From contig JACPGG010000001.1 of assembly GCA_016182545.1 (NCBI GenBank), positions 12,393 to 56,685 on the forward strand: a stretch of 44,293 nucleotides of DNA. The letters run 5' to 3'. The notes beneath the pieces were generated by a model, which was given only the letters and a program-made list of their open reading frames with translations, ran no database searches and was not told where the DNA came from. Source of the DNA: Ignavibacteriales bacterium (GTDB taxonomy: Bacteria > Bacteroidota > Ignavibacteria > UBA10030 > UBA8401). The translations under genes were made by a program, and so were the position numbers. This document shows, piece by piece, positions 1 to 44,293 of this stretch (positions within the stretch are counted from its first letter, which is position 1; each line of letters begins with the position of its first letter).

Positions 1-2079
1 GATGTTAACAGACATATCATCGGCACGATCGGCACTGTTACGGATATTACCGAACAAAAATGGAATGAGCGGCTTCAATCGGCGTTGTACCGTATCACTG
101 CGATCGCCCGATCGGCGCAGGATATGCAGCAACTCTTTGCATCGCTTCACGAGGTGATCGCAGAATTGATGTACGCAAAGAATTTCTATATCGCGCTGCA
201 CGATCCTGTTACGGATATGATCACGTTCCCCTATTTCGTCGATGAGGTCGATCAGCCGCCGGTACCGCGGAAATTCTCTCACGGTTCAACGGAATACATC
301 CTTTCCACGGGAAATATTCTCCATGCACCGCAGCAGGTGTTTGAAGAGATGTCGAACAGAGGTGACCTTGATCTGATCGGTGCCCCCGCGGTCGATTGGC
401 TCGGCATTCCATTGAAATCGGGGAGTAAGACGTTTGGCGTCCTCACGGTGCAGAGTTACGATCCAAAAATCATATTCACCGAACGGGAAAAAGAGATCCT
501 CATCTTCGTCTCCCAGCATATTTCCGCAGCAATCCAGCAACGCTCCGAAGAAGAACGCTTCCGGTCGATCTGGGAACATTCTGCCGACGGGATGCGCGTT
601 ACCGACAAAGATGGGACCATCGTAATGGTGAATGACGCCTATTGCCGGATGGTGAAAAAGACAAAGGATGAATTGGTTGGGCAGCCGTTCCAAATAGTGT
701 ACGATACGTCGATCATTGAATTACAACAGGGGATCGAAAAGTATAAGGAACGATTCGCATCGCAATCTGTCGTTCCGCAAATGGAAGCGCAGGTGTTTCT
801 TTGGAATAAGGAGACATTGATCGTCGAAATGACCTCCTCATACATCACGTTCGGGATCAACGAGCAGATGCTCCTTTGTACCTTCCGCGACATATCCGAA
901 CGGAAAAAATTGGAAGAGCAGCTCCTCCACGCACAGAAGATGGATTCCATCGGCGTACTTGCCGGCGGCATCGCACATGATTTTAACAACGTGCTTGCCA
1001 TGATCCTCGGCTCCGCCGAGCTGGTGAAGCACAGGGCAAAAGAATATCCCGACATCCTGAAATTTGCGACCATGATCGCCAACGCAGCAGAACGAGGCTC
1101 CGGCATCGCAAAACAATTGTTGATGTTTGCACGGACAGAAAAGGGACTGCAGCGTCCTATTGCATTATCATCGGTCGTAAAGGATGTTTGCAAACTCCTG
1201 GAACATTCCATGCCGAAGTCGGTCGCAATACGCACTGCATTTCATACGAACAATGATGTCATTATGGGGGACGAAGATCAGTTGCATCAGATCATCATCA
1301 ATCTTGCGGTCAATGCACGGGATGCGATTGAGCAAAAACCGGGGGGCGGTTCAATAACATTTTCGGTGCTCAATATGAACGGACGTGACCTCATGAAGAG
1401 ATTTCCCGGTACGAATGATGAATTGTACGTTGTGCTGAATGTTGCCGATGACGGCGCGGGGATCAGCGAACAAACTCTGACCCGGGTATTCGAACCGTTC
1501 TTTTCGACGAAGGAGCGCGGTAAGGGGACAGGACTCGGACTGTCGATCGTTCACGGGATTATGAAAAACCACAACGGCATGATCGATGTCGAAAGCACGC
1601 TCGAGATAGGATCGACATTTCATCTCTACTTCCCCGCCACACACATCATTGAAACATCCAATGGAGTTCACGCTGCACCGGCGCAGGTTGCAAGCCGCTC
1701 CCGGTCGCGCGCGCACGGTACAATCCTCGTGGTGGACGACGAAAAGGAATTGTGCATGATGATCAAAGATATATTGGAATCCGACGGCTACTCCGTTATG
1801 GTGGCACATGACGGAAAAGAAGCATTGAAACTGTACGAAAAAAGAAAAGATGAGATCGATGTTGTTATTTCGGATCTCGGCATGCCGAATATGGACGGAC
1901 GTCAATTCCTCGCATCGCTCCGAACGGAGCGGTCGCCGGTGAAATTTATATTTATGACCGGCTACCTGGATCAAGGATCGAAAAAAGATTTAATTGCGGA
2001 GGGTGCACATGAGGTGTTGCTGAAACCGTTCACAGTCGAATCGGTACTCTCGGCGGTGAACCGCATTATTTTATCGTAA
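1..2079 (+). CDS. Hybrid sensor histidine kinase (PAS-GAF-PAS-HisKA-HATPase-REC), 5' end outside window
   Basis: The frame is open from base 1, so the gene starts upstream; a TTG at 85 is only an internal candidate. The first residues (GTIGTVTDITEQK) look like the end of a PAS/PAC domain. A GAF domain follows (fragment residues about 40-175), then a PAS domain (about 185-300), a HisKA dimerisation helix with phospho-acceptor His326 in GGIAHDFNN, an HATPase_c domain (N box NLAVNARDAI, G boxes DDGAGIS and GTGLGLSIV) and a C-terminal receiver domain with IVVDDE-type acidic pocket, phospho-acceptor Asp625 (ISDLGMPNMDG) and the LLKPF lysine. No membrane segment is visible in this part. Autophosphorylation on His and transfer to the attached receiver is known for this architecture; the signal sensed cannot be told. 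Its 3' end overlaps the converging PnuC-type gene by 9 bases. Confidence 0.93.
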   Translation, partial: DVNRHIIGTIGTVTDITEQKWNERLQSALYRITAIARSAQDMQQLFASLHEVIAELMYAKNFYIALHDPVTDMITFPYFVDEVDQPPVPRKFSHGSTEYILSTGNILHAPQQVFEEMSNRGDLDLIGAPAVDWLGIPLKSGSKTFGVLTVQSYDPKIIFTEREKEILIFVSQHISAAIQQRSEEERFRSIWEHSADGMRVTDKDGTIVMVNDAYCRMVKKTKDELVGQPFQIVYDTSIIELQQGIEKYKERFASQSVVPQMEAQVFLWNKETLIVEMTSSYITFGINEQMLLCTFRDISERKKLEEQLLHAQKMDSIGVLAGGIAHDFNNVLAMILGSAELVKHRAKEYPDILKFATMIANAAERGSGIAKQLLMFARTEKGLQRPIALSSVVKDVCKLLEHSMPKSVAIRTAFHTNNDVIMGDEDQLHQIIINLAVNARDAIEQKPGGGSITFSVLNMNGRDLMKRFPGTNDELYVVLNVADDGAGISEQTLTRVFEPFFSTKERGKGTGLGLSIVHGIMKNHNGMIDVESTLEIGSTFHLYFPATHIIETSNGVHAAPAQVASRSRSRAHGTILVVDDEKELCMMIKDILESDGYSVMVAHDGKEALKLYEKRKDEIDVVISDLGMPNMDGRQFLASLRTERSPVKFIFMTGYLDQGSKKDLIAEGAHEVLLKPFTVESVLSAVNRIILS

Positions 2080-2634
2080 GACGAGTTCTCTCTTCCACGC
2101 GCGGTATCCCATCAGTGCAAGAACAAGGTACACACCGTACAAGACCATCGTAAAGTATAATTCTTTGTAGCCGTACATCGCTATCGAACCGATATTGACC
2201 GCGATCCACACTGTCCAATTCTCAAGGTATTTTTTGGCGAGCATCCATTGTGCAGCCATGCTCAGCACGGCAAGCAGGGAATCGACGTACGGCAGCGATG
2301 CATCGGTGAGTTGATGCAGTGTATACCCGAGCGCAAGTGTACCGACACTGACAACAAATCCCAAGATCATCGTTGTTCCACCGGGAATTCGCGACACATG
2401 CAATGCCGTCTTATTCTCTCCGCCGTACAGCCATTCGTACCACCCATACGCCTGCAGGATGATAAAAAATACCTGCAACCCCATATCGGCGTACAACTTT
2501 ACATCATAAAAAATTTCGATGTAGAGAAAAACAGAAACGATACCGAGAGGATATGTCCAGACGTTTTGGCGCGTCGACAGATATACAGCAATAACACCGA
2601 GAATGACAGCGATGATTTCTTCAATCGTCGTCAT
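2071..2634 (-). CDS. pnuT: PnuC-family membrane transporter, probably thiamine carrier PnuT
   Basis: A 187-residue, highly hydrophobic protein with about seven membrane segments and the aromatic-rich PnuC signature (YPLGIVSVFLY, then AYGWYEWLYGG). PnuC proteins move vitamin precursors such as nicotinamide riboside down a gradient, with trapping by a cytoplasmic kinase. Here the gene overlaps thiamine pyrophosphokinase by 4 bases and lies in the same direction behind a TonB receptor and a TPP riboswitch. That arrangement is the known context of the thiamine-specific branch PnuT in Bacteroidota, so thiamine is the inferred substrate. The family assignment is firm; the substrate rests on context. 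The gene is the last of the operon and ends tail to tail with the kinase gene at 1-2079. Confidence 0.85.
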   Translation of the reverse strand: MTTIEEIIAVILGVIAVYLSTRQNVWTYPLGIVSVFLYIEIFYDVKLYADMGLQVFFIILQAYGWYEWLYGGENKTALHVSRIPGGTTMILGFVVSVGTLALGYTLHQLTDASLPYVDSLLAVLSMAAQWMLAKKYLENWTVWIAVNIGSIAMYGYKELYFTMVLYGVYLVLALMGYRAWKRELVLR

Positions 2635-3281
2635 TTGGTGATTGTCGGATGAATTTTAAAGAGGAGTAACGAACCTTTTTTTAACGAAATAGTTATCCTT
2701 GATTTCACCGCTTCATTGCTTAACCCTTCACGGACACCCGGTTCAAGAGATTCATTATTGAGAGGAAACTTCAATCCGTGGGTTTGTATTCCCGAACAAT
2801 GTCCCATCGGGACCAAGGAGATCTGTTGACCGATCACGGCGGAAAATTGTATCCGTTTGCGTACAACTTCAATAGTACATCGTTCATCAAAGTATTGAAG
2901 CATCAATCGTGTATGATATTTCACCAGTATGCTGAAATTTGCCATTGTATGGTCAGGACGATCTCCCGTTGCACCGATAACGGTAGCCGAGGAGAATTTA
3001 TTCGTCAATAAATAGTCGAGCGCTTTTTCCAGATCCGTACTATTTTGGTCCGAAAGATGGATGATCGGCACGGAAGAAAAATAATGCCGGCTCTTATCCG
3101 TAATTGAATCGAGATCGCCGATGATCACATGGGGTGTAATACCGAACGACCGCGCTTTATTCGCACCGCCGTCTGCACAGATGATGAACGGTTTGCTTTT
3201 TAACAGCGGTACAATAAGTTTCGACGACGGCATTTCGCCGTTGCAGATAACGAGAGCGATCTTTTTTTGTTCCGGTTTCAT
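2631..3281 (-). CDS. thiN: Thiamine pyrophosphokinase
   Basis: A 216-residue cytosolic enzyme that transfers pyrophosphate from ATP to thiamine, giving thiamine pyrophosphate. Family motifs are all visible: CNGEMPS near residue 13, ICADGGAN (34-41), IIGDLDSI (53-60), the STDLEKAL segment and TGATGDRPDH. The two acidic motifs bind Mg-ATP in known structures. The C-terminal half has the beta-rich thiamine-binding domain. The gene overlaps the PnuC-type carrier by 4 bases, so the two are probably translationally coupled: the carrier brings thiamine in and this enzyme traps it. It lies 67 bases behind the TonB receptor gene and shares its TPP riboswitch control. Confidence 0.94.
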   Translation of the reverse strand: MKPEQKKIALVICNGEMPSSKLIVPLLKSKPFIICADGGANKARSFGITPHVIIGDLDSITDKSRHYFSSVPIIHLSDQNSTDLEKALDYLLTNKFSSATVIGATGDRPDHTMANFSILVKYHTRLMLQYFDERCTIEVVRKRIQFSAVIGQQISLVPMGHCSGIQTHGLKFPLNNESLEPGVREGLSNEAVKSRITISLKKGSLLLFKIHPTITK

Positions 3282-3348
3282 AGTGTAAACCGTTTCACGG
3301 TTCAGGTTTCAAGTCTCAGATCAATATGGAATGAGTTTGACCTAAACC

Positions 3349-5664
3349 CTAAAACTGTACTGTCAACCCAATGAGATAATTTCTTTCCGCCGCCGGGAAG
3401 AATGCATTCCCCTCTCCATTCTGCATATACAGTTTGTTCAGAAGATTTCTCGCCTCTGCACGTAATGAGATTTCGGCATCGCCGAACTTCGGAAGTATAT
3501 ATAATGATTCAAAGTTCAGGACAGTATACGCATCATTTTTGTTGTTTGCATCGTTAAAATTGTCGGTGTAAAACGAGCCGACATACTTTACCAGCAGTGA
3601 TGCGGTCAATCCTTCCCGCTCAAACGTAAACCGGAGATTGCCGAGCACGTCGGGAAATCCTGCGATCGGGTTGTCATTTAATTTTGTTCTGTAGACGACT
3701 CCGTTCACCGAACTGTCCACCGTTGAAAATTCCACGATCCTGTTGGATGAAACCGCTCCGTTTCCGCTGATCACGAATTGATCAATAAGACGGATCGATG
3801 CTTCTAATTCCAATCCGATATGACGGGTACGAGGTGCGTTGCCGTACACCGGATTCCCGAAAATATCGACCTGACCGCTCTTTACAAGTTCATCGGTGAA
3901 CTCCATCCAGTACACATTTGCATTCAGCAACGCGTCGGGTGATTTGTAACCGGTCCCTAATTCAAGATTGATCAGCTGCTCCGGTCTGGCGATAGGTGTA
4001 TTGAAGTCATAGTTCGCCACGCCGCCGATTGTGTCAGCAGCAAAGGCAGGGGTTGCGCCGAAGTACGCATCTTCCGCAGCGTACAGATTCCTCAACCGCG
4101 GCTCGCGTGATGTGTATCCGAACGATATATATGCATTCCACTCTTCATCGATATTGTAATTCACACCGACACGGGGATTGATGAAATGGTACGGTACACT
4201 GAACGAATGTCCGAGAAATTTTTCGTTTTGGATCTGATACTCGTTGAACGCATACTGCACATTTGCCATCAGTGTCGTTTGTTCGTCAATCTTGAAATTC
4301 TCCGTTACATACAGCGACGCCATGTGCTTGATACCGTCGTATTGATAGAAACGGTAATCAGGATCGTAGTTTGCGGGAAGTCCTTCGGCATATTGGATTT
4401 TTCCCCAGTGCGTTCCTTTGTGATACCGGTATTCGCCGCCGATCGTCAGCTCGCCGCGGTCGTGCTGCCATTCAACGCGCGGCAGCCAACCCCATTGCAC
4501 CAGATCGACTCCGCCGCGAATGATCGCATTTGCTATTCCCGGCGTCGGTGCAAAACCAAACGTACTGTCGACACGAAGTGTTGCTGCATCTGCCCACGAT
4601 CCGTCGTAATCAAACCAGCCGTGACTATCGTAGAAGAAAACTGTGTTATGCAGATGCATATCATCTGCAACTTGCCAGTCGTTGATAATTTCATAATGCG
4701 GCTGGTTGAATCGCTCAGTTTCCTGAAGACGGCGCAATGTTGTGTAGCCATAATTCTTGCCGGTCGAATCGAATTCCCAATAGGAAAGATTCATCCGGCG
4801 AAGTTTCAGATCGTTGTTCGCGAACTTCGGCAATCCTGTATAGACTAATTTATCTTCAATGGGTCCCCCGAACAGATGAATGCGGGTTGTCATATTCTCA
4901 TCGAACCTGAGCGCGCCGAAGAAATACGAACCCATCTCGATTGCAGAATGGATCCTGTACCCGTTCGATTGAATTTTTCCGAGTCGTCCATAGAATATGT
5001 ATTTCCCGTCGATCGCACCCGAGTTGAATGAGACGGCGAGTTTTCTCATTGTCATCGGCAATGCTTGTGAACTGTCTCCGTATTCCTGGAATCCGAACAT
5101 CGATTCGAATTTTGCGTACGGCTTTGCGGTAAATGGATTGGTGATGATATTGATCGAACCGCCGATTGCCGGCGGACCATAAAACGCGCTCCCTGCACCA
5201 CGCTGCACCTGCACATTGGATGAACTTGCAAGCACATCGGGAAAATCGATCCAGTACACGTTGTGATCTTCCGGATCGTTCTGCGGCACACCGTTCACCA
5301 TGATCGACAGACGGCGCTGATCAAATCCGCGTAGAAAAATAAAATTGTAACCGATGCCGTTCCCGCCGTCGGAATAGGAGATCATCGACGGCTGCTCGGC
5401 AAGAAGCACCGGCACATCCTGCATCGAATAACGCTGCTGAATCAATCCCTTGCCGATATTGGTGAACGTCACCGGCGTTTCGCGCTCTCTCGCGGTTGTT
5501 CCGGTCACGAGAACGGGATCGAGTTTGTATTGGACGCTGTCTTTAGTAGGTTCCTGTTGTGCTGCTGCAAACGAAAAGATACCGAGCAGGATCAGCAAAA
5601 ATTTGTGATTTGTTTTCCCGCTGTACGGGATGCCAAAAAACGGCAAGTGGAATTTGGAATTCAT
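3349..5664 (-). CDS. TonB-dependent outer-membrane receptor, probably for thiamine
   Basis: A 771-residue precursor with a basic start, a hydrophobic signal segment ending near IFSFAAAQQ, a short TonB-box-like stretch (LDPVLVTGTTA), a plug domain (roughly 55-170, with GIGYNFIFLRGFDQRR and PQNDPEDHNVYWIDFP) and a 22-strand-type barrel ending in the aromatic QF. Such receptors use TonB-ExbBD energy to bring scarce ligands across the outer membrane. Thiamine as ligand is inferred because the gene is the first one behind a TPP riboswitch and is followed by thiamine pyrophosphokinase and a PnuC-type carrier. The ATG at 5664 is preceded by a GGAGGG ribosome site. Length and motifs give no sign of truncation. 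Confidence 0.9.
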   Translation of the reverse strand: MNSKFHLPFFGIPYSGKTNHKFLLILLGIFSFAAAQQEPTKDSVQYKLDPVLVTGTTARERETPVTFTNIGKGLIQQRYSMQDVPVLLAEQPSMISYSDGGNGIGYNFIFLRGFDQRRLSIMVNGVPQNDPEDHNVYWIDFPDVLASSSNVQVQRGAGSAFYGPPAIGGSINIITNPFTAKPYAKFESMFGFQEYGDSSQALPMTMRKLAVSFNSGAIDGKYIFYGRLGKIQSNGYRIHSAIEMGSYFFGALRFDENMTTRIHLFGGPIEDKLVYTGLPKFANNDLKLRRMNLSYWEFDSTGKNYGYTTLRRLQETERFNQPHYEIINDWQVADDMHLHNTVFFYDSHGWFDYDGSWADAATLRVDSTFGFAPTPGIANAIIRGGVDLVQWGWLPRVEWQHDRGELTIGGEYRYHKGTHWGKIQYAEGLPANYDPDYRFYQYDGIKHMASLYVTENFKIDEQTTLMANVQYAFNEYQIQNEKFLGHSFSVPYHFINPRVGVNYNIDEEWNAYISFGYTSREPRLRNLYAAEDAYFGATPAFAADTIGGVANYDFNTPIARPEQLINLELGTGYKSPDALLNANVYWMEFTDELVKSGQVDIFGNPVYGNAPRTRHIGLELEASIRLIDQFVISGNGAVSSNRIVEFSTVDSSVNGVVYRTKLNDNPIAGFPDVLGNLRFTFEREGLTASLLVKYVGSFYTDNFNDANNKNDAYTVLNFESLYILPKFGDAEISLRAEARNLLNKLYMQNGEGNAFFPAAERNYLIGLTVQF

Positions 5665-5705
5665 AGTGGTTCCCTCCTCAATCTTCCCGTCACTGAGAAA
5701 AACGG

Positions 5706-5747
5706 AAAAAAAAAGCCGTTACTGAAAGTGGCAGCATCAGTAACGGC
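5706..5747 (-). terminator. Intrinsic terminator, expression platform of the TPP riboswitch
   Basis: On the minus strand an 11-bp perfect stem (GCCGTTACTGA at 5737-5747 pairing with 5715-5725) is followed by nine U residues. It lies between the riboswitch aptamer and the TonB receptor start codon, where a transcription-termination platform is expected. When TPP is bound, transcription would stop here; this is inferred from position and form. Confidence 0.85.
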
Positions 5748-5778
5748 AAATTTTTTATTGGTATAAAAGAATTTGACG

Positions 5779-5888
5779 TTTCCCTACGCTGGTATTATCC
5801 AGATCAGGTGGTTCATCCGCCTTAGCGGAATCAAGGGTATGTTCTCAGTTCCCCGTACCGATCATTCGGAACAGGGCAACACCCCTAA
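5779..5888 (-). promoter_or_regulatory. TPP (thiamine pyrophosphate) riboswitch
   Basis: Read on the minus strand the region shows the conserved THI-box pieces in order: GGGGUGUUGCCC, then CUGAGAA with AUACCCUUG, then ACCUGAUCUGGAUAAUACC and finally AGCGUAGGGAAAC. These are the P2/J2-3 CUGAGA and the P4/P5 elements that bind TPP. A variable P3 arm lies between, with the stem CCGCUAAGGCGG. The aptamer precedes a strong terminator and the TonB receptor, ThiN and PnuC-type genes, so high TPP should switch off thiamine uptake and activation. Confidence 0.95.
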
Positions 5889-5963
5889 CGAGGTACAGCA
5901 AAAATTTTGAAAGAACGAATTTCTTGTGTTAATATACTTTTATTTTACAAATGACACAAGTCG

Positions 5964-6677
5964 TCAGTTATCCTTCGATCCGTCTTTATTGTTGTCCTTA
6001 TACACTTTGATCGACGCCTTCAGGTTTTCATCAATGACACCTTCGTTGTTCGTGTCCTTCGGATTCACCAACACGCCGGTTTGATTCTTAAACCAGTTTG
6101 CGGAACTGATGACAACAGTTGCATTCACCGCAGGTGCTGCTTCGCTCACATCAATAGCAGGATCGAAATCCACTTTTTGCTTTGCGTCTACTTTTGATCG
6201 GTAAGTAAACGTGTCCGGCGCCGCACCGGTATTGTATATGATTCCGTTGATAATGATGCTATAGCGCTCGCCGGCAAGAAATTCTGCAAACTGCGCCGAG
6301 TCCGCGTTTGAAATTTCCGGCTTCTCGACCCTGTGAACATCATATTCAATTCTGCTGTACGAGCCAAACGGCACGGTAACCGATCCGACAGTCTGTACGG
6401 CACCGTTGAGATTCAATTCCAGGATCATCGGTGCAGTGCGGAAATTTGAGCTGTCGCCTCCCGGTGATTTAAATTTTATATCCCGCAGGACAAACCGCGC
6501 TCTGGTGACCTTGATCGAATCCAGCGCTACCGATTGACCGCTTTTTGCCAGCGCTGCTGTCGTGTACTTGGACGACATTCCGAGCGTCCCGCCGGTCGGT
6601 TTTGAATCGGTGGAATTATCGCATCCCCACACAACAATTCCTAGAATTATACTCCCCACGAACAACGTGCGTTTCAT
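5964..6677 (-). CDS. Predicted lipoprotein with Asp/Asn-rich calcium-loop-like C-terminus
   Basis: A 237-residue protein with a lipoprotein signal (hydrophobic stretch then VVWGC, Cys19; tryptophan at -2 is unusual). The mature part has beta-rich sequence with conserved-looking VTRARFVLRDIKF and a segment SYSRIEYDVHRVE that resembles the DUF4382 type of Bacteroidota lipoproteins. The C-terminus carries two DxNxDG-like stretches (NPKDTNNEGVIDE and DNNKDGSKDN) that look like dockerin or thrombospondin type-3 calcium loops. A GGAG site precedes the ATG at 6677. It is separated from the hut genes by 133 bases and from the riboswitch by 75 bases. Function unknown; the DUF4382 link is tentative. 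Confidence 0.8.
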   Translation of the reverse strand: MKRTLFVGSIILGIVVWGCDNSTDSKPTGGTLGMSSKYTTAALAKSGQSVALDSIKVTRARFVLRDIKFKSPGGDSSNFRTAPMILELNLNGAVQTVGSVTVPFGSYSRIEYDVHRVEKPEISNADSAQFAEFLAGERYSIIINGIIYNTGAAPDTFTYRSKVDAKQKVDFDPAIDVSEAAPAVNATVVISSANWFKNQTGVLVNPKDTNNEGVIDENLKASIKVYKDNNKDGSKDN

Positions 6678-6810
6678 TGCTTCTCCTTATGATGGTTATT
6701 GGTGACACACAAATAGTAGAAGAAGTGCGATTTGTTTGCTGTGCCAAGAGTCACCGAGAAAGTATATACTTTGGAGTGTGGAAAAATTCAGCGGAGAAAA
6801 ATATCTTATT

Positions 6811-8049
6811 TCAAAACTCCAACATCACCCCATTTTTTACCACTTTCCAAACATGATTCATTCCGTAATGGTACGGAATAAAACGATAATCGTGCACGTC
6901 GTAGATGACAACATCCGCCTGTTTGCCGATCTCGATGCTGCCGATCTCCGCAGATAATCCGAGCGCGGCAGCGCCGTTGAACGTCGCGGCGGTGATCGCC
7001 TCTTCCGGCGTCATGCGCATTTGCGTGCAGGCGAGCGTCAGCATCATCTGCATGGAGTAGCTCATCTGCGAGCCGGGATTGAAATCGGTCGCAAGCACGA
7101 GTGGAATCCCCGCATCGATGATTGCGCGGGCGGGAGCGTACGGGTGATTGAGAAAGAGTGAACAGCCGGGAAGAACCGTCGCAATTGTTTGTGAATTTTT
7201 CAGTGCCGCAATACCGCTTTCATTTGTCTTTTCAAGATGATCAACCGAGATGGCGTTATGTTTTGCGCCGAGTTCCACGGCGCCGAAAGCATTGAGTTGA
7301 TCGGCGTGAAGTTTTGGGATCAGTCCGTGCCGTTTCGCTTCGAGAATGATCTGTTCGGTGAAATGGAGGTCGAAATATCCCTGCTCGCAAAACACATCGA
7401 CAAACGTCGCCAGTTTTTTTTCTGCAATGTACGGCATCATGTAATCGCAGATGCGGTCAACGTATCCTTGTTTGTCGTCTTTATATTCGGGAGGAAAGGC
7501 ATGAGCGCCGAGGAATGTCCCGACGACCGTCGCGTAATGGTCCCGCTGCAGATCGTGGATCACTTCCAGGATCTTTATTTCGGCTTCAGGCGAGAGTCCG
7601 TACCCGCTTTTGATCTCGACGGTCGTCGTACCGTACCGCATCATATCATCAAGCCTTCGTTCTGCCAGATGGTAGAGGTCTTTCTTCGATGCTTCACGCG
7701 TTGCACGCATGGTAGAAATAATTCCGCCGCCTGCCTCGGCAATTTCCTGGTATGATTTTCCCTCTGCACGCATTGCAAACTCATTCTCGCGGGTGCCGGC
7801 AAAAACGGTGTGCGTGTGCGAATCGACGAATCCGGGAAGCACCGTCCTTCCTTCGGCATCGATCACATCAAAATCTTCCGGAGGAGTCAGTTCATCCTTC
7901 TTTGCTATCTTGGCAATAATGCCATTCTCGATCAGCAGCGACGCATCGGAGAGAACGCCGAGCGACCGCATCTCTTCTCCGGTCTTCACCCTCTTACCAT
8001 GAGATGCGACGGTAACCAATTGACCGATATTATTGATGAGTAGATTCAT
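6811..8049 (-). CDS. hutI: Imidazolonepropionase
   Basis: A 412-residue amidohydrolase that opens 4-imidazolone-5-propanoate to N-formimino-L-glutamate, the third step of histidine breakdown. The metal-binding His-Thr-His is at residues 78-80 (GFVDSHTHTVFAG), followed by the family segments AGGGIISTM, TTTVEIKSGYGL, GTFLGAHAFPPE, KLHADQLN and the Asp-containing ATDFNPGS. Length is normal for HutI. It is the last of a minus-strand run that begins with hutU, and its first codon overlaps the small Cys-rich gene by 4 bases. The hutH and hutG/hutF genes are not in the window. Confidence 0.96.
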   Translation of the reverse strand: MNLLINNIGQLVTVASHGKRVKTGEEMRSLGVLSDASLLIENGIIAKIAKKDELTPPEDFDVIDAEGRTVLPGFVDSHTHTVFAGTRENEFAMRAEGKSYQEIAEAGGGIISTMRATREASKKDLYHLAERRLDDMMRYGTTTVEIKSGYGLSPEAEIKILEVIHDLQRDHYATVVGTFLGAHAFPPEYKDDKQGYVDRICDYMMPYIAEKKLATFVDVFCEQGYFDLHFTEQIILEAKRHGLIPKLHADQLNAFGAVELGAKHNAISVDHLEKTNESGIAALKNSQTIATVLPGCSLFLNHPYAPARAIIDAGIPLVLATDFNPGSQMSYSMQMMLTLACTQMRMTPEEAITAATFNGAAALGLSAEIGSIEIGKQADVVIYDVHDYRFIPYHYGMNHVWKVVKNGVMLEF

Positions 8050-8234
8050 TCATTGCGCTCCTTCGCGCTCTTAGCGGTTTGAAATCCGTTGCACTCTTTC
8101 ACCGGAAGTTGTGGATATTTGGGAAACGTAGAATCGGTTTTAGACTTTTCACAAAGATGGAATTCGGTCCCCTTGTCCGATACGATGAGTGAATGAAAAC
8201 GACACGATTCACAAAGTCCGACCGTGATACTCAT
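8046..8234 (-). CDS. Small conserved Cys-containing protein, possible zinc binder
   Basis: About 62 residues from the ATG at 8234, which lies just after the stop of the Hpt gene; a longer reading frame from 8312 would overlap the Hpt gene, so the short form is preferred. The core contains GLCESCRFHSLI, then FHLCEKSKTD and FPKYPQLPVKECNGFQ: four cysteines in a Cx2C...C...C layout with the FPKYPxLPVxxC ending of a widespread small family of unknown function. Zinc binding is inferred from the spacing. The last residues (TAKSAKERNE) are encoded by what looks like a dispersed repeat, see findings. The stop overlaps the hutI start by 4 bases. Confidence 0.7.
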   Translation of the reverse strand: MSITVGLCESCRFHSLIVSDKGTEFHLCEKSKTDSTFPKYPQLPVKECNGFQTAKSAKERNE

Positions 8235-8235
8235 A

Positions 8236-8610
8236 TTATGAATCAAGTAGTTTTGGTTTAATGCGGTCCAAAATCTGCCGTACGTCTTCCATCTTGGTCT
8301 CCAGCGATACAAAAATACTCTTCATATCGGATGTATCGCCGGTGCTCGCATGCGTTTCAATGTGAGAACATATTGCAGCGGCGTCATCCGCTCCGATCGT
8401 CATTAACAATCCCTTCAGTTTATGCGCGTGGAATTTGTTCTTTGCAACATCGTTTGCACGAATAGATCGGGATAAATTCACGAAATCCTCTTCCATTTGC
8501 TTTGGAGCAGATTCGAGAAACTCTTTTATGAATTCAAGATCGGTGTCGGCTTTCAGTCCTTGCAGCCTATTGAACATTGATGTTTCAGAATCATTCCCCG
8601 TGTCATTCAT
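8236..8610 (-). CDS. Stand-alone Hpt (histidine phosphotransfer) domain protein
   Basis: A 124-residue helical protein with the Hpt signature HKLKGLLMTIGADD; His63 is the expected phosphorylation site. The N-terminal helix DLEFIKEFLESAPKQME matches the usual first helix of the four-helix bundle. It probably receives phosphate from, or returns it to, the receiver domains of the hybrid kinase encoded directly upstream (8750-11428). That kinase already carries its own Hpt domain, so a second carrier suggests a branched relay or phosphate drain. No strong Shine-Dalgarno sequence is visible; the ATG at 8610 is the most upstream reasonable start. Confidence 0.85.
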   Translation of the reverse strand: MNDTGNDSETSMFNRLQGLKADTDLEFIKEFLESAPKQMEEDFVNLSRSIRANDVAKNKFHAHKLKGLLMTIGADDAAAICSHIETHASTGDTSDMKSIFVSLETKMEDVRQILDRIKPKLLDS

Positions 8611-8749
8611 AAGTAGTCGGCGGCATCGTACTTTGTTAGATAAATTATTTTTTCCGCACTTCGATGGCTGTTACCGCACCGGATCATCTTTGAATAGATC
8701 GTTACACCACAACAAATGCTCAATCGTATCGAACGAGATCCTTGCGCCT

Positions 8750-11428
8750 TTATACAAAAGGGGTTCTCGAGATGATCCGCGGCAGCATATCTTTAGAGCG
8801 CCGCAATTCGTGGCTGATATCATCAAGTGCCGATTCATCAAGCGATTCAAAATAGAGATCATCAGCATTTTCGATCTCTTTGCACTGTGCGGCAAGTTGA
8901 CGAGCTCCGAAATTCAACGCTTGCCCTCGCAATTTATGGACAGCAAAAACTATATCGTTTCTGTTTCGGCGCTGCCACGCTTCTTGCAGCTGGGCGAATA
9001 TTTTGTCTGCTTGAGGAGAATACGAACTCACAAATGCGTCAAAAAACTGACGATCTGTATCTTCCAATATATCAGTCAACCGGATACGCATGCTCTCTTC
9101 ATCGGATTGAGTAGTTTGCGCGATTACTGTATCCTTGACGATTGTTGCACCCTGGATTCTTAGTGACGCCTGCAATGCTTCAAACCGTACCGGTTTACTG
9201 ATATAGTCATCCATTCCCGCATCGATACATCGATCCCGGTCTCCGCTCATCGCATCGGCTGTCATAGCGATAATTTTCGGACGAAACCTCCGATCAACGG
9301 TCCGCACAATTTCCCGTGTTGCCTCGAATCCGTCCATTTCCGGAATATGCAGATCCATGAATACAATGTCATACCGCTTGTTTGCCACCATGGTCAGTGC
9401 TACTCTTCCGTTCGGCGCAATATCGGCTGAATACCCGAGTTGCTGCAACAACCGGACCGCGAGTTTTTGATTTGTGACATTATCTTCCACAACAAGGATT
9501 GACAGAGGAATTTCATCGGCAATTTTTTTCGCCGCAACATGAATTGTCTGTGGTTTTGCATACACTTTTTTTCCCGTCACAGATAATGTGTCCAAGAGTA
9601 TATCATGCAGGTGGGATTGTTTGATCGGTTTTACCACCACAGAGGAAAACATCGCATTGTCCGTGTCGCTGAATTCGGAACGACCTGAAGAGGAACAGAG
9701 AATGACCGGCAGCGTCGGCGTACTTCTCATTGTATGAATCTGCCTCGCAAGGTCCACTCCGCTCATGCCGGGCATATGATAGTCAAGGATGGCGATATCG
9801 AACGGATCGTTGTTCTTGATCCATGATAATGCTTCGTGCGGCGACGACGTGCTTCGCGCAATCATCCCCCACATCGAACATTGCATACTAAGGATATTTA
9901 AATTCGTGAGATTATCGTCAACGATCAGCACCCGTTTTCCCTGTAATTCAGGTATGGATCCCCGCACATATTTTTTCGGCGGCATTTCCGATGCTTGTAC
10001 CGTCCCAACGGAAATCGTAAAATAAAAAATCGACCCTTTTCCTTCTTCGCTTTCTATCCACACTCTGCCCCCCATCAATTCAACCAGCCGCCGGGTAATT
10101 GCAAGCCCGAGCCCCGTGCCTCCGAATTTTCGAGTTGTCGATGCATCCACCTGCGTGAAAGCCTTGAAGAGCACGTCGATTTTTTCTTTGGGAATGCCGA
10201 TACCGGTATCTTTCACGGCAAAGAGGAGCACGGATTGATCATCCCTTTTGGATTCTTCGTTGACGGAGACGAAGACTTCACCGTTATCCGTAAACTTGAT
10301 CGCATTATTAATAAGGTTCAACAGTATCTGTTTCAATCTGACAGGATCGCCAATGATATACAGGGGAGCTTCACGATCAACGAGGTACAGCAGATCGAGT
10401 TCTTTCTCAACGGCACGATGTGCGACCACGTCGAACGATTCTTCTATTAAATTCTGGAGATCGATCGGACGCTGTTCCAATTCCAATTTTCCCGACTCAA
10501 TTTTCGAAAAATCCAGTATATCGTTGATCAGCGTCATCAGCGTTTCGCCGCTTGTGCGGATGATCTCCGCATACTCCCGTTGTGCTGAGGTCAACTCGGT
10601 CAATAACAGCAGATCGGTCATACCGATGACACCATTCATCGGCGTGCGGATCTCATGGCTCATGGTGGCAAGAAAAAGGGATTTCGCCATCGTCGCCGAC
10701 TCAGCCACTTCTTTTGAACGCCGAAGTTCCTCCTCGGCACGGAGTCGTTGATGTATCTCTTTGTTGAGCAAGATAAATACTACGATCAGCACAACGATAC
10801 TGACTACACCGCCGGATAAAATAAGCGTCTGAGTTTGATCTGTGCGGCTGCGCATTTGCGCATACCGCACCGCAAGCAATGTTTCCTCCTGCAGTTCCAT
10901 GCTCTGTACGATGCTGTCGATACGATGAATCAGTTCCTGACTTTTTTTTGTTGGGTACTGCGCCTGCGCTGTATCAAACCCTTCTGTAAAAAAGAGAGCG
11001 ATTTTCGATTCATTAAATTCTTCTCTCTTCTTTAGTGATGTTTCGAGGTCGAGCAGAGAATTCTTTTGCGGCTTATCAATGATGTCCGCTCTCAGGACTT
11101 GCAAAAGATGACGTGAGGAATCGGTCTCCGAATGGTACCCGCGGAGGTATGTCGTATCCATTGTTAGATAAAAAGCCCGAAGATCGGTCTGTCCAAGCGT
11201 CGTATGCGTGAGAATTTTTTCCAGTGACTGGGTGATGACGTATGTTCTTGAGATCAGATCATAATCATCCGAGAGCTGAAGAACTGTCTGGAACGTAAAC
11301 AGACCGACAATGCCGAGAACAAGAACGGCGGCAAGAAATGCGACAAATAATTTACGATTCATTGAGAAAAGGAGGCGGGATGCAGACGATTGTTGCACTT
11401 GATCGATATTGTTGTCGTTATATCCCAT
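8750..11428 (-). CDS. BarA-like hybrid histidine kinase with two receivers and an Hpt domain
   Basis: An 892-residue membrane kinase. Domains in order: TM1 (about 27-50), a helical extracytoplasmic sensor (51-198, CHASE3/four-helix-like), TM2 (201-221), a short coiled coil, HisKA with His258 in [11 protein letters not shown], HATPase_c ([24 protein letters not shown]), receiver 1 with Asp549 ([12 protein letters not shown]), receiver 2 with Asp692 ([11 protein letters not shown]) and a C-terminal Hpt domain with His831 ([13 protein letters not shown]). This His-Asp-Asp-His layout is that of multistep phosphorelays. Its stop to start spacing with hutU is one base, so it is very likely co-transcribed with histidine utilisation. 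No HAMP domain is clear. The partner response regulator is not in the window. Confidence 0.94.
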
Positions 11429-11429
11429 G

Positions 11430-13079
11430 TCATTTTAACATCGGTATTTTTACGTTGAATTGCTTGGCATTCTTTATTGCTCTGTCGTACCCCGCATCAG
11501 CGTGGCGCATAATTCCCATTCCGGGATCGTAGGTCAATACTCTTTTCAAGCGTTCATCTGCCTCATTCGTACCATCGCACACAATGACCATCCCATTGTG
11601 AATCGAATTTCCGATACCGACTCCCCCGCCGTGATGCGCGCTTACCCAGCTAGCGCCGCCGATTGAGTTCAGCATTGCTCCCAGGATGGGCCAATCGGCA
11701 ATTGCGTCGCTGCCGTCCTTCATCTTTTCCGTTTCGCGGTTCGGCGATGCAACACTCCCGCAATCCAAATGGTCGCGCCCGATGACGATCGGCGCTTTTA
11801 CTTCTTTCGTACGCACAAGATCGTTGAAAATTTTTCCCATCTTCGCCCGTTCTCCATAACCGAGCCAGCAGATGCGTGCCGGTAATCCTTGAAATGCAAC
11901 ATGCTTCTGCGCTTTCTCGATCCAGTTTTTCAATAATGTATTTTCCGGAAATGTTTCCAGAACTGCACGATCAGTTCGATAGATATCGTCGGGATCGCCG
12001 GACAAAGCAACCCAGCGGAATGGTCCTTTGCCGTCGCAGAAGAGCGGTCGGATGTATTCGGGAACGAATCCGGGAATATCGAACGCTTTCTTGACGCCGT
12101 ACGAAAATGCTTCGCCGCGGATATTATTGCCGTAATCGAAGACAATTTTTCCTTTCTTCTTCAGCAACAACAAACCCTGCACATGTTCGGCAATCGATGC
12201 GCGGGAACGTTCGACATATTTCTTGGGATTCTTCTTCCGCATATCAAGCGCTTTTGTATAACTCATTCCCGCGGGAACATATCCGTTCAATGTATCGTGT
12301 GCGGACGTTTGATCGGTGACGATATCCGGAAGGAATTTTCCCCGCGCAATTTTCGGAACGATCTCAGCAGCATTGCCCAGCAGTCCGACGGAGAGTGGCA
12401 TTTTATTCTCTTTCGCCATTCGGATCATCGTCATCGCTTCGTCGAAGTCGTCGGTCATTTTGTCGAGATATTTTGTGGCGAGACGTTTTTCGATGCGCGA
12501 ACGGTCGACGTCGATGGCGAGACATGCGGCGCCGTTCATTGTTGCAGCAAGCGGTTGTGCCCCTCCCATTCCGCCGAGTCCGGCTGTAAGAAGAAATTTT
12601 CCCGCGAGTGATCCGCCGAAATGCTGACGCGCCGCTTCAGCAAATGTTTCATACGTCCCCTGCAGAATTCCCTGCGAGCCGATATAGATCCAACTCCCCG
12701 CGGTCATCTGTCCGTACATTGTCAGTCCGAGCGCTTCAAGCCGGCGGAATTCATCCCATGTTGCCCATTTGGGAACAAGCATCGAGTTGGAAATAAGAAC
12801 GCGGGGCGCGTTGAGGTGCGTGTTGAATATGCCGACAGGTTTTCCCGATTGCACGAGAAGTGTTTCGTCGTTCTCTAATTTCATCAATGCATCAACGATC
12901 GAATCGAAGCATTTCCAGTTGCGTGCGGCTTTGCCGGTGCCGCCGTAGACGATCAGTTCCTGCGGTTTTTCGGCGACATCGGGATCGAGATTGTTCATCA
13001 ACATCCGGATCGCCGCTTCCTGAATCCACCCTTGTGCGGAAATGTTTGTTCCGCGCGGGGCGCGAATAATGCGAGACAT
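11430..13079 (-). CDS. hutU: Urocanate hydratase
   Basis: A 549-residue cytosolic NAD-dependent enzyme that converts urocanate to 4-imidazolone-5-propanoate. Family segments are clear: [14 protein letters not shown] near 43-56, the NAD-binding [17 protein letters not shown], the active-site Cys region [15 protein letters not shown], and [17 protein letters not shown] close to the C-terminus. Length is typical. It is the first gene of the minus-strand run hutU, hybrid kinase, Hpt, small protein, hutI. A terminator-like hairpin and a promoter-like sequence lie within 70 bases of its ATG. Confidence 0.97.
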
Positions 13080-13101
13080 GGTGACTCCAAACTTTATTGC
13101 T

Positions 13102-13129
13102 GAAATATAACCAAAAAAAGGTGAAACAA
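13102..13129 (-). promoter_or_regulatory. Possible Bacteroidota-type promoter of the hut run
   Basis: On the minus strand TTG (13127-13129) is followed after 17 bases by TATATTTC (13102-13109), close to the TTG-N17-23-TAnnTTTG consensus of this phylum. It would start transcription shortly before the hutU ATG at 13079. The TTG lies within a terminator hairpin, so the match may be chance. Confidence 0.3.
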
Positions 13130-13148
13130 TGAACTCAGTTTCACCTTT
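13113..13148 (-). terminator. Terminator-like hairpin upstream of hutU
   Basis: On the minus strand an 11-bp perfect stem (AAAGGTGAAAC, 13138-13148, with 13117-13127) is followed by a run of seven U (13113-13119, part of it inside the stem). It lies only 34 bases before hutU and in the same direction. It may be a second terminator for the lipoprotein gene upstream, the end of a small RNA, or an attenuator in a hut leader. Confidence 0.6.
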
Positions 13149-13265
13149 CGATAAGTTTCTAAATCTTCAAGCGATGTGAACTTTTACTTTCTTCTCAAAT
13201 CCGTACCCCGGTTTGGATCAGCATTTTTTACCAGCCGTATGTCGACACTCGGTATCAAAAAAAAG

Positions 13266-13299
13266 AAAAGGCGTGTTAGATCGCTCTACCACGCCTTTT
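13266..13299 (-). terminator. Terminator of the lipoprotein gene at 13328
   Basis: Complementary arms AAAAGGCGTG (13266-13275) and CACGCCTTTT (13290-13299) form a 10-bp stem; on the minus strand it is followed by a T-rich run. It begins 29 bases after the stop codon of the lipoprotein gene. The hairpin is A/T flanked on both sides and could act in both directions. Confidence 0.8.
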
Positions 13300-13327
13300 T
13301 CTCCCCCGTAAACTACTGACCTGTTAA

Positions 13328-13861
13328 TTAGTCATCGCCCCCGCCGTCATCACAATCATCGTCATCGTCGTCACCATCATCTTTGCCGCCGGACTTTTTT
13401 TTGTCATGTGGAACAACAACATCCACCGAAACAGTGACGGTCAAACTGCCGACAGCCGTTACCGTAAATGTGTATGTTCGTCCGTCTTTGTCTTTTCCTT
13501 TTCTCTCCGCTTTCAGTTTCAACGGAACCGAATACGTTGCCCCGCTGAGTGAGCCTGCGTATGAAATTTTCCCGTACTGGTCGGTCAATGCGTACGTCGC
13601 CACAGTATAATCAGACAACGTTCCACTGAATGTCACCGTCTTCCATTTCTTATTCGGCGGCCATACGATCGTATCAGATGCGGTCACCGTTACTGTCGGT
13701 CCGTTATCGCTGGGGGGCAAAATGTTCGGCGTGAAATTTGAACCGGTGTTCAACTCACTCCGCTCATCAACAGGTGCATTGACGATGCCGGTGCTTGCGT
13801 CATTGCTGCATCCGGTAGTGATCAGGACAAAAATAACCGCAAAGAAAAACAGTTGCTTCAT
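13328..13861 (-). CDS. Predicted lipoprotein with Asp-rich tail
   Basis: A 177-residue protein with a clear lipoprotein signal (hydrophobic core then ITTGCS, Cys18). After a low-complexity linker the middle part is an immunoglobulin-like beta domain (GPTVTVTASDTIVWPPNKKWKTV and later TYTFTVTAVGSLTVTVSVDVVVP). The PPNKKW segment followed by repeated T/V strands resembles the PKD/HYR-type domains seen in secreted proteins. The last 25 residues are Lys then almost only Asp and Gly, which may bind calcium. Function unknown. It has its own terminator just downstream. Confidence 0.8.
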   Translation of the reverse strand: MKQLFFFAVIFVLITTGCSNDASTGIVNAPVDERSELNTGSNFTPNILPPSDNGPTVTVTASDTIVWPPNKKWKTVTFSGTLSDYTVATYALTDQYGKISYAGSLSGATYSVPLKLKAERKGKDKDGRTYTFTVTAVGSLTVTVSVDVVVPHDKKKSGGKDDGDDDDDDCDDGGGDD

Positions 13862-13963
13862 CGTAACAATTCCTCCCCATGTAAGTGTTAAAAATTCCGC
13901 TACAAGTAAGCAAGATGCACAAAGAATGTCAAGAATTTTTTGCCTAACAGTGCTGGACTTGGG

Positions 13964-15157
13964 TTACATGGAGATTTTTGCAACGACAATAGTTGCATCA
14001 TCCTGAAATTCTTTTGTAATCGTGAATTCCCGGACTGAGGCAATGAGTGAAGCGCTCATGTGGTCGGCGGAAGGACGTTCGGTATCAAGAATGAGCTCCT
14101 TCAACCGCTCCATGCCGAACTGTTCTTTCTGCGGGTTTGCTGCATCAAGAAGACCGTCGCTGATGATGAAAAGCGTATCTCCCTTTTGCAGTTGCACTGT
14201 GTCTGTTTGATATGTCGAATCTTGTTGAATGCCGAGAGCGAAGTGCTGGGTTCTGAATTCTTCGATGTTCGGATTGTTGAAACGATGCCGGAGAATTTGA
14301 GGATGACCGGCGGTAATGATTTCTGCGGAGAGAGAATGTTTATCCAGGAGTACGAGAGCACACGTTACGAACATATTCTTCTCGGTAACGGAATAAATAG
14401 TCTTGTTCACATTGGTCATCACGTGCGGAATCGATTGTGTATGCTGAAGCTCTTGAATAATGCTGCTTTTTGTCATTGCAGCGAGAACTCCCGCTCCTGC
14501 ACCATGACCTGATGCATCCGCCACTATCAAAAGAATTTTTGAATCGGAAATCTGAATAATGTCGTAATAGTCGCCGCCGATCTTTGCAGCGGGAATGCTG
14601 ACGCCGGCAATTTCACACCACGGTGTCCGCACCGGTGCTTCCGGAAGAAGCGATCCATGGATCTGTTCCGCAAATTTCATTTCCGCTTCCGACTCTGCAC
14701 GGCGTTTCTTCTCGTTTCCGATCACGCGGACAAAAAGAGCGTACCCCGTTGCCAAACACACGATAGCGATCATGCCGAATACAGCACGTTTTGTTTGAAG
14801 GAGATCCATCTCTTCCGTTGTCAGCTTGAACAATCGATCAGCTACAATCATCTGCTGTTTTTCAAAATCGGTAAAGAGATATTGTTCGATCAGGGTGTAC
14901 GAGAATTGAAACGCAACAAACAATACGATCCAAAGAATCAGTTTCACCGGTTTGTTTATCAACAAAACAATCCCTGCAGAGAACAGACCGCTCGTGACGG
15001 TGAGGATGATCAATCTATACCATGGTCCCGGCAGCACGGAGGGTTCCATCAATAATGTCAGTGGTCCGATCGTTGCAAAAAGAAAAAAGACCGCAACGGA
15101 AAGCTGGCGGATTTCTTTCTTCGCCATTGACTTGAGGATGGTATTGACACTTGCCAT
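13964..15157 (-). CDS. Membrane-anchored SpoIIE/RsbU-type PP2C phosphatase
   Basis: From the ATG at 15157 the protein has about 397 residues. That start has AAAAGG eight bases upstream; the frame is open to 15247, but a promoter-like TATATTTT (15217-15224) lies between the two, favouring the short form. The N-terminal third has four to five hydrophobic segments with an extracytoplasmic loop, then a short coiled coil (EKKRRAESEAEMKFAEQIH) and a C-terminal phosphatase domain with GGDYYD, VADASGHGAGAG, TAGHP and the acidic IISDGLLDA and EFQDDATIV motifs that hold the metal ions. RsbU-type enzymes dephosphorylate anti-sigma-factor antagonists. No such partner is encoded nearby. Confidence 0.9.
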   Translation of the reverse strand: MASVNTILKSMAKKEIRQLSVAVFFLFATIGPLTLLMEPSVLPGPWYRLIILTVTSGLFSAGIVLLINKPVKLILWIVLFVAFQFSYTLIEQYLFTDFEKQQMIVADRLFKLTTEEMDLLQTKRAVFGMIAIVCLATGYALFVRVIGNEKKRRAESEAEMKFAEQIHGSLLPEAPVRTPWCEIAGVSIPAAKIGGDYYDIIQISDSKILLIVADASGHGAGAGVLAAMTKSSIIQELQHTQSIPHVMTNVNKTIYSVTEKNMFVTCALVLLDKHSLSAEIITAGHPQILRHRFNNPNIEEFRTQHFALGIQQDSTYQTDTVQLQKGDTLFIISDGLLDAANPQKEQFGMERLKELILDTERPSADHMSASLIASVREFTITKEFQDDATIVVAKISM

Positions 15158-15351
15158 GGATATGCCTTTTAGAATGAAGGTTGTTCGATCAACCGCACGG
15201 CTTGGGGATTGGTGGAAAAATATAGTGTAATTACTCTCTAACCGCAAATTGTAATGATAAAGTAAAAAATGTTTTCCGACCCTTCCTTCTCTGCTTTCCC
15301 TTCTCTATATTAAGCCAACATTCTTACACCATTGACAAGATGAGGCTCTTT

Positions 15352-16706
15352 ATGAAACGTCTCTTTTTTTTGGCTGTTGCGCTGACATGTTCGCTCTTTT
15401 CTCAGTCCTTCAATCAATTTTTCCACGACAAAACTCTCCGCGTCGATTATCACCATACCGGGACAAAAGGGATGGAGATCATCGCTCTTGATAAAGTGTA
15501 CGATGAGGGGATCTGGTCCGGCAGCAAAACGCAGTTGATCGATCAATTGAATTACGGCGAGTATATGGTGCGCGTGTACGATGTAGCGACTGCCGCAATG
15601 ATCTATTCCCGCGGCTATTCGACGATGTTCAATGAATGGCATTCGACCGACGAAGCTCTCGCTGGCATCGTCAAGACGATCCATGAAACGGTACGGATAC
15701 CGTTCCCGAAAAATAAAATTCAATTAACGATCTCCCGCCGCGATAAACAGATGATCTTCCATGAACTCTTCTCCACGTTGATCGATCCGAATAATTCTGC
15801 GACGGTCAATATTCAACAGCGGACGTCGCTATTCAAATCATCGAAGATAGTGGATAACGGGCCTTCCGAGAAGAAAGTTGACCTGCTGATCGTTGGCGAC
15901 GGGTATGCAAAAACAGACATCCAGAAATTCCGCGACGATGCGAAGCATTATTCGGACATCCTTCTCAGTACATCGCCCTTCAAGGAGCGAAAAAAGGATT
16001 TCAATGTGTGGATCATCGAAGCCGAGTCGAAGCAGAGCGGGATCGATAAGCCGAAATCGAACGTGTGGAAGGAAAATGCACTTGGAACAATGTACGATAC
16101 ATTCGGATCGGCACGGTACATTCTCACCGAAGAGAACAGAACGCTGCGCGATATCTGCGGACAGGTTCCCTACGATGCGATTGCGATTCTGGTGAACGAT
16201 AGCCGCTACGGCGGCGGCGGCATTTACAATCTGTACACGACCTGCTTCACTCAGACCGACACGAAAGGAATGGAATGGCAAATGGACTACGTCTTCGTGC
16301 ATGAACTCGGACATTCATTTGCAGGATTAGGGGATGAATACTATACATCATCTGTTGCCTACAACGATTTTTATCAGGCGGGCGTTGAGCCGTGGGAACC
16401 GAAACGCCGATTCCGACACCGTGGAAAAAATCGGAATACGATTCTGTTGAAGCGGTCCGTGGAAAACTCGATCGGCTCGCACCGGATTACTACGCAAAAC
16501 GTGAACCGCTGTATCAGGCAAGCCAGAATATTTTGAAGAACGCAGAATTCAAGAATAAGGTCGGTACATTCGAAGGAGCGGGATATGTTTCGAAAGGCGT
16601 GTATCGCCCGGCTGTCGATTGCAGAATGTTCTCACTCAGTCTGGTCGGATTTGATCCGGTCTGCTCTGCAGCGATCGAGAAAGTGATCGACTCGTATGTA
16701 AAATGA
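15352..16706 (+). pseudogene. M64-family metallopeptidase gene with internal deletion and frameshift
   Basis: Two overlapping frames encode one protein. The first (to 16536) has a signal peptide, an N-terminal beta domain and the M64 catalytic domain with KVDLLIVGDGYA and the zinc motif HELGHSFAGLGDEYY. It runs as far as GVEPWEP and then loses family sequence. The second frame (from about 16392) resumes with GTETPIPTPW and ends in the normal M64 C-terminus (DRLAPDYYAKREPLYQ... to 16706). In family members I recall roughly 20 residues between these two segments. The shared bases GGGAACCGAA at the join suggest a deletion between short direct repeats. The start at 15352 follows GAGG by six bases; 15340 is also possible. 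The gene may be broken, or the sequence may be misassembled here. Confidence 0.8.
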
Positions 16707-17650
16707 TGGATGCGAGAGTAATCGTATCGCAACACCCGTGGTTACGGCACGCTGCTGCTGAGACCGTTATCATGGGTGACGATCTTGACGCAGCACTTTC
16801 CGCACATTTGTATCTTGCAAAAAATCCTGCGTCGAAGATTGTCGGCATCTACACGGAATACAAAACTCTTTTCTATAACTCCTCACTCTCAACCACCGAT
16901 CTTGAACGGTCAGTATATATCGACCTGGACATCAACCATCCATCTTGCCGTTCACTCGGGCATCACATCGTAAGAAACAATGGGAGCGACGCACTGATCG
17001 GGCTGCGGAATAGTTGTAATCCGAACGAGATCGTCGGACGGTCGGTTACACATGGCTTCAAAGAGAAGTATCCTCTCGGCACTATTCATTTTCTGATGTG
17101 GCTGTATAACGAACCGATTCCATCAACACAATTTACCGAACAGTTGATCTGGCTTGCAGATTCGGCATTCATCAACGGGCAGGAGCATCGGTTTCAAAAG
17201 AATACGGCGAATTGGATCTGCAACGAAATGCCTCACCCTCCGTTCGTACAATCATTGAAGAAGATCGATACAATGGAGTTTGAGACAGAAATGGAGCGCC
17301 TGCAACAGCAATTGTCATCGCTCGGTTTTCAAAAAGGGAGCGGGCAAACCAGATCCCGGTACAAGCAATTGACAGGATTTCAATGTCAGTCAACCGCCAT
17401 ATCGCCGGACGGAATGACGCAGTATATCCACGACATATTCAGCATGATCGGTTCAATGACCGGCTGGCAAATATCGCAGAGCCAATTGGATATTTCAAAC
17501 CTTCGATCCGTGACCGGTGCGAGGACAAGTGAATCACTAAGTAATATTTTGAAACAATCATCTCTCGATAGCTTTTTATCTTCAAAAAATGTATTTTCGT
17601 ATGCGATCCCGTTCAGAGACAATATCAATTATACAGTGGGAATACTTTAA
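16703..17650 (+). CDS. Uncharacterised protein, possibly a distant DHH-type phosphoesterase
   Basis: A 315-residue soluble protein that starts within the stop codon of the broken M64 gene (ATGA overlap). I do not recognise it firmly. Its first half has features reminiscent of DHH phosphoesterases: VIMGDDLDAALSAHLYL near residue 22 (motif I like), SVYIDLDINHP near 69 (motif II like) and SLGHHIVRNNGSDA near 83, where the usual Asp of DHH is Gly. A later FLMWLY and WLADSAFING stretch may close the domain. The second half is helical with Gln-rich coiled sequence and no motif seen. Function is unknown; the DHH link needs a profile search. Confidence 0.6.
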   Translation: MMDARVIVSQHPWLRHAAAETVIMGDDLDAALSAHLYLAKNPASKIVGIYTEYKTLFYNSSLSTTDLERSVYIDLDINHPSCRSLGHHIVRNNGSDALIGLRNSCNPNEIVGRSVTHGFKEKYPLGTIHFLMWLYNEPIPSTQFTEQLIWLADSAFINGQEHRFQKNTANWICNEMPHPPFVQSLKKIDTMEFETEMERLQQQLSSLGFQKGSGQTRSRYKQLTGFQCQSTAISPDGMTQYIHDIFSMIGSMTGWQISQSQLDISNLRSVTGARTSESLSNILKQSSLDSFLSSKNVFSYAIPFRDNINYTVGIL

Positions 17651-17780
17651 TCATGCTTCGACGCCTGCCTGCCGTGTAGGCAGGCGTGCCGCCATACGAT
17701 ACCCATCCTGAGCAAGCGAGTGCTTTTTACGAGTGCGTCGAAGGATGAACCACAATGTGGCGGCACTTGCTCAGCATGAT
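17650..17780 (+). repeat. Mosaic intergenic repeat with nested palindromes
   Basis: The stretch between the DHH-like gene and the methyltransferase is bounded by ATCATGCT (17650-17657) and its complement (17773-17780), with a second pair GTGCCGCCA (17686-17694) and TGGCGGCAC (17758-17766) inside. A smaller palindrome CGCCTGCCT/AGGCAGGCG lies at 17662-17686, and the middle contains CATCCTGAGC...GAAGGATGA. No gene is seen. It resembles non-autonomous dispersed repeats. Confidence 0.7.
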
Positions 17781-17821
17781 CAGTTTGTTTTACAGGTTTA
17801 CTTATTTTACTCGGCACTATA

Positions 17822-18799
17822 ATGTTCTACAACATCGATTGCATTGAAGGTGCAAAAAAATATCTTGCCGATTCTTCCGTCGATCTGATCATCACCGATC
17901 CGCCGTACGGGATCAAAGGTGATACGCTCCACAAGCATTACAATCGGAATGAAAAGAATGTGCTTGATGGATATATTGAAGTTCCTGAAAGCGAATACAA
18001 AGAATTCAGCGAACGATGGATCAAAGAAGCGGAACGGGTATTGCGTCCGGGCGGCTCGATCTATATTGTGTCGGGATATTCAAATCTTCACCATATTTTG
18101 AATGCACTCGGACAGACTTCTCTCACGGAGATCAATCACATCATTTGGAAGTACAATTTTGGTGTTTACACGAAGAACAAATACATCTCTTCACACTATC
18201 ATATCCTCTATTATTGCAAGCCCGCCAAAAAAAATGCGGGCAGGCAGGGAAAGAAACCGACATTCAATACATTTTCACGCTTCTCCGATTCCGAAAAATC
18301 CGAATCGAACGGCTCGTTGAATTATCAGGACAGAGAGGATGTCTGGATCATCAACCGCGAATACAAACCGGGAAAGATCAAAAACAAGAATGAACTCCCC
18401 TCCCAACTTCTGATCAAAATGATCCAGTACTCCAGCAATCCCGGCGACACTGTGTGCGATTTCTTTTTAGGAAGTTTCTCCACTGCAAAGATCGCGATCG
18501 GGTTGGATAGGAAAGCGACCGGATTTGAAAAGAGTGCTGTCGCTTACAATCACCAGATTAAAGAGATTAAAAAAATAATTCCGGGCTCACTCCTTTCGCA
18601 ATTGAGGGTTCCGCCGAAAAATGTTCTGCACAAGCAGGGACAGCCGGTTTCGGACAAAGAAAGAAAAGAGATCGTGACAAAATTTGCAGCACTCCAAAAA
18701 AAAGGGCTGACAAAGAAGGAATCTCTCGCCGAGATCACGAAGAAAACCGGCAGAGGTTACTGGTCATTGTTGAAGATTATCGATCAAAAAAAAGTTTAG
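17822..18799 (+). CDS. Orphan DNA adenine/cytosine-N4 methyltransferase, beta-type motif order
   Basis: A 325-residue protein. The catalytic motif TDPPYGIKG is at residues 25-33 and the AdoMet-binding motif I (DTVCDFFLGSFSTAKIA) comes later, near 220; this catalytic-first order defines the beta class. The segment LPSQLLIKMIQYSSNPGD just before motif I is also typical. Such enzymes use S-adenosylmethionine to methylate the amino group of A or C in duplex DNA. A C-terminal tail (VSDKERKEIVTKFAALQKKG...GYWSLLKII) looks like a helix-turn-helix. No restriction endonuclease gene is adjacent, so it is called an orphan. Residues KPAKKNAGRQG are encoded by a small palindromic insertion that keeps the frame. 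Confidence 0.9.
   Translation: MFYNIDCIEGAKKYLADSSVDLIITDPPYGIKGDTLHKHYNRNEKNVLDGYIEVPESEYKEFSERWIKEAERVLRPGGSIYIVSGYSNLHHILNALGQTSLTEINHIIWKYNFGVYTKNKYISSHYHILYYCKPAKKNAGRQGKKPTFNTFSRFSDSEKSESNGSLNYQDREDVWIINREYKPGKIKNKNELPSQLLIKMIQYSSNPGDTVCDFFLGSFSTAKIAIGLDRKATGFEKSAVAYNHQIKEIKKIIPGSLLSQLRVPPKNVLHKQGQPVSDKERKEIVTKFAALQKKGLTKKESLAEITKKTGRGYWSLLKIIDQKKV
18220..18250 (+). repeat. Small palindromic insertion inside the methyltransferase gene
   Basis: GCCCGC (18220-18225) and GCGGGC (18236-18241) flank an A-rich loop and are followed by AGGCAGGGA, which resembles the CCTGCC...GGCAGG pieces of the intergenic repeats at 17662-17686 and 26231-26250. It adds about ten basic residues without disturbing the frame. 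Confidence 0.45.
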
Positions 18800-19117
18800 T
18801 CATGGTGATCGAGTCACACCGTTTTTAGTTTTGACGAGTCGAACCATGACCCTTCGACGCGTCCGGATTAAAAAAACAATCGGGACTTCCGCCATGCAGA
18901 CGGCGGACAAGTGCTCGGGCGGCTAATCCTTTTTACTATTGAACGATGATAAATAACACTCAAAAAAGAAAATGAAAATCTCCCGTAATTTTTGTATCTT
19001 TGTGGTGTAATGAAGCACCTCAACACTCACATCGGCATCCATCGTTAACGACGCAGTCTCCTCTGCTCCCTTTTTCATTTTAAACATTCGAAACCGATTC
19101 CAATTTATTCTATTACT
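18800..19117 (+). repeat. Gene-free stretch with dispersed repeat pieces upstream of prfC
   Basis: The first half is repeat-like: GTCATGGT (18799-18806) pairs with ACCATGAC (18843-18850), and TCCGCCATGCAGACGGCGGA at 18888-18907 followed by CAAGTGCTCGGGCGG is a palindromic element related to those at 29751 and 35936. The second half is the upstream region of prfC with a promoter-like TATCTTTG. No RNA gene or ORF of note was seen. Confidence 0.65.
18995..19002 (+). promoter_or_regulatory. Candidate -7 element for prfC (TATCTTTG)
   Basis: TATCTTTG matches the TAnnTTTG -7 consensus of Bacteroidota sigma factor exactly and sits in the context TTTTTGTATCTTTGTGG. It would give a leader of about 110 bases before the prfC ATG. 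A matching TTG at -33 is not clear, which lowers the confidence. Confidence 0.5.
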
Positions 19118-20728
19118 ATGAGCATTCTCAAAGAGATACAAAAACGAAAGACTTTCGCGATTATCAGTCACCCAGACGCGGGAAAAACAACGCTGACGGA
19201 AAAACTGCTGCTGTACAGCGGTGCGATCCACATCGCTGGAGCGGTGAAGTCGAACAAGATCAAAAAGACCGCCGCATCGGATTTTATGGAGATCGAAAAG
19301 CAGCGGGGCATTTCGGTAACGACGTCGGTGCTGTCGTTCGAATATGCAGGATACAAGATCAACCTGCTCGACACGCCGGGCCACAAAGATTTTGCTGAAG
19401 ATACGTACCGCACATTGACGGCAGTGGACAGCGTCATTCTCGTCATCGATTGCGTGAAAGGTGTTGAGGAGCAGACCGAAAAACTGATGGGGGTCTGCCG
19501 TATGCGCAAAACACCGGTGATCATCTTCATCAACAAGCTGGATCGCGAAGGAAGAAATCCCGTCGAGCTGCTCGACGAGATCGAACAGAAATTGGATATC
19601 CGCGTCCGCCCGCTCAGCTGGCCTCTTGGTATCGGTTCGTCATTCAAGGGGGTCTATAATCTGTACAAGAATAGTTTTGCATTCTTCAAACCGAGCAAGC
19701 AGACGATCGAAGATGACGTGCAGGTGTTCCAGGGATTGAATGATCCTCTCTTGCAGGAATCGTTCGGTGCCGATGCTCAGAAACTTCGTAATGATGTCGA
19801 GCTCATTAACGGTGTGTACGAGGAATTCACCGTGGAAAAATATTCTTCCGGAGATGTCGCTCCGGTCTTTTTCGGCAGTGCGTTGAATAATTTCGGCGTA
19901 CAGGAATTGCTGAACACATTCGTCGAGATCGCCCCGTCCCCGAGACAACGTGAGACGACAAAAGGAATGGTTGAACCTCACAACGAACATTTCAGCGGAT
20001 TCGTTTTCAAGATCCATGCGAACCTCGATCCGAAACACAGGGACAGGATCGCGTTCCTGCGCGTCTGTTCGGGAAAATTCGAGCGGAATACATTCTATCA
20101 TCATGTCCGTTTGGACCGTGACATCAAGTTTCCCAATCCGGCAAGTTTCATGGCGCAGAACAAAAGTTTGCTGGAAGAGGCGTACCCCGGCGACGTGATC
20201 GGTCTGTATGATTCAGGAACATTTGCAATCGGCGATACGCTGACCGAAGGGGAAGGCTTCATGTACAAAGGTATCCCCCGCTTCTCACCGGAAGTGTTCA
20301 AAGAACTCCGCAACAACGATCCGTTCAAGACGAAGCAGTTGGAAAAAGGGATCGCACAGTTGACCGACGAAGGATTGGCGCAGCTGTTCACACATAATAT
20401 CAATCCGAACCGGAAAGTGATCGGCGTGGTGGGCGAACTGCAGTTCGATGTTTTGAAGTATCGTCTGCTGAATGAGTTCGGCGCGAGCTGCGACTTTGTT
20501 CCCATCACGGCACACAAAGCGTGCTGGGTGCAGTATGCCGACAAGAGCGATGTGGAAGAGTTATTTTACATTCGAGCAAATTTTCTCTACCGCGACAAGA
20601 ACAACAATCTCGTTTTCCTTGCAGAATCTGAGTACGCGCTCCGGATGGCGACGGGGAAAAATCCGAAAGCGAAATTTCTCTTCAGCGTGGAGCATAACGA
20701 CCAAACGGTGGAAATGGAAACAGTGTGA
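19118..20728 (+). CDS. prfC: Peptide chain release factor 3
   Basis: A 536-residue translational GTPase that removes RF1 or RF2 from the ribosome after peptide release. G-domain motifs are all present: G1 SHPDAGKTT (residues 17-25), the G2 region with the switch sequence [10 protein letters not shown]3 DTPGHKDF, G4 NKLDREG and the SFKGVYNLY segment typical of RF3. Domains II and III follow, with [11 protein letters not shown] near the C-terminus. Length matches the family. The gene stands alone, with repeat-rich DNA upstream and 195 bases of non-coding DNA downstream. Confidence 0.97.
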
Positions 20729-20869
20729 TGACATATCGCTGACCATGGGTCGCTGGACCGCCAATTTTTCGGAATTTACTTCCATGCTCAGCATTGTAAA
20801 ATTATCGAAGGTTAATTTCTCCCCTTCTCTCCTACCAAAAAATCCCTTACATTTCATTATTCAAATTTA

Positions 20870-20900
20870 GATTTTCCAAATCCCGAAGAATTGGAAAATC
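20870..20900 (+). repeat. Palindromic repeat GATTTTCCAA...TTGGAAAATC in the leader of the GH97 gene
   Basis: A 10-bp perfect inverted repeat (20870-20879 and 20891-20900) with an 11-base loop. The same palindrome is found at 42872-42908 and, as one arm with its own small symmetry, at 35967-35983. Here it ends 23 bases before the GH97 start codon, directly ahead of the AAAGGAG ribosome site, so it would be part of the leader. Confidence 0.8.
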
Positions 20901-20923
20901 TTTACCTCAAAGGAGACCATTCC

Positions 20924-23071
20924 ATGAAATCATTTCTTTCTCTTCTGCTCGTTATTATTCTTACTATTGCTGCAACGGCACAAACCATCCAGTCCCCCAA
21001 TAAAAAACTTTCGCTTGCATTCTCATTGTCGCAGGATGGCGAGCCGACGTACCAATTGAATTTCGGGAAGAAGCAGGTCATCCTTCCAAGCAAACTCGGG
21101 ATTGAAATTAAAGATCAGACTCCGTTCCTGAGGACATTTGTCATTGCGAACGTTGAATCGTCGCTGGTGGATGAATCGTGGGATCCGGTCTGGGGCGAAG
21201 TGAAAACGATCCGCAGCAACTACCGCGAACTGAAAGTGGCGTTGACGCAGATGGCGAACAAACCGCGGACAATGATCGTCACATTCCGTCTCTTCGATGA
21301 CGGACTCGGGTTCCGGTACGAATTCCCGCAGCAGGACCACCTGGGATATTTCACCGTATCGAATGAAAGAACCGAATTCAAACTCGCCGGCAACCACAAG
21401 GCATTCTGGATTCCGGGGGACTTCGACACGAATGAGTACGAATATCACGAAACGGCATTATCCGACGTCGATGCAACGTACGGATTTTCCGCGACGGAGA
21501 TCGCCACACGGACGGTGATCGGGAAGAATTTCGTGCAGACGCCGCTGATGATGAAATCGGCGGACGGGCTCTATATCAATATCTCCGAGGCGGCGCTGGT
21601 GAATTATCCCGCCATGTGCGTCGAGATCAATAAAGAGAGTTTCACACTCATCTCCACTATCGCCCCGGATCCGGTCGGCAACAAAGCATATCTTCAAGCG
21701 CCGGCAAAGACTCCCTGGCGCACGGTGATGGTAAGCGACAAAGCGACCGACATCCTCGCATCCAAAATGATTTTGAACCTCAACGAGCCGTCCAAGATCG
21801 CCGATGTTTCGTGGATCAAACCGCAAAAGATGGTCGGCGTCTGGTGGGAACTGCATGTCGGAAAATCGACGTGGAATTATGCCGACACGAACAACGTGCA
21901 GCTCGTCACAACCGACTGGAACAAATTGAAACCGAACGGCAAACACGGCGCAACGACGGAGCGGGTAAAGTACTACATCGACTTCGCTTCGAAGCACGGC
22001 ATTGACGGCGTGCTGGTGGAAGGATGGAATGTCGGATGGGAGGATTGGTTCGGACAGTGGAAAGAAGAAGTGTTCGATTTCGTCACGCCGTATCCCGACT
22101 TTGATGTGGACGCGTTGCAGAAGTACGCGGCGGAAAAAGGAGTGAAACTCGTCATGCATCACGAGACGTCCGCCTCTGTTACAAATTATGAACGCAGAAT
22201 GGACGAAGCATTTCAATTCATGAAAGAGCATGGGTACGATGCGGTCAAGACCGGTTATGTCGGCAAGATCATTCCGCGCGGAGAATTTCATGACGGACAA
22301 TGGATGGTGAATCATTACATCCGTGTTGCGGAAAAGGCGGCGAAGTACAAGATCATGATCGATGCGCATGAACCGGTCCGCCCGACCGGATTACATCGCA
22401 CGTATCCGAACTGGCTCGCGTGCGAAGCGGCGCGCGGCAACGAGTTCAACGGATGGAGCAACGGCAACAAACCGGATCACGAAACAGTCCTCGCCTTCAC
22501 CCGACTGCTCGGCGGGCCGATGGATTACACGCCGGGAATTTTCCAGATAAAAATGGATTATTACAATCCCAATAAGAAAGAACAGGTACACACAACGCTC
22601 GTAAAGCAGCTGGCGTTGTATGTAACGATGTACAGTCCGCTGCACATGGCGGCGGACCTGCCGGAAAATTACGACCGATTCCCCGACGCATTTCAATTCA
22701 TAAAGGATGTCGCGATGGATTGGGATGACTCAAAATACATCGATGCGGAACCGGGAGATTTTGTCACCGTCGCGCGCAAAGCGAAGAATCGAAACGATGA
22801 ATGGTACCTCGGCGCGATCACGGATGAGAACGCCCGCACATCGACCGTACCGCTGAATTTTCTCGATGCAAAAAAGAAATATGTCGCAACGATCTACGCC
22901 GATGCCGCCGATGCGCACTGGGAGAAGAATCCGATGGCATACAAGATCGAAAAGTTTCTCGTCAACGGTAAGACCGCGTTGAAACTGCAGCTCGCCCCCG
23001 GCGGCGGCGCGGCGGTGAGCATCACACCGGCAACGAAAGAGGATGAGAAAAAATTGAAGAGTTACAGGTGA
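20924..23071 (+). CDS. Glycoside hydrolase family 97 (alpha-glucosidase/alpha-galactosidase type)
   Basis: About 715 residues from the ATG at 20924, which follows AAAGGAG and opens a signal peptide (MKSFLSLLLVIILTIAATAQ); the frame is open to 20891 but without such features. The mature protein has the N-terminal beta-sandwich of GH97 (SPNKKLSLAFSLSQDGEP), the (beta/alpha)8 barrel with VGVWWELHVGKSTW, GVLVEGWNVGWEDWFGQW, MHHETSA and DAHEPVRPTG, the CEAARGNEFN segment, and a C-terminal beta domain. GH97 enzymes such as SusB cleave alpha-linked glucose or galactose from oligosaccharides in the periplasm. I cannot decide between the inverting and retaining subgroups by eye. It is not part of a sus-like gene cluster here. 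Confidence 0.93.
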   Translation: MKSFLSLLLVIILTIAATAQTIQSPNKKLSLAFSLSQDGEPTYQLNFGKKQVILPSKLGIEIKDQTPFLRTFVIANVESSLVDESWDPVWGEVKTIRSNYRELKVALTQMANKPRTMIVTFRLFDDGLGFRYEFPQQDHLGYFTVSNERTEFKLAGNHKAFWIPGDFDTNEYEYHETALSDVDATYGFSATEIATRTVIGKNFVQTPLMMKSADGLYINISEAALVNYPAMCVEINKESFTLISTIAPDPVGNKAYLQAPAKTPWRTVMVSDKATDILASKMILNLNEPSKIADVSWIKPQKMVGVWWELHVGKSTWNYADTNNVQLVTTDWNKLKPNGKHGATTERVKYYIDFASKHGIDGVLVEGWNVGWEDWFGQWKEEVFDFVTPYPDFDVDALQKYAAEKGVKLVMHHETSASVTNYERRMDEAFQFMKEHGYDAVKTGYVGKIIPRGEFHDGQWMVNHYIRVAEKAAKYKIMIDAHEPVRPTGLHRTYPNWLACEAARGNEFNGWSNGNKPDHETVLAFTRLLGGPMDYTPGIFQIKMDYYNPNKKEQVHTTLVKQLALYVTMYSPLHMAADLPENYDRFPDAFQFIKDVAMDWDDSKYIDAEPGDFVTVARKAKNRNDEWYLGAITDENARTSTVPLNFLDAKKKYVATIYADAADAHWEKNPMAYKIEKFLVNGKTALKLQLAPGGGAAVSITPATKEDEKKLKSYR

Positions 23072-23210
23072 AGTAAATTTCGATTAGCAATCTCCAAATC
23101 ACAAATAAATTTCAAATCACAATACTCAACCATCGGAATTTGAATTTTTGGATATTATGTGAGTTTTGGTCTTTGTAATTTGGAATTTTCTGAACTATGC
23201 ACATCTCATC

Positions 23211-23816
23211 ATGAAAAATTTTTTCCGATTTGTACTGTGTTTCTTACTGCTTTCGTGCGGAAAGACATATTCCCCCGAGCAGGAAGCATACATCTCCACC
23301 GTCACACAGGCGCGCATCGAGAAGGACTTCTGGATGGAAAACGATCCCACCTCTCCATTCAAGAAGGACTCGACCGCACATTTTTCTCCGCTGAAGTATT
23401 ACGACGTCGATCCTGGATTTGTTTTCAAAAGTGTGCTGTTCGAGCATGAGCAGAAGGATACAGTTATCATTTTCGGCACCAAGGGAGAGGAACGGAAGGT
23501 AGTGAAGTATGGTTACGTCCTCTGGGAGCGCGGGAGCGGTACAAAAAGCATTCATGTCTATAAAGGAACAAGCAGGACGGGATATGAATATTATAGCATC
23601 TGGTTCACCGATAAGACGACAGGAAAAGAGACATACCACGTGGGACGCTACATAGACTTTGAACTAAATCCCGATAAGAATTTCATCTATACAATCGATT
23701 TTAACGGAGCATACAATCCGTACTGCGCATACAGCGCTCAATACTCATGTGCAATTCCGTCAAAGGACGACCACATCGACGCCGCAATCGAAGCGGGAGA
23801 AAAGAATTTCCATTAA
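23211..23816 (+). CDS. DUF1684-family lipoprotein
   Basis: About 201 residues from the ATG at 23211, chosen because it begins a lipoprotein signal (MKNFFRFVLCFLLLSC, Cys16). The C-terminal half carries the DUF1684 signature: YIDFELNPDKNFIYTIDFNGAYNPYCAYS and then YSCAIPSKDD with a closing AIEAGEKNF. This family of exported proteins is widespread but its activity is not known to me; the conserved NPYCAYS/YSC cysteines are present. The region upstream (23080-23200) contains AAATCACAAAT and TTTGGAATTT phrases that look like another dispersed repeat. It is followed by the CorA-like gene 32 bases later. Confidence 0.85.
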   Translation: MKNFFRFVLCFLLLSCGKTYSPEQEAYISTVTQARIEKDFWMENDPTSPFKKDSTAHFSPLKYYDVDPGFVFKSVLFEHEQKDTVIIFGTKGEERKVVKYGYVLWERGSGTKSIHVYKGTSRTGYEYYSIWFTDKTTGKETYHVGRYIDFELNPDKNFIYTIDFNGAYNPYCAYSAQYSCAIPSKDDHIDAAIEAGEKNFH

Positions 23817-23848
23817 AGAGTGCTGTCTGTATCTGAAAGGGGCTCCTC

Positions 23849-24829
23849 ATGATCAAACAATATTCCATTCTGAACAACTCGTTAGTTGAAACGACCGATC
23901 AACCGGGCTCGGTGATCGTCTCGATCAATCCCGATCAACAGGAGCGGGCATCACTTTGTTCCATGTACCATATCGACGAACATACGCTCGCATCCGCGCT
24001 CGACCCCGACGAAGTGTCGCGCATCGAATTGTCGGATACCACGACGTCCCTGATCTGGAAACGGGCGTTGAACTGTTCCGCCAAGGATAATTTCTATTTC
24101 AATGTCGGATCATTCGGTATCTTTTTGACGGGGGACAATCTTGTGGTTGTGGCAGAAGAAGAATTGACACTGCTGGGAAGCGGAAGCCGTCATAATATAA
24201 AATTCACGACGCCGCTTGAACTGCTTCTCGCGATCATCCTCGGAACGATACAGCATTACCTGGGACATTTGAAGGTGATCAAGATGATCGCGCACGACCT
24301 GCAGCGACGCATCAACACATCGATGGCGAACGAACATCTGATCCAGATGTTCAATCTGAGCGAAAGCCTCGTGTATTATACGAATGCCATCAGCGCCAAT
24401 GGCATCGTGCTCGGCCGACTGCGGACACTTGCCGATAAATTGAACTACGAACCGCGCATCATTGAGATCATCGACGATATCGTGATCGAGAATAATCAGT
24501 GTTTGCGGCAGGCGGAAATCTACTCCACTGTTTTTTCGGGATTGATGGATGCACGCGGTTCGCTGGTGAACAACAACATGAGCATGCTGCTGAAGAATCT
24601 CACCATCATCAACATCGTGTTCCTTCCGCTGAATCTCATCGCCGGGATCGGCGGGATGTCGGAATTCAGCATGATGACGCACGGGATCGACTGGCGCATT
24701 TCGTATGCGGTATTCTTTGCGGCAATGGTTGTCCTCGGATGGATCACCGCGTACGTTCTTGGGAAGGTGAATTTTACCAGCATGAATCCGTTCGAGATAT
24801 TCCGGCTCAAACGAAAAAAATTCCACTGA
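23849..24829 (+). CDS. CorA-type magnesium/divalent cation channel with GMS instead of GMN
   Basis: A 326-residue protein with the CorA layout: a large cytosolic N-terminal alpha/beta domain, a long helix (about 190-250) and two C-terminal membrane helices (about 250-268 and 285-310). The ribosome site AAAGGGG precedes the ATG. In CorA and ZntB the loop after the first membrane helix carries the Gly-Met-Asn selectivity motif; here it reads GIGGMSEFSMM, that is Gly269-Met270-Ser271. This is probably a subfamily trait rather than damage, since the rest is intact, but it leaves the transported ion uncertain. The gene may be co-transcribed with the SnoaL-like and LRR genes downstream (spacings 37 and 11 bases). 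Confidence 0.88.
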   Translation: MIKQYSILNNSLVETTDQPGSVIVSINPDQQERASLCSMYHIDEHTLASALDPDEVSRIELSDTTTSLIWKRALNCSAKDNFYFNVGSFGIFLTGDNLVVVAEEELTLLGSGSRHNIKFTTPLELLLAIILGTIQHYLGHLKVIKMIAHDLQRRINTSMANEHLIQMFNLSESLVYYTNAISANGIVLGRLRTLADKLNYEPRIIEIIDDIVIENNQCLRQAEIYSTVFSGLMDARGSLVNNNMSMLLKNLTIINIVFLPLNLIAGIGGMSEFSMMTHGIDWRISYAVFFAAMVVLGWITAYVLGKVNFTSMNPFEIFRLKRKKFH

Positions 24830-24866
24830 CAGTTTCACGTGACCATAGATTCTCAGGCATGCACAC

Positions 24867-25229
24867 ATGAATACCGTTGACACACTGAATGCCGTCAGGG
24901 CATTCAACGAAGCGTTCAACAACCATGACGTTGACCGCATTATGGATGCGATGACCGACGACTGCATCTTTGAAAGCACCGCCCCGCCTCCGGACGGCAT
25001 CCGCTTCACAGGCAAAAAGGCAGTCAGAGAGTACTGGGAAAAATTTTTCGCACATTCTCCCGATGCATTGTTCGAAACTGAAGAGATCTTTGCGGATGAG
25101 AACCGCTGTGTTGTCCGATGGATATACAGAAAGACAAAGGATGGCAAGCCATGGCATCTTCGCGGGATCGACATGTTCCGTGTCCGTGACGGAAAAATTG
25201 CAGAGAAACTTTCGTATGTAAAAGGATAA
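24867..25229 (+). CDS. SnoaL-like (NTF2-fold) protein
   Basis: A 120-residue single-domain protein with the NTF2-like pattern: an N-terminal helix pair (AVRAFNEAFNNHDVDRIMDAMTDDCIFEST), a loop with FTGKKAVREYWEKFF and a C-terminal beta-sheet (RCVVRWIYR... HLRGIDMFRVRDGKIAEKLSYVKG). The order and the GxDMFRVRDGKI ending are typical of SnoaL-like ketosteroid-isomerase relatives, which include isomerases, hydrolases and non-catalytic binders. No specific substrate can be inferred. It is located between the CorA-like gene and the LRR protein, in the same direction. Confidence 0.85.
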   Translation: MNTVDTLNAVRAFNEAFNNHDVDRIMDAMTDDCIFESTAPPPDGIRFTGKKAVREYWEKFFAHSPDALFETEEIFADENRCVVRWIYRKTKDGKPWHLRGIDMFRVRDGKIAEKLSYVKG

Positions 25230-25240
25230 CAACATTAAGT

Positions 25241-26140
25241 ATGACCATCGGCGATCTGTATGAAACACTGCAAGCAAGTTATACTCACGATAATCTTCAA
25301 AAGATCACCCGGAAGATCATCGACCTGCACAGGAACGATCAGACGAATGCCCTGATGATAATGATGAAGGCTGTCGGGGAACAGCAGCAGCAAAAAAAGG
25401 AGCACGGCAGCAAGGCATTCTATAAATTGATGATGACCTACCATCCGGACAGGCTGCATTTCTACCGGAACGAGATCGATAAACTGTACGCCGCACATGA
25501 TCTGGAGGAATTGAAGCGGTATGCTCATATCTTTACCGCACTTGAACTCGAATCGACACTCATCGTACTGAAAAAACCGCAAGCGAACACTTCCGCGTAC
25601 TCCGACCTCTGGGAAAGCGTCCGCGAGGAATCGGAACAAGTTGATGACGAAGAATTTGGTGAGGAGGCGGACGAAGATCTCGGCGATGAATTTGACGGTC
25701 TCGCACTGCGCAATAATTTCTTCACCGTATTTAAACGGACTGTCTACGGCAACAGAAAGATCGAACTCCCCTATTACTATCTGGAAGATCTCGATTCGCT
25801 GGATCTTGCGGGAAGCGAGATCGACGACCTTGACGGGATAAAATATTGCAAGCATCTTATCACGTTGGAATTGTCATCGAACCGCATCACCGATATTTCA
25901 GAACTGGCATCGTTGACGATGCTGCAGGAGGCGTATCTCGCCAACAATCGTATCGGGTACATCGACGGTCTGGGTTTTCTCAACGATCTTCGCGCGGTCG
26001 ATCTTTCGTACAACGATATCGACGACCTCACTCCTCTCTTCAGATTGGATCATCTGGAATATGTGAATATCACCGGCAACCCGGTCCGTTCGAAACAGAT
26101 CGACACGTTGCAAAAGAAAGGGATCATCATCATTATTTAA
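25241..26140 (+). CDS. Leucine-rich repeat protein with an N-terminal J-domain-like HPD segment
   Basis: A 299-residue protein without a signal peptide. Residues 58-100 (KAFYKLMMTYHPDRLHFY...) contain His68-Pro-Asp in a helix-loop-helix setting like that of DnaJ J-domains, though the flanking helices are not a standard J-domain. A very acidic linker (about 125-155, EESEQVDDEEFGEEADED) follows. The C-terminal half is a run of about five SDS22/internalin-type leucine-rich repeats (LDSLDLAGSEIDDLDG, LITLELSSNRITDISE, LQEAYLANNRIGYIDG, LRAVDLSYNDIDDLTP, LEYVNITGNPV). Probably a cytosolic protein-binding adaptor; function unknown. Confidence 0.8.
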   Translation: MTIGDLYETLQASYTHDNLQKITRKIIDLHRNDQTNALMIMMKAVGEQQQQKKEHGSKAFYKLMMTYHPDRLHFYRNEIDKLYAAHDLEELKRYAHIFTALELESTLIVLKKPQANTSAYSDLWESVREESEQVDDEEFGEEADEDLGDEFDGLALRNNFFTVFKRTVYGNRKIELPYYYLEDLDSLDLAGSEIDDLDGIKYCKHLITLELSSNRITDISELASLTMLQEAYLANNRIGYIDGLGFLNDLRAVDLSYNDIDDLTPLFRLDHLEYVNITGNPVRSKQIDTLQKKGIIIII

Positions 26141-26199
26141 TGTGCGTTTGAACGAATCTCCGTTTATTATTTAGTAGCAATCTTAAAAATGGAATTGTG

Positions 26200-26344
26200 G
26201 TCATTCTGAGGGAGTCACGTTTTTTGTGACCACCGAACCTGCCGGCAGGCAGGGAATCTGCTTGCCGCGTGGGGAACCTAACCGCACAAACCAGATTCTT
26301 CACTACGTCCCGATAAACAACATCGGGACTTCGTTCAGAATGAC
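26200..26344 (+). repeat. Dispersed repeat bounded by GTCATTCTGAG / TTCAGAATGAC
   Basis: The 258-base gap before the PHP gene contains an 11-base imperfect inverted pair at its ends (26200-26210 and 26334-26344), an internal GTCACGT...ACGTGAC-like part, CCTGCCGGCAGGCAGG at 26231-26246 and TCCCGAT...ATCGGGA at 26309-26329. It resembles non-autonomous dispersed elements common in related genomes. No ORF of interest is present. Confidence 0.7.
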
Positions 26345-26398
26345 ACGTACTCGTCTTTTTGAGACCAATTCTTCTAGCGATCACAAAGGAATCTCCAA

Positions 26399-27517
26399 AT
26401 GAAAACCGCCGTACACTCCTTCGTCCTCACGTTCATCTTCTCTCTTTTCCTTTTCTCGCACGACCACGATCACGGAGGACGAACGATCGACTTCCCGAAC
26501 ATCCCCGGATATCTCACGTTTAAATGCGACTTCCACCAGCATACGGTCTTTTCCGACGGCGATGTGTGGCCCACGATCCGCGTGCAGGAAGCGATCAAAG
26601 ACGGACTCGATGCGATCTCACTCACCGAACATCTCGAATACCAGCCGCATAAGAATGATATTCCCCATCCCGACAGGAACCGTGCTTATACTCTTGCATT
26701 GAATGAAGCGAAGAATTCCAACCTGATCGTCGTGAACGGCTCGGAGATCACCCGCAGGATGCCGCCGGGGCATTCCAACGCGATCTTTATCAGTGATGCG
26801 AACAAATTATTGGTGGCCGATTCGGTCGAGGTCTTCCGCGAAGCGAAGAAGCAGGGGGCGTTCACATTCTGGAATCATCCGAACTGGATCGGGCAGAGCA
26901 CAACAGGCATTGCGACGCTGACCGACGTACATAAATTTTTATTGAAAGAAAAATTATTGGACGGCATCGAAGTGGTGAACGATGTCACGTACTCCGATGA
27001 GGCGCTTCAGATCGCGCTCGATCACGATCTTACTATTATGGGAACATCGGACATTCACGGATTGATCGACTGGCAGTACAACGTCCCCGACGGAGGTCAT
27101 CGTCCCATCACGCTTGTCTTTGCAAAAGAACGGAGTGCCGAATCGATCAAGGAAGCGTTGTTCGCCCGCCGTACAGCGGTCTGGTTCAACAACACACTCA
27201 TCGGACGGGAGGAATTCCTTCTTCCCCTCATCAAGCAGTCATTGAAGATCCGTTCTGCTGTCTATCAGAACAAGAAATCGGTTCTGAATGTGACGATCGA
27301 AAATTCGAGCGATGCGGAATACATTCTGCAGAACAACAGCGACTACACATTCCACGCACATGCCAATGTCGTCACACTAAAGCCACATGAAGCAACAACG
27401 TTGGAGGTGAAGACGGTCGAGCCGTTGAAGAACATTCAACTAAAATTTTCGGTGCTGAATGCCGTCGTTGCTCCAAAGAAGCATCCTGAAATTATTTTCG
27501 ATGTGGTGATACAATGA
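26399..27517 (+). CDS. Secreted PHP-domain phosphoesterase (Sb-PDE-like)
   Basis: A 372-residue protein with a signal peptide (residues 1 to about 19) and a His-rich start of the mature chain (HDHDHGG). The PHP metal site is visible: CDFHQHTVFSDG (His-x-His and Asp), DAISLTEHLEY, VVNGSEITR, FWNHPNW and the late GTSDIHGLI. The layout matches PHP-type phosphodiesterases of the Sb-PDE type, which hydrolyse phosphodiester or organophosphate bonds with a bi- or trinuclear metal centre in the periplasm. The C-terminal 100 residues are a beta-sandwich. An AAGGA site precedes the ATG. The stop codon overlaps the start of the CoA-binding gene by 4 bases, suggesting one transcript. Confidence 0.88.
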   Translation: MKTAVHSFVLTFIFSLFLFSHDHDHGGRTIDFPNIPGYLTFKCDFHQHTVFSDGDVWPTIRVQEAIKDGLDAISLTEHLEYQPHKNDIPHPDRNRAYTLALNEAKNSNLIVVNGSEITRRMPPGHSNAIFISDANKLLVADSVEVFREAKKQGAFTFWNHPNWIGQSTTGIATLTDVHKFLLKEKLLDGIEVVNDVTYSDEALQIALDHDLTIMGTSDIHGLIDWQYNVPDGGHRPITLVFAKERSAESIKEALFARRTAVWFNNTLIGREEFLLPLIKQSLKIRSAVYQNKKSVLNVTIENSSDAEYILQNNSDYTFHAHANVVTLKPHEATTLEVKTVEPLKNIQLKFSVLNAVVAPKKHPEIIFDVVIQ

Positions 27518-28011
27518 ACACCATCGCACAACTCGCCGAAGATTTCCTTGCGCAGCGAACGATCGCGATCATCGGCATTTCATCCAAACAGCAGGCGCTC
27601 GCCAACAATCTTTACAAAGTATTGCGGACTCCGCAGCGAACAGTCATCGCAGTACATCCACGCATGACAACATTCGAAGGAGATCCCTGCTATCCAACGC
27701 TCCATTCCATCCCGCAAAAGATCGACGGCATCTTCATCGCAGCAAAAGCGGAGAATGCAGAGCGTGCCGTCGATGAATGCATTGAACTCAACATTTCGCA
27801 TGTGTGGATGCACAACTCATCCGGACTTCAGCACTCTTCACATTCCTCCACCACATCAAGTGTCTCACAATCTGCGGTACAAAAATGCCGCGAGCATAAC
27901 ATTACCGTCATCCCCGGCGCCTGCCCGTTGATGTTCCTCGAAAACCGCGATCCATTCCACTCCTGTCTGCGCTGGTTCCTCTCCATAACAGGCAAGTTGA
28001 GCATCAAATAA
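27514..28011 (+). CDS. CoA-binding domain protein (YccU-like)
   Basis: A 165-residue cytosolic Rossmann-fold protein. Residues 15-30 (RTIAIIGISSKQQALANNLYKVL) and the segment VHPRMTTFEGDPCYPTL match the CoA_binding_2 family, related to the N-terminal part of succinyl-CoA synthetase alpha. The C-terminus carries NITVIPGACPLMFL, the usual family ending with Cys. An Ser/His/Thr-rich stretch (SGLQHSSHSSTTSSVSQS, about 110-128) is longer than in typical members. The role of these proteins is not established. Four-base overlap with the PHP gene. Confidence 0.88.
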   Translation: MNTIAQLAEDFLAQRTIAIIGISSKQQALANNLYKVLRTPQRTVIAVHPRMTTFEGDPCYPTLHSIPQKIDGIFIAAKAENAERAVDECIELNISHVWMHNSSGLQHSSHSSTTSSVSQSAVQKCREHNITVIPGACPLMFLENRDPFHSCLRWFLSITGKLSIK

Positions 28012-28242
28012 CATCATCCGTTTTAACGGTTTCGTTTTAATTACACCCAAATTCCCTCCTTTCAATAAAATATTTACAGTAAAAATCGCCGATTTTCTGC
28101 AAAATTGAGCAATTCTAAAAAAAATAAAAAAAACTTCGAATTTCGGCTCTGAAAAAAAAATTTTTACGGTATATGTACGAAAGGAGGGTGTCGTCTATAC
28201 GTTACAGCGAAGATGTGGGGTAAAAAACTAAAGGAAAAAGTT

Positions 28243-28686
28243 ATGTCCACACACATCCGCTATCGCAAGATCACACAATATAAATATCAGGTGATGGAAA
28301 CGTGCTCCTTTCGCATCGGCATACAACCGCGTGAAGAGATCTTTGAGCCGAAGCCGCCGGTGAAGACGTACATCCATTTGTCCAAAGAAGGAATGCTCAC
28401 CATCTCCGAAGGATATGCGTGGGACGGTCCGAGCGGTCCCACAATTGATACAAAGAATTTTATGCGCGGCTCATTGGTGCACGACGCGCTCTACCAATTG
28501 ATCCGCCAGAAAGCGCTCGGCATGGAAGACCGGTTGTACGCCGACCAATTACTACGGCGCATGTGCCGCACGGATGGGATGAGCATGTTTCGTGCATGGA
28601 TTGTCTATTTGGGAGTCCTTTGGTTCGGCGCTTCCTCTGCGCGACCAAAAGATAAAAAGGATGTGGTGATTATTGATGCGCCGTGA
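28243..28686 (+). CDS. DUF1353-family protein
   Basis: About 147 residues from the ATG at 28243, which has AAAGG a few bases upstream; an in-frame ATG at 28213 lacks this. The segment ISEGYAWDGPSGPTIDTKNFMRGSLVHDALYQL is the DUF1353 signature, with a conserved WDGPSGP and an HDALYQ that may form a hydrolase-like site. The family is frequent in phages and in bacteria with prophages, but the role is unknown. A C-terminal hydrophobic stretch (AWIVYLGVLWFGA) may touch the membrane. The last codons and the stop are encoded by the first copy of a 127-bp repeat, so the C-terminus may have been changed by repeat insertion. Confidence 0.85.
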   Translation: MSTHIRYRKITQYKYQVMETCSFRIGIQPREEIFEPKPPVKTYIHLSKEGMLTISEGYAWDGPSGPTIDTKNFMRGSLVHDALYQLIRQKALGMEDRLYADQLLRRMCRTDGMSMFRAWIVYLGVLWFGASSARPKDKKDVVIIDAP

Positions 28687-28804
28687 TGTATCGCGGAGCT
28701 TCGATTCGTGCAATTTACACGCCGAGTGGAAACTCGGCGATACAGAAACTGTGAATGATCTTTTTGTTATCCACTAATAACACGAATTAAAATTTTATTT
28801 GTGT
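28678..28804 (+). repeat. 127-bp direct repeat, copy 1
   Basis: Starts within the last codons of the DUF1353 gene. It contains the palindromes GCCGAGTGGAAACTCGGC and a shorter CGCGGAGCTTCG part, followed by GTTATCCACTAATAACACGAATT. Copy 2 lies 218 bases downstream with only scattered differences. Confidence 0.9.
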
Positions 28805-28895
28805 CTATTAGTGTAATTCGTGGAGGGCTTTTGCTGTCCGAGAGTTTACTTGTCCGCCGTATTTTTGGCGGAACTCTCAGTCAGGGCTCTCTGAA

Positions 28896-29022
28896 GCGCC
28901 GTAATGTATCGCGGAGCTTCGCTCCGCGCAATTTACGCGCCGAGTGGAAACTCGGCGATACAGAAACTGTGGATGACCTTTTTGTTATCCACTAATAGCA
29001 CGAATAAAGGTTCTATTTGTGT
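28896..29022 (+). repeat. 127-bp direct repeat, copy 2
   Basis: Same order of elements as copy 1 (GCGCCGT, ATGTATCGCGGAGCTTCG, GCCGAGTGGAAACTCGGC, CAGAAACTGTG, GTTATCCACTAATA). The 91 bases between the copies contain TAGTGTAATTCGTGG, which is complementary to part of the copies, and TTGTCCGCC, another dispersed repeat phrase. Confidence 0.9.
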
Positions 29023-29039
29023 TTAGAAGATCTACGAGA

Positions 29040-29438
29040 TCACCAAAGAAAGAGTTTGACAATCGCCGGAAGTGTTTTGACAGCAATCATAAGTGACTCG
29101 ACAGCCGTCAGAAGAACATTGACTGCTGCCGGAAGCAGATCGACAGCGTTCAGAAGCAGTTCGACAAGAACAAAATGCGATGTGACATTATCACGATGAT
29201 AATCGACAGCGCCAAAAAGCAGTTCGACGAGAGCAAAATGCGATGTGACATTATCACGATGATAATCGACAACGACAAAAAGCAGTCCGACAGCGATAGG
29301 ATGTCATGCGACAGGATCAAGATGTCAGGTGACAGAACCAAAAAGCAGTGTGTCAACTCCCAAAAGCAGTTTGACGGGTTCAAAATGCATTGCGACGAAG
29401 CCAAAAAGTAGTATGACACGGTCAAAAAGCAGTTTGCA
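29040..29438 (+). repeat. Array of about 19 contiguous degenerate 21-bp units
   Basis: Every 21 bases the sequence returns to a pattern close to AGNNNCAAAAAGCAGTTCGAC; units end with GAC at 29060, 29081, 29102 and so on to 29417, without any spacer. A 63-bp higher-order copy is visible: 29166-29228 and 29229-29291 differ at few positions. As the period is a multiple of three, both strands stay open for long: the plus frame reads heptads such as KKQFDES-KMRCDII-TMIID, but has stop codons within units 29082-29102 and 29397-29417; the minus frame is open from 29425 to 29150. No ribosome site or start supports translation on either strand. It may be a decayed coiled-coil gene or a non-coding minisatellite. 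Confidence 0.9.
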
Positions 29439-29686
29439 GCGAAGAAAAAGAGGTTGGTATTGATGAATATTGTGTGTTATCGATAAAAAACGGACTTTCA
29501 TCATTCAAGAACGAGAAGAACGGCAAATGGAGAATGAGGTCCGGAAGGCAAAATAACTACCCAATCACGTAGGACATCTTTGGGGGAAAAATGGTACACT
29601 CTCCGGAACGAAACAACGATCATTCCATAACAATTGACGTTCACTCAATGGGGGCTCACTCACGCAACAGACAGACCGACGGTGAC

Positions 29687-29913
29687 ATGCTCACCAAAAT
29701 ACATAAAGAGATTCTCCATTGTTTGGGAAAAGGATACACCAAACCACAAGCCCACCTCCGCCAGAGGCGGACAAGTCTGGCGGGCAAGCGGCAAAAAAAA
29801 TGGGATTGAACGTGTATACGCTTGACGGACAGTTGCGCGAGATTTACAAGATTGTCGATGCACACACGATGACAGAAGCAGTGGCGAAGGCGATTAGGGA
29901 AAAAATGATTTGA
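29687..29913 (+). pseudogene. Small ORF split by a palindromic repeat
   Basis: Before the repeat the frame reads MLTKIHKEILHCLGKGYTKPQ; after it, in another frame, MGLNVYTLDGQLREIYKIVDAH and on to REKMI at 29913. Both halves look protein-like and each stops making sense where the repeat element at 29751-29784 begins or ends. The simplest reading is one small gene of about 60 codons into which the repeat was inserted, shifting the frame. No family is recognised, and chance ORFs cannot be excluded. Confidence 0.35.
29751..29784 (+). repeat. Palindromic repeat CCTCCGCCAGAGGCGGACAA type
   Basis: Contains CCGCC-AGA-GGCGG and ends with GTCTGGCGGG. Related pieces are at 18888-18922, 28851-28860 (TTGTCCGCC) and 35936-35965. 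Confidence 0.7.
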
Positions 29914-30069
29914 ATTTGTCACTCATATTCTACACATTCTCGGCAATGACCAATTAAAAAAACCTGTGCAGCATTTAAACAATCATCTCTTTAAGAATGG
30001 TTGTAATCAGACTTCAAATAGGCTACATCTAATCCTGGAATTTATTAGATATAAAACAAAGGATATTGT

Positions 30070-30672
30070 ATGATAAAATTTGATAAAAATGATTTTTATG
30101 GAATAATCGGAATATTTTTATCCGTAGTAGGAATTCTTTTATCTTTCTTTATTCCAAATGTCGAATATCCTGATGATGCAATTAGTTATAGTCAAACAAC
30201 CGAAAGGACTGATAGTTTATTCATTATTGCATCTGTTTTAAAAAATGAAAGCTACGCAAATGCTATCATTGACATAAAATCGGAATGTTTTTTTTCCAAG
30301 CCAATTATTAAATATAGTACAGAGGGTTCTCACCGAGGAAATGTAAAATATACTTTTACAAACAATAATACAGTATCAAAACTTGAGTCAGATTCTATTT
30401 TTCTATTGCCTGCAAGAGCATTCATAAAATCAAATTTTATAAAAGATAGTTATGTTTATTTCTCGAGGAATCCAAATATTCAAGGATCAAAGTTTTCTAC
30501 TGGTGGGATCAAAATCCCACTTGAGGTTTTTCAATCTGAAAATTATCAAGAACTTGTGAATAATGCGTTTAAAAAATTTGGATTATTTTTGGGATCAGTG
30601 ATCGGATTAATTATTAGCATTATACTTATAGTGCTTACATATATAAAAAATCTTGGAGGGCTCAATGGCTGA
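30070..30672 (+). CDS. Two-TM membrane protein of unknown function, first gene of the AT-rich cassette
   Basis: A 200-residue protein with a membrane helix near each end (about 10-28, IIGIFLSVVGILLSFFI, and 175-196, FLGSVIGLIISIILIVLTYI) and a polar, mainly beta-type domain of about 145 residues between them that would face the outside if the N-terminus is cytoplasmic. No family is recognised. The coding sequence is strongly A+T rich, as is the rest of the cassette. Its stop codon overlaps the start of the transporter gene by 8 bases, so the two products are probably made together and may interact in the membrane. Confidence 0.75.
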   Translation: MIKFDKNDFYGIIGIFLSVVGILLSFFIPNVEYPDDAISYSQTTERTDSLFIIASVLKNESYANAIIDIKSECFFSKPIIKYSTEGSHRGNVKYTFTNNNTVSKLESDSIFLLPARAFIKSNFIKDSYVYFSRNPNIQGSKFSTGGIKIPLEVFQSENYQELVNNAFKKFGLFLGSVIGLIISIILIVLTYIKNLGGLNG

Positions 30673-32329
30673 AAATATGACAACCAACAGCATATATGCT
30701 ACGAGGAAAAAATCAGGATTGGTAAGGAGTTTTGGTTTGTTTGGTGCCTTCCTATTTGGAATTCATTGTATAAGTCTCTCCTCATCAGGATTTATCCCAT
30801 TTTCATGGGTTGCTTCAGTTTGGCCTGGAGCTAGTATCTCGGGTGTTTTAATAATTGCTGCACTATTGTGTACGATCCATGGAATAAGTTATGCCATAAT
30901 TGGAAGCATCACTCCAAGTGCCGGTGCTGATTATGTTTTAGCTAGTAGAGTTGTTCATCCCTCAATTGCGTTTGCGGCAAGTTTTACATTGGTCTTGTTT
31001 AGTGGAATCGTTGCCGGAGGACTAGCTGCTTGGATACCGCAAAGCGCAATTCCAACATTATTTAAATCTATGTCTATAATTTTACATGATTCAAAGTACG
31101 AACTTTTTGCAAATTTTTCTTCAAGTAGTACTGGTACGCTTTTAATTGGAAGCGTGATAGTTGTTATTTCTATTTGGGCAGTAAGCATATCCAATATAAA
31201 TCTACAAAGAATTATGATCGTTGGATTTGTTCTAGGAATAATTGCGTGGATTATAGTTTATTTTAGCCTTTTTTTAGCAGATGGTCCGGAACATTTTAAA
31301 AATGCTTGGAATAATTTTATGGGTTCATCAAGCTCATTTGGACTTTTTGATGATAGAATTAATTTAGCAAAAAAAGCGGGGATGAAATTAAATACCTCTG
31401 TTAGTGAAATGACCTTAGCAGGTTTAATAATGGGTTTTTGGATTTACTACGGATATTACATTCCTACTTTTTTTTCGGAGGAAATACAAACACCAAGCAA
31501 GACATTAATTCAGGCTTCAAGTTCTGCAATTATATTTTCCATGCTAATTTTTGTATTAGGTGATTTATTATTGGAAAATTTGGTATCGCCAGAGTGGATT
31601 GCGGCTGAAGGATATATTGCAAATAATCCGGGTTTAATATCAAAAGTAACGGGGGGTGAATCCGTCCCTGCCATGCCTTGGATTACTTTCTATGCTGCAA
31701 TTTTATTACCAATCCCAATACTAATTTACACGGTTGCAGTAGCTTGGATATTTACTTTAATAAATCTTATTCAAACATATTTTTTCTATTCAAGTAGAAT
31801 AGTTTTATCGTGGGGGCTAGATAGATTAATGCCCGATTGGATTACAAAATTATCCCCAGGTACAAATACTCCTCGGAGAGCGGTTTTCTTTTTTGGCGCA
31901 TTCGCGATATTTGGTTTATATGATGCCTCCGAAGGTGGACCCTTAGCAACACAAATGACGTTTGTATTTTTTGCTGTAGTAACTCAGATGGTACCGATTT
32001 TTGCATTTACTTTCCTCCCATTCTTAAATTCGCAATTATTTGAAAAGGCACCTGACTACGCTAAGAAAAAATATTTTGGGATACCATTGTTATCAATTAT
32101 TGGAGGAGTGACTTTTCTTTATCTTTTATGGATGGTTTATGCATCTTTCAAATTCCCTGCCGTTGGAATTAAGGATCCTATTTCAACTCTAAAATTATTA
32201 ATAGCAATGCTTATGATAGGTATAATATGGTTCTTTGTTATAAAGATATATCGAAACAGGAAGGATGGAATTGACATTATGAAAACGTTTAGTAAATCTG
32301 TCAAAATGGAGGAGTCTAATTTTGAATAA
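30665..32329 (+). CDS. APC-superfamily transporter-like membrane protein
   Basis: About 554 residues from the ATG at 30665, which has GGAGGG five bases upstream; a TTG at 30653 in the same frame is less likely. Around twelve membrane helices. The start of the domain (GLVRSFGLFGAFLFGIHCI) and the segment ITPSAGADYVLASRVVHPSIAF correspond to the conserved TM1 and TM2-TM3 regions of amino-acid/polyamine/organocation permeases, where PRSGGDYVY-like motifs occur. The residue pattern TPRRAVFFF after a long central loop is also typical. Substrate unknown. Its 3' end overlaps the phosphoesterase gene by 8 bases. In this setting it could be a transporter or, more speculatively, a membrane effector. 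Confidence 0.82.
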   Translation: MAENMTTNSIYATRKKSGLVRSFGLFGAFLFGIHCISLSSSGFIPFSWVASVWPGASISGVLIIAALLCTIHGISYAIIGSITPSAGADYVLASRVVHPSIAFAASFTLVLFSGIVAGGLAAWIPQSAIPTLFKSMSIILHDSKYELFANFSSSSTGTLLIGSVIVVISIWAVSISNINLQRIMIVGFVLGIIAWIIVYFSLFLADGPEHFKNAWNNFMGSSSSFGLFDDRINLAKKAGMKLNTSVSEMTLAGLIMGFWIYYGYYIPTFFSEEIQTPSKTLIQASSSAIIFSMLIFVLGDLLLENLVSPEWIAAEGYIANNPGLISKVTGGESVPAMPWITFYAAILLPIPILIYTVAVAWIFTLINLIQTYFFYSSRIVLSWGLDRLMPDWITKLSPGTNTPRRAVFFFGAFAIFGLYDASEGGPLATQMTFVFFAVVTQMVPIFAFTFLPFLNSQLFEKAPDYAKKKYFGIPLLSIIGGVTFLYLLWMVYASFKFPAVGIKDPISTLKLLIAMLMIGIIWFFVIKIYRNRKDGIDIMKTFSKSVKMEESNFE

Positions 32330-33278
32330 GTTAAAATTATTATTCGCATCCGACCTTCATGGTTCAAATATTTGTTTTTTAAAGCTTATTGCATTAGCAA
32401 AAGAATTACAAGTCAATATGGTTATAATCGGTGGCGACTTATCAGGAAAGTTCTTAATCATATTGGAGAGTGTTAAGGATGATTATATTATTGTTCGAAA
32501 GCCTTGGAGCAATAGGCAAAGTATTGTCAAAATGAATGAATTTGATGTTTTAAAAAAAGAGTGGGGTAACAAAGGGCACTACTATGCATTTGCACCTGAT
32601 CATCTAGCTGACAAAGTATACTCTGATGATTCTTTACATAACAATTTACTAAGAACTGCCATTAGAACTAGACTAACCCAATGGTTGACCTATTCTCAGA
32701 CAGAATTATCAAAAAGCGGGATAACACTATCTCTTATTCCGGGAAATGACGATCCTTTAGATATTAATGAAGATATTAACTCTGTTCCCTGGGCTAACAA
32801 CATTGATGAAATATCTTTAACTGTCGGTGAGTGGATTTTTATAGGGCTGGGTTATTCAACTCCTACACCATGGAAAACACCAAGAGAATTGGATGAATCT
32901 CAAATAAAAGAAAAACTAATAAATACTTATAACACAATTAAAAATACTGATCTGCACAAAGTTATTCTTGTAAGTCATGTCCCACCGAAGGGAATTGGTT
33001 TAGATATAGCTCCAGAGGTAATAGTTCAAAATAATGAATTAGTCACAGTGCCGGGCAGTGAAAAAGAGGTAGGTAGCGACTCTGTAAAACAAATCATTTT
33101 AGAAAAAAAACCATTAATAACTCTGTCTGGACATTGCCATGATTCTGCAGGCATCCAATTTCTCCAAAATACTTTGTGCATCAACGCTGGAAGTTCGTAC
33201 ACAAACGGAATTCTAAGAGCAGCTCAAATAACTCTGGAAAATTCAGCGGTGAAAAATTATCAAATATTTATGCGATAA
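32322..33278 (+). CDS. Calcineurin-like metallophosphoesterase
   Basis: A 318-residue soluble protein starting with TTG at 32322 behind the ribosome site TGGAGGAG; this places its start inside the end of the transporter gene. All metal-binding motifs of the family are visible: Asp11-Leu-His13 (ASDLHGS), Gly38-Asp39 (IIGGDLSG), Gly141-Asn142-Asp (IPGNDDP), His219 (LVSHVPP) and Gly270-His271-Cys-His273 (LSGHCHDS). It should therefore be an active phosphohydrolase with two metal ions, acting on a phosphomonoester, phosphodiester or nucleotide. An insertion of about 70 residues (50-120) between the second and third motif is larger than in minimal members. Seven bases separate it from the nucleotidyltransferase gene. 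Confidence 0.88.
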   Translation: MNKLKLLFASDLHGSNICFLKLIALAKELQVNMVIIGGDLSGKFLIILESVKDDYIIVRKPWSNRQSIVKMNEFDVLKKEWGNKGHYYAFAPDHLADKVYSDDSLHNNLLRTAIRTRLTQWLTYSQTELSKSGITLSLIPGNDDPLDINEDINSVPWANNIDEISLTVGEWIFIGLGYSTPTPWKTPRELDESQIKEKLINTYNTIKNTDLHKVILVSHVPPKGIGLDIAPEVIVQNNELVTVPGSEKEVGSDSVKQIILEKKPLITLSGHCHDSAGIQFLQNTLCINAGSSYTNGILRAAQITLENSAVKNYQIFMR

Positions 33279-33284
33279 TACTAA

Positions 33285-34016
33285 ATGAATGATTCGACTA
33301 TGGAGGGTATAGAAGTTGTAGATCGGTTAGAAGTAAACGGTTTAGTTGCTCGCCTTTTTGGTGGAGCGGGAATTAAGCACTTGAACTTATTAAACAAATT
33401 CAATCGTGAAAGAGATATCAAAGATTTAGACATTGTTGTAAAAGCATCTGACTATCAAAATATATTTAATGAACTAACTAAACTAAATTGGACTCCTCTT
33501 CCTAATCAAAGAAGCATTGATGTAAGCCGTAAGTTGACTTTTTTTAATCGTCAAAACATAATGTTAGATTTATATTCGGATCCTTTAGTATTTTGTCATA
33601 AATTGTATTTGGGAGAAAGATTAATTCTAACATCACCGCATTTAAATCCTTCAGATTTGTTCTTAACAAAAATACAAATTGTTAATCTGACGCAGAATGA
33701 TTTAGAAGATTTATGTGCACTTTTATTTACGTACGACTATCTCACAGACCAAGACGAGAGAAATTGTTTAAATCCAAAAAGAATTATTTCTGTCTGTCAG
33801 AATGAGTGGGGATTTTATTTTACGATTAAGAGAAGCTTATCTACGATAAGGGATTACTGTTTTAACCATGATTATACCGAAATTCAGCAAAAAATAATTT
33901 TTGATCGATTAGATAGAATTTATTATTCAATTACACATATGAACAAATCATGGTCGTGGAGAATTCGAGATTCGATTGGTACCAAAATTAAGTGGTATAA
34001 TGATGTAGAAAATTAA
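33285..34016 (+). CDS. Nucleotidyltransferase-fold protein
   Basis: A 243-residue protein with the core signature of DNA polymerase beta-type nucleotidyltransferases: Gly26-Gly27 (ARLFGGAGIKHL), then Asp47-Leu-Asp49 (RDIKDLDIVVKA) and a third acidic position at Asp95 (NIMLDLYSD). The remaining 140 residues are helical and lack a known domain. Similar stand-alone proteins occur as antitoxin or toxin relatives (AbiEii, MenT, MNT type) and as small-molecule adenylyl- or nucleotidyltransferases. Catalytic residues look intact. It has no strong ribosome site and follows the phosphoesterase by 7 bases. The product and target are unknown. Confidence 0.72.
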   Translation: MNDSTMEGIEVVDRLEVNGLVARLFGGAGIKHLNLLNKFNRERDIKDLDIVVKASDYQNIFNELTKLNWTPLPNQRSIDVSRKLTFFNRQNIMLDLYSDPLVFCHKLYLGERLILTSPHLNPSDLFLTKIQIVNLTQNDLEDLCALLFTYDYLTDQDERNCLNPKRIISVCQNEWGFYFTIKRSLSTIRDYCFNHDYTEIQQKIIFDRLDRIYYSITHMNKSWSWRIRDSIGTKIKWYNDVEN

Positions 34017-34096
34017 TGTGACACATAATAGGTAATAAAGATTCCCCCTGATCGAAATTAAGACAAAAAACATTCGTTTCATTAAAGAGAATATAT

Positions 34097-35854
34097 ATGC
34101 GATATAAAAAATTCACAATTCAGAATTACCGAGGGATAACAAACCCTTTAGCCATTGATGTTGGTGAAAATTCGCTAATTCCTATTATTGGTATAAATGA
34201 ATGTGGTAAAACGACAATTCTACAAGCAATATATTGCTTTGATTTTATTAATGACAAGGAATACAAAGAGAAGCATATAACAAACACGCTGAATTTATAT
34301 CAAACATCAGATGCAAATCCTCCCCTGATCTCTGCATCGATAGAACTGAAAGTAAAAGAACTTGAAAAAGTTTTTGAAGAATTTAATCAAAGCGAAGTGA
34401 AAAAGGTTGAGGAATCTAAAAAAACAGGCAAGAACTATATACCTAAATCCGTTAATTCTAATGAATTGATAAATCAATTTTCTGATTCAATCGAAATTCA
34501 AAGAGACTTAACCACTTTGGAATATAGCGTAATTAGTCCGAATGTTGAGATACCAAATGCTGTTATTAAAGAAATAATCAGACACGCACCCTACATCTTG
34601 TACAATGATGATTTCATGGACCGACCGCCAAATACAATTGACATTCCTGATGAAAAACCCGATTCATTAAAAGATTGGTTAGCAATTTTTGAAAGACTTT
34701 TTAATGCAACAAATCCAAATTATTCGTTGTTTTCTTTGATCCAAGAAGATGATGAAAGGCGCCGATTATCAATAATTTCGGATGTAGAAGAAGTCCTAAA
34801 TAAGAAACTTTCCAAAGCTTGGAAAACATTCTTATTAAGCAACCATGGGGCATTATATGTAAAATTAATACTTCGGCGTAACGAAAAACCTATCAAACTC
34901 GAGATTCAAATAATCGAGAAGATGGGAAAAAGAGAAAGATTTTTTGATGTTGCAGATAGGAGTAAGGGGTTTTTATGGTTTTTCAACTTTGTAATGAAAC
35001 TTGAATTCAATCCAAAAGTCGTAGGTAATACTAAGGATACAATTTTTCTGTTAGATGAACCGGGTTCGTATTTACACTCGACAGCACAAGAGAAGCTGTG
35101 CAACAAGATCAAAGAAATTTCTGAGAAAAGTGGCGTGGTAATTTATTGTACACACTCGCATCATTTGTTAAATCCAGATTTTATTCCACTTAACAAAGTA
35201 TATATTGTTGAAAAAGAAAGAGAAAAAAATATTAAAGCCACACCTTTGCCTCAAATAAAATTTAAAAAAGATAATCTCAACGCTTATCAACCAATTCATG
35301 ATGCTTTACAGATACCTAGCTTTGATTTATATGATAGTACATCCAAAATAGTGGCGGTTGAAGGAATATATGACAAATATTCTATTCAATTATTTTGTGA
35401 AATAAATAATCACATTGTAATTTTACCTGGTACAAATGCTGATTCAATAGTCAAAAATATTCAATATCTAAATGGATTTTCTAGGATTTATACGGCTATT
35501 TGGGATAACGATGCAGAAGGTAGGGATAAATTAGAAAAAGCACGAAAGATTTTTGGTGATATTGAGAGTGAGAAATTTGACAAATTACCTGCTAAAGGAT
35601 TATCAGATAGAAAAATGGAACAGATGTATGAAAACAATGATTTAGAAAAAATATCACTACTTCTTGATCTTCCAAAAGAAGCAAATTATGAGAAAATTAT
35701 TTCGATGCTCTTTTTTTCAAAAAAAAGTAAGATTGAAAAGGCAAAAAGTCTTCTGTCAAAAGAAACAAAAGAAAATTTTAGTATTCTTTCAGACATTATC
35801 AAAAAGAGGTTGAAAATAGCAGAGGAACTAAACCAGATATCATTAGAAAAATAG
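34097..35854 (+). CDS. OLD-family-like ATPase with C-terminal TOPRIM nuclease domain
   Basis: A 585-residue protein. An ABC/SMC-type ATPase forms the first two thirds: RecF-like start (KFTIQNYRGITNPLAID), Walker A at Gly32-x4-Gly37-Lys38-Thr39 (GINECGKTT), Walker B with Asp320-Glu321 (FLLDEPGSYLH) and the switch His353 (YCTHSHHLL). The LDEPGxxLH pattern is typical of OLD and related ATPases. The rest is a TOPRIM domain with Glu422 (VAVEGIYDKY) and Asp470-Asn-Asp472 (IWDNDAEG). OLD-family proteins, including GajA of the Gabija system, are DNA nucleases that act in phage defence. No UvrD-like helicase partner is next to it. It stands 80 bases behind the nucleotidyltransferase gene, in the same direction, and shares its A+T-rich composition. 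Confidence 0.88.
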   Translation: MRYKKFTIQNYRGITNPLAIDVGENSLIPIIGINECGKTTILQAIYCFDFINDKEYKEKHITNTLNLYQTSDANPPLISASIELKVKELEKVFEEFNQSEVKKVEESKKTGKNYIPKSVNSNELINQFSDSIEIQRDLTTLEYSVISPNVEIPNAVIKEIIRHAPYILYNDDFMDRPPNTIDIPDEKPDSLKDWLAIFERLFNATNPNYSLFSLIQEDDERRRLSIISDVEEVLNKKLSKAWKTFLLSNHGALYVKLILRRNEKPIKLEIQIIEKMGKRERFFDVADRSKGFLWFFNFVMKLEFNPKVVGNTKDTIFLLDEPGSYLHSTAQEKLCNKIKEISEKSGVVIYCTHSHHLLNPDFIPLNKVYIVEKEREKNIKATPLPQIKFKKDNLNAYQPIHDALQIPSFDLYDSTSKIVAVEGIYDKYSIQLFCEINNHIVILPGTNADSIVKNIQYLNGFSRIYTAIWDNDAEGRDKLEKARKIFGDIESEKFDKLPAKGLSDRKMEQMYENNDLEKISLLLDLPKEANYEKIISMLFFSKKSKIEKAKSLLSKETKENFSILSDIIKKRLKIAEELNQISLEK

Positions 35855-35935
35855 ATCCAAACTACATCACCCGACTGATCTGTCTTATTTCACACTCGTC
35901 ACTCCCCTTTCCTCATCGCTTCTCATTTGAAATGT

Positions 35936-35983
35936 GACGGACTTGTCCGCCAGAAGTGGACAGGTAAAGATTTGGAAAATCTT
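35936..35983 (+). repeat. Two adjacent dispersed repeat pieces at the right edge of the cassette
   Basis: GACGGACTTGTCCGCC followed by AGAAGTGGACAGGT (35936-35965) belongs to the CCGCC/GGCGG family, and AAGATTTGGAAAATCTT (35967-35983) is one arm of the GATTTTCCAA palindrome found at 20870 and 42872. They lie between the OLD-like gene and the promoter of the next gene, where host-like composition returns. Confidence 0.75.
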
Positions 35984-35999
35984 CTTTTCATTCCTCCTC

Positions 36000-36029
36000 T
36001 TGCTATTCTTTTTTTATCCTGTACATTTG
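36000..36029 (+). promoter_or_regulatory. Bacteroidota-type promoter TTG-N19-TACATTTG
   Basis: TTG (36000-36002), a 19-base spacer and TACATTTG (36022-36029) agree with the TTG-N17-23-TAnnTTTG consensus. Transcription would begin about 25 bases before the outer-membrane protein ATG at 36062. This also supports the choice of that internal start. Confidence 0.6.
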
Positions 36030-36061
36030 TACCGTTATCCCGCCACTCTTACGGAGAATGT

Positions 36062-37522
36062 ATGAGAACGACATCGCTGTTCACGGTTCTTCTTGCCGCA
36101 CTGTTCATCGTCACTGCCACGCTCACCGCGCAGATCATCACGGTAAAAACGTATCCCATCCTGTCGGATCAATCGGTGCTTGAACTTCCGTCGGCAAACG
36201 GGGGGCTCGGCGGCATTGCGTTCGCACTGCACGACCGGTTCGCCGAACCGTACCGCAATCCCGCATTCATCACCTCGTCCAAAGGTGTTGCCATGTTCGT
36301 TCTTCCCCGCTGGAGCGGGTGGAACCTTTCGCACACGGGAGGAACGAGGTACACGCAGAGCGGGTACGATTACAGCTCGCAGCAGAGCGCATCGAACGCG
36401 CAGTTATCGATCGGCGCGTTGACTGCGGACGGGACGTACGGCATCGCGGTCGCCACCGGCTACCAGCGGCTCCGTTCGTCACTCAGGGACGGCACAAGCG
36501 GATCGCTCCCCTTCACATCGTCCTTCAACGCCGACCAGCATCCCATCCTTGTTGCAGGCGGGCTTGCAATAACGGAACATATTTCCATCGGTGCGCTGTA
36601 CAATTACATTCCTCTCAAAGGATTTGACGGCATTCAATTTCTCTATCCGCGCAGCAGGACGGTACATGTCTCGGGAAGCGTGAATGAGTACCGTCTCGGC
36701 GTGTCGGCGGCATTCGGCTCCTCCGCGTTCGACATTGTTGCGGGAAGGAACATGCTGGATGCATCCCACGGCGCAACGTATGAATGGGGTCCGATGGTCG
36801 AGAACAAGGATGAGAACGACAATATCTTTGCGCAGGGAATCTTCAGGCAGGAGGTGTCGGAGAAAGTGTCGCTTGCCGCAACAGCAACGGCAAACTGGAA
36901 GGAACTTCCCAAACTCCCCGATTATCCGATCGCAGGAGTTCCGCGCGATCCCGGATATACGCGCGCATTCAACCTGGGGGGAGGAATGACGTATATGATG
37001 AACCCTTCGATCCTGTTTGCATTCGAGTACCTCTATGAACCGATCATGGCGGACACATGGGTGGACGCGCTTGAGACCAGGACCACCGGAAGCGGAACGA
37101 TCATGAAAGGGAACCGGGAACAGGAACACAACTACGATTTTCACAACCACATTCTCCACCTCGGCTTGCAGATCCGTCCCGAAGAGTGGCTGACGCTGCA
37201 AGCGGGCGCCTCGCTGCATTCGTATTCGTACGCATACGAGATGAAGGACCATCTCAACAACATCAGCCGGCAATCTTCGCCTGAAAACGAATGGACAGAA
37301 ACGACATTGACCGGGGGCATCATCGCCCAGTACGGGAACGTGCAGCTCTCATACACGGCGGAGTTCCTTACCGGACGGGGATTGCTGGAACAGGAGCGAA
37401 TTTTTCGGTGGGATCAAGCAGGAGTACGTGCGAACGATGTGATCCTTGTTCCGAACGATTTCTTAAAGATCAAACCCGTGAATGTCATGAGCCATCGCAT
37501 GACGGTGATGTACGCATTATAG
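36062..37522 (+). CDS. Outer-membrane beta-barrel protein, function unknown
   Basis: About 486 residues from the ATG at 36062, which follows GGAG and begins a signal peptide (MRTTSLFTVLLAALFIVTATLTAQ); the frame is open from 35927, but the upstream part holds repeats and the promoter. The mature chain has alternating hydrophobic/polar strands with many Tyr, Trp and Gly, as in FadL/OmpP1-type barrels: long strands separated by polar loops and a hydrophobic C-terminus (SHRMTVMYAL). An N-terminal segment with EPYRNPAFI resembles the PorV/OmpP1-like start seen in this phylum, though I cannot name a family with certainty. An intrinsic terminator follows 29 bases after the stop. Confidence 0.78.
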   Translation: MRTTSLFTVLLAALFIVTATLTAQIITVKTYPILSDQSVLELPSANGGLGGIAFALHDRFAEPYRNPAFITSSKGVAMFVLPRWSGWNLSHTGGTRYTQSGYDYSSQQSASNAQLSIGALTADGTYGIAVATGYQRLRSSLRDGTSGSLPFTSSFNADQHPILVAGGLAITEHISIGALYNYIPLKGFDGIQFLYPRSRTVHVSGSVNEYRLGVSAAFGSSAFDIVAGRNMLDASHGATYEWGPMVENKDENDNIFAQGIFRQEVSEKVSLAATATANWKELPKLPDYPIAGVPRDPGYTRAFNLGGGMTYMMNPSILFAFEYLYEPIMADTWVDALETRTTGSGTIMKGNREQEHNYDFHNHILHLGLQIRPEEWLTLQAGASLHSYSYAYEMKDHLNNISRQSSPENEWTETTLTGGIIAQYGNVQLSYTAEFLTGRGLLEQERIFRWDQAGVRANDVILVPNDFLKIKPVNVMSHRMTVMYAL

Positions 37523-37550
37523 AAGCAACCGCCGATCTGCAGCAGAGAAA

Positions 37551-37577
37551 AAAAGCCCGGCGCATAACCGGGCTTTT
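37551..37577 (+). terminator. Intrinsic terminator after the outer-membrane protein gene
   Basis: AAAAGCCCGG (37551-37560) and CCGGGCTTTT (37568-37577) form a 10-bp stem with loop CGCATAA and a downstream TTTTTATTTAT run. Confidence 0.9.
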
Positions 37578-37640
37578 TATTTATCATCAGTGTTCTACAC
37601 CACCCCTATCGGACATTATCATGAACTCAAGAGTTGACTT

Positions 37641-37665
37641 TTCCCCTCCTCAACGAGGAGGGGAA
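37641..37665 (+). repeat. Palindrome TTCCCCTCCT...AGGAGGGGAA
   Basis: A 10-bp perfect inverted repeat with a five-base loop, flanked by CCACCCCTA and GGGGTGGTGG. It belongs with the C-rich palindromes at 37896 and 42802 and lies between the terminator of the upstream gene and the end of the M1 peptidase gene. Confidence 0.75.
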
Positions 37666-37691
37666 AGAAGGGGTGGTGGTATCAGAGAAGA

Positions 37692-39725
37692 TCACTTCAT
37701 CAGCACCATCCGCCGCGTTTCAACGTTCGTTCCTGCGCGTACTTGATAGATATAGACTCCACTCGGAAGATTGCTGCCGTCGAACCGCACATCGTACGTG
37801 CCCGGCTGTTTCTGTTCGTTCACCAATGTTGCAACTTCCCTGCCGAGCAGGTCATACACTTTCAACGACACCCTTTCCCTTGCCCACTCCCCTGCCCCCT
37901 CTCCCAATGGGAGAGGGGATGGGGCGGGGGCAACTGAAAACCGTATCACCGTCTCCGGATTGAACGGATTCGGAAAATTCTGCATCAGCACGAACCGCTC
38001 CGGCATCTGTGCGGGCTGCTCTGCAATGCCTGTCGGATTGAACGTGGCATCGCGGAGGATCCATTGTTCGGGATCCAACTGCACCGCTGTCGCATTGTGT
38101 GACAGACGGATCGTGAAGGTCTGATCGATCGTATCGTTGAAGATCGTCACAGTCGTGTCCCAATTTGTTGCGGAAAATTTCAGGTCGACCGGCATCGTAA
38201 AATATTTCGGATTCACCGTTCCGGTGCTCTGCGTGATGCGCACTGTCGAAAGGAATCCGCTGTCGGTAGCAACGGATGAATGCGTGTATGAATATTTCGG
38301 ATACTTCTCGCCGAAGACCCACTCGTTGAAGAACCAGTCGAGGTCCTTTCCCGAGACCGTCTCGCACCAATAGTGAAAATTCGCCGTCGCCGCGGTGCCG
38401 TACATCAGTGCATGATCGCTGGCGTACGCTTTGATCGCCGCAAAGAATATTGAGTCGCCAAGCACATGGCGAAGCATGTGCAGCACCGATGCCCCTTTAT
38501 TATACACGCGGCTTCCTGCAAACAGATTGTACACATCCGCAGTATCCTGCACATACAATGTCCCGACTGCACTTTTCGCACTCGACAGTCGCGTTGCAAT
38601 GCGTGTCCAGTACGCCGGCATGCCGTACTGTTTTTCACGCCAGACGACCTCGAAGTACTGCGCGAATCCTTCGTTGAGCAAGAGATCCTTCCACGTGCGG
38701 CAGGTGATCAGGTCGCCGAACCATTGATGCACCAGTTCGTGCGCGATCGTCGCTTCGCTGAACGAGTTCGACCCGAGCGAGGTGAGGGTCTGGTGTTCCA
38801 TCCCTCCTCCCCATCCGAACTGCACATGTCCGTATTTTTCTTTGATAAACGGATATGGTCCGAAGAGGGGGGTGAATGTCTCGAGCATTTTTACCGTCAG
38901 CGCTGCGTTCGCGCGGTAGGACGGGGATGTCGATGCGATGTCGGGCAAAACATAATTCACCACTTCCATTGAATCGCTCGCGGAGTGTTTGAACCAGTCG
39001 GAAAAAGTATTGAATTTCCCGATCGTGACGGCGATAAGATATGTGGAGACAGGATACCGATGTTTCCATGTATATGTTTTTGTTCCGTCTTCGTTTGTGA
39101 GCGTGTCGGTCAGTTTCCCGTTGCTTGCTGCAACATACTCTTCTTTGCATGTGACGATGATGTCGACGGAATCTGCTTTCTCGTTCGGATGATCGATGCA
39201 GGGCCACCAGTCGCGCGCGCCGTACGGTTCGCTCAATGTGTAGACCCAGCGCGTGCCGTCGCTGCGTACAACGTCGGAATAACTTCCCAGTCCCGTGTAC
39301 GGTGGATAACCGTGATAGAAGATCTGCGTCATGATCGTATCGCCGTGCGAGTATGCTTTCGGCAGCGGAATGGAGATCGTTTCGCCGGAGCGTATTGCAG
39401 GCACAGGACTGCCGTTGAAGAAGACCGAATCGACCGTCAATGCGGAGGCAAGATCGTACGAGATCGTTGTGATCGAATCGTTCACAACGGCAAGCGCGGT
39501 GACATCGCCGCGAATGAAACCGCTCTGATCCGCAATGCGGACGTTCAGTCTGTAATATGTTATATCGACCGGTTGAACGGCGGCGGACGTTTTGGAGAAC
39601 ACGCGTGCGAGCGATGCGTATCGCCGCATTTCGGTTTGCTGCAGCGCGTCGGATTCGTCATCCTGCGCCGGAAGCAATGTTGCAATGCAAATAGCTGTAA
39701 TGGAGAGTAGAATAAAATGTTTCAT
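37692..39725 (-). CDS. Secreted M1-family metallopeptidase with type IX secretion sorting domain
   Basis: About 677 residues from the ATG at 39725, which begins a signal peptide (MKHFILLSITAICIATLLPAQ); an upstream ATG at 39746 would precede it by seven residues. The M1 aminopeptidase domain shows GWGGGMEHQ (exopeptidase motif variant) and the zinc site HELVHQWFGD with HEXXH at about 329-333 and the third ligand Glu at 352 (LLNEGFAQYF). The C-terminus is a T9SS sorting domain: QNFPNPFNPETVIRFSV, then SLKVYDLLGREVATLVN and GVYIYQVRAG. The protein is thus exported across the outer membrane and probably surface-attached or released. About 19 residues (APAPSPLPLGEGAGE...) in the sorting domain are encoded by an inserted palindromic repeat. 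Confidence 0.94.
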   Translation of the reverse strand: MKHFILLSITAICIATLLPAQDDESDALQQTEMRRYASLARVFSKTSAAVQPVDITYYRLNVRIADQSGFIRGDVTALAVVNDSITTISYDLASALTVDSVFFNGSPVPAIRSGETISIPLPKAYSHGDTIMTQIFYHGYPPYTGLGSYSDVVRSDGTRWVYTLSEPYGARDWWPCIDHPNEKADSVDIIVTCKEEYVAASNGKLTDTLTNEDGTKTYTWKHRYPVSTYLIAVTIGKFNTFSDWFKHSASDSMEVVNYVLPDIASTSPSYRANAALTVKMLETFTPLFGPYPFIKEKYGHVQFGWGGGMEHQTLTSLGSNSFSEATIAHELVHQWFGDLITCRTWKDLLLNEGFAQYFEVVWREKQYGMPAYWTRIATRLSSAKSAVGTLYVQDTADVYNLFAGSRVYNKGASVLHMLRHVLGDSIFFAAIKAYASDHALMYGTAATANFHYWCETVSGKDLDWFFNEWVFGEKYPKYSYTHSSVATDSGFLSTVRITQSTGTVNPKYFTMPVDLKFSATNWDTTVTIFNDTIDQTFTIRLSHNATAVQLDPEQWILRDATFNPTGIAEQPAQMPERFVLMQNFPNPFNPETVIRFSVAPAPSPLPLGEGAGEWARERVSLKVYDLLGREVATLVNEQKQPGTYDVRFDGSNLPSGVYIYQVRAGTNVETRRMVLMK
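37872..37932 (-). repeat. C-rich palindromic repeat inserted in the T9SS sorting domain
   Basis: The core is CCCCTCTCCC (37896-37905) with its complement (37909-37918). It splits the first beta-strand (VIRFSV) of the sorting domain from the next (VSLKVYDLLG), adding an in-frame segment rich in Pro, Gly and Glu. Similar palindromes are in the intergenic regions at 37641 and 42802. Confidence 0.8.
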
Positions 39726-39986
39726 ATGCGTAGCAGGTATGTGCAATTGATCGGCAAATCTCTTTTTTTAACGTAGCCACAAATGCCGTCAGAAACAATC
39801 GGAGAAACGAACACCGGGAATGAAACGAGACATAATGGTATGATTTAACACTCCCATCGGTCTCCGCGCACCAACGATTCGCCGTAATTCTACACCATGA
39901 CGGGTGCGGTGATCCATAACAATGGACTTCTTGCAACAGAGAGAGGAATGAAATACATTGAACCATTCATTGATAAGGAGAAGAAG

Positions 39987-41213
39987 ATGAAAAGCATATC
40001 AGGAGTTGTACTGTTCGGTATTCTGTTGGCAGGCTGTGGCAAGGAAGAATCCGCACCGACGCAACAGGTTGAAGAAGTTCCTCCATGGGAGATCGGTCAG
40101 AGTGCTGAGGCGGTGTTCGGGCAAATGACATTCACCGCGAACGGAACAGATTCTGTCGGGCAGAGCACTATCCCCGGTCCATGGGGATTGGCAGTGAGCG
40201 GGAGCGGAACACTCTTCGTCGTCGATCAACGGGCGCATCGGATCCTCCGGTTCGATAACGCGGCAACCAGATCGAGCGGCGGCAACGCCGACGGTGTACT
40301 GGGTCAGCAGGATTTTACAAGCCGGGTGTGGAATTATTCCATGGCAGGAAGCACTCCATCTGCCTCCGGTTTTGAAACCCCCGTTTCCGTTACACTGGAT
40401 CCATCCGGAAATCTGTACGTGCTCGATCAGGGAAACCAGCGCGTTCTTCGCTTCAACAATGCGGCATCCAAAACAAACGGCGCTCCCGCCGACGGCGTGC
40501 TCGGTCAGCCCGGTTTTGTCACGAAAAATTTCAACACAACGCAAAACGGATTCTTTTCGCCGCAGGGTGTCGCAGCCGATGCATCGGGAAATCTTTACGT
40601 GGCGGACGGATCGAATCACCGCGTGCTGCGATTCGACAATGCGGCATCAAAAGCAAACGGCGCTCCTGCTGACGGCGTGCTCGGACAATCCGATTTTACA
40701 ACGAGCGCAAACGGCACAACGGCGAACAAAATGTCCAATCCAACTTCGCTTGCCGTCGATAACGCCGGCAATCTGTATGTTGGAGAGCGGGGCAACAGCA
40801 GGATATTGATCTTTTTGAACGGGTCGGCGAAGGCGAACGGAGCTGCCGCCGATATCGTGCTCGGGAAAGGAGATTTCGTCAGCGGTGCAACGCCGGGTCC
40901 GGCGAACCGCTCCAATATCTATTTCCCGTACGCACTGGCGGTGGATGAAAAGAAGAATCTCTACGTTGCCGACGGCGCCTTCAACCGCCTGCTGATCTAC
41001 TACAATGCGCCCTCAAAAAAGAACGGCGATTCTGCCGATGTCGTGATCGGAAAAAAGGATTTCATCAGCTCGAGCGTCACCGGCGCATCGGCAGACAATA
41101 TCGGGCAGCCGTACGGTGTGGCGGTGGAGAGCGCAACGGGAAAATTATTCATCTCCTGCTATTCAAATTCACGCGTGCTGAGATTTCAGGCAAAGAGCAG
41201 TTTAAAACCGTAG
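39987..41213 (+). CDS. NHL-repeat lipoprotein
   Basis: About 408 residues from the ATG at 39987, with AAGGAG nine bases upstream and a lipoprotein signal (MKSISGVVLFGILLAGC, Cys17); an open frame from 39897 lacks these. The mature chain is a beta-propeller of about five to six NHL-type repeats, each with PxGLAVSGSGTLFVVDQRAHRILRF-like sequence followed by an insertion such as DNAASKANGAPADGVLGQ. The insertions are very alike (three with NNAASK/DNAASK), which points to recent internal duplication. NHL propellers usually bind proteins or ligands; no catalytic motif is seen. A strong terminator follows. Confidence 0.88.
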   Translation: MKSISGVVLFGILLAGCGKEESAPTQQVEEVPPWEIGQSAEAVFGQMTFTANGTDSVGQSTIPGPWGLAVSGSGTLFVVDQRAHRILRFDNAATRSSGGNADGVLGQQDFTSRVWNYSMAGSTPSASGFETPVSVTLDPSGNLYVLDQGNQRVLRFNNAASKTNGAPADGVLGQPGFVTKNFNTTQNGFFSPQGVAADASGNLYVADGSNHRVLRFDNAASKANGAPADGVLGQSDFTTSANGTTANKMSNPTSLAVDNAGNLYVGERGNSRILIFLNGSAKANGAAADIVLGKGDFVSGATPGPANRSNIYFPYALAVDEKKNLYVADGAFNRLLIYYNAPSKKNGDSADVVIGKKDFISSSVTGASADNIGQPYGVAVESATGKLFISCYSNSRVLRFQAKSSLKP

Positions 41214-41256
41214 AAATTAGATTCCCGGTACAGCGTGTTCGTCTGTTCTTCATTTT

Positions 41257-41287
41257 ACTCCCGATCGACGATCGGGAGTTTTTTTTT
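41257..41287 (+). terminator. Strong intrinsic terminator after the NHL gene
   Basis: ACTCCCGATC (41257-41266) pairs with GATCGGGAGT (41270-41279) around a GAC loop, followed by a run of nine T. Confidence 0.93.
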
Positions 41288-41427
41288 AGAATCCACTTGC
41301 CTTTCTCGCAATATTCACCAACCTTCACTCCGTTTTAGATCCCCTCGCGGCGGATCAAGCCGTCGTCCAACAATCCGCGGGGTTGACGCTCAACTCTCTC
41401 TATACTTATCCAACGAGGAGATGCATC

Positions 41428-42781
41428 ATGGGACAATTCTCACTTCTTTTCATCTTTTTTTCCACGCTCCTCACAGCACAATGGAACGGCGCGGAAGTCT
41501 ACGTCACCGCAAACGGAACAAACGACAGGATCGCTAAGAAAACATCGCTCACAAATTCACCGCTCGAGCAGCCGGACGAACATCAGCCGGCGATAATTCT
41601 GGATAGAAGCAAAAAATTCCAGACGATCCACGGCATCGGCGGCGCGCTGACCGATGCTTCGGCAGAAACATTTTACAAACTGCCGGCGAGCAAGCAGCAG
41701 GAAGTTCTTACGGCACTATTCGATGCACAGAACGGTGCCGGGTTCACGCTGAGCCGCACCCAACGACACGGCGTTGAAGAATTTCACGATCAAGCACGAT
41801 CTGAAATACAAGATCCCGTTCATCAAAGCGGCGATGCAGACAGCCGGAAAAGATTTTGCACTCTTCGCGTCGCCGTGGAGTCCGCCGGCATGGATGAAGA
41901 CGAACAACAATATGCTGCAGGGAGGAAAACTTCTCCCCGCATTCAACCAGACATGGGCAAATTATTTCGCAAAGTTTGTGCAGGAGTACGAGAGGACCGG
42001 CATTCCGATCTGGGGATTGACGGTGCAGAATGAACCGATGGCGGTGCAGACGTGGGAATCATGCATCTTTACCGCAGCGGAAGAGCGGGACTTCGTAAAG
42101 AATTTTCTCGGACCGACGCTCGAGCGGTCGGGCTTGTCAAAATTAAAACTGATGATCTGGGACCACAACCGCGGCATCATGTATCAACGCGCAAAAGAAG
42201 TGTACGACGATCCGGTTGCATCCAAATACGTGTGGGGAACGGGATTTCATTGGTACGTCGGCGATCATTTTGACAACGTGCGGTTGGTGCACGACGCGTT
42301 TCCGGATAAAGCGTTGATCTTCACCGAAGGGACTGAAGCAACGTTCGATGCACAACGGTTGAACGAATGGCAGTGGGGAGAAATGTTCGGCACATCGATC
42401 ATCAACGATCTGAACAATTGGACAGCGGGATGGGTTGCGTGGAACGTGCTGCTGGACGAACAGGGAGGACCGAACCATGTCGGCAATTTTTGCATGGCGC
42501 CGATCATCGGGAACACGAAGACCGGCGAGCTGACATACATGAATTCGCTCTGGTACATCGGGCATTTCTCAAAGTTCATTCGTCCCGGCGCGCAGCGGAT
42601 AGTCTGTTCATCGAATTCGGATGACCTGCTTACGACCGCGGCTATCAATCAGGATGGATCGATCGCCGTCGTTGTGATGAACAAGACGGAGAAAGAGATC
42701 GAGTTCCACACATGGATGGAGAATAAATCGGTGAAGATGAAGAGTCCTGCAAGATCAATTGTGACGCTGATGTTGAAATAA
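41428..42781 (+). pseudogene. GH30 glycosidase (glucosylceramidase-like) gene with internal deletion and frameshift
   Basis: Two frames together encode one GH30 protein. The first (ATG at 41428 behind GAGGAG, signal peptide MGQFSLLFIFFSTLLTAQW) carries the N-terminal part up to GAGFTLSRT at about 41760. The second frame resumes near 41762 with NDTALKNFTIKHDLKYKIPF and continues to the normal C-terminus at 42781; it holds the acid/base Glu in VQNEPMA and the nucleophile Glu in FTEGTEA. Members of GH30 have about 17 to 20 residues between these points (the NIHSCDFSS-type segment after the SRT/GRT), which are missing here. The gene is either inactive in this strain or misassembled. If intact, such enzymes remove glucose or xylose from beta-linked substrates outside the cell. 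Confidence 0.85.
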
Positions 42782-42801
42782 TGTTTTCGACCCCACCCCT
42801 G

Positions 42802-42822
42802 CCCTCCCCTTTCAGGGGAGGG
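42802..42822 (+). repeat. Palindrome CCCTCCCCT...AGGGGAGGG
   Basis: A 9-bp perfect inverted repeat with a TTC loop just after the GH30 gene; same C-rich family as at 37641 and 37896. It could also serve as a weak terminator, but no T-run follows. Confidence 0.65.
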
Positions 42823-42871
42823 AGATTACTGTGCGGTTCACGTAAAACAGGAGCAACACATTTTTGCATCA

Positions 42872-42908
42872 TAAGATTTTCCAAATCGTGAAGATTTGGA
42901 AAATCTTA
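42872..42908 (+). repeat. Palindromic repeat TAAGATTTTCCAAATC...GATTTGGAAAATCTTA before a start codon
   Basis: A 16-bp perfect inverted repeat (42872-42887 and 42893-42908) with a five-base loop. It is the longest copy of the element also seen at 20870 and 35967. It ends 7 bases before the ATG of the following gene, overlapping the place of the ribosome site. Confidence 0.85.
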
Positions 42909-42915
42909 CAAAGAG

Positions 42916-43359
42916 ATGAAACGTCCTTCGATCGTTACCATTATTGTTTACCTCGTTGCACTCATTGCCGTCAGTGTCACGTACTATGTCATTTGGCAGC
43001 GGGACGAGAGAATCGTCGGGCATGACGCACGCTACCACAGCACGATGGATACGGCGGCGATGTATTTCAGCAACAGCGAAATTCAAACTTCAAATACGTT
43101 TTCCGATTCCACGCTTCCGGCACTGCAGCAGCTGGGATTGATCATTACGTTCGAACCACGCGAATGGGAAACGCTGATCATCGTATCGGGAACGTTGTGG
43201 AGAGAGCGTTCCGAATTCTTCAAACAGAGTTTTCTGAATCAAATGATCGTTCACAATAAGATCCGCAGTCGCCCTTCCGCGGTCAGAATTATGGATACGA
43301 GCAGCGGAAGATTACTGGCGCAGATCACCGTCTCCGACAAAAAAGAGATCTATGAATAA
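42916..43359 (+). CDS. Small protein with one N-terminal membrane helix, function unknown
   Basis: A 147-residue protein with a membrane anchor (about 6-26, IVTIIVYLVALIAVSVTYYVIW) and a soluble domain probably outside the cytoplasm. The domain has helical and beta parts (PALQQLGLIITFEPREWETLIIVSG, then FFKQSFLNQMIVHNK and AVRIMDTSSGRLLAQITVSD). No family is recognised. A long palindromic repeat ends 7 bases before the ATG. The stop codon overlaps the start of the transporter gene by 8 bases, so both are likely expressed together. Confidence 0.7.
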   Translation: MKRPSIVTIIVYLVALIAVSVTYYVIWQRDERIVGHDARYHSTMDTAAMYFSNSEIQTSNTFSDSTLPALQQLGLIITFEPREWETLIIVSGTLWRERSEFFKQSFLNQMIVHNKIRSRPSAVRIMDTSSGRLLAQITVSDKKEIYE

Positions 43360-44293
43360 CGACAATCGTTCTGTCGCGCAATTCCTCGCTCTGCAAAAAC
43401 ATACCGTCGCACTCCTCTTCATGGTCATTCTCGTCGGCACGGGAGAGCGGATCGCAGAACGGTACCTTCCCCTTTATCTTGTCGCACTCGGCGGCGGTAT
43501 CACGTCAATCGGAATTTTTTCCGGTCTGAATAATTTTATCAACGCGCTCTACTCGTTCTTCGGCGGGTATATCAGCGACCGGATCGGGCACAAACGCGCA
43601 CTGCTGTTCTTCAACGGAATGACGATTGCGGGATATTCCATCGCCATCTTCTTTCCGTACTGGCAGGCGGTCATTCTCGGTTCGTTCTTTTTTCTTTCGT
43701 GGACGGCGATCTCAATGCCCGCAACGCTCGATCTCGTCGCAAAGAGTGTTCCGCCCAACAAGCGTGCGATGGGAGTTTCGGTCAATTCGTTGACGCGGCG
43801 CGTGCCGATGATGATCGGTCCGCTTGCGGGGGGAATTCTGATCGGTCAGTTCGGCGAGAGGGATGGGATCAGGTATTCTTTCATGATCGCGATCATTCTT
43901 GCGGTCGTGTCACTCGTGCTGCAGCAGCGAATGATCACTCCCGCGGAATCGAATCAGCGCACTGCACATGCAAATCCTGCCGCATTGTGGAAGAGAATGT
44001 CATCGCCACTCAAAGATCTTTTGCTTTCCGACATCCTCATCCGTTTCTGCGAACAGATACCGTATGCGTTCGTGGTGATCTGGTGCATCAGCATCGCCGG
44101 GATCTCCCCGGTAGAGTTCGGCGTGCTCACAACCATCGAGATGACCACCGCGCTCCTCGTGTATATCCCCGTTGCGTACTTTGCGGACAAGACGACAAAG
44201 AAACCGTTCGTCATTGCAACGTTCGTCTTCTTTACTCTTTTCCCGCCGGCACTGATGTATGCTCATTCGTTCACGATCCTCGCCGCCGTTTTT
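43352..44293 (+). CDS. Major facilitator superfamily transporter, 3' end outside window
   Basis: The frame is open from the ATG at 43352 to the last base (314 codons). The protein has the MFS pattern: TM1 with VILVGTGERIAERYLPLYLVALGG, TM2 and the loop 2-3 motif GGYISDRIGHKR, TM4-TM6 with a NSLTRRVPMMIGPLAGG segment, a central loop with basic and polar residues (SNQRTAHANPAALWKRM) and the start of the second half (YIPVAYFADKTTKK, a repeat of the loop motif). Substrate unknown. It overlaps the upstream small gene by 8 bases. About 100 residues would be missing beyond the window. Confidence 0.9.
   Translation, partial: MNNDNRSVAQFLALQKHTVALLFMVILVGTGERIAERYLPLYLVALGGGITSIGIFSGLNNFINALYSFFGGYISDRIGHKRALLFFNGMTIAGYSIAIFFPYWQAVILGSFFFLSWTAISMPATLDLVAKSVPPNKRAMGVSVNSLTRRVPMMIGPLAGGILIGQFGERDGIRYSFMIAIILAVVSLVLQQRMITPAESNQRTAHANPAALWKRMSSPLKDLLLSDILIRFCEQIPYAFVVIWCISIAGISPVEFGVLTTIEMTTALLVYIPVAYFADKTTKKPFVIATFVFFTLFPPALMYAHSFTILAAVF

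Follow-up and report, generated by a model that had tools for sequence, protein, structure and literature searches.

Closest described systems

In the GlnD-PII(GlnK)-AmtB system, an ammonium channel is gated by reversible nucleotidylylation, and the NTase-fold enzyme GlnD is bifunctional. Among small stand-alone nucleotidyltransferases, ANT(2'')-Ia and LnuA/Lnu are lone resistance enzymes with no known permease or phosphoesterase partner. MenT toxins are partnered by MenA and are not known to be partnered by a phosphoesterase. Some transporters are known to be controlled by the small molecule c-di-AMP. Passages of PMC3831643 and PMC3612183 describe the GlnK and AmtB genes as often paired, Archaea included, and the Class 1 OLD context is defined (PMC10568477) as ATPase plus TOPRIM in one chain, encoded by a single gene without a GajB or RT partner. 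The locus compared with these systems was a five-gene A+T-rich block in a 44,293-bp window (the whole stretch of DNA analysed), and its genes 2 to 4 encoded a permease, a metallophosphoesterase (MPE), and a nucleotidyltransferase (NT), hereafter the triad.

Gene organization and composition of the A+T-rich block

All five ORFs were present on the + strand (Table 1), as given in the initial annotation, and the spacing described there proved exact: genes 1 and 2 overlapped by exactly 8 bases (ATGGCTGA), genes 2 and 3 also by exactly 8 bases (TTGAATAA), and gene 4 started 7 bases after the stop of gene 3; a gap of 80 bases separated gene 4 from gene 5. The start of gene 2 was taken as the ATG at 30665, the mechanical ORF opening at TTG 30653. 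The five genes had GC of 0.287–0.351 and GC3 of 0.19–0.27, versus GC3 of 0.60–0.66 in the nearest flanking genes and GC of 0.489 in the window outside the block, and the GC profile fell near 29950 and rose near 35900. The A+T enrichment over both flanks and the foreign composition claimed for the block were thus borne out, and MPE was absent at E<=1e-20 from 296/297 sampled genomes of the phylum; the block is probably acquired DNA.

Both flanks had been called repeat-rich, which held for the left one, with its 134-nt duplication (28674/28892) and 21/63-nt array (29139–29459), but not for the right one, where just one short repeat element was found. The degenerate pattern of a 20-bp imperfect direct repeat occurred in the 3.5-Mb assembly only at the two sites flanking the block. 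The right-flank gene was poorly kept, with only one distant match among 40 relatives, and no empty site was readable; promoter and terminator scans gave chance level only.

Table 1. Features of the A+T-rich block and its edges (positions in the window)
Feature	Position	Strand	Evidence
20-bp imperfect direct repeat, left copy TCCGCCAGAGGCGGACAAGT, beyond the left block edge	29757..29776	+	17/20 match to right copy
A+T-rich block with all five genes, probably acquired DNA	29950..35900	.	GC profile
Gene 1, orphan of 200 aa, two predicted TM segments, not in the conserved triad	30070..30672	+	Hydropathy
Gene 2, APC-superfamily permease, triad-specific subfamily	30665..32329	+	PF13520 match; subfamily alignment A6
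Gene 3, calcineurin-like metallophosphoesterase (MPE)	32322..33278	+	PF00149 Metallophos E 1e-6
Gene 4, stand-alone nucleotidyltransferase (NT)	33285..34016	+	G26, R43, D47-x-D49, D95; weak NTP_transf_5
Gene 5, OLD-type ABC ATPase-TOPRIM protein, stand-alone, outside the triad	34097..35854	+	AAA_15 E 9e-16; TOPRIM-like 421-490
20-bp imperfect direct repeat, right copy TCCGCCAGAAGTGGACAGGT, beyond the right block edge	35946..35965	+	17/20 match to left copy

Permease, metallophosphoesterase, and nucleotidyltransferase

The permease belonged to the APC superfamily (AA_permease_2 PF13520, E 2.1e-10, residues 27–521; PDB APC transporters, E 2e-16). Its subfamily was marked by an N-terminal R-x-x-[ST]-G-L-V-R motif, with Ser/Thr in 76/76, and a C-terminal GID tail; the tails were short, and no conserved sensor domain was noticed in the subfamily alignment. 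Among 72,556 plasmids the subfamily was confined to the two carrying module genes.

MPE displayed the calcineurin-like ligand pattern DxH, GD, GN(D), H, and GHxH with all the expected metal ligands (D11, H13, D39, N142, H219, H271, and H273), which were invariant in 86 homologues. Its AF2 model (pLDDT 93.9) matched aq_1956, TT1561, Mre11/SbcD, and MPPED2 in Foldseek; MPE shared with these phosphoesterases the fold and the seven metal-binding residues, but it had its own motifs GGD-x-x-GK, GNDD, TPW...R(E/D), and H-x-PP...LD-x-AP as well as obligate partners. The window copy had diverged far, with a best identity of about 35% and an end branch of 3.6; the MPE tree showed it as a very long branch lacking a supported sister. 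Its activity is therefore less sure than the activity of the family as a whole. In the sampled class only one further full-length MPE was found (G752), 29% identical. Locus L160, in the same class, had beside its permease a second MPE copy whose catalytic residues were lost, which would fit an additional role of MPE in binding a partner.

NT displayed the superfamily signature of a G, a DxD, and a third Asp on an NTase fold; the site was conserved in 63 homologues, G26/D47/D49/D95 being present in all. The AF2 model of NT (pLDDT 93.5) had as its top Foldseek match the tRNA-modifying toxin MenT1, with LnuA, ANT(2''), and CCA enzymes also among the matches, at TM-scores of only 0.4–0.56, and the closest PDB chains by sequence were ANT(2'')-Ia and LnuA/Lnu at E 0.04, below significance. 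Compared to the described enzymes, NT showed the following: (i) it shared the small stand-alone NTase fold and G...DxD...D site of ANT(2'')-Ia and LnuA/Lnu, but had permease and phosphoesterase partners; (ii) it was linked to the MenT/AbiEii/NTP_transf_5 group by its best fold match and by a weak NTP_transf_5 match, found in 22/26 NT members, but its partner genes differed and the window NT (PF14907, E 0.004) scored 17.2 bits, below the Pfam gathering cut-off of 31.2; and (iii) it was no CBASS CD-NTase cyclase, its fold being like MenT/LnuA/ANT and no PADLOC model matching it in a library that includes CBASS nucleotidyltransferases.

Co-occurrence of the triad across genomes

That the permease, MPE, and NT form a near-obligate triad in Chloroflexota, Actinomycetota, other bacteria, and three archaeal groups was well documented. 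Loci detected with the MPE profile contained the permease in 76/80 and NT in 60/80, the genes differing between loci in order and strand; where NT was not adjacent (nine seed loci), seven genomes had it elsewhere. Across 251 Chloroflexota genomes, NT was present in 53, MPE in 51, and the APC subfamily in 49, with NT and MPE together in 51, NT only in 2, and MPE only in 0 (phi 0.976; Fisher p 2e-51); NT and MPE copy numbers were equal in 46/54 genomes, one genome having 5/5/5. Most exceptions were explained upon inspection, with NT near a contig end (G485), a permease fragment adjoining NT-MPE (G598), or a generic permease without the motif (G646), and G638 had NT without either partner. The NT-first search in 199 Actinomycetota gave MPE or APC within 1.5 kb at 27/29 loci (MPE 26/29; permease 24/29). 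Mirror-tree correlations among the triad proteins were r 0.89–0.94, with permutation maxima up to 0.19, and no fusions of these proteins were found.

The trio thus combined co-occurrence, clustering, and a common phylogeny with intact catalytic residues in both soluble enzymes. That phyla of Bacteria far apart and several groups of Archaea have a near-obligate trio in common is strong evidence of a real, undescribed molecular machine; a literature search for the three-gene combination and for PF14907 retrieved no relevant description, and the set is apparently undescribed. Because the three genes co-occurred almost obligately, the initial annotation gained support in regarding the NT and phosphoesterase as a make-and-remove pair tied to a membrane transporter, the chemistry being putative. 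As a small, defined three-protein system the trio is testable also in cultured organisms, Rubrobacter taiwanensis and Halobellus limi carrying all of it and Thermomicrobium roseum the permease and MPE.

Gene neighbourhoods of the triad

The triad was accompanied elsewhere by catabolic genes (for amines, ureides, choline, methyl groups, and sugars), not by defence genes; depending on the lineage, these were choline kinase-like, DMGDH/GcvT, MttB, glutamine synthetase-like, arginase-family, AllG, and nitrilase genes, L160 having also an AsnRS-like gene. A hypothesis limited to a single nutrient class (amines only) was rejected since L199 had FGGY-kinase-like (sugar kinase-like), LacI-like, and alcohol-dehydrogenase-like neighbours. 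The neighbours differed by lineage while the trio stayed constant, which was counted for substrate-independent control.

No relatives of MPE were detected among viral contigs and phage records, nor of NT among viral contigs, and a mobile viral origin was therefore rejected. PADLOC held no family for NT or the permease, and neither a Cap effector nor a defence-island location was found, the recurring neighbours being catabolic. The triad could thus not be upheld as a defence system; the data suggest uptake control rather than virus defence as its general role.

Proposed mode of action and alternatives

Genes 2 to 4 may represent one copy of a widespread, near-obligate uptake module with NT and MPE as a reversible switch on uptake, a reading held tentatively, at somewhat under an even chance. 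The permease would import an organic nutrient, a different one in different lineages, NT would move NMP from NTP onto a target, and MPE would cut the NMP-target phosphodiester bond, the pair making uptake reversibly switchable. The likeliest target would be the permease itself, e.g., at the conserved cytosolic Ser/Thr of the [ST]GLVR motif, or else a protein that binds it; against a protein target stand the closest NT structures, which act on tRNA or small molecules. Against the reading as a whole count the lack of NT near a quarter of seed loci, the partnerless NT of G638, the divergence of the window copy, and the possibility that MPE is a phosphatase. It is doubtful, if conceivable, that the module exemplifies a previously unrecognised class of membrane transport control, shared by bacteria and archaea, whereby a dedicated NT/phosphodiesterase pair reversibly nucleotidylates a secondary transporter directly, probably at the [ST]GLVR Ser/Thr, whatever the nutrient.

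Such a module would resemble GlnD-PII-AmtB in function without common parts. Alike would be a transporter gated by reversible nucleotidylylation through an NTase-fold enzyme and a removing activity, together with a relation to nitrogen nutrition. The differences were as follows: (i) a secondary APC permease here versus the ammonium channel there, hence no Amt target; and (ii) a separate small NT and calcineurin-like MPE versus one bifunctional GlnD. No PII gene was noticed among the recurring neighbour clusters or assigned families of the triad loci read. Should the permease prove to be what NT and MPE act on, secondary transporters would own a covalent on/off switch, an AmtB-like control built from other parts, and many 'hypothetical' nucleotidyltransferase and metallophosphoesterase genes would gain a transport assignment.

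Substrate trapping would have the permease import an amine or amino alcohol, NT nucleotidylate it for trapping or activation, and MPE release it. Two facts would fit: ANT(2'')-Ia and LnuA, among the enzymes closest to NT in sequence and fold, modify small molecules (antibiotics), and many triad copies have a choline-kinase-like gene and other amine enzymes nearby. This reading is nonetheless judged unlikely, as the predicted substrate classes vary by lineage (choline/methyl groups, ureides, arginase-family substrates, asparagine-like, and sugars) while the NT residue set stays invariant. Still less probable is a soluble nucleotide signal made by NT, gating the permease and degraded by MPE: the presence, next to a membrane protein, of one enzyme to make and one to break a signal speaks for it, as does the c-di-AMP precedent, but NT lacked a PADLOC match and had MenT, ANT/LnuA, and CCA enzymes as best folds, and the short permease tails offered no conserved sensor domain. 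The MenT1 match and the AsnRS-like gene in L160 would accord with an NT that modifies tRNA or other RNA in a toxin-antitoxin-like manner coupled to amino-acid supply, with MPE as antidote; this is very improbable given the low TM-scores, the MenA partnership of MenT, and the near-obligate tie to one permease subfamily, which it leaves unexplained.

Genes 1 and 5 as probable separate passengers

A single defence or nucleotide-signalling system of all five genes, compatible with their common composition and strand, the tight spacing of genes 1 to 4, and the OLD-family gene 5, is the least probable reading and largely refuted, since genes 1 and 5 were absent from every other triad locus tested with both proteins, the gene 5 homologue in G028 was solitary, and no viral, phage, or defence links appeared in the searches, the neighbours being catabolic. 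The earlier proposal of a five-gene unit therefore failed for genes 1 and 5, and genes 2 to 4 cluster in varying order; genes 1 and 5 probably travel as unconnected passengers on the A+T-rich acquired block that also holds the triad.

The predicted TM segments of gene 1 (about residues 7–33 and 166–199) enclosed a ~130-aa loop; Pfam, PHROG, and plasmid searches gave no match for the protein, and those of PADLOC/NCBIfam gave sub-threshold ones only. Gene 5 was the sole member of the set from a defence-associated family, to which the suggested defence-gene link was thus confined, the triad neighbours being catabolic. It matched AriA/Old/GajA in PADLOC, had no close PDB sequence, and agreed with the Class 1 OLD context: AAA_15/ABC ATPase plus TOPRIM in one chain of about 585 aa, as a single gene without GajB or RT partner (PMC10568477), but located 80 bases behind an unrelated operon. 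This stand-alone OLD-type protein may act in defence; its closest relative found, 44% identical, was likewise stand-alone, in a genome (G028) in which MPE was not found.

Co-occurrence and distribution of the trio

Genes 2 to 4 of the five-gene block, encoding an APC permease, a calcineurin-like metallophosphoesterase (MPE), and a stand-alone nucleotidyltransferase (NT), constituted a real trio. The initial annotation had taken all five genes for one unit, and this held for the recurrent genes 2 to 4 but failed for genes 1 and 5, which were absent from every other trio locus. An MPE profile applied to ~85,000 prokaryote genomes gave 80 loci, with the permease subfamily in 76/80 and NT in 60/80; for nine loci without neighboring NT, NT was found elsewhere in the genome in 7/9. 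Gene orders varied (MPE-APC-NT, NT(-)-MPE-APC, APC-MPE-NT, NT-MPE-APC, and others), and the members came from Chloroflexota, Actinomycetota, Thermomicrobiota, Pseudomonadota, Spirochaetota, Bacteroidota, one Bacillota bin, Thermofilum, and Nitrososphaerota, some of these genomes being bins with possibly wrong taxon labels. NT was present in 53 of 251 evenly drawn Chloroflexota genomes, MPE in 51, always together with NT (phi 0.976), and the permease subfamily in 49. Copy numbers of NT and MPE were equal in 46/54 genomes. An NT-first search of 199 Actinomycetota genomes placed MPE within 1.5 kb at 26/29 loci and the permease at 24/29. Over 53 loci, pairwise distances of the three proteins correlated at 0.89–0.94, against at most 0.19 in permutations, as explained by common descent as a unit. 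The plasmid search recovered adjacent relatives of genes 3 and 4 with an adjoining APC permease in the haloarchaeon Halobellus limi, and adjacent relatives of genes 2 and 3 in Thermomicrobium roseum; the permease subfamily occurred in 2/72,556 plasmids, namely these two bearing module genes.

Exceptions were mostly explained on inspection: (i) a permease fragment with the motif RKATGLVR adjoined NT-MPE in genome G598; (ii) NT lay near a contig end in G485; (iii) the contig was short in G588; and (iv) the permease of G646, the sole generic one read here, lacked the [ST]GLVR motif. G638 looked like the only true case of NT lacking its partners; this clear loner, the only one seen, had a different N-terminal extension.

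No description of the trio was found in the open-access papers and libraries searched; the novelty lies in the gene set as a whole, for which none of the named systems tested was a match, while its parts belong to known superfamilies.

Protein features and proposed function

The seven expected metal-binding residues of MPE were kept in 86/86 aligned members, including the window copy. NT had G26, D47, D49, D95, H105, K129, Q131, D139, and D142 invariant in 63/63 aligned sequences, R43 in 98%, and a conserved C-terminal W-R-G-WY set; it scored under the cut-off of Pfam NTP_transf_5. Confident AlphaFold2 models (mean pLDDT: NT 93.5, MPE 93.9) had as nearest Foldseek folds MenT1, LnuA, ANT(2''), and CCA-adding enzymes for NT, and aq_1956, TT1561, Mre11/SbcD, and MPPED2 for MPE. 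The permease subfamily displayed a C-terminal GID...E tail and an N-terminal motif R-x-x-[ST]-G-L-V-R, its Ser/Thr kept in 76/76 sequences; in structurally known APC transporters this position is usually hydrophobic, and the Ser/Thr is a candidate modification site, no more.

Recurrent trio neighbors were a DeoR regulator, dimethylglycine-dehydrogenase/GcvT-like, choline-kinase-like, MttB methyltransferase, CBS, PfkB kinase, glutamine-synthetase-like, arginase-family, AllG, aldehyde dehydrogenase, and nitrilase proteins, many of these loci being from related Anaerolineales and their counts thus non-independent; one locus had FGGY-kinase-like, LacI-like, and alcohol-dehydrogenase-like neighbors (named by eye). 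The locus of G752 was arranged MPE', permease, NT, MPE; the MPE' copy has lost catalytic residues (SELHG, GTDD, HSFIY) and is possibly a pseudo-enzyme subunit. Other G752 neighbors (see Table) may belong to an asparagine or beta-aspartyl peptide pathway. Since substrates appear to differ between loci while NT and MPE persist, transporter control was favored over substrate chemistry. Reversible nucleotidylylation controlling uptake was tentatively judged the likeliest mechanism, substrate trapping being its main rival.

Block structure and probable acquisition

The annotated layout (five same-strand ORFs, two 8-base overlaps, 7-base spacing, and an 80-base gap) was reproduced, as was the A+T-richness: block genes had 28.7–35.1% GC and GC3 of 0.19–0.27, versus GC3 of 0.60–0.66 in neighboring genes. 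The permease start was corrected to the ATG at 30665. Dense repeats, first reported on both sides, were seen only on the left. In the source assembly (3.5-Mb draft, 205 contigs, ~88% complete), a degenerate pattern of the flanking 20-bp repeat had no third copy, which is only suggestive because the pattern was built from the same two copies; the repeat is possibly a trace of insertion.

With a three-sequence profile (E<=1e-20), no MPE besides the window's own was found in 297 same-phylum genomes. A 24-sequence profile over 332 genomes of the class detected one further full-length MPE, in G752, at a locus itself only ~22–32% GC; in the remaining 28 genomes with hits, these were partial (~95–180 residues) and far weaker. 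Foreign composition and the rarity of MPE in the phylum and class together support horizontal acquisition of the block.

Gene 1, encoding a predicted two-TM protein, had no relative in the libraries searched. The closest relative found of gene 5 (OLD-type ATPase-TOPRIM protein) was a solitary gene, 44% identical, in a genome of the same order in which MPE was not found; Class 1 OLD proteins are described as single genes (PMC10568477), a description that gene 5 fits. The presence of genes 1 and 5 in the block is best read as co-acquisition or a shared insertion site.

The DUF1353 gene just left of the block might be a phage remnant. Two genes resembling those of histidine breakdown, named by eye only, were also present in the window.

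Table. Positions of features in the window and at compared loci
Feature	Position	Remark
hutI-like gene (imidazolonepropionase)	6811-8049	Opposite strand
hutU-like gene (urocanase)	11430-13079	Opposite strand
DUF1353 gene	28213-28686	Matches phage tail-assembly PHROG phrog_1158, E 6e-27
21/63-nt tandem array	29139-29459	Encodes amphipathic repeat ORF of 78 aa (MRCDIITMIIDSAKKQFDESK...)
20-bp imperfect direct repeat	29757-29776 and 35946-35965	Just outside both block edges
A+T-rich block borders	~29950 and ~35900	From GC profile
Permease start	30665	ATG, GGAGGG site upstream
MPE' (G752)	L160:7102-8298	Beside permease
AsnRS-like protein, isoaspartyl-peptidase-type asparaginase, deoxyhypusine-synthase-like gene (G752)	L160:13784-16840	Beside trio
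Loner NT (G638)	L195:7477-8646
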